A stretch of DNA of 38,341 nt from Solirubrobacterales bacterium (GTDB lineage Bacteria; Actinomycetota; Thermoleophilia; Solirubrobacterales; 70-9): the NCBI GenBank assembly GCA_021154855.1, contig JAJKHV010000106.1, forward strand, positions 1 through 38,341, given 5' to 3'. The notes beneath the pieces were generated by a model. The model did not search any database. It saw only the letters and a program-made list of their open reading frames with translations, and had not been told where the DNA came from. Positions 1-38,341 of the stretch are shown here, one piece after another. The translations under genes were made by a program, and so were the position numbers. How positions within the stretch are numbered: position 1 is the stretch's first letter; each line of letters opens with the position of its first letter.

Positions 1-1
1 C

Positions 2-160
2 TGTCCCGCCGGCTCCAGTGAAACCTACATGTTCGCTCTCTATGCCCTGCCTAGGCGCCTCTCGCCCCAGGCCGGATTCGATCCCCGCGCCCTGCGCCGA
101 GAAGTGCTGCAGATCTCAGGCAACGTCGGGCTCCTGCCCGCTCTCTACGCACGGGGCTAG
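2..160 (+). CDS. C-terminal fragment of PEBP/YbhB-like (Raf kinase inhibitor-like) protein, truncated by window edge
   Basis: Frame 2 reads CPAGSSETYMFALYALPRRLSPQAGFDPRALRREVLQISGNVGLLPALYARG* ; aligns with the C-terminus of the 14358..15173 product (CPQRPETLIFALYALSQHLPAERGFDPHELRDRILKVSRDAGLLAVVAR). Not in ORF track because the start is outside the window. Confidence 0.8.
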   Translation, partial: CPAGSSETYMFALYALPRRLSPQAGFDPRALRREVLQISGNVGLLPALYARG

Positions 161-207
161 CGCGGAAAGCTTCCTCCCCAATCAAGAAAGCAACAAAGGA
201 GAGAAAG

Positions 208-1104
208 ATGAAACGACCAATACGAACGAGACTGGCATGGATGGCGTTGCTCATCGCAGCCGTCGCTTCCCTGGCCCTGGCCGGGACGGCAGCGGCGAAA
301 CTGACCGGTAAATACGCCCCGTCCTCCCAGTGCCCCTTCAACAACGCCGAAGCGAGGAAATGCATCTACTCGGTGACCGAAGGCGGCGAAGTGACCCTCG
401 GCAAAAAGACAGTTCCGATCGTAAACGCGGCCACCCTGCAGGGCGCCTATGGACCCGCGGATGAAGAAAACTTCTCCACATTCATCGCGGCCACCAACGG
501 AGTGACCCTCTCCAAAGCACCGCAGCCGGTGCCGGGCGGGCTGGCCGGGCTGGTCAATTGCAAAGAAATCAGCAACTTCCTGCTGCGCGTCAGCTGCGAA
601 GTGACCTTCGAAAACGGCCTGACCGGCGTCAACTCGACCCTTGAGCTGGCCAGGCCGGCAAGCGAGATTCGGATCAGCGAAAGCCACCTGGGCGAAGAAG
701 AAGGGATCGCGCTGAAGATGCCGATCAAGATCCACCTCGAAAACCCGTTCCTGGGCGAATCCTGCTACGTCGGCTCGAGCAGCTCGCCGATCACCTGGAA
801 CCTGACCGACGGCACGACCAGCCCACCGGCCCCGAACAAACCGATCACCGGCAGCGGCGGAGAAGGCGAACTGCTGGAGGAAGGTCGGATTCTCGTGCTG
901 AGGAAAAATGTCCTCGTCGACAACGCCTGGTCGGCGCCGGGGGCAAGTGGATGCGGAGGCCTGTTCTCGTTCATCCTCGATCCGATCATCGATGCCTCGG
1001 TCGGCGTCCCGGCCGCCGCGGGAGAAAACACCGCGATTCTCAAAAACACGATCAGCGTGGCGTCAGCGCTCGCGGTGCGGAAAAACAACGAAGAAAACCC
1101 GTAA
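208..1104 (+). CDS. Secreted protein, family A paralog 1 (signal peptide, CYVGSSSSPI and SGCGG motifs)
   Basis: 298 aa, signal peptide, RBS aaaggag upstream of ATG; shares long motifs with 12822, 15300 and 16255 genes. Confidence 0.88.
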   Translation: MKRPIRTRLAWMALLIAAVASLALAGTAAAKLTGKYAPSSQCPFNNAEARKCIYSVTEGGEVTLGKKTVPIVNAATLQGAYGPADEENFSTFIAATNGVTLSKAPQPVPGGLAGLVNCKEISNFLLRVSCEVTFENGLTGVNSTLELARPASEIRISESHLGEEEGIALKMPIKIHLENPFLGESCYVGSSSSPITWNLTDGTTSPPAPNKPITGSGGEGELLEEGRILVLRKNVLVDNAWSAPGASGCGGLFSFILDPIIDASVGVPAAAGENTAILKNTISVASALAVRKNNEENP

Positions 1105-1126
1105 GAGGTTCGATGGTGGTAGGGCG

Positions 1127-1156
1127 GAGGCCGCCGGGACAATCCCCGGCGGCCTC
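1127..1156 (+). terminator. Hairpin gaggccgccggg-acaatc-cccggcggcctc after family A1 gene
   Basis: Perfect 12-bp inverted repeat, 6-nt loop, just after stop codon; weak T-run. Confidence 0.65.
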
Positions 1157-1237
1157 TTCAGTCACGGGCCTGGCGGCTAGGTATTGCTGATACCCGCTCG
1201 TAATCACTCGTATAGGACCATAGCTAAGTAGCTAATA

Positions 1238-1939
1238 GTGAGAGGAATGCAGATGAGACATAGGAAGTTTGAACTGAAAGCGCTCAGTGTTTGCCTCGTG
1301 GCGGCGCTTAGCCTGATGGCCGTGGCGGCCGTCAGCGCTCAGGCGGCGACATGGTTAGAGTCGGGCGTAACGACGACGACGACCTTAAAAGTCATCGGTG
1401 TCAAAGACTCCGAACATTGGACACTCGATTCGGTTGCACCAGTCATCGGAGGAACACTCGAATTCTTATGCAACGAACTGGTCTTCCAAGACGGCTTACT
1501 GTTCGCGGATGGAACGGGCTTAGCCGAACTCGAACTCAAAGGCGACTGCTTAGCGTTCGTCAAAGGAGTCAAACAGGTAGCCTGCTCGCCGAAAGAACCA
1601 GTGATTGAGAAGATTAAGATAGAACAGTACTTACACGAAAAAGAAGCCTACTTCTTATTTTCGCCCGATAGCGCTACATTAACGTTCACGGTGCTGCAGT
1701 TCGGACCCGAATGTGCGTTCGGCGAAAGAGTGGAAATCAAAGGCCACTTAATAGTGAAGGATTGCACCAAAGAACCGTTAGTCGACAAGACTAAACACTT
1801 AATTGAACAGGTGCAGGGGACGGCACTCGACTTAGAAGGTCACAAAAACTCACTGGCATTCGGTAAAAATGCGATGACGCTCTTAGGTAGCGAGTGGCTG
1901 GAACTCGAATCCAAAAAAACCTGGGCAGGTCACGTGTGA
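1238..1939 (+). CDS. Secreted protein, family B member 1 (TTA-codon-rich)
   Basis: 233 aa with signal peptide (ends near AQA/A); Cys pattern similar to 4987 gene; starts GTG (1238) or ATG (1247/1253). Confidence 0.8.
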   Translation: MRGMQMRHRKFELKALSVCLVAALSLMAVAAVSAQAATWLESGVTTTTTLKVIGVKDSEHWTLDSVAPVIGGTLEFLCNELVFQDGLLFADGTGLAELELKGDCLAFVKGVKQVACSPKEPVIEKIKIEQYLHEKEAYFLFSPDSATLTFTVLQFGPECAFGERVEIKGHLIVKDCTKEPLVDKTKHLIEQVQGTALDLEGHKNSLAFGKNAMTLLGSEWLELESKKTWAGHV

Positions 1940-1967
1940 TGCCCTTTTAGCAAGACGTCTAGATAGC

Positions 1968-2008
1968 GCCAAGGCCGGCTCGGTGCAGGGTGCCGAGCCG
2001 GCCTTGGC
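1968..2008 (+). terminator. Strong hairpin gccaaggccggctcgg-tgcagggtg-ccgagccggccttggc
   Basis: Perfect 16-bp inverted repeat with 9-nt loop, 29 bp after the 1939 stop. Confidence 0.75.
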
Positions 2009-2189
2009 AGATTGGCTGTAGATCCGGCCGACGCCATTGCACAGCAACTTCGGCGGCAGCCGTCCGCCCTCCGCTCCGAAAAAGTTGAAAGCCGGAGCAC
2101 AATCTGGTACCAATTGAGTACTTTCAGGTACTAGCGGAGAACTTCTGCATATCGCGGGGGCTCCGAAGGAGGATGCGGGCTTTGCAGCA

Positions 2190-3560
2190 ATGGCTCGGAG
2201 GAGCGCGGTCATGAGGGTGACGCGGGAGGCGTCAAGGGTCTCAACGGAGGGGCCCGAGACACCGCAAGCGCTCTTCGGCAAGCTCAGTCCCGGCCCCGGC
2301 AGATCCGCCGCCGAAGTCGCGGAACATCAGCGCTGGCGGCTCTACACGGCGATGATCAAGGTTGTCGGCGAGGACGGCTATCAAGCGGTCACCGTGCGCA
2401 AGGTCGCGCGCTTGGCCGGAGTCTCGACCCGGGCCTTCTACGAGCACTTCGAAGGAAAGGAGGAGTGCTTTCTCCGTACCTTCGAATTGATCGTGCGACG
2501 CGCCGCGACCCGGATCGAGGCCTCATTGGGCACCGAAGCCGATTGGCGAGACCGCCTCCATGGGGCGATCGGCGCCTTCGTCCATGCCGTTGTGCGGAAA
2601 CCATGCCCAGCACGCCTGGCGCTCATCGAGGCCTCTGGCGCCGGGGCCGCGGCGGTCGAGCGGATACGCGCCGCCGAAACTCTATTCGAGGCGATGCTTA
2701 TAGAGAGCTTCATCGGGGCCCCTGGCGAATTTAAGTTGCCGCCCCTGCTCGTCAAAGGGGTCGTGTCCGGCGTGTGCGGCGTGGTCCGCACTCGGCTCAT
2801 CGCCGGCCGTGAGCGGGAGCTGCCTGGCATGGTGGACGAGCTGGTGGACTGGGTGATGTCCTTCCAAGGCGAGGCAACGGTCGAAATCGAAAAGCTCGAT
2901 CTCCGGAGAACGCCCTTGGACTCGGCTGTCCCGCCGAGGTTTTCGCCAACGCTCCAGCGCAACGGTCGTCCGATCGAGGACGATCGCCCCATCATCCTCG
3001 CTGCCGTCGCCAAGCTGGCCGCGAGCAAAAGCTACTATCAGCTGACGGTTCCCCGCATTCGCGACGCGGCTGGGGTATCGCTCCGTAGCTTTGAAACCCA
3101 TTTCGACAACGCGGAGGATTGTTTCCTTGCAGCTCTCGAATTCCGCGTATCAGCTGCCCTTGAACACGCCGCTGGTCAGGCGGAAGGAGATGATTGGGCC
3201 GGTGACGTCTATCTGACATTGGAGGCCCTCTGCGGCAAACTGGCCACAGATCCGGTGTTGTACGCAGTTGCTCTCTCGGAGGCTTTCATGACGGGTCCGT
3301 CCGGGGTGCGCTGCCGGGCAGGAATGATGGTGGCGATCGCTGAACGCCTCTGCGCCAGCGCGCCGCCCGGGCAAGGTCTCGGCCAAGTCGCGGCCGAGGC
3401 GTCGGCTGGTGCCGTCTGGGCTGTCTTGCATCACTGTGTCATGACTGGGAAGGCGCGGCAGCGGCTTCCCCGCCTGCCGGCAACCCTTGCCTATTTGATC
3501 CTGGCACCGGCAACCAGAGCCGGAACCGTCGAGACGCTCCCGTCCCACTCATGGACCTGA
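2190..3560 (+). CDS. TetR-family regulator with two tandem TetR units
   Basis: Two HTH-type segments: AVTVRKVARLAGVSTRAFYEHFEGKEECFLRTFE and QLTVPRIRDAAGVSLRSFETHFDNAEDCFLAALE. Confidence 0.85.
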   Translation: MARRSAVMRVTREASRVSTEGPETPQALFGKLSPGPGRSAAEVAEHQRWRLYTAMIKVVGEDGYQAVTVRKVARLAGVSTRAFYEHFEGKEECFLRTFELIVRRAATRIEASLGTEADWRDRLHGAIGAFVHAVVRKPCPARLALIEASGAGAAAVERIRAAETLFEAMLIESFIGAPGEFKLPPLLVKGVVSGVCGVVRTRLIAGRERELPGMVDELVDWVMSFQGEATVEIEKLDLRRTPLDSAVPPRFSPTLQRNGRPIEDDRPIILAAVAKLAASKSYYQLTVPRIRDAAGVSLRSFETHFDNAEDCFLAALEFRVSAALEHAAGQAEGDDWAGDVYLTLEALCGKLATDPVLYAVALSEAFMTGPSGVRCRAGMMVAIAERLCASAPPGQGLGQVAAEASAGAVWAVLHHCVMTGKARQRLPRLPATLAYLILAPATRAGTVETLPSHSWT

Positions 3561-3881
3561 GCGTTAAAGCGTTGTCCGGAAGTGTTACCTGCGCACGGAA
3601 GGGCCCCTTGACGAATTAGGGTACATATGAGAACTTGCTGCGGTACGAGTAAAGCCATGCCTGCACAGCAACATTACGAAAAGGAATGCAATACATAGCT
3701 CATTTCGGCGAGAGGTCCTATTGGGTTTGGTGTGGATAGCGTGCAGGGACATTGAGAATCTGCTGCCAATAACCGGGCTAGGAGCAACCAGATTCGGCGC
3801 GGCTGTCGACCACTTGAGCGTTTGAGGCAATAGGTCGGTCGGCCGAGTCGGATGAAAACAGGCAAGAGGAGGGGGAGTTCG

Positions 3882-4688
3882 ATGTACTTGCGCATACGTG
3901 AACACTTCAACACAGGAGCAATTATCCTTTCGGTGATCGCCCTGGTCTTCGCGGGAATAGGCGGCGCTTACGCCGCGTCGAACAATCACGCGAGAGGAAA
4001 GACAGCCGCCAAGGGTCCGCGTGGTCCACGCGGAAAACAGGGACCCCAGGGCCCATCTGGCCCGCAGGGCCCGGCGGGCGCTAAAGGGGATATCGGAGCA
4101 CAAGGAGCCGCGGGTCAGAGCGGCAAGTCAGTCGTGGTCTCACCGATTGCAGCCGAAGAAGGCAAGTGCGAAGAACGGAGCGGCGCCGAAGTCACCAAAG
4201 AAGGCGTCACCTCGGGTGTCGAAGTCTGCAGTGGGGAACCGGGAGCTCCCGGTGAACCTTGGACACCCAACAATACGCTACCCCCAGGAGCTGTCGAGAC
4301 GGGAGCCTGGTCGTTCAACGCGACGGAAGCTAATGGCTCAAATATCATCGCAGCGATCTCGTTTCCGATCAAACTGGAAGCGCGTCTGGGAGAAGAAGAA
4401 GTCCACTTCCAGCCGCCCGCTTCTGCAGGGACGCAGGCCGAACAGGAATTCAAAGCGTTCTGTCAGGGTAATGCGGTCAACCCCAAACCTACGACGGGCA
4501 ATCTGTGCGTCTACTACACCGAAGGCGAAATCACAAACGCGACATTCACGGAAATCGACGTTCCGTATCTACTCGAAGAACCAGGCGCAGGACTGACCGG
4601 CGCAATTATCCGACTTAATTACTCAGGTGGTCCGGGCGGAACCGCTCGTGGGTTCGGGACCTGGGCTGTGAAGGCAGCCGAACCCTAG
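3882..4688 (+). CDS. Collagen-like (Gly-X-Y) secreted/membrane-anchored protein
   Basis: N-terminal hydrophobic segment then 13 consecutive G-X-Y triplets; gaggaggggga RBS before ATG 3882 (ORF track start 3852). Confidence 0.82.
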
Positions 4689-4704
4689 CAAGCAGGCGTC
4701 AAAA

Positions 4705-4723
4705 CCTGGCCGGCCCGGCCAGG
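4705..4723 (+). terminator. Hairpin cctggccggcccggccagg
   Basis: Inverted repeat just after collagen-like gene. Confidence 0.45.
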
Positions 4724-4733
4724 CGCAATAACC

Positions 4734-4768
4734 GCACCAACGGACGGCACTATGCCGCCCGTTGGTGC
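4734..4768 (+). terminator. Hairpin gcaccaacggacggc-actat-gccgcccgttggtgc
   Basis: 15-bp arms with one mismatch, second of two consecutive hairpins after the 4688 stop. Confidence 0.6.
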
Positions 4769-4986
4769 GCTAATGCGGGTTCGCGATAACTCGGCGAGTT
4801 CGAAACCATTACGCCCGATGTCCCGACCGGCATCAGAAGTGCCTGGGGAGCGCAGCAACCATGACCGAGCCCGGCTGAAGATAGAAAACGCTTCCGCTGA
4901 TTTCTTGACCGGTGCCCGGTAGACCTGCGAGCCTGAAAATACATGGGCAACGACTGCCCATTCTAACCGTAACTCAACGAAAAGGA

Positions 4987-5715
4987 ATGATGATGCGAAG
5001 CAAGATTGGACGCAGGCCTCTTAGCGCGGCTATTGTCGCCGCCCTCGGGCTGATGGTCTTTGCCGCTTATGCCCTTGCGGAAAACTTAAGCAATGGCGGC
5101 ACGGCCGGCAACTTCAAGGTTGAAGGCTCCTTAGCCTTATCCGTGGGCGTAACATTCACCGGCGAACAAGAGGGAGCCGGCAAGCTAAAGGTGCCGGGCA
5201 GGAACCTGACCATCTTATGCCAGAAAGGCGATGTCCAGGAAGGTAAAGTCCTGAAAGAAAACGAAGCGTTAGGCAAGGTTCTGTTCTTAGAATGTACGGC
5301 TAACAATCTAGCGGACACGGAACCACTACCGTGTACAACCCATAGCACTGGCCAGGAAAACGGAAAGATCTTGGCCACGGCGATCATTTTACCCAAGTTA
5401 CACGAAACCGAGTTATACCTTTTATTTGAGCCCGACGGTCCGGCTGGTACATTTTTCACCACGATTGAACTCTTAGGTGCAGAATGTCCACTGCCGATTA
5501 AAAACAATATTTCAGGCTCGGTTGTCGCATTAGTGGACAATGGAAACGAAGCGCTTACGCACTTAATTACCTTCAGCGAAGCGATTCAGAAATTATTCCA
5601 GGTAGGCGAAGCTGGCGACCACCTGAAGTTCGGCACGTTCGAGTCTTACATCGAAGCAAGCGCGAATGTGACATTGAACGGTACGCACGTCAATAAAAAA
5701 TGGTCGGTCGAGTAG
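4987..5715 (+). CDS. Secreted protein, family B member 2 (TTA-codon-rich)
   Basis: Signal peptide MMMRSKIGRRPLSAAIVAALGLMVFAAYALA; YLLFEPD...GAECPLPIKNNISGSVVA resembles YFLFSPD...GPECAFGERVEIKGHLIV of 1238 gene. Confidence 0.8.
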   Translation: MMMRSKIGRRPLSAAIVAALGLMVFAAYALAENLSNGGTAGNFKVEGSLALSVGVTFTGEQEGAGKLKVPGRNLTILCQKGDVQEGKVLKENEALGKVLFLECTANNLADTEPLPCTTHSTGQENGKILATAIILPKLHETELYLLFEPDGPAGTFFTTIELLGAECPLPIKNNISGSVVALVDNGNEALTHLITFSEAIQKLFQVGEAGDHLKFGTFESYIEASANVTLNGTHVNKKWSVE

Positions 5716-5800
5716 GACTGGACCTGAGTTTCAAACAAGTCGCATTGGTCAACTAAGCGGATAAATAGTCCAGCAAACGGCCAATGGCTGAGTACGCAGT

Positions 5801-5840
5801 AACCCGCTACCCTGCCTCTACGGTTTGGGTAGCGGGTTTT
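5801..5840 (+). terminator. Rho-independent-type terminator aacccgctaccc...gggtagcgggtttt
   Basis: 12-bp perfect stem followed by T-run. Confidence 0.7.
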
Positions 5841-5860
5841 GACAGTAACAGGGGGAAGCA

Positions 5861-8800
5861 ATGAAGCTGAGCAGGGAAGCAAGTATTGAGAAAGGGAACA
5901 GGATGAGAAGGCTAGGTGTTTCCCGCCAGGGGTCAAAGGGCAGCCGGATAAAGAATCGGTGCACTGCATCGAGAATGGGCCGCGATACCCGACGCTCTGG
6001 CGCGATTGCCTTGGCTCTCCTTGCTCTTCTTGTCGGCAGCGCCAGCGCTGCCCCTCCGGTGATTGTCTCGACGAGCTTTTCGGGGGTCACGACATCCTCG
6101 GCTGTTCTTCGAGCCGAAATAGACCCGAAAGGCAAGGAAGCTCGATACCACTTCGAGTACGGCACCTCGCCCTGTATATCCAACTCGTGCACGAAGGTGC
6201 CGGTCCCCGAAGGCGCCATTGCGGCGGGCGCCGGAGCGGTCTCGGTGGCGCCGCTGCAGATCGAAGGCCTGGCGCCGAGCACCACCTACCACTTGCGGGT
6301 CGTGGCTAAAAACCCTGAAAAAGCCGAAGGGACCGAAGCCGTCTTTACAACCCATCGCTTGTCCCAGGCCTTTGGACCCTGCCTCGACGATGTGTTTCGA
6401 ACGGGAGGCCTAGCGCCACTTGGCGAACCCTCCGCCCTCTTGCCCGACTGTCGGGCCTACGAGCAGGCGAGCCCGGTGGAGAAGAACGGCGTCGATGCCC
6501 GCGGGCGGTTCACCTGGGCGCGCACGTCCCTTGAGGGCAACGGGATCGTCTACGGTGCCACCAGCGGGATCCCGGGCGCGGAAGGCTCCCAGGAACTGCC
6601 CTTCTACCTTGCCACCCGCGGCGGCGGGGCGTGGTCTACGCAAGGCCTCCTGCCACCGCCCAGCGCTGGCCAGAACGTCGCCATGCTGGGCTGGTCGCCC
6701 GACTTTTCGCAGAGCTTCAGTGCCGCCGATAATAAAGTAGGTCCACTAGAGGACATTGCCTTGCTAAGCCGATCCAGCACCGGCGGTTCGCTGAGGGAAG
6801 TCGTCCCCTACGGCAGCGGACTTGAAGCTCCGAGGCTGGCCAGTTCGAGCCCGGACGGATCAAGGGTTGTCTTCGAATCGAAGACCAAGCTTCTGCCCGC
6901 AGCCGTCGCGGGCGCCTCCAACGTCTATTTCTGGGATCGCTCCAGCGGGAAGCTCAGCCTAGCGAGTGTCCTGAACAGCGCCTCCACCGAAGGCGAATCG
7001 CCGCCCGAAGGCGCCTTCGCGGGCGCTTACGACTGGATCGGGGGCACCAGTTCCTCAAACCTTCATCGAGGCGGCGCGGCGGCCAGTTACTACACCCACG
7101 ACGAGCACACGCTCGCCAGCTCGGGCTCAGTGATCTTCACCGCCGCCGGCACGGGACAGCTCTATATGCGGGTCAACCCTGGCCGAGCACAGAGCGCGCT
7201 GGATGGGGCAGGCAAATGCACCGATGTGGCAAAAAAAGCCTGCACGCTGCACATCTCGGCGACGCAAAGGACGTTGGGTAAAGGAGAAGGCGGCACCGAT
7301 GCGGCCGGCACGCAACCGGCCGCCTTCATGGGCGCGGCCGCCGACGGTTCGAGCGTGCTCTTCACTTCTTCGGAGAAGCTGACCAACGACGCCACCACCG
7401 GTCCGGAACCATCCTCCGCGGCCCTGGGTCGCGCGAATATCGTCGACGGCAGCGGCAAGGACCTCGAATTGTGTTTGGCCAAGGCCAAGGGAGTGGCCGT
7501 AGACGGCTCCCACCTTTACTGGGCCAACTCCGGCGCAGGCACGATCGGACGAGCCGATCTCAACTGCAGCAGTGCCAGTCGGGAACCGCAGTTCATCACG
7601 GGTGCCGACAACCCACAGTACGTGGCTCTCGCAGGAGGATACATCTACTGGACCAACGCCGCGGATGGGGCCAAGGAAGCGGGCACGATCGGCCGCGCAA
7701 AACTCGGCGCCGGTGGCGCCGAAGAAGTCGAAGAGGACTACGTCGAAGGCGCCACTAATCCACAGGGGATCGCAGTGGATTCGGAACACCTCTATTGGGC
7801 TAATGCCGGTAACGAAGACGCGACGCGCACAATCGGCCAAGCGAAATTGGGCGCTGGCGGAGCCGAAGAAGTGAACCGGTCATTCATCGCGGTAGGAGAT
7901 GCATCGCAGAAATTCACTCCGCAGGGGATCGCGGTCAACGCGACCCACCTCTATATGACAATCGATGGCGCGCAGGAATTCAGCTACCTCTTTCGCTACG
8001 ACATCGGGGGCAATCCTGTGAGCAGGGAGATCTTCTTCGACTTCGACCACCGCGATCTGCCGGGCGACCGCGGCGTGGCCTTGGACGCCTCCCACGTCTA
8101 CTGGTCACGCCAGGGCGGCGACTCGGTCGGGCGGATCAATCTCAACCTGGAAAGCGCCAGCGCCGAACGCGCATTCATTGGGGGGGCGGGCCATCCGGGG
8201 GGCTTGGCGGCGGACGCCACGCACTTGTACTGGTCGGTGAATGGAGAAACTCCGGTCAACCCGGGCAACGACCTCTATCGCTATGAGCCGAGCACCACGA
8301 CCACCGGCCAGCTGAGTGACCTAAGTGTGGACGAGGCTGACTCCGGTGGGGCGGAAGTGCTGGGGCTACTCGGGGCGTCCGAAGATGCGAAAAAGGTCTA
8401 CTTCGTCGCCAACGGGGTCTTGGCAACGGGGGCGCAGCCTGGCGATTGCAAGGGAGCGGCGGAAGGGAGCCTCTCGTTCAGCGGGCAGTGCAGCCTCTAC
8501 ATGACAGAAGAGGGCGAGCCGACGCTCTTCATCGCTCGCCTCGACGCGAGCGGCAGCATGAGCGATGCACTCGATTGGCTGCCAAAGGGGGAACTCAGCG
8601 GACAGATCGAAAAAACCGCACGCGTCTCAGCCGATGGCAGCACGGTTCTCTTCCGCTCTCAGCGCAAGCTCAGCGCGTACGACAACGAAGGCGTCCCCGA
8701 GCTTTACCGCTACCACATCGGCGACGCGGGACCAAGTTGCATCTCTTGCAACCCGACCGTGGAAGCTCCCGTCGGGACGCCTGAATTCGGCAACATCAAC

Positions 8801-9460
8801 TTCTCCGCGATAATCCCCGCGGATCCCGCCTTCGTGCTCTCGCGCAATCTCTCCGCGGACGGCAGGCGCGCGTTCTTCCAAGCCGCCGACCCGCTGGTCG
8901 CCGCCGACACGAACGGCGCGGATGGCTGCCCCAACGAAAAATCCTCAATCGCCGTATTCCTCAGCTGCCAGGACGCCTATGAGTGGGAGGCTCAGGGCAC
9001 CGGCTCGTGCCCGGAAGACGCGCAGGACGGCGGCTGCCTGTACCTGCTTTCCACCGGCAAGAGTGAGCACGCCTCCTTTCTCCTCGATGCGTCGCCGAGC
9101 GGAGACGATGCTTTCGTCGCCACCTCCTCACCGAACCTGGTCCGCCAGGACCAAGACCAGCTGGTCGACGTCTACGACGTCCGCGTCCAGGGGGGGCTCT
9201 CGGCGCAGAATCAGCCGCCACCACCGCTCTGCGAAAGCGGCGAATCATGCCGTCCGACGACGAGCGCCGTGCCGGGCTTCCAGGCGCCCGCCACGGCGAC
9301 CTTCGCTGGTCCTGGCAACGCGAAAAGCGCCTGCCCGCCCGGTAAGCGGCAGTTGCACGAGAAAGGCAGGCGCCGCTGTGTCGCAAAACATCGCAAGCAC
9401 CGTCATGGCCATCGCAAGCACGAGCGAGCTGCGAAGCATGGAGGGGGAAGCAACCGATGA
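5861..9460 (+). CDS. Giant secreted protein with Fn3-like N-terminal domain and beta-propeller-like repeats
   Basis: 1199 aa; PVIVSTSFSGVTTSSAVLRAEIDPKGKEARYHFEYG (Fn3-like); repeats HLYWANSGAGTIGRADL / IYWTNAADGAKEAGTIGRAKL / HLYWANAGNEDATRTIGQAKL; SADGS-type repeats; basic C-terminus. Confidence 0.8.
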   Translation: MKLSREASIEKGNRMRRLGVSRQGSKGSRIKNRCTASRMGRDTRRSGAIALALLALLVGSASAAPPVIVSTSFSGVTTSSAVLRAEIDPKGKEARYHFEYGTSPCISNSCTKVPVPEGAIAAGAGAVSVAPLQIEGLAPSTTYHLRVVAKNPEKAEGTEAVFTTHRLSQAFGPCLDDVFRTGGLAPLGEPSALLPDCRAYEQASPVEKNGVDARGRFTWARTSLEGNGIVYGATSGIPGAEGSQELPFYLATRGGGAWSTQGLLPPPSAGQNVAMLGWSPDFSQSFSAADNKVGPLEDIALLSRSSTGGSLREVVPYGSGLEAPRLASSSPDGSRVVFESKTKLLPAAVAGASNVYFWDRSSGKLSLASVLNSASTEGESPPEGAFAGAYDWIGGTSSSNLHRGGAAASYYTHDEHTLASSGSVIFTAAGTGQLYMRVNPGRAQSALDGAGKCTDVAKKACTLHISATQRTLGKGEGGTDAAGTQPAAFMGAAADGSSVLFTSSEKLTNDATTGPEPSSAALGRANIVDGSGKDLELCLAKAKGVAVDGSHLYWANSGAGTIGRADLNCSSASREPQFITGADNPQYVALAGGYIYWTNAADGAKEAGTIGRAKLGAGGAEEVEEDYVEGATNPQGIAVDSEHLYWANAGNEDATRTIGQAKLGAGGAEEVNRSFIAVGDASQKFTPQGIAVNATHLYMTIDGAQEFSYLFRYDIGGNPVSREIFFDFDHRDLPGDRGVALDASHVYWSRQGGDSVGRINLNLESASAERAFIGGAGHPGGLAADATHLYWSVNGETPVNPGNDLYRYEPSTTTTGQLSDLSVDEADSGGAEVLGLLGASEDAKKVYFVANGVLATGAQPGDCKGAAEGSLSFSGQCSLYMTEEGEPTLFIARLDASGSMSDALDWLPKGELSGQIEKTARVSADGSTVLFRSQRKLSAYDNEGVPELYRYHIGDAGPSCISCNPTVEAPVGTPEFGNINFSAIIPADPAFVLSRNLSADGRRAFFQAADPLVAADTNGADGCPNEKSSIAVFLSCQDAYEWEAQGTGSCPEDAQDGGCLYLLSTGKSEHASFLLDASPSGDDAFVATSSPNLVRQDQDQLVDVYDVRVQGGLSAQNQPPPPLCESGESCRPTTSAVPGFQAPATATFAGPGNAKSACPPGKRQLHEKGRRRCVAKHRKHRHGHRKHERAAKHGGGSNR

Positions 9461-12400
9461 TCGTTCAGAAGAAGAGCCTCGTGCTCATCGCCGCGGTTTT
9501 CTTGGGAGCTTGGTGCTCGCTAAGCGGCCAGGCGATCGGCGCACCCGCCAAAGCAGCCTGGCTGCTTGACGCCACTTCCCTCCCGACGAACCTGGCCCCG
9601 GGCGCCGAAGGGGAAGTCTTCCTATACGCGGCCAACATCGGCGAAGCACCGACGAGCGGCGCTATCACCTTGAGCGACACGCTGCCGCCTGGCGTGACGC
9701 CGTTCAAATATGAAGCCCATAACAGTCAGCCAATGGATCCCCCCTCGGATCCATCCTGCTTGATTTCCCCGCCCACCATCATCTGCACAGAGCCGAATCC
9801 CCTCCCCCAGGGACGCCACCTGGAAGTGCGCGTCTTCGTAAAAGCGGGGGCGCTGCTGCCAGAAGGGGACCTGCCGAACGAAGCAAGCGTCAGCGGCGGC
9901 GGTGCGGAAGGAAAATCGACCGCGAACCAAATCCACATCAGCGCCACGCCGGCCGCCTTCGGCTTCCTGCCCGACTTCAGGGCGCTTCCCACCGAAGGGG
10001 ACGGCTCGAACGCCACCCTGGCTGCTTCGCATCCCTACGGGCTCACCGCCGACTTCGGCTTCCCCACGGAAAGGGTTCCGGGCGGCGCCCTGCCTCGCGG
10101 GGCGGGGCACGTGCGCGATATATCCGTCGACCTGCCGCGGGGGGAGATCGTCAACCCGGCGGCGACTCCGGTCCTCTGTACCGAGGCCGAACTGGTCACC
10201 GAGACTCCCGGCTGCCCGAAAGAATCGACGGTCGGCACGCTGACGGTGCGGAGCGTCGAAGCGACGGTGAAAGCCGCAACCTTTCCCATCTACAACATGG
10301 TGCCGCCGCCGGGCCAGCCGGCCGAGCTGGGAATGGACGCGTTCGGGGCTGGGATCTTTGTGCACGTGCAGGGCGGCGTGCGAAGCGACGGGGATTACGG
10401 GATCAGTGGCACGAGCAGGGACATCCTGGCGCTGACCGTTCACCCAGTCTTCGGCGTCAGCGCCGAATTGTGGGGCAATCCGTCCAATCCCGCCCACGAT
10501 AAGGTGCGCGGTCTCTGTTCCTTTCCACACGATCCGCCTGTATGCTCGGCGGAACCCACGAGCACCGCCCTGCTAACCCTGCCGAGCGATTGCCCGGGCC
10601 CGCCGCGAAGCGAAGTGCACGCCGACAGTTGGGAGGAACCGAGCCCTCCCAACCAGCTGAAGCAGATCAGCTACGGAGGGGTCGAAACCGAGGATTGCGG
10701 CTCACTGGAATTCGAGCCGACGATCGAGGCGAAGCCGACGACCAACTTGGCCGATTCCCCTTCGGGCCTCGACGTCGACTTGCACCAGCGCCAAGACTTC
10801 GAGTTCGAAGGTCGCTCCACGGCGCCGGTCAAAGACGTGACGTTGGCCTTGCCGGAAGGCCTCGTCGTCAATCCCTCCCAGGCAGATGGTCTGGGAGCCT
10901 GCACGGGCGGCCAGGCCGGCCTGAGGACCGGCGTGGGGCAGAGCCCGATTCACTTCAGCAAGGACCCCGCGCAGTGCCCGGACGCCGCGAAGATTGGCAG
11001 TGTCGAAGTCACCAGCCCGCTGCTTCCCGAATATGACGGAGCGGGCACGCATATCGCGGTCGATCCTGGAACGGGAAAAATCAAGCCGCGGCCATTGCAC
11101 GGCTTCCTCTACATCGCAAAGCCCTTTGAAAACCCCTTCGGCTCGCTCCTGGCGATTTACCTCACCATCGATGATCGCCAGAGCGGGGTGGTGGCGAAGC
11201 TCGCCGGCGAGGTGAAAGCCGATCCCGCCACCGGGCGGCTCACGACGACCTTCGAAGAAAACCCGCAGCTGCCGATCGAAGACGTGCGCGTGCACCTCTT
11301 CCCCGGCTCCCGGGCGGCGCTGCGCACGCCACCCGCCTGCGCTACGTACACGTCCGCTGCCCACCTCGTGCCCTGGAGCGCACCGGAAGGGGCGCCGGTG
11401 GATGAAAGCAGCTCCTTCCAGATCTCCGCCTCGCCCGGCGGCGGCCCCTGCCCGGCCGCGGCTTCGAATGCGCCCAACGTGTTCAGCTTCGAAGCCGGGA
11501 CGATCAGCCCCAAGGCCGGCGCGTTCAGTCCCTTCGTCCTTAAGGCGGCGCGAGCGGACGGTACGCAGGTTCCCTCCGGCTTCGAAGCGACCCTGCCCAA
11601 GGGCCTGATCGGCAGGTTGGCCGGCATCCCCTACTGCACCGAGGTCCAGATCGCCAAGGCCAGATCGCGCAGCCATCCCAACGAAGGCGCGCTTGAGCTC
11701 GCCGACCCAAGCTGCCCGTCGGCCTCCGAAGTCGGCACCGTCGATGTCGGCGCCGGCGCCGGCCCAACGCCCTTCCACACCCTTGGCCGCGTCTACATGG
11801 CCGGCCCCTACAAGGATGGGGCAGTGAGCTTCGTGATCATCACCCCCGCCGTCGCCGGTCCCTTCGACCTTGGCACGGTGGTAGTCAGGAGCGGGACCTA
11901 CGTCGATCCCGAAACGGCGCAGGTGCGGGCCGTCTCCGATCCCCTGCCGACGATTCTGGAAGGCATCCCGCTGGACGTGCGCTCGATCGCGCTGCGCTTG
12001 GGCCGGCCTGACTTCACGCTCAATCCGACCTCCTGCGAACCGATGTCGGTGCTCGCCACCGCCACCTCCGTCTTCAACCAGCCAGCGGCACTGAAGAGCC
12101 CCTTCCAGGTCGGGGGCTGCAAGTCCCTCTCCTACAAGCCGGCCCTCACCACCCGCCTCTTCGGCCCGGTGCGTCGCGGCGGCCATCCACGCCTTCGTAC
12201 CGTCTTTAAGGCAAAGCCGGGCGAAGCCAATACGGCTCGCATCGTCTTTGCCCTGCCGCACTCGGAGTTCATCGACCAGGCTCATTTCCGCACGATCTGC
12301 ACCCGTGTGCAATTCGCAGCCGATCAATGTCCGGCCGGTTCTGTCTACGGCCACATCAGGGCCATCACGCCTCTGCTCGATTACCCGCTCGAAGGGCCGC

Positions 12401-12750
12401 TCTACCTGCGCTCCTCAAACAACGAGCTCCCTGACGTGGTTGCCGCTCTGCGTGGCCCAGCCTCCCAACCAATCGAGATCGACCTCGACGGTCGTGTCGA
12501 TTCGATCAACGGTGGCGTTCGCACCACCTTCGCCGCCGTCCCCGACGCCCCGGTGACGAAGGCGATCGTCAGCCTGCAGGGCGGTAAGAAGGGCCTCTTC
12601 CAGAACTCGACCAACATCTGCAGGGGTACCCATCGTGCTTCCGTGCAGCTTCGCGGCCAAAACGGCAAGGCCCATCAGGTCAAGCCCCTGCTGAAGGCCC
12701 AGTGTGCAAAGAAAGCCTCCCGTCCGAAAGGCGGAGCAAAGGGCCGGTAG
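9457..12750 (+). CDS. Giant secreted multi-repeat protein with DUF11-like N-terminal domain
   Basis: 1097 aa; LPTNLAPGAEGEVFLYAANIGEAPTSGAITLSDTLPPGV; repeated CTE..CP..S.VG modules; ATGA overlap with upstream gene. Confidence 0.8.
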   Translation: MIVQKKSLVLIAAVFLGAWCSLSGQAIGAPAKAAWLLDATSLPTNLAPGAEGEVFLYAANIGEAPTSGAITLSDTLPPGVTPFKYEAHNSQPMDPPSDPSCLISPPTIICTEPNPLPQGRHLEVRVFVKAGALLPEGDLPNEASVSGGGAEGKSTANQIHISATPAAFGFLPDFRALPTEGDGSNATLAASHPYGLTADFGFPTERVPGGALPRGAGHVRDISVDLPRGEIVNPAATPVLCTEAELVTETPGCPKESTVGTLTVRSVEATVKAATFPIYNMVPPPGQPAELGMDAFGAGIFVHVQGGVRSDGDYGISGTSRDILALTVHPVFGVSAELWGNPSNPAHDKVRGLCSFPHDPPVCSAEPTSTALLTLPSDCPGPPRSEVHADSWEEPSPPNQLKQISYGGVETEDCGSLEFEPTIEAKPTTNLADSPSGLDVDLHQRQDFEFEGRSTAPVKDVTLALPEGLVVNPSQADGLGACTGGQAGLRTGVGQSPIHFSKDPAQCPDAAKIGSVEVTSPLLPEYDGAGTHIAVDPGTGKIKPRPLHGFLYIAKPFENPFGSLLAIYLTIDDRQSGVVAKLAGEVKADPATGRLTTTFEENPQLPIEDVRVHLFPGSRAALRTPPACATYTSAAHLVPWSAPEGAPVDESSSFQISASPGGGPCPAAASNAPNVFSFEAGTISPKAGAFSPFVLKAARADGTQVPSGFEATLPKGLIGRLAGIPYCTEVQIAKARSRSHPNEGALELADPSCPSASEVGTVDVGAGAGPTPFHTLGRVYMAGPYKDGAVSFVIITPAVAGPFDLGTVVVRSGTYVDPETAQVRAVSDPLPTILEGIPLDVRSIALRLGRPDFTLNPTSCEPMSVLATATSVFNQPAALKSPFQVGGCKSLSYKPALTTRLFGPVRRGGHPRLRTVFKAKPGEANTARIVFALPHSEFIDQAHFRTICTRVQFAADQCPAGSVYGHIRAITPLLDYPLEGPLYLRSSNNELPDVVAALRGPASQPIEIDLDGRVDSINGGVRTTFAAVPDAPVTKAIVSLQGGKKGLFQNSTNICRGTHRASVQLRGQNGKAHQVKPLLKAQCAKKASRPKGGAKGR

Positions 12751-12821
12751 GCCCGTCGAGACCAGATCTTCTTGATCACTACTGATGTCCCAGTCCATCG
12801 AGCAACAAGGAGCAGTGACAA

Positions 12822-13727
12822 ATGCGAAAGTATCTGAAGACAACGGGGGCGGTGGGCGTTGCGCTCGCGCTCGCATCGCTTGCCTCGTTCGTCGTCGCTG
12901 GGCCCGCCTCAGCGAAATTGACGGGTGAATTCACCAAGTTCGAATTCTGCCCCTACAAAACAGTGGGTGTGCGGAGGTGCATCAACTCACTCACCTCAGG
13001 CGGCGAAGTTGTGCTCGGCTCGAAGAAAGTGCCGATCGAAAAACCAGTGACCCTCCAGGGCGGCTATGAAGAAGCGCCCGAAGAAGGGCCCGAAGAAGGC
13101 TTTGCGAAATTTGTCGAAGCCACCAACGGGGTGACGCTTTCCAAAGCGCCCCAGAATGTGCCGGGCGGCCTCGCGGGAATCGTTCCTGAAGCCTCATCGC
13201 CGCCGCTGGTCAAAGCGCTGATCAAATTTTTCTTCGAAAACAGCCTGACCGGCGTCACCTCGACCCTCGAATTGGCAAAGCCCGCCAGTGAAATCCGGAT
13301 CAACGAAACACACTTGGCCGAAGGTCTCGGTGTAACGCTGAAACTACCGGTCAAGGTCCACCTCGAAAATCCCTTCCTGGGCAAATCATGCTATGTGGGT
13401 TCCAGCAGCTCGCCGATCAAATTGGAACTGCGCCCTGACACGACCAGTCCGCCCAAACCCAACGAACCAATCAGCGGCAATCCCGGAGAAGTCACCTTCC
13501 TTGAAAGCGCCAGGATCCTCAAGTTGAGTGGGGTCGAACTGGTTGACAACGCCTGGTCCGCTCCGGGACCGAGCGGCTGCGGTGGGATCCTCTCCTTCCT
13601 CGTCAACCCGATCATCAGCGCGCAGCTTGGTTCGACAACGGCCGGGCACAACAGCGCGAGGCTGAAAAACACGATCTGGGAGGCGACGGCAGCGGCGGTG
13701 AAAAAAAACTTTGAAACCGAAAAATGA
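12822..13727 (+). CDS. Secreted protein, family A paralog 2
   Basis: KLTGEFTKFEFCPYKTVGVRRC, NPFLGKSCYVGSSSSPI, GPSGCGG motifs; signal peptide. Confidence 0.88.
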   Translation: MRKYLKTTGAVGVALALASLASFVVAGPASAKLTGEFTKFEFCPYKTVGVRRCINSLTSGGEVVLGSKKVPIEKPVTLQGGYEEAPEEGPEEGFAKFVEATNGVTLSKAPQNVPGGLAGIVPEASSPPLVKALIKFFFENSLTGVTSTLELAKPASEIRINETHLAEGLGVTLKLPVKVHLENPFLGKSCYVGSSSSPIKLELRPDTTSPPKPNEPISGNPGEVTFLESARILKLSGVELVDNAWSAPGPSGCGGILSFLVNPIISAQLGSTTAGHNSARLKNTIWEATAAAVKKNFETEK

Positions 13728-13767
13728 GGCCCCTTAAGGGAATTCATTCGCAAGGAGAAGATCAAAG

Positions 13768-14391
13768 ATGAATCGTAAGCAAAAAAGTATCTTCCTGCGG
13801 GGCCTTCTGGCTGCCTTGGCCATCAGTGCCGTCTTCGCCGGCCCGGTCAGCGCCAGCCCCGCCTGGAATTTCGAAGGAAAATCGCTGGAAGGATCGGAAG
13901 TTATCCTCGGAGCTGCTTTTGAAAGCGCTCTGACCATTCCGGGTCTGACCACCAAGTGCGAAAATTTCCTTTACAAACTCACCATTAAAAATGAAGCTGG
14001 GAGCGGTAAAGGGGAACTAACCGAAATGCCGCTCTTCAACTGCACGACCGATAGCCCGGCGTGCGCGGTGAAATCGATCGGGGCGGAAACCCTGCCCTGG
14101 CCGGCGCACCTGACCAAAGTGGAACCCAGCAACTACATCGTGATCGAAAAAGCCAAAGTCGGCATCGTCTACAGCGGTGAAGAATGCTCCCTGGACGGGC
14201 TTTTGGTACGGATCACGGGAACGGCTGGCGGCCTTATCGACAACACGGCCGAAACGGCCAGCTTCAATCCGGCCAGCTTCAGTGCGACAAAAACCGAATT
14301 GAAAGCTCTCAGCAGCAAAGCCGAATGGGGCGGGGTCTTCCCGACGGAAGCGTTCCAATGGCACCGAAACCAGGCGCTGACGGCTTCCTAG
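13768..14391 (+). CDS. Secreted protein, family B-like member 3
   Basis: Signal peptide; Cys spacing and GEECSLDGLLVRITGTAGGLI segment comparable to family B; aaggag RBS. Confidence 0.75.
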   Translation: MNRKQKSIFLRGLLAALAISAVFAGPVSASPAWNFEGKSLEGSEVILGAAFESALTIPGLTTKCENFLYKLTIKNEAGSGKGELTEMPLFNCTTDSPACAVKSIGAETLPWPAHLTKVEPSNYIVIEKAKVGIVYSGEECSLDGLLVRITGTAGGLIDNTAETASFNPASFSATKTELKALSSKAEWGGVFPTEAFQWHRNQALTAS

Positions 14392-15173
14392 CGCCAAGGG
14401 GCGAGACTGCGAGCGTCAGGTTTAGCCTGGCGCTCGCAGTGGCGCTTTGCCTGGCGATCCTCGGGGGATGCGGGGGAAGAGGTTCTGGGTCAGGCGCCGA
14501 GAGCGCCCAAGGGACATCAGGCCCTCCTCAGGCTGGGGCAAAGAGGCCGGCTTCTTCGACACCTCTTCCCGCCTCGCCCGCCGCGGAAGACGCACCGAGG
14601 CACGGCAAGGAACCTTCGCCGAGTTCCAATGGCGATGGGGCCAAGAACGGCAAGCGGATCGTCGTCCCAAAAGGACCGCCCGAGCCGGCGCCGACGCCGG
14701 CAGAACGAGCCCGGGCTACGGTAGCCGACATTGTCCTCTCGAGCCCGGGGCTCGCTCCCGCCGGAGGCGCCGCCGTCTCCTTGCCCGCTGTCTATACCTG
14801 TCGTGGCAATGACATCTGGCCTGAGCTTTCCTGGCGAGGCATGCCATCGAATACGGCTGAACTAGCCCTCTTCGCGATGAACGTGCAGCCGGTCCAAGGC
14901 AAGCTCTTTTTCGACTGGGCCGTCACCAACATAGACCCAGGCTTGGAAGGGCTCGAAGCCGGCAAGCTGCCGAAAGGCGCCGTCGTCGGGCAAAACAGTT
15001 TTGGGAAACAGGGCTATGAGATCTGCCCCCAGCGACCCGAAACCTTGATCTTCGCCCTCTACGCGCTGTCCCAACACCTGCCGGCTGAGCGCGGCTTCGA
15101 TCCGCACGAACTGAGGGACCGGATCCTGAAAGTCTCGAGGGATGCCGGTCTCCTGGCCGTGGTCGCTAGATAG
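14358..15173 (+). CDS. PEBP/YbhB-like lipoprotein
   Basis: Lipobox-like LAILGGCGG; low-complexity Pro/Ala linker; LSWRGMPSNTAELALFAMNVQ...FFDWAVTNIDPG...GQNSFGKQGYEICPQRPETLIFALYAL is PEBP-like. The start is uncertain; the ORF track extends to 14184. Confidence 0.8.
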   Translation: MAPKPGADGFLAPRGETASVRFSLALAVALCLAILGGCGGRGSGSGAESAQGTSGPPQAGAKRPASSTPLPASPAAEDAPRHGKEPSPSSNGDGAKNGKRIVVPKGPPEPAPTPAERARATVADIVLSSPGLAPAGGAAVSLPAVYTCRGNDIWPELSWRGMPSNTAELALFAMNVQPVQGKLFFDWAVTNIDPGLEGLEAGKLPKGAVVGQNSFGKQGYEICPQRPETLIFALYALSQHLPAERGFDPHELRDRILKVSRDAGLLAVVAR

Positions 15174-15299
15174 AAGACATCGAGTGGGAAAACTTGCTTT
15201 CGGGTTGCGTCCAAGCAATCCTCGAAGGACCGCTTTGCAGGAATGCCTGGAAGGGAATCCAGGTCATCGAGCAACAGACTTGAGGGAGGAAGTGTGCGC

Positions 15300-16202
15300 A
15301 TGAAAAGAGCTTTGGCCACATTCGCTTTGTCAGCGGTTATTTCGGCTGCACTCATCGTCTCCGCTTTTGTGAGCATAGCGTCGGCAGAACTGACTGGAGC
15401 CTTTGCGCGGTTTGCCTTTTGCCCCTACAAAACTGCGGGCGTCGATCGCTGTGCCCATTCGGTGACCAGCGGTGGCGAAGTTGTTCTCGGCTCGAAAACG
15501 GTGCCCATTGTGAACCCGGTGACCCTGCAAGGGGGCTACTCTGAACCGGCTGAAGAAGGCGAAGAAATTGGCTTTTCCAAATTCTTTGGAGCGACGAACG
15601 GGGAAACGCTTTCCAAAACGCCGCAGCCAGTTCCGGGCGGCCTGCTCGGGCTTGTGCCTCCTGAATCGTCGCCTTCCCTGGTCAAAGCGGCCGTGAAACT
15701 CGCGGCCGAAAACGGCTTGACGGGTGTCAATTCCACCTTGGAACTGGCGCGACCGGCGAGCGAGATTCGAATCAGCGAAAGCCATCTCGCCGAAGGCCAA
15801 GGCGTCGCCTTGATCCTGCCGCTCATGGCGCACCTTGAAAACCCGACCCTTGGCAACTCTTGCTATGTCGGCTCGAGCAGCTCGCCGATCATATGGGAAC
15901 TGCGCACGGATGCAACGGAACCGCCTCCCCCGAATGAATCCATCTCCGGTAACGCCGGGCTGATCAACTTCTTCGAAGGAGGGAGGATCGTCGAAGTCGA
16001 AGGCGCCGAGCTCGTCGACAACGCCTGGGCGGCCCCCGGCGCACATGGGTGTGGCGGCATCTTGTCGACGCTGATGGATCCGGTAATCAACGCCACGGCA
16101 GGCTTGCCTGCTGCGGCGGGACACAACACCGCGATCCTCGACACCGCCATCAGCGAGGCAAAGGCCTTTTCAGTCAACAAAAACGACGAAGAACATCCAT
16201 AA
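15300..16202 (+). CDS. Secreted protein, family A paralog 3
   Basis: ELTGAFARFAFCPYKTAGVDRC, NSCYVGSSSSPIIWEL, GAHGCGG; start at ATG 15300 after agggagg. Confidence 0.88.
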   Translation: MKRALATFALSAVISAALIVSAFVSIASAELTGAFARFAFCPYKTAGVDRCAHSVTSGGEVVLGSKTVPIVNPVTLQGGYSEPAEEGEEIGFSKFFGATNGETLSKTPQPVPGGLLGLVPPESSPSLVKAAVKLAAENGLTGVNSTLELARPASEIRISESHLAEGQGVALILPLMAHLENPTLGNSCYVGSSSSPIIWELRTDATEPPPPNESISGNAGLINFFEGGRIVEVEGAELVDNAWAAPGAHGCGGILSTLMDPVINATAGLPAAAGHNTAILDTAISEAKAFSVNKNDEEHP

Positions 16203-16254
16203 GGAACATCCATAAATGGCTCAAATTATCGAGCAAGTTAGGAGCAGGGAAGAT

Positions 16255-17163
16255 ATGCGAAAGCAGCGCAAGACGACGGGGGTGATGCTTATGGCGGTTC
16301 TCGCCGTAGCGTTCGCCTCACTCTGGTTGGCGGGGAGCGCCTCGGCGAAACTGACCGGTGAATTCACCAAGTTCCAGTTCTGTCCCTATAAAACGGTCGG
16401 TGTCTCCAGGTGCATATATTCGCCGACCACCGGGGGAGAAGTCATTCTTGGCAACAAGAAAGTGCCGATCGTCAAAGAAGCCGTTCTGCAGGGTGGTTAC
16501 ACCGAAATTGAAGAAGGCCCAGAAGCTGGCTATGCCCAGTTTTTCGGCGCCACCAACGGTCAGACCCTGACCAAAGCACCGCAGCCAGTTCCAGGGGGTC
16601 TTGCAGGCCTTGTGAACTGTAAAGAAATCAGCAACTTCTTGTTGCGGATCAGCTGCGAAGTGACGTTCGAAAACGGGCTCACTGGTGTCAACTCGACACT
16701 GGAGCTGGCGAGGCCAGCGAGTGAGATCCGCATCAACGAAAACCATCTCGCGGAAGGCCAGGGTGTAGCACTGAAACTCCCGGTCAGGGTCCATCTAGAA
16801 AACCCGTTCTTGGGAGAATCCTGCTACGTCGGCTCGAGCAGCTCGCCGATCAGGTGGGAACTGAGGACCGACACGACAAGTCCGCCGCCGCCCAACACGC
16901 CAATTACCGGCAACCCCGGAGAAGTCGAATTCCTCGAAGGGGCACGGATCCTGAAGATCAAAGGGGTCGAACTTGTCGACAACGCGTGGTCGGCGCCTGG
17001 AGCAAGTGGCTGTGGAGGTCTTTTCTCCTTCATCATCGATCCGATCATCAACTCCTCTGTTGGCGTGCCGGCCCCCGCGGGCACCAACACCGCGAAGCTG
17101 AACAACACGATCTATGAGGCTACTGCTGCGGCGGTGAGAAAAAACGACGAAACGAATCCGTGA
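16255..17163 (+). CDS. Secreted protein, family A paralog 4
   Basis: KLTGEFTKFQFCPYKTVGVSRC, ESCYVGSSSSPIRWEL, GASGCGG; start ATG 16255. Confidence 0.88.
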   Translation: MRKQRKTTGVMLMAVLAVAFASLWLAGSASAKLTGEFTKFQFCPYKTVGVSRCIYSPTTGGEVILGNKKVPIVKEAVLQGGYTEIEEGPEAGYAQFFGATNGQTLTKAPQPVPGGLAGLVNCKEISNFLLRISCEVTFENGLTGVNSTLELARPASEIRINENHLAEGQGVALKLPVRVHLENPFLGESCYVGSSSSPIRWELRTDTTSPPPPNTPITGNPGEVEFLEGARILKIKGVELVDNAWSAPGASGCGGLFSFIIDPIINSSVGVPAPAGTNTAKLNNTIYEATAAAVRKNDETNP

Positions 17164-17215
17164 TCTGTACAGGGGTCGGGCGTTGAAGTTCCTCTAGCGC
17201 CCCCTGATTTCGACA

Positions 17216-17244
17216 GCGAGCGTCGGGGCCTCCCCGGCGCTCGC
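17216..17244 (+). terminator. Hairpin gcgagcgtcgggg-cct-ccccggcgctcgc
   Basis: 13-bp stem (one G-T wobble), 3-nt loop, after the last family A gene. Confidence 0.65.
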
Positions 17245-17313
17245 GGTCGTTGTCGTCTGTATCCGTATATTCGGGTTGATGCCCGAATATTTGCCCCCTA
17301 GGACCTTCAGCCG

Positions 17314-19212
17314 ATGGCCCAGCGGATCCCCCGCGACGAATCGCTGAGCCGCGTCCACGGCGTCGGCGCTCTGTTTGCCGCCGCCTACGGCAACGTCGGC
17401 TCCTCGATCTATTACGCGCTCGGGGTCACGGCGGCGTTTGCGCTCGGGCTGACGCCGGTCGCCTTCGTCATCTCGGGGCTGATCTTCGCCGCCACGGCGG
17501 CCACCTATGCGGAGGCGACCGTGATGTTCCCCGAGGCCGGCGGCTCCTCTAGCTTCGCCCGCCACGCCTTCAACGAGCTGATCAGCTTCGTCGCGGCCTG
17601 GGGGCAGATGCTCAACTACGTGATCACGGTTGCGATCTCGGCCTACTTCGTCCCCCACTACCTGGCGGTGTTCTGGGAGCCGCTGGGACACGGGCCGGGC
17701 GACATCATCGCCGGCGGCGTGGTCATCGTCTTCCTCGCCGTGCTCAACATCCGCGGCTCGCAGGAGTCGGCCAAGCTCAACCTGATCCTCGCCGTCGCCG
17801 ACCTCGCCACTCAGGTCGTCCTGGTCGGGATAGGCGTCGTGCTGGTGCTCAGCCCGCAGGTGCTGGTCGACAACGTCCACCTCGGAGTCGCCCCGACCTG
17901 GAGTGACTTTGCCCTCGGCATCGCGGTCGGGATGATCGCCTACACCGGGATCGAGACGATCTCCAACATGGCCGAGGAGGCCAAGGACGCGGCGAGGACG
18001 ATCCCGCGCAGCGTCGGCCTCGTCGTGATCGCCGTGCTCGGCCTCTACCTGCTGATCCCGGTGGTCGCCCTCTCGGCGATGCCGGTGGTCCAAAACGCCG
18101 CCGGGCACTACACGACCGCGCTGGGCAGCGAGTTCGCCAACGACCCGATCCTCGGCATCGTCGAGAACCTCGGCCTCAGCTCCGGCCCGACCGAAGTGCT
18201 GCGCTTCTACGTCGGCGTCCTCGCCGCGGTGATCCTGCTGATCGCCACCAACGCCGGCCTGATCGGCGTCTCACGCCTCACCTACTCGATGGGCCAGCAT
18301 CGCCAGCTGCCCGAGGGCCTGCGCCAGGTCCATCCCAAGTACCGCACCCCATACATCGCGATCCTCGTCTTCGCCGCGATCGCGATGATCACCCTGGTCC
18401 CGGGGCAGACCGACTTCCTGGCGACGATGTACTCCTTCGGCGCGATGCTCTCCTTCACGATCGCCCATATCTCGGTGATCCAGCTGCGCCGCAACAACCG
18501 CGATGCCGAGCGCACCTGGAAGCCGCCGCTCAACTTCCGCGCCTTCGGCTTCGAGGTGCCGCTCACCGCCGTCCTCGGAGGCCTCGGCACCTTTGCCGCC
18601 TGGATCGTCGTGATGGCGCTCAACCCACGCACGCTCGCGGTCGGCATCGGCTGGATGGTCCTCGGCCTCGTCATCTACGTGCTCTACCGACGCAACCAGA
18701 AGCTGCCCCTGACCGAGACGGTCAAGGTCCTGACGCCGGAGCCGCTCGGCGTCGAGGAGATCGAGTACCGCAGCGTCCTGGTCGCCTTCGAGGACGACCA
18801 GCCCTTCTCCGAGGAGGTGGTGGCCACGGCGATCAAGCTCGCCTCCAAGCGCCGCCGCGGGATCCACGTGCACTCGATGCTGACCGTGCCCACCCACCTG
18901 CCGCTGGACTCCGATCTGCCCGACCAAGAGGGCGCGGCGCAGAGCAAGATCGAGCAGGCGAAGCTGATCGGCGGTCAGCGGGTGACCGGCCACGTCGAGC
19001 GAGTCCGTCCCGGCCAGGCCGGCTATGACATCGCCGACGAGGCGAAGTTGATCAACGCCGCCGCCGTGGTCGTCGGCCTGCGCTACCGCAACGGTCGCCC
19101 GCTCTACGACAAGACGCTGCAGACCGTCCTCGGCGAGCGCCCCTGCCGCGTCATCGTCGTCTCCGAACAGGGTGCGCAGCGGGGTGGCGAGCTGGTTCCC
19201 GCCCCTGTGTGA
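17314..19212 (+). CDS. APC-superfamily permease with C-terminal USP-like region
   Basis: SSIYYALGVTAAFALGLTPVAFVISGLIFAATAATYAEATVMFPEAGGSSSFARHAFNEL; many TM segments; hydrophilic ~150 aa C-terminus (YRSVLVAFEDDQPFSEEVVATAIKLA...AAAVVVGLRYRNG). Confidence 0.85.
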   Translation: MAQRIPRDESLSRVHGVGALFAAAYGNVGSSIYYALGVTAAFALGLTPVAFVISGLIFAATAATYAEATVMFPEAGGSSSFARHAFNELISFVAAWGQMLNYVITVAISAYFVPHYLAVFWEPLGHGPGDIIAGGVVIVFLAVLNIRGSQESAKLNLILAVADLATQVVLVGIGVVLVLSPQVLVDNVHLGVAPTWSDFALGIAVGMIAYTGIETISNMAEEAKDAARTIPRSVGLVVIAVLGLYLLIPVVALSAMPVVQNAAGHYTTALGSEFANDPILGIVENLGLSSGPTEVLRFYVGVLAAVILLIATNAGLIGVSRLTYSMGQHRQLPEGLRQVHPKYRTPYIAILVFAAIAMITLVPGQTDFLATMYSFGAMLSFTIAHISVIQLRRNNRDAERTWKPPLNFRAFGFEVPLTAVLGGLGTFAAWIVVMALNPRTLAVGIGWMVLGLVIYVLYRRNQKLPLTETVKVLTPEPLGVEEIEYRSVLVAFEDDQPFSEEVVATAIKLASKRRRGIHVHSMLTVPTHLPLDSDLPDQEGAAQSKIEQAKLIGGQRVTGHVERVRPGQAGYDIADEAKLINAAAVVVGLRYRNGRPLYDKTLQTVLGERPCRVIVVSEQGAQRGGELVPAPV

Positions 19213-19280
19213 AGGGAGACTCCTCAGCGTGACTATCCTCGGTGGCGCCATCTGCTGATGGCTCCTTAGAATCAAGAGCG

Positions 19281-19469
19281 ATGGCCTCTCCCGAGCGGAT
19301 CTACCAGGGTTCCGTCCGCGCTCTCTCACTCGTCTTCGTTGCCCTGGGCCTGCTGATCCTGATCAGCACCCTTGCCAACGGCGGCGGCCCTCTCTCGGTC
19401 GGCACCCTGCTGGGCATCGCCTTCCTCGCCGTCGGCGCCGGCCGGCTCTGGATAGCGTCTCGTACGTGA
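19281..19469 (+). CDS. Small hypothetical membrane protein (62 aa, two TM segments)
   Basis: MASPERIYQGSVRALSLVFVALGLLILISTLANGGGPLSVGTLLGIAFLAVGAGRLWIASRT; GTGA overlap with next gene. Confidence 0.6.
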   Translation: MASPERIYQGSVRALSLVFVALGLLILISTLANGGGPLSVGTLLGIAFLAVGAGRLWIASRT

Positions 19470-21469
19470 GCGAGCCCGGGCAAGTCGAGCAGCCTTCGAA
19501 ACCGCGGCTGGAGCCGCTCCTACAGCGCGCCACCGGCGTGCCGGGGCTCTTCGTCGCGGTCTACTCCTCGGTCGGCTTCTCGATCTACTTCGCGCTGGGC
19601 GTCGTCGCCGATCGCGGCCTCGGGCTGACGCCGCTGATCTTCCTCGTCGCCGGCCTGCTCTTCGTCCTCACCACGCTCAGCTACGTCGAGGGAGGCGCGA
19701 TGCTGCGCGAACGCGGCGGCTCCTCGAGCTTTGCCCGCAACGCCTTCAACGAGCTGATTGCCTTCATCGCCGGCTGGGCGATCCTGATCGATTACCTGAT
19801 CGTCGCCGCCCTGGCGGCGATCTCGGTGCCGCATTACCTGGAGCCGATCTCCTCGGACCTCTCGGAGGCAGGCTGGGAGATCGGCATCGCCGGCGCCGTG
19901 ATCGTCGCTGCCTGCACGCTCAACATGCTCAACATCACCGGGCGCAGCCGTGAGCGGCCGCTGGCGATCCTCGCCCTCGCCGACATCGCTCTGCAGCTGG
20001 CCGTGATCGTCGTCGGCGCCCTTGCGGTCCTCCATCCCGACCGCCTCACGGACCAGATCAACCTCTTCACCAGCCCCGACTTCCACGACATCGTCTACGC
20101 CTCGGTGGTGGCGATGCTCGCCTACGCCGGCATCGAGGCCGCCTCCGACCTCGCCCCCGACATCAATGTCGATCCCCGCGACCTCAAACGCATCGTCTCG
20201 GTCGGCGCCCTGGCGGTCCCGCTCGTCTACGCCGGCATGGCGGCGATCGCGCTCATGGCGGTGCCGGTGATCGCCGGCCCCGACGGGCCCCAGACCGCGC
20301 TCGGCAACGAATTCGTCGAGGCGCCGGTGCTCGGCGTGGTCTCCGCTTACCACCCGGTCTGGGTCTCGCACCTGATGCGCTGGGCGGTCGCGCTGATCGC
20401 CACCCCAGTCCTCTTCTGGGCCGTTACGACCGCCCTGCTCGGCGTCTCCCGCCACATCTACACGCTGGCGATCAACCGCCAGATCCCCAGCTGGCTGGGC
20501 AAGCTCAACAGCCGCCATGCGACGCCGCAGGTGGCGATCGCGATCTCCGGCCTGATCGCGATCGGCCTGGTCTTGCCGACCAACGTCAAGCTGCTCGCCG
20601 GCCTCTACGCCTTTGGGGCGATGCTGGCGATCACGATCGCCCAGCTCTCGATCCTGCGCCTGCGGGTCTCCCAGCCCGACCGTCCGCGCCCCTTCCGCGT
20701 CCCCCTCGACGTCGAGTGGCGTGGCGCCCAGCTTCCGCTGCCGGCCATCTTCGCCGCAATCGTCAGCGCCCTTGCCTTCGTCAGCGTGCTGGTCTACCAC
20801 GAGACCGCCCGCTGGGCCGGCCTCGGCTGGATGACCTTTGGCCTGCTCTTCTACGTCGTCTATCGCAAGGGCTTCGAGGGGACGACGCTGACCAAGCGGG
20901 TCTCGGTCAGCGAGCGGGCGCTGACCAAGCAGCTGCCCGAGGTCGCCTTCCGCAACATCCTCGTGCCCGTTTTCGGCACCAAGCTCGACGACGACATCAT
21001 CGCCACCGCGGGCCGGCTCGCCGCGGCCGAGCAGGAGGAGGCCGAGAGCGGGGAGGACGAAACTCGGCTCGACCTCATCTACGTGATCGAGGTGCCGCTG
21101 ACGCTGCCACTCGACGCGCAGCTTTCGCCCGAGGTCGAACACGAGGCGTGGCGGGCGCTGCAGCGCGCCAGCGACGTCGGCGAGGAGTATGCGGACGTCG
21201 AGGTGACGACCGAGGTCGTGCGTGCCCGTGGCGTCGGCGCCGGCATCGTCGAAGCGGCGCGCCGCAAGGGCACTGAGGCGATCGTGATCGGCGGTGAGCC
21301 GCCGACGAAGATCAGGGGCGGCGCCAGGCTCGGCGGCATCGGCGCCGCCAAGCCGGCCGAGATCGGCGCCGCGACCGAGTACGTGCTGAAGAAGGCCCCC
21401 TGTCGCGTGCTGCTGACGGCGCCTCCGGAGGCGCCTGAGCGGTCAACTGAGCCCTTGTCGGCCGGTTAG
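19466..21469 (+). CDS. APC-superfamily permease with C-terminal USP-like region (paralog of 17314..19212)
   Basis: Shared SIYFALGVVADRGLGLTPLIFLVAGLLF...GGSSSFARNAFNELIAF; C-terminal FRNILVPVFGTKLDDDIIATAGRLA...EAIVIGGEPP. Confidence 0.85.
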   Translation: MSEPGQVEQPSKPRLEPLLQRATGVPGLFVAVYSSVGFSIYFALGVVADRGLGLTPLIFLVAGLLFVLTTLSYVEGGAMLRERGGSSSFARNAFNELIAFIAGWAILIDYLIVAALAAISVPHYLEPISSDLSEAGWEIGIAGAVIVAACTLNMLNITGRSRERPLAILALADIALQLAVIVVGALAVLHPDRLTDQINLFTSPDFHDIVYASVVAMLAYAGIEAASDLAPDINVDPRDLKRIVSVGALAVPLVYAGMAAIALMAVPVIAGPDGPQTALGNEFVEAPVLGVVSAYHPVWVSHLMRWAVALIATPVLFWAVTTALLGVSRHIYTLAINRQIPSWLGKLNSRHATPQVAIAISGLIAIGLVLPTNVKLLAGLYAFGAMLAITIAQLSILRLRVSQPDRPRPFRVPLDVEWRGAQLPLPAIFAAIVSALAFVSVLVYHETARWAGLGWMTFGLLFYVVYRKGFEGTTLTKRVSVSERALTKQLPEVAFRNILVPVFGTKLDDDIIATAGRLAAAEQEEAESGEDETRLDLIYVIEVPLTLPLDAQLSPEVEHEAWRALQRASDVGEEYADVEVTTEVVRARGVGAGIVEAARRKGTEAIVIGGEPPTKIRGGARLGGIGAAKPAEIGAATEYVLKKAPCRVLLTAPPEAPERSTEPLSAG

Positions 21470-22029
21470 CGATTGCCGCAGACTTTGAACCCAACGTCGC
21501 CGGCGAGCTTGTCGGATTCCGCGAAGATCTTGTCCGCCGAGCGGAAGAGGGTCTGAGGTTCTTCGGCTCCTCTTTCGATGCCGTCTTCGACCGCGCTCAA
21601 ATACGCGTTGACCTTTGCCTCGTCGCCGCTCGGTGCGGCCAGCGCCTTCAACTCATCGAGCTGCCGATCAAGCGCCGGTATGCCGATCGTTTCGATCACT
21701 TCGACTTCGTGAGCTTTGGTTTCAGACGGCGATTCGCCGCTTTCCCCGATTTCTTTGATGCCCTCTTTTTCCAGGTAAGAGCCGAGTTCGGATTCGACTT
21801 CCCTTTTCCCTTTTGAGCAAATTGCATCAGCCTGCTTGATGAAGGTCGATTTGGTCGGAGGGGGCGTTTCAGCGATTTCCTGACTGTCGCTGCTGTCAGC
21901 GCCACCGCTGTTGCCACCGCCCCCACCGCTGTCGTCGCTGCCACTACCGCCGCCACAGCCCGCCAATGCAAGGCAGGCGATCACCGAGAAGCCGAGGATG
22001 AGTCGTTTCATCGAGATCAAAGCTCCCAT
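21466..22029 (-). CDS. Small secreted lipoprotein
   Basis: MKRLILGFSVIACLALAGCGGG lipobox; TKSTFIKQADAICSKGKREVE and C-terminal VGFKVCG resemble 24820..25536. Confidence 0.75.
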   Translation of the reverse strand: MGALISMKRLILGFSVIACLALAGCGGGSGSDDSGGGGGNSGGADSSDSQEIAETPPPTKSTFIKQADAICSKGKREVESELGSYLEKEGIKEIGESGESPSETKAHEVEVIETIGIPALDRQLDELKALAAPSGDEAKVNAYLSAVEDGIERGAEEPQTLFRSADKIFAESDKLAGDVGFKVCGNR

Positions 22030-22149
22030 AGCGGCAGAAGAATATAGATTAATCGGAAAGCCCGTCGATTCCGGAGCTCGCTTCTATCGCGATCGTGAGG
22101 TCCGAGCAAAGCGCGGACGAGAGCGAGTCATTGATCTAGACTCACCGCC

Positions 22150-22623
22150 ATGTTCATCCTGATTGTCGGCTGCGGCCGAGTCGGGTCCTCAGTGGCCCGC
22201 GCAATGCTGAGTGAAGGCCACGAAGTCTCCTGCCTCGACGAGGACCCTGAGTCGCACGCGCGGCTCGAGGTGGGGCTCGACAAGGGCTGGGAGGACCTCG
22301 GCGGCCAGTTCACGGTCGGCGCCGGCCTGGAGACCGACGCACTCCTCGCCGCCGGAATCGAGAACGCCGACGCCTTTATCGCCTCGACCGATGGCGACAA
22401 CACGAACATCGTGATTGCCCAGATCGCCCAGCGCCGCTATGAGGTGCCGACCGTGATCGCACGCATCCTCGACCCGCTGCGGGCCGAGTGGTATGAGCGC
22501 CAGGGGATGCACACGATCTGCCCCACCCGTGTCGCGATCGACATGCTCGAGAGCGCCGTCCGCGAAGGCGCCCCGCGTTCCGCCGGTTCCCCCGACGGCA
22601 ACGGCGCGGCGGAAGCCGCGTAG
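22150..22623 (+). CDS. TrkA/RCK_N-domain potassium-uptake regulatory protein (CeoB-like)
   Basis: MFILIVGCGRVGSSVARAMLSEGHEVSCLDEDPES Rossmann motif; DGDNTNIVIAQIAQRRY. Confidence 0.85.
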   Translation: MFILIVGCGRVGSSVARAMLSEGHEVSCLDEDPESHARLEVGLDKGWEDLGGQFTVGAGLETDALLAAGIENADAFIASTDGDNTNIVIAQIAQRRYEVPTVIARILDPLRAEWYERQGMHTICPTRVAIDMLESAVREGAPRSAGSPDGNGAAEAA

Positions 22624-22639
22624 GGGACGGACGGGCCGC

Positions 22640-23335
22640 ATGTACATCATCGTTGTCGGCGCGGGGAAGGTGGGCTGGAACCTGGCCCGCGAGCTGCTCG
22701 ACAAGAAGCATGAGGTGACGGTGATCGAGAACAACCGTCGCCGCTACCTGACGGTCGAGCAGGAGCTCGAGCACAATGTCTCCTACGGCGACGCCTCGGA
22801 GCTCTGGGTGCTCGAGCGGGCCGGGATCCAGCGCGCCGACATGGTGATCGCGGTCACCGGCGACGACGAGGACAACATGCTGATCTGCCAGGTCGCGCGA
22901 GAGAAGTACGAGGTCGAGAGGATCATCGCCCGGGTCAACAACCCGCGCAACAAGCCTCACTTCGACCTGCTTGGGATCAAGCCCTCGGTTTCAGCGACCG
23001 ACCTGATCCTCCGCCTGCTCGAGCATGAGGTCCCCGACTACGGCCTCGTCCACCTGCTCGACCTGCAGGAGGAGCAGCTGGAGATCATCGAGATGCTGCT
23101 CGGCAAGGACTGCGCCGTCACTGGCCGCCGCGTCGGCGACCTGAAGATGCCGGAAGGCAGCCTGCTGATCTCGATCCTGCGCAACGGCAAGGGCTTCGTG
23201 CCCGGACCCGACACGGTGCTCGAAGTGGGTGACGAGGTGCTCGCCGTGCTCGACCCTGGTCACGAGGAGCAGCTCAAGGTCCTCTTCGGGCCGGGCGACG
23301 GATCCAACGGCAACCGCAGCGACGACGGTGGCTGA
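22640..23335 (+). CDS. TrkA/RCK_N+RCK_C protein (CeoC-like)
   Basis: MYIIVVGAGKVGWNLARELLDKKHEVTVIENN; DDEDNMLICQVAREKY; C-terminal RCK_C-like GSLLISILRNGKGFVPGPDTVLEVGDEVLAVL. Confidence 0.87.
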   Translation: MYIIVVGAGKVGWNLARELLDKKHEVTVIENNRRRYLTVEQELEHNVSYGDASELWVLERAGIQRADMVIAVTGDDEDNMLICQVAREKYEVERIIARVNNPRNKPHFDLLGIKPSVSATDLILRLLEHEVPDYGLVHLLDLQEEQLEIIEMLLGKDCAVTGRRVGDLKMPEGSLLISILRNGKGFVPGPDTVLEVGDEVLAVLDPGHEEQLKVLFGPGDGSNGNRSDDGG

Positions 23336-24560
23336 CCGCCAGGTCGACTTCCTCCTGATCGGCGGTGGCATGGCCTCCGCCCATTGCGCGGCGGAGCTGC
23401 GCCGGCGCGGCGCCGCGGGGTCGGTGCTGCTGGTCGGCCGCGAGCCCGAGCCGCCCTACGAACGCCCACCGCTCTCCAAGGAGTACATGCGCGCGGAGGC
23501 CGAGCGGGCCGACGCCTACGTCAATCCGCCCTCCTGGTATGAGGAGAACGGCGTCGAGCTGCTCAGCGGGACCAACGTGATGTCGCTCGACCCCGGGGCG
23601 CGCACGGCGAAGCTGCAGGGCGGGGAGGAGGTCGGCTTCGGCAAGGCTCTGATCGCCACCGGGGCGATGGTGAACATCCTTCGCGTCGAGGGCGCCGAGA
23701 ACGAGGGCATTCACTATCTGCGCGCCTTTGGCAACTCCGACGCGATCCGCGCCGACGCCGAGGCGGCTGAGCACGTCGTCCTGATCGGCGGCAGCTACAT
23801 CGGCGCCGAGGTGGCGGCCTCGCTGACCGCACGCGGTACCAAGTGCACGATCGTGGCGATGGAGGACATTGCGCTCTCGCGCAGCTTCGGCGAGGACGCC
23901 GGCCGCTGGTTTCACCAGCTGCTCGAGTCCAAGGGCGTGACGATCCACGGCGGCGAGGTCCTCGAGGCCTACGAGGGCGACGGCCGGGTCAAGGCCGTGC
24001 TGACCAAGAGCGGCCTCTCGATCGAGTGCGACGCGGTGGTCGTCGGGGCGGGGGTGCGGCCCGACACGATGCTCGCCCAGCGCGCCGGCCTCGAGGTCGA
24101 CGGAGGCATCGTCTGCGATTCGAAGCTGCAGACCTCCGCCGAGGGCATCTACGCCGCCGGCGACTGCTGCTCTTATGACAGCGTCATCCACGGCCGCCGC
24201 CTGCACGTCGAGCACTGGGATGTGGCGATGCAGCAGGGCATGCACGCCGCCCGCAACATGCTGGGCGGGGATGCCGACTACGAGGTCGTGCCCTATTTCT
24301 TCAGCGACCTCGCCGACTGGGCAAGCCTCGAGTACGTCGGCCCGGCCTACGAGTGGGATGAAGAGATCTGGCGTGGCGATCGCGAGAGCGGCGAGTTCTC
24401 CGTCTGGTACCTGAAGGCCGGCCGCATCGCCGGTGCCCTAAGCGTCGGGCGCTCCGAAGACCTCGCCGAGGCGCGTCGCATGCTCGCCGACCGCGTCGAC
24501 GTATCGGCCGCGAAGGCACAGATAGCCGACGCGAACAGCGATCTGTCGACGATCTCCTGA
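23328..24560 (+). CDS. FAD-dependent pyridine nucleotide-disulphide oxidoreductase
   Basis: VDFLLIGGGMASAHCAAELRRRGAAGSVLLVG; VVLIGGSYIGAEVAASLTARG; GIYAAGDC. GTG start 23328 overlaps the upstream stop by 8 nt. Confidence 0.82.
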   Translation: MADRQVDFLLIGGGMASAHCAAELRRRGAAGSVLLVGREPEPPYERPPLSKEYMRAEAERADAYVNPPSWYEENGVELLSGTNVMSLDPGARTAKLQGGEEVGFGKALIATGAMVNILRVEGAENEGIHYLRAFGNSDAIRADAEAAEHVVLIGGSYIGAEVAASLTARGTKCTIVAMEDIALSRSFGEDAGRWFHQLLESKGVTIHGGEVLEAYEGDGRVKAVLTKSGLSIECDAVVVGAGVRPDTMLAQRAGLEVDGGIVCDSKLQTSAEGIYAAGDCCSYDSVIHGRRLHVEHWDVAMQQGMHAARNMLGGDADYEVVPYFFSDLADWASLEYVGPAYEWDEEIWRGDRESGEFSVWYLKAGRIAGALSVGRSEDLAEARRMLADRVDVSAAKAQIADANSDLSTIS

Positions 24561-24563
24561 CGC

Positions 24564-24607
24564 GCATCCGACTTTGACCCCGCCCGGAGGGGGTGGATGT
24601 CGGACGC
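24564..24607. repeat. Imperfect palindrome gcatccgactttgaccc...gggtggatgtcggacgc
   Basis: 13/17 paired arms; left arm shares GCATCCGANNTTGACC with the palindrome at 28551..28596. Confidence 0.5.
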
Positions 24608-24696
24608 CTCCGCCTCGGTCAGCGTCGTATCGCTGTCCCTGAGCTTGGGGTCTGAGCCGACCCCGCCCGCCCGTCAGTATTCTTCGCTCTTCGCCT

Positions 24697-24768
24697 TGCG
24701 CCCTGGTGTAATTGGCAACACGCCAGTCTCTGGAACTGGAATTTGGGGTTCGAGTCCCTGGGGCGCAG
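24697..24768 (+). tRNA. tRNA-Gln (anticodon CTG)
   Basis: Hand-folded cloverleaf: acceptor tgcgccc/gggcgca, D arm gtgt/acac, anticodon stem ccagt/actgg with loop ctCTGga, T arm tgggg-ttcgagt-ccctg; no encoded CCA immediately after discriminator. Confidence 0.9.
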
Positions 24769-24819
24769 TCCAAAATGCCTGCAGGAGCGTCTAATCGCTT
24801 TGCTAGCTTCGCTTCACTC

Positions 24820-25536
24820 GTGAATCCTCGTTACAAGCTCCTCCTTGTCCTGCCGACCGTCGCTTTGGTAATCGTCGGCTGCGGTGGCGGCGGCGATGAT
24901 TCGACCGCATCGGCACCGGCGACGACCGAAGCGACGACACCCGCGCTGACCAAGGGGGAGTTGATCGAACAGGGCGACGCGATTTGCGCCGAGGTCAATG
25001 CTGCAGTCGGCACGGTCGGCTCGAGCAGCACTGAAACCGGCAGTCCGGCGGCGCAGGCCGCCGACCTCTACAGCGGCATGGTCGCCAGCCTCGAGAACCT
25101 CGGCACGCCGGCCGAAACCGATGGCTACGCTGAATTCAGCAGTGCCGCCGATGAACTTTCGACGGCTGAGGGTGAAATCAAACTCGCGGCCGAGCGCAGC
25201 GACACGCCGGGCCTCGAAGCTGCCGAATCCAACGCCTCGGCAGCCCTTTCCTCGTTTCAGGAAGTCGCCCAGGAATACGGCTTCGAAGATTGCAGCGAAG
25301 GCCCCAGCGCGGTGACGCCAAGCGCGACGCCTGAATCCGGCGAAGCCGGAGCGGGCGAAGAAGTCGAAGCGGTCGAACCCGAAGCTGTCGAACCGGAAGC
25401 CGAAGCCGAACCAGCGCCTGAAGTCGCCCCCGAAACCGGCGGTGCCGGCGGCACCGCCGAAGGCGGCGGCACCGCTGGCGCCCCGGAAGGCGGCGGCACG
25501 ACCGGCGGCGAATCCGGCGGCATCGGCCCCGGCTAG
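24820..25536 (+). CDS. Secreted lipoprotein with Glu/Pro/Gly-rich C-terminal tail
   Basis: GTG start gives MNPRYKLLLVLPTVALVIVGCGGG lipobox; TKGELIEQGDAICAEVNAAVG; YGFEDC. The ORF-track start at 24712 lies inside the tRNA. Confidence 0.78.
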   Translation: MNPRYKLLLVLPTVALVIVGCGGGGDDSTASAPATTEATTPALTKGELIEQGDAICAEVNAAVGTVGSSSTETGSPAAQAADLYSGMVASLENLGTPAETDGYAEFSSAADELSTAEGEIKLAAERSDTPGLEAAESNASAALSSFQEVAQEYGFEDCSEGPSAVTPSATPESGEAGAGEEVEAVEPEAVEPEAEAEPAPEVAPETGGAGGTAEGGGTAGAPEGGGTTGGESGGIGPG

Positions 25537-25545
25537 CCGCCGGGG
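25527..25545 (+). terminator. Hairpin ccccggc-tagcc-gccgggg with the stop codon in the loop
   Basis: 7-bp perfect stem; TAG stop (25534-25536) lies in the loop. Confidence 0.4.
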
Positions 25546-25633
25546 CAATGCTTCCCCTGCTAAAGCCGAACCCGTTGTGCCATCGGGTGTAACGCTTTGT
25601 CCCCCTCCTGGGGGGCAAGCACGTTGCACCCGG

Positions 25634-25810
25634 GTCGCTCACACGGCTCACCGGTCGCCCACCCGGGCCGCCCGTGGGTTGCTCCTTGGCTCACCGGTCG
25701 CTCACTCGGGCCCGTCGTGGTCGCTCGCCCCGGCGCGTGGGGGTCGCTGCGGCTGGGTCCCCGCCTGAGTCGCTCACGCGGCAGGCCCCCGCCTGAGTCG
25801 CTCACGCGGC
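25634..25810. repeat. Degenerate intergenic repeat tract (GTCGCTCAC-containing units)
   Basis: Exact 24-bp repeat ccccgcctgagtcgctcacgcggc at 25759..25782 and 25787..25810; ggctcaccggtcgc[ct]cac[ct]cggg at 25645 and 25688. Confidence 0.7.
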
Positions 25811-27757
25811 TGAGGACTCTTCCCAGGCGCCGTAGAGGCGCGAGTAGGGGCCGCCGGCCTCGATCAACTCATCGTGAGTGCCGTGCTCGGCGATCCGGCC
25901 GCCTTCGAGGACGACGATCTTGCCGGCGCGGCGGATCGTCGAGAGGCGGTGGGCGATGACGATTGCGGTGCGGCCGGCGAGCAGCCGTTCGAGTCCCTTC
26001 TCGATCGTCTTCTCGGTCCGCACGTCGACGTTGGAGGTGGCCTCGTCGAGGATCAGGATGCGCGGTTCGGCCAGCAGCGCCCGGGCGAAGGCGACGAGCT
26101 GGCGCTGTCCGGCAGATAGCTGCACGCCGCGCTCGCCGACCTCGGTCTCGATCCCTTCCGGCAGCGCCGCGATGAATTCCGTCGCGCCGACGGCTGCCGC
26201 GGCGTCTTCGATCTCCTCCAGGGTCGCCTCGGGCCGGCCGAAGGCGATGTTCTCGCGCACGCTGCCGGAGAAGAGGAAGCCCTCCTGAGGGACGATTCCC
26301 AGCTGCCGCCGAAGCGCCTGCTGGCGCACCCCGCGCACGTCGTGCCCGTCGACCAGCACCTTGCCCCGCTGCGGATCGTAGAAGCGCGCCACGAGCTTCG
26401 CGAAGGTCGACTTACCCGCCCCCGTCGTCCCAACCAGCGCCAACGTCTGCCCGGGCGGCACATGCAGGTCGATGTCCTCCATCGCCCAGTCGACCCGCGC
26501 GTCCCCCTCCGGCTGACTTCGCGGTTTGTTCCGCATAGCGGAACTAAGTGCGAACTCAGCGTCGGCAGCTGCGCCGTCAGCAGCCGTGCCGTCGGCAGCT
26601 GCGTCATCGGTATCTGCGGATTCACGATCCGCATCGTCGGCGTAGGAGAACCAGACGCCTTGCATCTCGATCTCGCCCTGGATCGTCTCGAGGTCGATCG
26701 CGTGCGGTGCGTCGACCATGTCCGGCGCGGTATCGAGCAGGTCGAAGATCTTGTCCAGCGCCGCCATTCCCTGCTGGTAGGTCGTGTACAGCTGGGAGAG
26801 CTGCTGGATCGGTTCGAAGAAGACGGTCAGGTAGCCGACGAAGGCGATGATCGTGCCGATCTGGATCGCGTGGTCGATCGCCTGCGTGCCGCCGTAGAGC
26901 AGGATCGCCGCGGTGCCGACCGAGGCGAGCAGTTCGACGCCGGGAAAGTAGGAGGCGTTGAGGAAGACCGTCCGCATGTTCGCCTCGCGGTTGGCTTCGT
27001 TCAGCTCGGTCATCGCTTTCATGTGCCGCGGCTCCTGACCGAAGCTGCGCACCACTCTCACCCCGCTCAGCGTCTCCTGCAGGTAGCCGGTGATCGCGCC
27101 GATTCGCTCGCGGGTTTCCCGGTAGGCGCCGTGGGAGACGATCCGGAAGACGACGCTGGCCGCGGCGATCAGCGGAAAGGTGATGAAGGTGACCAGGGCC
27201 AGCTTGACGTCGAGCACGAGCAGGATCACGACCACGCCGACCAGGGTCAGCACGCTCGAGAACATCGTTACCACGCCGTCGGTGACGAGCTGATTGAGCG
27301 CCTCGATGTCGTTGGTCATGCGGCTGATCAGAACTCCCGGGCTGCGCCGGGTGAAAAAGCCGATCGACATCGTCTGCAGGTGGGAAAAGACCCGCTCGCG
27401 CAGATCCTGCAGGGCGCGCGTGCCGACCCAGCCGACCAGGTAGGTCTGCAGGTACGTCGCCAGCGCGTAGAGCGTCGCGACGACGACGAAGGCAACGACG
27501 ATCAAGTCCAGCGCGGAAACGTCTTCCGTGACGATGCCATTGTCGACCGCCTGGCCGGCGAGGTAGGGGGGAGCGAGCCCTGCTCCGGTGGCCACCAGCA
27601 GTGCGACGAACATCAGCGCCACCTTGCCCCGGTAGGGCCGCAGCAGCCCAATCATCCAGCGCACCTTGCGGGCGCGCTGGTCCTGGCCGCGGATCAGCTT
27701 CCAGACTGCGGCGAAGAGCAGCAGGATGCTGCGGAAACGGCCCGGCTCGGCGCTCAT
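25802..27757 (-). CDS. ABC exporter half-transporter (TMD-NBD), canonical Walker B
   Basis: Walker A GTTGAGKST, signature LSAGQRQ, Walker B ILILDEATSNVD, IAHRLSTI; probable start MSAEPGRF at 27757. Confidence 0.88.
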   Translation of the reverse strand: MSAEPGRFRSILLLFAAVWKLIRGQDQRARKVRWMIGLLRPYRGKVALMFVALLVATGAGLAPPYLAGQAVDNGIVTEDVSALDLIVVAFVVVATLYALATYLQTYLVGWVGTRALQDLRERVFSHLQTMSIGFFTRRSPGVLISRMTNDIEALNQLVTDGVVTMFSSVLTLVGVVVILLVLDVKLALVTFITFPLIAAASVVFRIVSHGAYRETRERIGAITGYLQETLSGVRVVRSFGQEPRHMKAMTELNEANREANMRTVFLNASYFPGVELLASVGTAAILLYGGTQAIDHAIQIGTIIAFVGYLTVFFEPIQQLSQLYTTYQQGMAALDKIFDLLDTAPDMVDAPHAIDLETIQGEIEMQGVWFSYADDADRESADTDDAAADGTAADGAAADAEFALSSAMRNKPRSQPEGDARVDWAMEDIDLHVPPGQTLALVGTTGAGKSTFAKLVARFYDPQRGKVLVDGHDVRGVRQQALRRQLGIVPQEGFLFSGSVRENIAFGRPEATLEEIEDAAAAVGATEFIAALPEGIETEVGERGVQLSAGQRQLVAFARALLAEPRILILDEATSNVDVRTEKTIEKGLERLLAGRTAIVIAHRLSTIRRAGKIVVLEGGRIAEHGTHDELIEAGGPYSRLYGAWEESSAA

Positions 27758-27824
27758 GAGAACTCCTCGCGCGCCCGTCGCCGCGGATTCGGACGCCCGA
27801 GAGTCACAGCGACGCTTTGCGCGC

Positions 27825-29642
27825 TCACAGTCGCGCCACCTCCTCGCGCTGCTCCAAGTCACGCTGCAGGAAGACCGAGTCGGCGAGACCGTGCTCGGCG
27901 ATCTCGCGGTAGAAGCTGCAGCCTTGGAGCAGCTCCGCGTGGGTGCCGCGGTCGACGATACGGCCACCGTCCATCACGATCACCTCGTCGGCCAGGGAAA
28001 CGGTCGAGAGGCGGTGGGCGATGATGAAGGTGGTCCGCCCTTCCATCACCTCGCGTAGTCCGCCCTTGATCGCCGCCTCGGTGGTGGCGTCGACCGAGGA
28101 GGTGGCGTCATCGAGGATCAGGATGCGGGGATCGGCGAGCAGCGCTCGAGCGATCGCGACGCGCTGGCGCTGTCCGCCCGAGAGGGTCAAGCCGCGCTCG
28201 CCGACGACCGTGTCGTAGCCGGCCGGCAGGTCCTCGATGAAGCCGGCGGCTTGGGCGCGCCTGGCCGCTGCTTCAATCTCCTCACGGGGAGCGTCGAAGC
28301 GCGGGTAGGCGATGTTCTCGGCGACGCTGGCGCTGAAGAGGAAGCTCTCGTCGCCGACGAAGGCGATCTCGGAGCGCAGCGACTCGACCTCGACCGAACG
28401 CACGTCGACGCCGTCGACAAGCACGACGCCCTCGCTCGGGTCATAAAGCCTGGCGATCAAAGCGACGAGGCTGGTCTTGCCGGACCCCGAAGGACCGACC
28501 AGCGCCACGGTGCGCCCATCTGCAACCTCGAAATCGACGTCGCTCAACGCCGCATCCGAGATTGACCCAACTCTGGTGTGGTCAACATCGGATGCGCCGG
28601 CGCCAAAGCCGTCGTAGCGCAGTGTCACGCCCTCCATGCGCACGCTGCCGCCGCCGGCGGGCAGCGGCGGCGCGCCCGGCGGACTCTCGATCTCCGGTTC
28701 GCGGTCGAGGATCTCGAAGAGCCGGTTGCCGGAGGCGATCGCTCGCTGCGCCATGCCCATCGCGACGCCGAGCATCCGCATCGGGCCGGCGAGGATCACC
28801 AGGTAGGTGTAGAAGGCGGTGAAATCGCCGAGGCTGAGGCTGCCGTTGATCACCTCGCGACCGCCGACCAGCAGCACCAGAGCGATGCCCATCTGCGGCA
28901 GCAGCCCGATCAACGGCGAGAAAAAGGCCTGCAGCTTGGTCGAGTAGATGCTCTGATCGAAGACCCTGCTGACCGCCCGTTGGAAGCGGTGCAGTTGGTA
29001 TTCCTCGCGGGCGAAGGCCTTGACGATGCGGATCCCGGAGATGTTCTCCTCGGCCTCCGCGGTCAGCTCCGCGATCCGCTGCTGGACCTCCTGCTGGGCC
29101 GGCCGTGAGATCCGGTTGTAGCGGGAGGCGGTGAAGACGATCAGCGGCGCCGGGATCAGCGCGATCAGGGCAAGCACCGGGTTGATCGCGACCATCACCA
29201 CGGTGACGAGCGTGATCATCAGCAGGTTCTGGGTGATGAAGATCAGGCCGTAGCCGAGGAAGAAGCGGATCGCCTGCAGGTCGACCGTCGCCCGCGACAT
29301 CAGCTGCCCCGTCTGCTGGGAGTCGAAGAAGCCGAGCTCGAGGCGCTGCAGGTGTGCGTAGAAGAGCTGGCGGAGGTCAAATTCGACGGCGAGGGAGACC
29401 CGCCCGGCGACCAGGCGCCGCACCACGGTCAATCCCAAGCGCAGGATCCCCGCAGCGACGATTGCGAGGGCCAGCGGCAGCAGGTCGGGCTTGTCGCCGT
29501 CCTGGATCGCGTTGACGGCGCGCCCGATCAGCCACGGAATCAGCACCGTCATGCCCATCGCCGCCCAGGCAAACGCCAGGGAGCCCCAGAGCTGACGGCG
29601 GTAGGGCCGCAAAAAGCCCATCAAGCGACGGTAGGTGCCCAC
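27825..29642 (-). CDS. ABC exporter half-transporter (TMD-NBD), Walker B Glu replaced by Asp
   Basis: Walker [38 protein letters not shown]. Confidence 0.88.
28551..28596. repeat. Palindromic element inside the ABC NBD coding sequence
   Basis: cgcatccgagattgacc-caactctggtgt-ggtcaacatcggatgcg: 17-nt arms, 15/17 paired. Confidence 0.65.
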
Positions 29643-29692
29643 GGCACTCCACTATACAAAGTGAAGTATTGACCCCCGCTGCCTTGGGAAGG

Positions 29693-29854
29693 TCAGAGCT
29701 GGGTGGCGATCATTCCGATCAGCGCCGCGCCGAAGGCCGCCGCCATGCCGGCGCCGACTTGAATGATCGTGCGCTGCAAGGCGTCGAATCGCGCGTCCAT
29801 TGAGTTGAAGCGGGCATCGACTGCATTGATGACCCCGTGACTCTCTGTCTGCAA
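29693..29854 (-). CDS. Putative small coiled-coil plus TM protein (53 aa, TTG start); possibly a gene remnant
   Basis: ...QTESHGVINAVDARFNSMDARFDALQRTIIQVGAGMAAAFGAALIGMIATQL*; DARF repeat then TM helix; no ATG so not in ORF track. Confidence 0.4.
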   Translation of the reverse strand: MQTESHGVINAVDARFNSMDARFDALQRTIIQVGAGMAAAFGAALIGMIATQL

Positions 29855-29916
29855 TGCGTGGTGCGAGGAGCGCGCTTGTGCGACTCAAATCGCACGAGAG
29901 GCAGCGCAGGCAAGGC

Positions 29917-30588
29917 TCAGCCGAAGGCGGCGGCCTTGGCGCTTGGCACCTTGCCTCCCGTGCACTTCGGCCCGTGGCCAGGGCGGGGGAGGATCTGGAA
30001 GTTGGTCACGGCGTGGAACGGCGTGGTCGAGCCGTCGTTCTCGGCAAGGGTGATGACGAGCCGGTAGAAGCCGGGAAGCAGGTCGTGGTAGTAGATCTCG
30101 GGCCGGGTTGCGGGCGAGTAGCTCCCCTCAGAGCCGATCCGCTCGGCGAGAACGCCGTTGGGCCCGGCGAACTCGCGAAAGTCGAAGGAGGCGCCGACGA
30201 GGCGCCCGTTGCCGAAGGGGCTGTCGATCGCGCGCTGCAGCTTGACCGGATCGACGCAGTCGGGAACGCGATTGAGTCCGAAGCGAAGGTGGCCCTCGCC
30301 AAGCTGCGGTTCGCCACCGAAGTGGCGGGCGGAGAGCTGGAAGTTGCCGACCTCGACCTTGACCACGACGGCGCGGCTGGTTTGGCGCGCGCCGTTGCGC
30401 GGCGAGACCACGGTGACGGTTGGGACGCCCTGCCGAGCCGCGGGTGCTGCATCGGCGCGCGTGCCTTCCTTGCCACCACCCAGCGCCAGGACGGTTGCGA
30501 CCGTGGCCGCGGCGGCGACCAGGACGGTGAGGATGGCGGTTCGGCCGCGCATGGCTGCGAGAACCTTAAGCGAGCGCACCGACCGCAT
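29917..30588 (-). CDS. Secreted/membrane-anchored hypothetical protein
   Basis: N-terminal TM segment TAILTVLVAAAATVATVLALGGG; Ig-like TVVSPRNGARQTSRAVVVKVEVGNF. Confidence 0.65.
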   Translation of the reverse strand: MRSVRSLKVLAAMRGRTAILTVLVAAAATVATVLALGGGKEGTRADAAPAARQGVPTVTVVSPRNGARQTSRAVVVKVEVGNFQLSARHFGGEPQLGEGHLRFGLNRVPDCVDPVKLQRAIDSPFGNGRLVGASFDFREFAGPNGVLAERIGSEGSYSPATRPEIYYHDLLPGFYRLVITLAENDGSTTPFHAVTNFQILPRPGHGPKCTGGKVPSAKAAAFG

Positions 30589-30656
30589 GCCCAGCGGAGT
30601 CTCGTTCGTCCCTGCAGCGTTATTTCCATCCGCTTTCCGGAGGGAAATACGAACGC

Positions 30657-33131
30657 ATGTCTAACGTTCACGTCTTGATCCGACGCGCAGGCATCGTCAT
30701 CGCGGCAGCGCTCGTCCTCCTCGCCCTCTCCGTGCCGGTCTCCCGGGGCGCGAGCCTGACCGACCACGTCCACGTCCTTTCCGGCACCAGGCCTGGGCCG
30801 GGCACCTTTGGCGGCGGCCACGACTTCCCCGGTGCGACCGTTCCGTTCGGCATGGTCCAGTGGAGCCCCGACACGACTCCGTCGGACCGCAACGGCCGCG
30901 GCGGCTACGACTACCGCGACTCCCACGTCAAGGGCTTCAGCCTCACGCACCTCGCGGGCGCCGGCTGCTCTCTATATGGGGACTTCCCCTTCCTGCCCAC
31001 GACCGAGCCGCTCGAGGGCTCGCCGGCCGCCGCCGGCTCCTCGCTGGATGGCAAGTTTGAGCCTGGCTTCTCCCACGCGCACGAGACCGGGCGGCCTGGC
31101 TACTACTCGGTGCGCCTCAACCCCGTGGGCGGCGCCGATATCGACGTGGAGTTGACCGCGACCACCCGGACCGGCATGGCGCGCTTCACATTCCCGCGCA
31201 ACCCGCATTCCAGCGTCCTGATCAACGCCGGCGGCAGCGCCCAGCCCGACGACTTCGCCGCCGTCCAGGTCGATCCGGCCCGCCGAGAGATCGACGGCAC
31301 CGCCTCCAGCGGCCTCTTTTGCGGCCAGCGCCCCCGCTACCGGGTGTACATCGCCGCGATCTTCAACCGCCCCTTCGGCGAGTACGGCAGCTGGGAAGAG
31401 GAAAAGGTGACCGCCGGCTCGAGCGCCGCCGGCGACAGCCAGTCCCCGCCCGCCAACCCGAAGACCAGCGCCGACGCGGGCGCCTACGCGACCTTTGACA
31501 CTCGCCACAACCGCGTGGTGACGGCCCGCGTCGGCCTCTCATTCGTCAGCGTCGAAGACGCTCGCGCAAACCTCGCCGCCGAAAACCCCGGTCTCAGGTT
31601 CAACGAGGTGAGGAGCCGTGCGCAGGGCACCTGGAACAAGATCCTGGGGCGGATCCGGGTCAAGGGGGGCTCTCACCGCCGCCTCGACACCTTCTACACA
31701 GCGCTTTACCACGCCTTCCTGGCGCCACGCACCTTCAGCGACGTCGGCGGCGCCTACATCGGCATGGATGGCTTGCTGCACCAAGCCGAAGACCGCATTC
31801 AGTACGCCGATTTCTCAGGCTGGGACACCTATCGGACGCAGATCCAGCTGCTCTCGATGCTGATGCCGCAGCGGGCAAGCGAGATGGTGCGCTCGCTGCT
31901 CGCCGATGCCGCCGAGAGCGGCTGTCTGCCGCGCTGGCCCTACGCCAACGGCCAGAGCATGACGATGGTCGGGGATTCGGCCGACCCGCTGATCGCCTCT
32001 GCGGCCGCCTTCGGCGCCACCGCGTTCAACCGCCAGGCTGCCCTCGCCGCGATGCTGAAGGGCGCCGATGAAACGTGTCGCAGCGCCAACGGCGAATATC
32101 TCGAGCGCCAGGGCCTCGCCTCCTACCTCACGCTCGGCTACGTCCCCTATGACCTCGACACCAACGTCCGCAACGCCAACTCGATCTACGGCAGCCCCGA
32201 CGACGTCTGGGGCTCCGCGGCGACGACGCTCGAGTACACGGCCGACGATTTCGCGATCGCCCAGTTCGCCGGCCGGTCGCTGAGCGACAGATCCACCTAC
32301 AGCCGCTTTATGAATCGTTCAGGCAACTGGCGCAAGCTGCTCAACCCGGGCAGCAGCCAGATCGAGCCCAGATACGAAAATGGCGCCTTTCCAGCTGATT
32401 ACGACAACCTCCACGGCGGTGGCTTCGTCGAGGGCGACTCGGTCCAGTACAGCTGGATGGTCCCGCACGACCCTGCCGGCCTCTTCCGCGCGATCGGCGG
32501 TCGGGTGAAGGCGACGGCCCGGCTCGATCAATTCCTGCGCAAGCTCAACGGCGGCCCCGGCGCCACCCACACCGACCATGCGCTGCTCGGCAACGAGCCG
32601 ACCCTGCCGGTTCCCTGGCTCTATGACTGGAGCGGCAGCCCCTACCGGACGCAGGCGGCGGTCCGCCGCGCCCTGCGCCTCTACAGCACTGCCCCTGCCG
32701 GCTATCCCGGCAACGACGACCTCGGCACGCTCTCCTCCTGGTACGTCTTCGGCGCCCTCGGCCTCTACCCAGAGGTGCCGGGAGTCGGCGTACTGGCAAT
32801 CGGCAGCCCGCTCTTCGGCCGTGCCTCGATCGCGATCGGCCACCACAGAAGGGTGACGATCTCGGCAACCGCCCGGGTGAGCGAGGGCCATGGCAAGCAC
32901 AAGCGACAGGTCGCTCTCAGGCCGGCTCAAGCCCCGTACGTCAAGGCGCTTCGGATCAACGGGCACAGCCACACCAAGCCCTGGACGACATACTGCGCCC
33001 TCGTCCGCGGGGGCGACCTCGCCTTCCAGCTGAGCCGCCACCCCAACCGCCGGTGGGGCAGCTCCGCCGCCGCGGCGCCGCCGTCCTACGGCCCTGGCCG
33101 GCCGATGCCAAGACAGACCTGCGCGCCTTGA
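30657..33131 (+). CDS. Glycoside hydrolase family 92 (alpha-mannosidase-like), secreted
   Basis: FGGGHDFPGATVPFGMVQWSPDT, GFSLTHLAGAGCSLYGDFPFLPT, FSGWDTYRTQIQLLSMLMP, YGSPDDVWGSAATTLEYTADDFAIAQFA, GNDDLGTLSSWYVFGALGLYPEVPG are GH92-type motifs; signal peptide. Confidence 0.9.
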   Translation: MSNVHVLIRRAGIVIAAALVLLALSVPVSRGASLTDHVHVLSGTRPGPGTFGGGHDFPGATVPFGMVQWSPDTTPSDRNGRGGYDYRDSHVKGFSLTHLAGAGCSLYGDFPFLPTTEPLEGSPAAAGSSLDGKFEPGFSHAHETGRPGYYSVRLNPVGGADIDVELTATTRTGMARFTFPRNPHSSVLINAGGSAQPDDFAAVQVDPARREIDGTASSGLFCGQRPRYRVYIAAIFNRPFGEYGSWEEEKVTAGSSAAGDSQSPPANPKTSADAGAYATFDTRHNRVVTARVGLSFVSVEDARANLAAENPGLRFNEVRSRAQGTWNKILGRIRVKGGSHRRLDTFYTALYHAFLAPRTFSDVGGAYIGMDGLLHQAEDRIQYADFSGWDTYRTQIQLLSMLMPQRASEMVRSLLADAAESGCLPRWPYANGQSMTMVGDSADPLIASAAAFGATAFNRQAALAAMLKGADETCRSANGEYLERQGLASYLTLGYVPYDLDTNVRNANSIYGSPDDVWGSAATTLEYTADDFAIAQFAGRSLSDRSTYSRFMNRSGNWRKLLNPGSSQIEPRYENGAFPADYDNLHGGGFVEGDSVQYSWMVPHDPAGLFRAIGGRVKATARLDQFLRKLNGGPGATHTDHALLGNEPTLPVPWLYDWSGSPYRTQAAVRRALRLYSTAPAGYPGNDDLGTLSSWYVFGALGLYPEVPGVGVLAIGSPLFGRASIAIGHHRRVTISATARVSEGHGKHKRQVALRPAQAPYVKALRINGHSHTKPWTTYCALVRGGDLAFQLSRHPNRRWGSSAAAAPPSYGPGRPMPRQTCAP

Positions 33132-34600
33132 CCCTCACACCCACCCGCTCCGGCGCCCTCGGGGTGCTGGCCATGCTCACCGCGCTTGGCGTCGCGATCC
33201 GCTTCGCCAGCCTCGGCGTGCAGAGCTATCACCACGACGAGGTGATCACCGTCGCCCGGGTCATCCCGGGCAGCTTCGCCGACATGCTCCAGCAGGTGAA
33301 GGGGAGCGAGTCCAACCCACCCCTCTACTACGTCCTTGCCTGGGGCTGGGCGAAGGCCTTCGGCACCGGTGAGGTCGGGATACGCTCGCTCTCGGCGCTG
33401 TTTGGCGCCGCCACCGTGCCGATCACCTACTGCATCGGCGCCGAGCTCTCGAGCCGCCGCGCCGGTCTGATCACGGCGGCCCTCGTCGCGGTCAGCCCGA
33501 TGCTGATCTGGTATTCGCAGGAGGCCCGCTCCTATGCGCTGCTGGTCTTCTTCTGCGCCGCGTCACTGCTCTTCTTCGCCCGCGCCCTGCGCAGCCGTCG
33601 GGGACGCGACCTGGCGCTCTGGGCGCTCGCTTCCGGGCTCGCCCTCTGCAGTCACTACTTCGCCTTCTTTGCGGTCGGGATCGAGGCGCTCTGGCTGCTG
33701 GTCGCCCTGCGCTCGCGTTGGCGAGCGATGCTGCCGGCGGTCGGCGCCGTCGCCCTCGTCGGCCTCGCTCTGCTGCCGCTGATCTCCGCCCAGGTCAACC
33801 CGACCCACATCGGCTGGATCGAAGAAAGCCTGCTCTCCACGCGCTTCTTTCAGGCCGGGATCAGCTTCCTGATCGGCGAGACCGGGCATGTCATCGCGGA
33901 GCCTCCGCGCGAGCGCTACGCGCTCTTGCCGGTGATCCTGATCGGCGTCGCCCTGCTGATCGTCGCCGCCCGCGGATCGAGACGGGAGAGGCGCGGCGCG
34001 GCGCTCGGCCTCGTCGTCGGCCTCGGCGTGCCCGCGCTGGCACTGATCGCGGCCCTGATCGGCAAGGACTACGTGGTCGAGCGCAACCTGCTGCCGGCGC
34101 TCGTGCCGCTCGCCGTCGCCGCCGGCATCGGCTTCGCGGCCGAGCGCGCCCGGCGCGTCGGCCTGCTCCTCGCCGTCGTGCTCAGCGCCTACTGGGTCGC
34201 CTATGACATCCACGTCACCCAGACGCCGAACCTGCAGCGACCCGACTTCCGCGCGATCACCGAAGCACTCGGCTCGCCGCGCGTCCCCCGCGCGATCGTG
34301 ACCTGGAAGCTCGCCGCAGATCCCGTTCGCTTCTACCTCCACGACAAGTCGCTGCGCATTTTCAGCGGCGAGACGCCGATGCGTGAAATCGACGTGATTA
34401 GCAAGTCTGCCGTCGGGGAACCAGAACGCGTGCCAGCCAAGTTCCACCCAGTCGCCCGGATAAGGTTCGAGCGCCTCACCCTGACCCGCTACATGTCGAG
34501 CCGCGTCCGTGAAATCCCCTTTTACCTTCTGCGCGACGTGCGCACCGGCTTCGGCGTCAACGCCGTCGTAGCCGACAACCCCCGGGAAGCCGCCGAATGA
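33128..34600 (+). CDS. GT-C glycosyltransferase (ArnT/PMT/GT39-like membrane protein)
   Basis: ASLGVQSYHHDEVITVARV (acidic motif after TM1), PPLYYVLAWGWAKAFGTGEVGIRSLSALFG, WYSQEARSYALLVFF; TTG start overlapping the upstream TGA. Confidence 0.82.
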   Translation: MTLTPTRSGALGVLAMLTALGVAIRFASLGVQSYHHDEVITVARVIPGSFADMLQQVKGSESNPPLYYVLAWGWAKAFGTGEVGIRSLSALFGAATVPITYCIGAELSSRRAGLITAALVAVSPMLIWYSQEARSYALLVFFCAASLLFFARALRSRRGRDLALWALASGLALCSHYFAFFAVGIEALWLLVALRSRWRAMLPAVGAVALVGLALLPLISAQVNPTHIGWIEESLLSTRFFQAGISFLIGETGHVIAEPPRERYALLPVILIGVALLIVAARGSRRERRGAALGLVVGLGVPALALIAALIGKDYVVERNLLPALVPLAVAAGIGFAAERARRVGLLLAVVLSAYWVAYDIHVTQTPNLQRPDFRAITEALGSPRVPRAIVTWKLAADPVRFYLHDKSLRIFSGETPMREIDVISKSAVGEPERVPAKFHPVARIRFERLTLTRYMSSRVREIPFYLLRDVRTGFGVNAVVADNPREAAE

Positions 34601-35022
34601 GCGCCACCGAATTCGCCTATCGGCTCAGTGCCGCCGCTCGCCGTCCAGCCAGCTGGTGGGAGTTGTTCAAGTTTGGCCTGGTCGGCGGCTCCGGCTACCT
34701 GATCAACCTCGCCGTCTTTGCCCTGCTCAGCGGCAACCTCGGCATCCACCACATCATCGCCGCCATCGGCGCCTTCTGCGTCGCCTTCTGCAGCAACTTC
34801 TTCTGGAACCGGCACTGGACCTTTGCCGCCGGAGACGGCCACGCCGGCTTCCAGGCGGCGCGCTTCTTCACCGTCAGCGTCGCCGCCCTGCTGATCAACC
34901 TGGCCGTGCTGCAGGCATTGATAGGGGGGACCTCACTCGGCGAGCTCACCGCCCAGGCGATCGCCGTCGCCGTCGCGATGCCCTTCAACTTCCTCGGCAA
35001 CAAGCTCTGGACCTTCGCTTAG
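34597..35022 (+). CDS. GtrA-family membrane protein
   Basis: FKFGLVGGSGYLINLAVFALLSGNLGIHHIIAAIGAFCVAFCSNFFWNRHWTF...FNFLGNKLWTF; ATGA overlap. Confidence 0.88.
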   Translation: MSATEFAYRLSAAARRPASWWELFKFGLVGGSGYLINLAVFALLSGNLGIHHIIAAIGAFCVAFCSNFFWNRHWTFAAGDGHAGFQAARFFTVSVAALLINLAVLQALIGGTSLGELTAQAIAVAVAMPFNFLGNKLWTFA

Positions 35023-35069
35023 CGGCAATCGGTACCCGAGCGTCTCTCGCTCGCTAATATTCCTGAGCA

Positions 35070-35846
35070 ATGGGGGAGGCAAGCGCAACCGAGGTTCCAC
35101 AGGATTGGTATCGCTCCGCGTTCCCGCCCGAGGAGACGCTGAAGCGACCCTGGGCGGACCGCACCGGCGTCGAAGTCGATCGGGCGCTGGCGATGCTGGG
35201 GGCGCAGGGCGGCGAGCGGGTGCTCGACATGGCCTGCGGCACCGGTCGACACTCCCACGAGCTGGCCCGCCGCGGCTTCGATGTCGTCGGCGTCGATATC
35301 TCACCCGACCTGCTGGCGATCGCGGAGGCCGATGCGGAGACCGAGTCACTCACGGCCTCCTTCGTTGCAGCCGACCTGCGTGAGCTCGACTTCGACGAGG
35401 AGTTCGATTTCGTCCTCAACCTCAACGACGGCGCGATCGGGTATTTCGAGACCGAGGAAGAGAACCACCGCACCTTCGAGGTCATCGCCGCGGCCCTGCG
35501 CCCCGGCGGCGGCAACCTCCTGCAGCTTCCCAACGTCCTGTATGCGGAAACGCATCTGCCGCAGACGACCTGGATCGCAGGCGAGGGCATGGTCGAACTG
35601 ATCGATCACCGTTGGGAGCCCCGCAGTCGCTACTTAGAAGGGTCGACGATGCCGATTCTGGTCGGCGAGGTCTTCGAGGGCGTCTCGCCGATTCCCTTTC
35701 GTCAGCGGCTCTACTCGGTCGACGAGCTGACGCAGATCTACGAGTCGGTCGGCATGTCGCTGGCCAACGTCTTTCGCGGCAGCGGCAAGCCCCGCCCGCC
35801 GAAGGACACTCAGTTCGAGGTTTTTATCGCCGGCCGTAAGGCCTGA
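35070..35846 (+). CDS. Class I SAM-dependent methyltransferase
   Basis: GGERVLDMACGTGRHSHELARRGFDVVGVDISPDLLAIA. Confidence 0.87.
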   Translation: MGEASATEVPQDWYRSAFPPEETLKRPWADRTGVEVDRALAMLGAQGGERVLDMACGTGRHSHELARRGFDVVGVDISPDLLAIAEADAETESLTASFVAADLRELDFDEEFDFVLNLNDGAIGYFETEEENHRTFEVIAAALRPGGGNLLQLPNVLYAETHLPQTTWIAGEGMVELIDHRWEPRSRYLEGSTMPILVGEVFEGVSPIPFRQRLYSVDELTQIYESVGMSLANVFRGSGKPRPPKDTQFEVFIAGRKA

Positions 35847-35854
35847 CCGGGCCC

Positions 35855-36214
35855 CTACCAGGCCCCCTCCAGCCAGCGCAGCAGCTCGTCGGTGCGACCA
35901 CGCAGATCGGGAGCCACGGAGCTCAGCTCCGCGCTCGCGATCTGAATCGCGGCACCGATCGCCAGCGTCGCCCGCGCCGGGCTCATCTGCAGGCCCGCCT
36001 CGAGGCGCTGCAGGGACACGGAGTCCCCGCGCAGCGACCACAGCGCATCGCGAGCCGCTTGGGGGTCAGACTCGGCAATATCGATTGCCGTCTCCACCGC
36101 GTCGCGGACGCGTTCCGCGGGGGGGCCGGCGGTTGCGGACTCCAGCATTCTCTCAACGAGTCGGTCGTCCAAGCGGCTCTCGACAACAGCCACCGGACCT
36201 CTGCCCTCTGTCAT
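35855..36214 (-). CDS. Hypothetical Ala-rich helical protein
   Basis: MTEGRGPVAVVESRLDDRLVERMLESATAGPPAERVRDAVETAIDIAESDPQAARDALWSLRGDS...; ORF track start 36331 is probably too far upstream. Confidence 0.6.
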   Translation of the reverse strand: MTEGRGPVAVVESRLDDRLVERMLESATAGPPAERVRDAVETAIDIAESDPQAARDALWSLRGDSVSLQRLEAGLQMSPARATLAIGAAIQIASAELSSVAPDLRGRTDELLRWLEGAW

Positions 36215-36391
36215 TCTGGGGTCTCCCTTCGATCTCAGCCAGACCCCGAAGTTCCGCCAAGTCCCGCCGGGGCCAAGCGTTGCAGACATCAGTGTAGACG
36301 TCGATGAAGACCATAAGCCCCCGTTGTCCAATGGTCAAATGTTTTTTGAAGAGGCGCAAGTAGGCTCGCGGCGAATGGGAAGATGGAGAAG

Positions 36392-38341
36392 ATGAGCACC
36401 TCACGACCGAGCTACGACGCGGGCCAGATCGAGACTTCCCGGCAGGGGGCCTGGGCTGAGCGACGCGCTTTCGCGACCCCGACACCGGCCGAGGGCCAGC
36501 GCGCCATCTACATCAAGCCGTCAAGTCCGTTCACCTCGGGCAAACTCCATATGGGCCATGTCCGCGATTACGCGATTGGCGACGCCTACGCTCGTTTCCG
36601 CCGCGCCCGCGGCGACGCGGTCCTCTTCGGCTTCGGCTTCGACGCCTTCGGCTTGCCGGCTGAGATGGCGGCGATCGAGCGAAAAGTGCCGCCCGCCGAG
36701 TGGGTAGAGGCCTGCGGTGAGCGGATGCTGGAGCAGATGGTCCGGCTCGGCTTCTCCTTCGACTACGAGCGCGTCTTCTACAGCTCCGACGAGGCCCAGT
36801 ACCGCTGGTCCCAGTGGCTCTTCGTCACCCTGCTCGAGGCGGGCCTGATCTACCGCGACGACACAACGGTCGATTGGTGCGATCACTGTCGTACGACGCT
36901 TGCCGCCCTGCAGGTCGAGGACGGGCGCTGCTGGCGCTGCCACAACGAGGTCCGCCTGATCCGCCGGCCGACCTGGTTCCTGCGCATAACGCCCTACCTG
37001 GAGGAGAACGACCGCCGCCTCGCCGAGCTGGCCGATTGGGACGAGATCTCGCTCTCCACCCAGCGCTACATCCTCGGCCGCAGCGACGGGGTGGAGGTGG
37101 ACCTGGGTCTCCCGGGTGCGGGCCTCACGGCCTTTACGCCCCACGTGGATTCGGTCAGCGCGGCCAGCTTTGTGCTGCTCTCCCCGCGCCATCCGCAGCT
37201 GGAGGAGTGGGCAAGCGACCCCGCCGTCAGCGCACAGCTCGATGAGCTGCGCTCGGGCGGCTGGGAGCGCAGCGCTCGCGACGCCAAGTCAGTGCCTCTC
37301 GTCGACACCGGCGCCTCGATAAGCGCCCCGTGGAGCGACGGCGAGCTGCCGCTGCTGGTCTCGCCGCTGGTCGATGCCCGCTATGGGCCGACGGCGGCCC
37401 TCGGGATCCCAGAGGTCGATGAGGCCGACGCGACGATCGCCGCACGGATCGAGCGGGTGGGGGAGACGGCGCCGGCCGCAGGCCCCGATGCCCCGCAAAT
37501 CCGGCAGGCGGTCCGCTACCGCGCCGCCGACTTCTCGATCTCACGTCAGCGTTTCTGGGGCACGCCGATCCCGATCGTCCACTGCGAGAGCTGCGGCCCG
37601 GTGCCGGTGCCCGAGGAGCAGCTGCCCGTGGCGCTGCCCCGCGACGTCGAGCCGACCGGCGAAGGGAATCCGCTGGCCGAGCGGGCGGATTTCGTCGAGG
37701 TCGCCTGTCCACGTTGCGGTGAGCCGGCCAGGCGTGAGACCGACACCCTCGATTGTCATTTCGATGCCCTCTGGCTCTGGGTGCCGTCGGCGGTCCCACC
37801 CGAGGCGCGGGCCGACTCGATGTTCAGTCACCCGGACCTGCAGCACTGGCTGCCGTCCGAGCGCCTCGTCGCCGGCTCTGACAGCGGTGGCTTCGTCTTC
37901 GATCAGCGCGTCGTCACCAAGGCGCTGCGCGATATCGGCCCCTTCGCCTTCCTCGAGCGCGGCGAGCCGTTCAGCGGCTGCCTTTTCCACGAGATGGTGA
38001 TTGCTGACGGTCGCAAGATGAGCAAGCATCTCGGCAACGTGGTCGACCCCGACGAGCTGGTCGAGCGCTACGGCGCCGACACCGTTCGCCTCGCGATCCT
38101 CTACGCGGCCGGCCCCGCCAAGACCCTGAACTGGAATGACGGCGCCCTGCGCTTCGCCGGCCGCTTCCTGCGCAACGTCTGGGCCTACTCTCAGCAGCGC
38201 TTTGCAGCGGTCGCCGACGCGCCCGAGGACGACGAGGCCGCCGCCGACACCGAGTTCCTGCGCGAGCGTTTGCGCAAATGGTGCGACAACGGCCTCGAGC
38301 GGATCACCGCCAGCCTGGAGGACCTGCAGATGCACACAGCC
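36392..38341 (+). CDS. Leucyl-tRNA synthetase-like class I aminoacyl-tRNA synthetase, 3' truncated by window edge
   Basis: SPFTSGKLHMGHVRDYAIGDAYARFRRARGDAVLFGFGFDAFGLPAEMAAI; CDHC...CWRC zinc motif; SRQRFWGTPIPIVHCESCG; RKMSKHLGNVVDPDELVERYGADTVRLAILYAAGP. Runs off the window, so absent from the ORF track. Confidence 0.87.
   Translation, partial: MSTSRPSYDAGQIETSRQGAWAERRAFATPTPAEGQRAIYIKPSSPFTSGKLHMGHVRDYAIGDAYARFRRARGDAVLFGFGFDAFGLPAEMAAIERKVPPAEWVEACGERMLEQMVRLGFSFDYERVFYSSDEAQYRWSQWLFVTLLEAGLIYRDDTTVDWCDHCRTTLAALQVEDGRCWRCHNEVRLIRRPTWFLRITPYLEENDRRLAELADWDEISLSTQRYILGRSDGVEVDLGLPGAGLTAFTPHVDSVSAASFVLLSPRHPQLEEWASDPAVSAQLDELRSGGWERSARDAKSVPLVDTGASISAPWSDGELPLLVSPLVDARYGPTAALGIPEVDEADATIAARIERVGETAPAAGPDAPQIRQAVRYRAADFSISRQRFWGTPIPIVHCESCGPVPVPEEQLPVALPRDVEPTGEGNPLAERADFVEVACPRCGEPARRETDTLDCHFDALWLWVPSAVPPEARADSMFSHPDLQHWLPSERLVAGSDSGGFVFDQRVVTKALRDIGPFAFLERGEPFSGCLFHEMVIADGRKMSKHLGNVVDPDELVERYGADTVRLAILYAAGPAKTLNWNDGALRFAGRFLRNVWAYSQQRFAAVADAPEDDEAAADTEFLRERLRKWCDNGLERITASLEDLQMHTA

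What the first reader, a model, noticed from the sequence alone, without database searches (positions are those of the whole stretch)
36392..38341. LeuRS-like synthetase with diverged editing site, catalytic-core and KMSKS motifs: candidate non-canonical paralog
Scaffold motifs are clearly LeuRS (HMGH at 36548-36559, FGLPAE, SRQRFWGTPIP, VERYGADTVRL, CxxC pairs). Several hallmark elements are altered. The CP1 editing T-rich motif, TTRPDT in canonical LeuRS, reads TPHVDS (37136-37153). The second editing motif GTGAVMAVPxHDxRD reads GPTAALGIPEVDEAD (around 37409-37429). The conserved GGxEHAxxHLLYxRF segment is replaced by AGSDSGGFVFDQRVVTKALRD (37861-37935). DTxxxSSWYxxRY reads DTLDCHFDALWLWVPSA. 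KMSKS is KMSKH (38015-38029). A sole housekeeping LeuRS would not be expected to lose these together. A paralog with altered amino-acid/tRNA use, a resistance-type LeuRS, or an aaRS-like enzyme doing another job is plausible.
Basis: partly seen in the sequence, partly recalled or inferred. Interest (0 to 1): 0.72.

Follow-up and report, generated by a model that had tools for sequence, protein, structure and literature searches.

The report
Retargeted leucine synthetase with oddball tRNA
A duplicated leucyl-tRNA synthetase in some soil actinobacteria has lost leucine-enzyme features and always travels with its own strange transfer RNA, which carries an extra folded arm, so these bacteria seem to run an extra, undescribed amino-acid-charging system alongside normal protein synthesis.

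Summary
The ORF (36383/36392-38341, cut by the contig end) is a LeuRS-derived paralog, and the same genome has an ordinary LeuRS. At least 30 full-length Solirubrobacterales relatives share the altered motifs, keep HxGH and KMSK, and lack the LeuRS C-terminal domain.

In the window's clade this is a 96-nt tRNA with a covarying hairpin in the D-loop. In divergent copies it is a 204-218-nt tRNA with a structured D-loop insert, encoded beside the synthetase. In about 398 genomes of the class the 96-nt tRNA occurs in 28 of 29 genomes with this paralog and 0 of 369 others. A ThrC-like PLP enzyme occurs in 26 of 29 and 0 of 369; the three misses are contig ends. In 20 of 20 genomes tested ordinary tRNA-Glu(UUC) was not found, leaving the odd tRNA to read GAA.

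GAA codons there are enriched in exported proteins and swap poorly with GAG, yet still mark glutamate at invariant sites, so wholesale reassignment is not supported. Most likely this is an undescribed synthetase-tRNA pair charging a non-leucine amino acid. The amino acid is unknown; nothing biochemical was tested.

The parts
36383..38341 (+). LeuRS-derived paralogous aminoacyl-tRNA synthetase, 3' end cut by contig end (start 36383 or 36392)
   Evidence: relatives L009-L043
36548..36559 (+). HxGH (class I signature 1), intact
36512..36535 (+). approximate: KPSSPFTS segment replacing LEMLPYPS of canonical LeuRS (amino-acid pocket strand)
   Evidence: alignment of paralogs, large-tRNA type and canonical LeuRS; coordinates approximate
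37136..37153 (+). CP1 editing T-rich motif degenerate (TPHVDS in place of TTRPDT)
37385..37429 (+). second editing motif GPTAALGIPEVDEAD (canonical GTGAIMAVPGHDERD); both Asp kept
37742..37792 (+). DTLDCHFDALWLWVPSA in place of DTMDTFVDSSWYFIRY
37871..37933 (+). AGSDSGGFVFDQR... in place of GGVEHAILHLMYARF
38015..38029 (+). KMSKH (class I signature 2, Lys residues kept)

Best explanation
The gene encodes a leucyl-tRNA-synthetase paralog that has been retargeted to a dedicated tRNA and, most likely, to an amino acid other than leucine: a natural, lineage-specific aaRS:tRNA pair. Shown by computation: catalytic signatures kept; leucine pocket, editing motifs and the C-terminal tRNA-elbow domain changed or lost; a partner tRNA with a D-loop hairpin or insert, short variable loop and A73, present whenever the synthetase is present; in the window's clade a linked ThrC-like PLP enzyme; and that tRNA is the remaining UUC-anticodon tRNA, so it should be what reads GAA. 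Inferred: (1) the PLP enzyme makes the amino acid or remodels it on the tRNA; (2) the synthetase adenylates it and charges the odd tRNA, recognising the modified elbow rather than the long variable arm of tRNA-Leu; (3) because LeuRS-type enzymes do not read the anticodon (textbook knowledge), the anticodon was free to drift (UAG, UUG and UUC are seen), and in the window's clade it settled on UUC and replaced ordinary tRNA-Glu(UUC). What is delivered at GAA is Glu, a Glu-like residue, or a mixture by dual charging.
For: Second canonical leuS in the same genome; one clade 100/100; shared altered motifs and retained HxGH/KMSK in 30 relatives; AlphaFold model with LeuRS fold, pLDDT 83.6, pTM 0.85, TM 0.82 to N. 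gonorrhoeae LeuRS. A 204-218-nt tRNA beside all eight divergent copies examined, L080-L087, covariation 0.428 vs 0.209 shuffled. A 96-nt D-hairpin tRNA in 28 of 29 paralog genomes and 0 of 369 others, covariation 0.343 vs 0.145. ThrC-like gene in 26 of 29 and 0 of 369, also when unlinked in G002. Own genome carries the tRNA at G000:C33:2823-2918. Only UUC-type tRNA class in 20 of 20 genomes, apart from a 91-nt oddity in G308.
Against: No biochemical evidence; cognacy of synthetase and 96-nt tRNA rests on co-occurrence and on homology with the adjacent large-tRNA copies. The partner metabolic genes differ between subtypes (ThrC-like; SbnA/SbnB; HypE/HypF plus aminotransferase; DapA-like/ADH/HAD), so no single amino acid is implied. 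GAA still sits on invariant Glu columns as often as in ordinary genomes (15% and 15%), so ordinary GluRS may also charge the 96-nt tRNA. GluRS itself was not searched.
Confidence: 0.72

Rival explanations
1. The 96-nt tRNA is simply this lineage's tRNA-Glu(UUC), charged with Glu by GluRS; the LeuRS-like protein is a linked factor (tRNA chaperone, editing or regulatory protein) rather than its synthetase.
For: Only UUC-type tRNA left; GAA aligns mostly with Glu in standard homologues and on invariant Glu columns in 17 of 20 cytosolic cases.
Against: Active-site signatures are conserved, unlike a dead factor; the tRNA shares acceptor stem and A73 with the large tRNAs that sit next to the synthetase and carry other anticodons; ordinary tRNA-Glu(UUC) of G210 has a different acceptor (GCCCCCA).
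Confidence: 0.2
2. The aminoacyl-tRNA serves a non-ribosomal pathway (amide-forming or cell-envelope chemistry), the tRNA being a carrier rather than a decoder.
For: Anticodons vary among subtypes (UAG, UUG, UUC) and ordinary UAG/UUG/UUC tRNAs coexist in G210, so decoding is not conserved; neighbours of divergent copies are small-molecule enzymes.
Against: In the window's clade the tRNA is the only UUC reader found, so it should take part in translation there. No aminoacyl-tRNA-using enzyme was seen next to it.
Confidence: 0.25
3. A drug-resistant or otherwise leucine-specific second LeuRS.
For: LeuRS ancestry.
Against: Leucine-pocket segments replaced, C-terminal tRNA-binding domain absent, specific non-Leu tRNA partner.
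Confidence: 0.04
4. Decaying or chimeric paralog, or an assembly artefact.
For: The window copy is truncated by a contig end; one degenerate copy lacking HIGH and KMSKS exists next to a large tRNA (L135:4819-6243).
Against: 30 intact homologues with long branches but invariant catalytic residues; present in a 6.36-Mb single-contig genome, G210.
Confidence: 0.02

Closest known systems
Bacterial leucyl-tRNA synthetase (TIGR00396; N. gonorrhoeae, E. coli, T. thermophilus structures)
   Same: Overall fold and CP1 domain, HxGH/KMSK, zinc-type CxxC pairs, A73 tRNA
   Different: Leucine-pocket and editing motifs replaced, C-terminal tRNA-elbow domain absent, tRNA partner without long variable arm but with D-loop hairpin or insert; below the family cut-off
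Natural orthogonal pairs PylRS:tRNA-Pyl and SepRS:tRNA-Cys
   Same: Extra synthetase with dedicated or recruited tRNA, patchy distribution, linked amino-acid biosynthesis gene (pattern recalled from general knowledge)
   Different: Class I LeuRS origin; sense-codon anticodons; tRNA architecture; amino acid unknown
tRNA-Sec with SelA
   Same: A PLP enzyme and an enlarged D-arm as identity element (PMC7609411)
   Different: Here the enlargement lies inside the D-loop (hairpin or about 140-nt insert), the variable loop is short, and the PLP enzyme is fold type II (ThrC-like)
Haloarchaeal LeuRS paralogs (PMC3436685)
   Same: Two divergent LeuRS forms in one genome
   Different: Those did not co-evolve with tRNA-Leu according to that paper's abstract; no D-loop-insert tRNA is mentioned there
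Allo-tRNAs and other non-canonical tRNAs (review PMC7609411)
   Same: Unusual tRNA cloverleaf in bacteria
   Different: My term search of that review showed no D-loop hairpin or 140-nt D-loop insert (12 of 29 passages were displayed)

Membership tests
Bacterial leucyl-tRNA synthetase (housekeeping) | Score over NCBIfam TIGR00396 cut-off | tested here: not met
   448.6 vs 548.4 bits (query truncated); canonical copy 1004 bits
Bacterial leucyl-tRNA synthetase (housekeeping) | HxGH and KMSKS class I signatures | tested here: met
   HMGH, KMSKH, invariant or nearly so in family
Bacterial leucyl-tRNA synthetase (housekeeping) | CP1 editing motifs TTRPDT and GTGxxMxVPxHDxRD | tested here: not met
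   TPHVDS and GPTAALGIPEVDEAD
Bacterial leucyl-tRNA synthetase (housekeeping) | C-terminal tRNA-elbow domain | tested here: not met
   Relatives end after the anticodon-binding domain; the window copy is cut before this point
Bacterial leucyl-tRNA synthetase (housekeeping) | Sole leuS of the genome | tested here: not met
Dedicated aaRS:tRNA pair | tRNA that occurs with the synthetase and not without it | tested here: met
   28 of 29 vs 0 of 369; adjacent in L080-L087
Dedicated aaRS:tRNA pair | Charging of that tRNA by that enzyme | not testable with these tools
   needs biochemistry
Dedicated aaRS:tRNA pair | Amino acid other than the 20 | not testable with these tools
   pocket changes are only indirect
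tRNA (RF00005) | Cloverleaf with acceptor, D, anticodon and T arms | tested here: met
   96-nt form in G308 65.6 bits; the 216-nt form is only partly matched at 32.1 bits because of the insert; covariation
Sense-codon reassignment (GAA) | Codon loses its old amino acid at invariant sites | tested here: not met
   17 of 20 invariant cytosolic columns under GAA are Glu
Sense-codon reassignment (GAA) | Codon no longer interchangeable with its synonym | tested here: inconclusive
   GAA/GAG interchange 0.52 within the window's type vs 0.93 in genomes without it, but AAA/AAG also falls to 0.57

The most novel reading that the evidence does not exclude
The pair inserts a further amino acid (or a Glu/X mixture by dual charging) at GAA codons, chiefly useful in exported proteins: GAA has become a codon partly distinct from GAG in these bacteria, while sister subtypes use the same machinery with UAG or UUG anticodons for other amino acids (one subtype sits beside a 2,3-diaminopropionate pathway).
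Probability: 0.25. Interest if true: 0.98.

Novelty: new variant of a known kind. Interest (0 to 1): 0.87.

Why it matters
Few natural aaRS:tRNA pairs beyond the standard set are known. This would be one more, of class I LeuRS origin, with a new tRNA architecture (a D-loop carrying a hairpin or a roughly 140-nt structured domain) and linked amino-acid enzymes. It makes open questions directly testable: can a tRNA with such a D-loop work on the ribosome, what amino acid does it carry, and has a bacterium let a sense codon take a second meaning. It also offers orthogonal-pair candidates for genetic-code engineering.

Tried and rejected
Full reassignment of GAA: pursued because GH92 alignments showed GAA and GAG at separate columns and exported genes are GAA-rich. 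Rejected as a complete explanation because GAA falls on invariant Glu columns at the same rate as in ordinary genomes and AAA behaves similarly. Shine-Dalgarno-like context as the cause of the GAA pattern: next-base context hardly changed the result. Internal stops reported in some copies: they were only the genes' own end stops. A dedicated tRNA close to the window's gene: none within about 8 kb in the window's clade; it is elsewhere in the genome. Plasmid or phage origin: only ordinary leuS found. Paralogs outside the order: none in 397 phylum genomes at the threshold used. SbnA as a general partner: only in G239.

Full report
Observation. The frame from ATG 36383 (or 36392) to 38341 encodes a LeuRS-like protein cut by the contig end. 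Best families are LeuRS (448.6 bits, under the curated cut-off) and the LeuRS editing domain (43 bits against about 200 for the canonical copy). The genome also holds a canonical leuS, G000:C113:3012-5486, 1004 bits, so this is a paralog.

Family. 35 loci encode relatives, nearly all Solirubrobacterales MAGs, up to 78% identity. In 30 full-length members HxGH, the Asp of GFDxFGLP, CxxC pairs and KMSKH are invariant or nearly so. The editing T-rich motif, the SSWY segment and the GGxEHA segment are replaced in the same way in all, and the proteins (733-789 aa) end after the anticodon-binding domain without the LeuRS C-terminal domain. Divergent copies (roughly 41-52% identity) occur in G210, G138, G390, G346, G239, G001, G310 and G363. 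All form one clade (100/100) apart from canonical LeuRS; the window's group is supported 95/99. The model of a relative (L009) has the LeuRS fold (pLDDT 83.6, pTM 0.85; TM 0.82 to 7a0p). Pocket segments differ: canonical YVLEMLPYPSG is YIKPS(S/A)PFTSG in the window's group and Y(I/V)F(A/P)xCPFTSG in most divergent copies, and EHA becomes DSG or DGG/DAG. Different subgroups may therefore use different substrates (inference).

The partner tRNA. ARAGORN flagged a fragment next to one divergent copy. Reading upstream sequences and a finder that tolerates D-loop insertions showed, beside each of the eight divergent copies L080-L087, a complete cloverleaf of 204-218 nt whose D-loop holds a structured insert of about 140 nt: acceptor GCG(T/C)CCG..CGG(G/A)CG(C/T), D-stem GCTC/GAGC, G18-G19, short variable loop, T-arm, A73. 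46 pairs are 93.8% formed with 19 doubly changed pairs, covariation 0.428 against 0.209 in shuffles and about 0.1 in slid controls. Rfam recognises only the 3' part, at 32 bits. Anticodons are UAG (5), UUG (2) and UUC (1). A covariance model of this tRNA (R1), run over 40 genomes, found in the genomes of the window's group a 96-nt tRNA with the same acceptor, a 6-7-bp covarying hairpin in the D-loop and anticodon UUC. The own genome has it at G000:C33:2823-2918. Folded alone, the own copy forms the hairpin, acceptor, anticodon and T arms but not the D-stem in its minimum-energy structure; the D-stem is supported by complete conservation, not by covariation.

Co-occurrence. In the class sample, 29 genomes carry a paralog of the window's type (27 over 1100 bits plus two split or partial ones). 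The 96-nt tRNA is in 28 of these and in none of 369 others; the miss, G373, is 78% complete. A ThrC-like PLP enzyme (closest NCBIfam PRK08197 and thrC), downstream of the synthetase in 28 of 31 loci over several unrelated gene backgrounds, is in 26 of the 29 and in none of 369 others; in the three misses the synthetase gene runs into a contig end. In G002 the two genes lie on different contigs yet both are present. No copy was found outside the order in 397 phylum genomes at the threshold used, nor on plasmids or phages.

Neighbours of the divergent copies. One sits beside SbnA and SbnB (406.6 and 357.8 bits, both over cut-off; 2,3-diaminopropionate synthesis). Two sit beside HypF, HypE, a diaminobutyrate-type aminotransferase and an isochorismatase-like hydrolase. 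Five sit beside a Zn alcohol dehydrogenase, a DapA-like aldolase and a HAD phosphatase. All are small-molecule enzymes, but they differ between subtypes.

Decoding. G308 (scored 100% complete) has the standard tRNA set except ordinary tRNA-Glu(UUC). A pattern for UUC-anticodon tRNAs finds in all 20 tested genomes of the window's type only the D-hairpin tRNA (plus a 91-nt hairpin tRNA in G308), while an ordinary tRNA-Glu(UUC) is clear in G008, G025, G031, G210, G138, G390, G239 and G363 and seems present in diverged form in others. The odd tRNA should therefore read GAA. GAA usage is peculiar. In exported genes GAA is 28-57% of Glu codons against 10-17% in cytosolic genes (odds 3.4-7.2, p down to 1e-45), whereas genomes without the system show odds of 0.3-1.1 and G210 1.9. 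My signal-peptide test is a simple hydrophobicity rule, gene calls are home-made, and codons are not independent, so the p-values are optimistic. GAA/GAG interchange between homologues is 0.52 of expectation against 0.93 in genomes without the system, but AAA/AAG also drops to 0.57. In core genes around leuS the contrast is weaker (0.66 vs 0.88). Against reassignment, GAA aligns mainly with Glu in standard homologues, and at invariant columns it sits on Glu in 17 of 20 cytosolic and 4 of 5 membrane cases, the same share as in ordinary genomes. Exported proteins gave too few invariant columns to test. The published genetic-code screen PMC8629427 states that it cannot predict reassignment to a non-canonical amino acid; my term search in it found no mention of this group.

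Mechanism. Best reading: an aaRS:tRNA pair derived from LeuRS. LeuRS-type enzymes recognise tRNA outside the anticodon (established knowledge), which would let the anticodon drift as seen. The enzyme lost the elbow-binding C-terminal domain while the tRNA gained a structure in the D-loop, i.e. at the elbow. The linked PLP enzyme most likely supplies or remodels the amino acid; enlarged D-arms are known recognition elements for the PLP enzyme SelA (PMC7609411). The amino acid is unknown; a Glu-like or dual-charged product would reconcile the GAA data. Cognacy, amino acid and ribosomal use are inferred, not shown.

Noticed in passing
window 241-1104, 7871-9460, 9457-12750 (+): Genes with extreme GAA share of Glu codons (20/23, 17/28, 38/54), at least two with apparent signal peptides, while other A-ending codons stay at 7-11%.
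   Followed up: partly
window 30657-33131 (+): Secreted GH92-like gene; in its homologues GAA and GAG occupy largely separate alignment columns, with conserved Glu nearly always GAG. The window copy itself is mostly GAG (8 GAA, 18 GAG).
   Followed up: partly
L201:57-147 (G308:C18:27136-27226): A second odd tRNA, 91 nt, with a GGCC/GGCC D-loop hairpin, anticodon loop CTTTCGA and discriminator C, not called by ARAGORN.
   Followed up: partly
L135:4568-6243 (G363:C165): 205-nt tRNA followed by a degenerate LeuRS-like gene lacking HIGH and KMSKS, while a catalytic copy is on another contig (L088).
   Followed up: partly
L086:1575-6947, L087:10271-15677: HypF, HypE, diaminobutyrate-type aminotransferase and isochorismatase-like genes in a conserved block next to the LeuRS-like gene and tRNA; no HypC or HypD was noticed in the block (not specifically searched).
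   Followed up: partly
L085:5403-7476: sbnA/sbnB pair (2,3-diaminopropionate) divergent from a LeuRS-like gene with its 206-nt tRNA; the only SbnA hit in 40 genomes.
   Followed up: yes
L132:4621-5715, L138, L144: Integrase-like (tyrosine recombinase) genes close to the 96-nt tRNA in several genomes, with repeated tRNA 3' ends elsewhere (e.g. L125), suggesting it serves as an integration site.
   Followed up: no
genomes of the window's type: AAA lysine codons are also unusually frequent and poorly interchangeable with AAG; unexplained.
   Followed up: no
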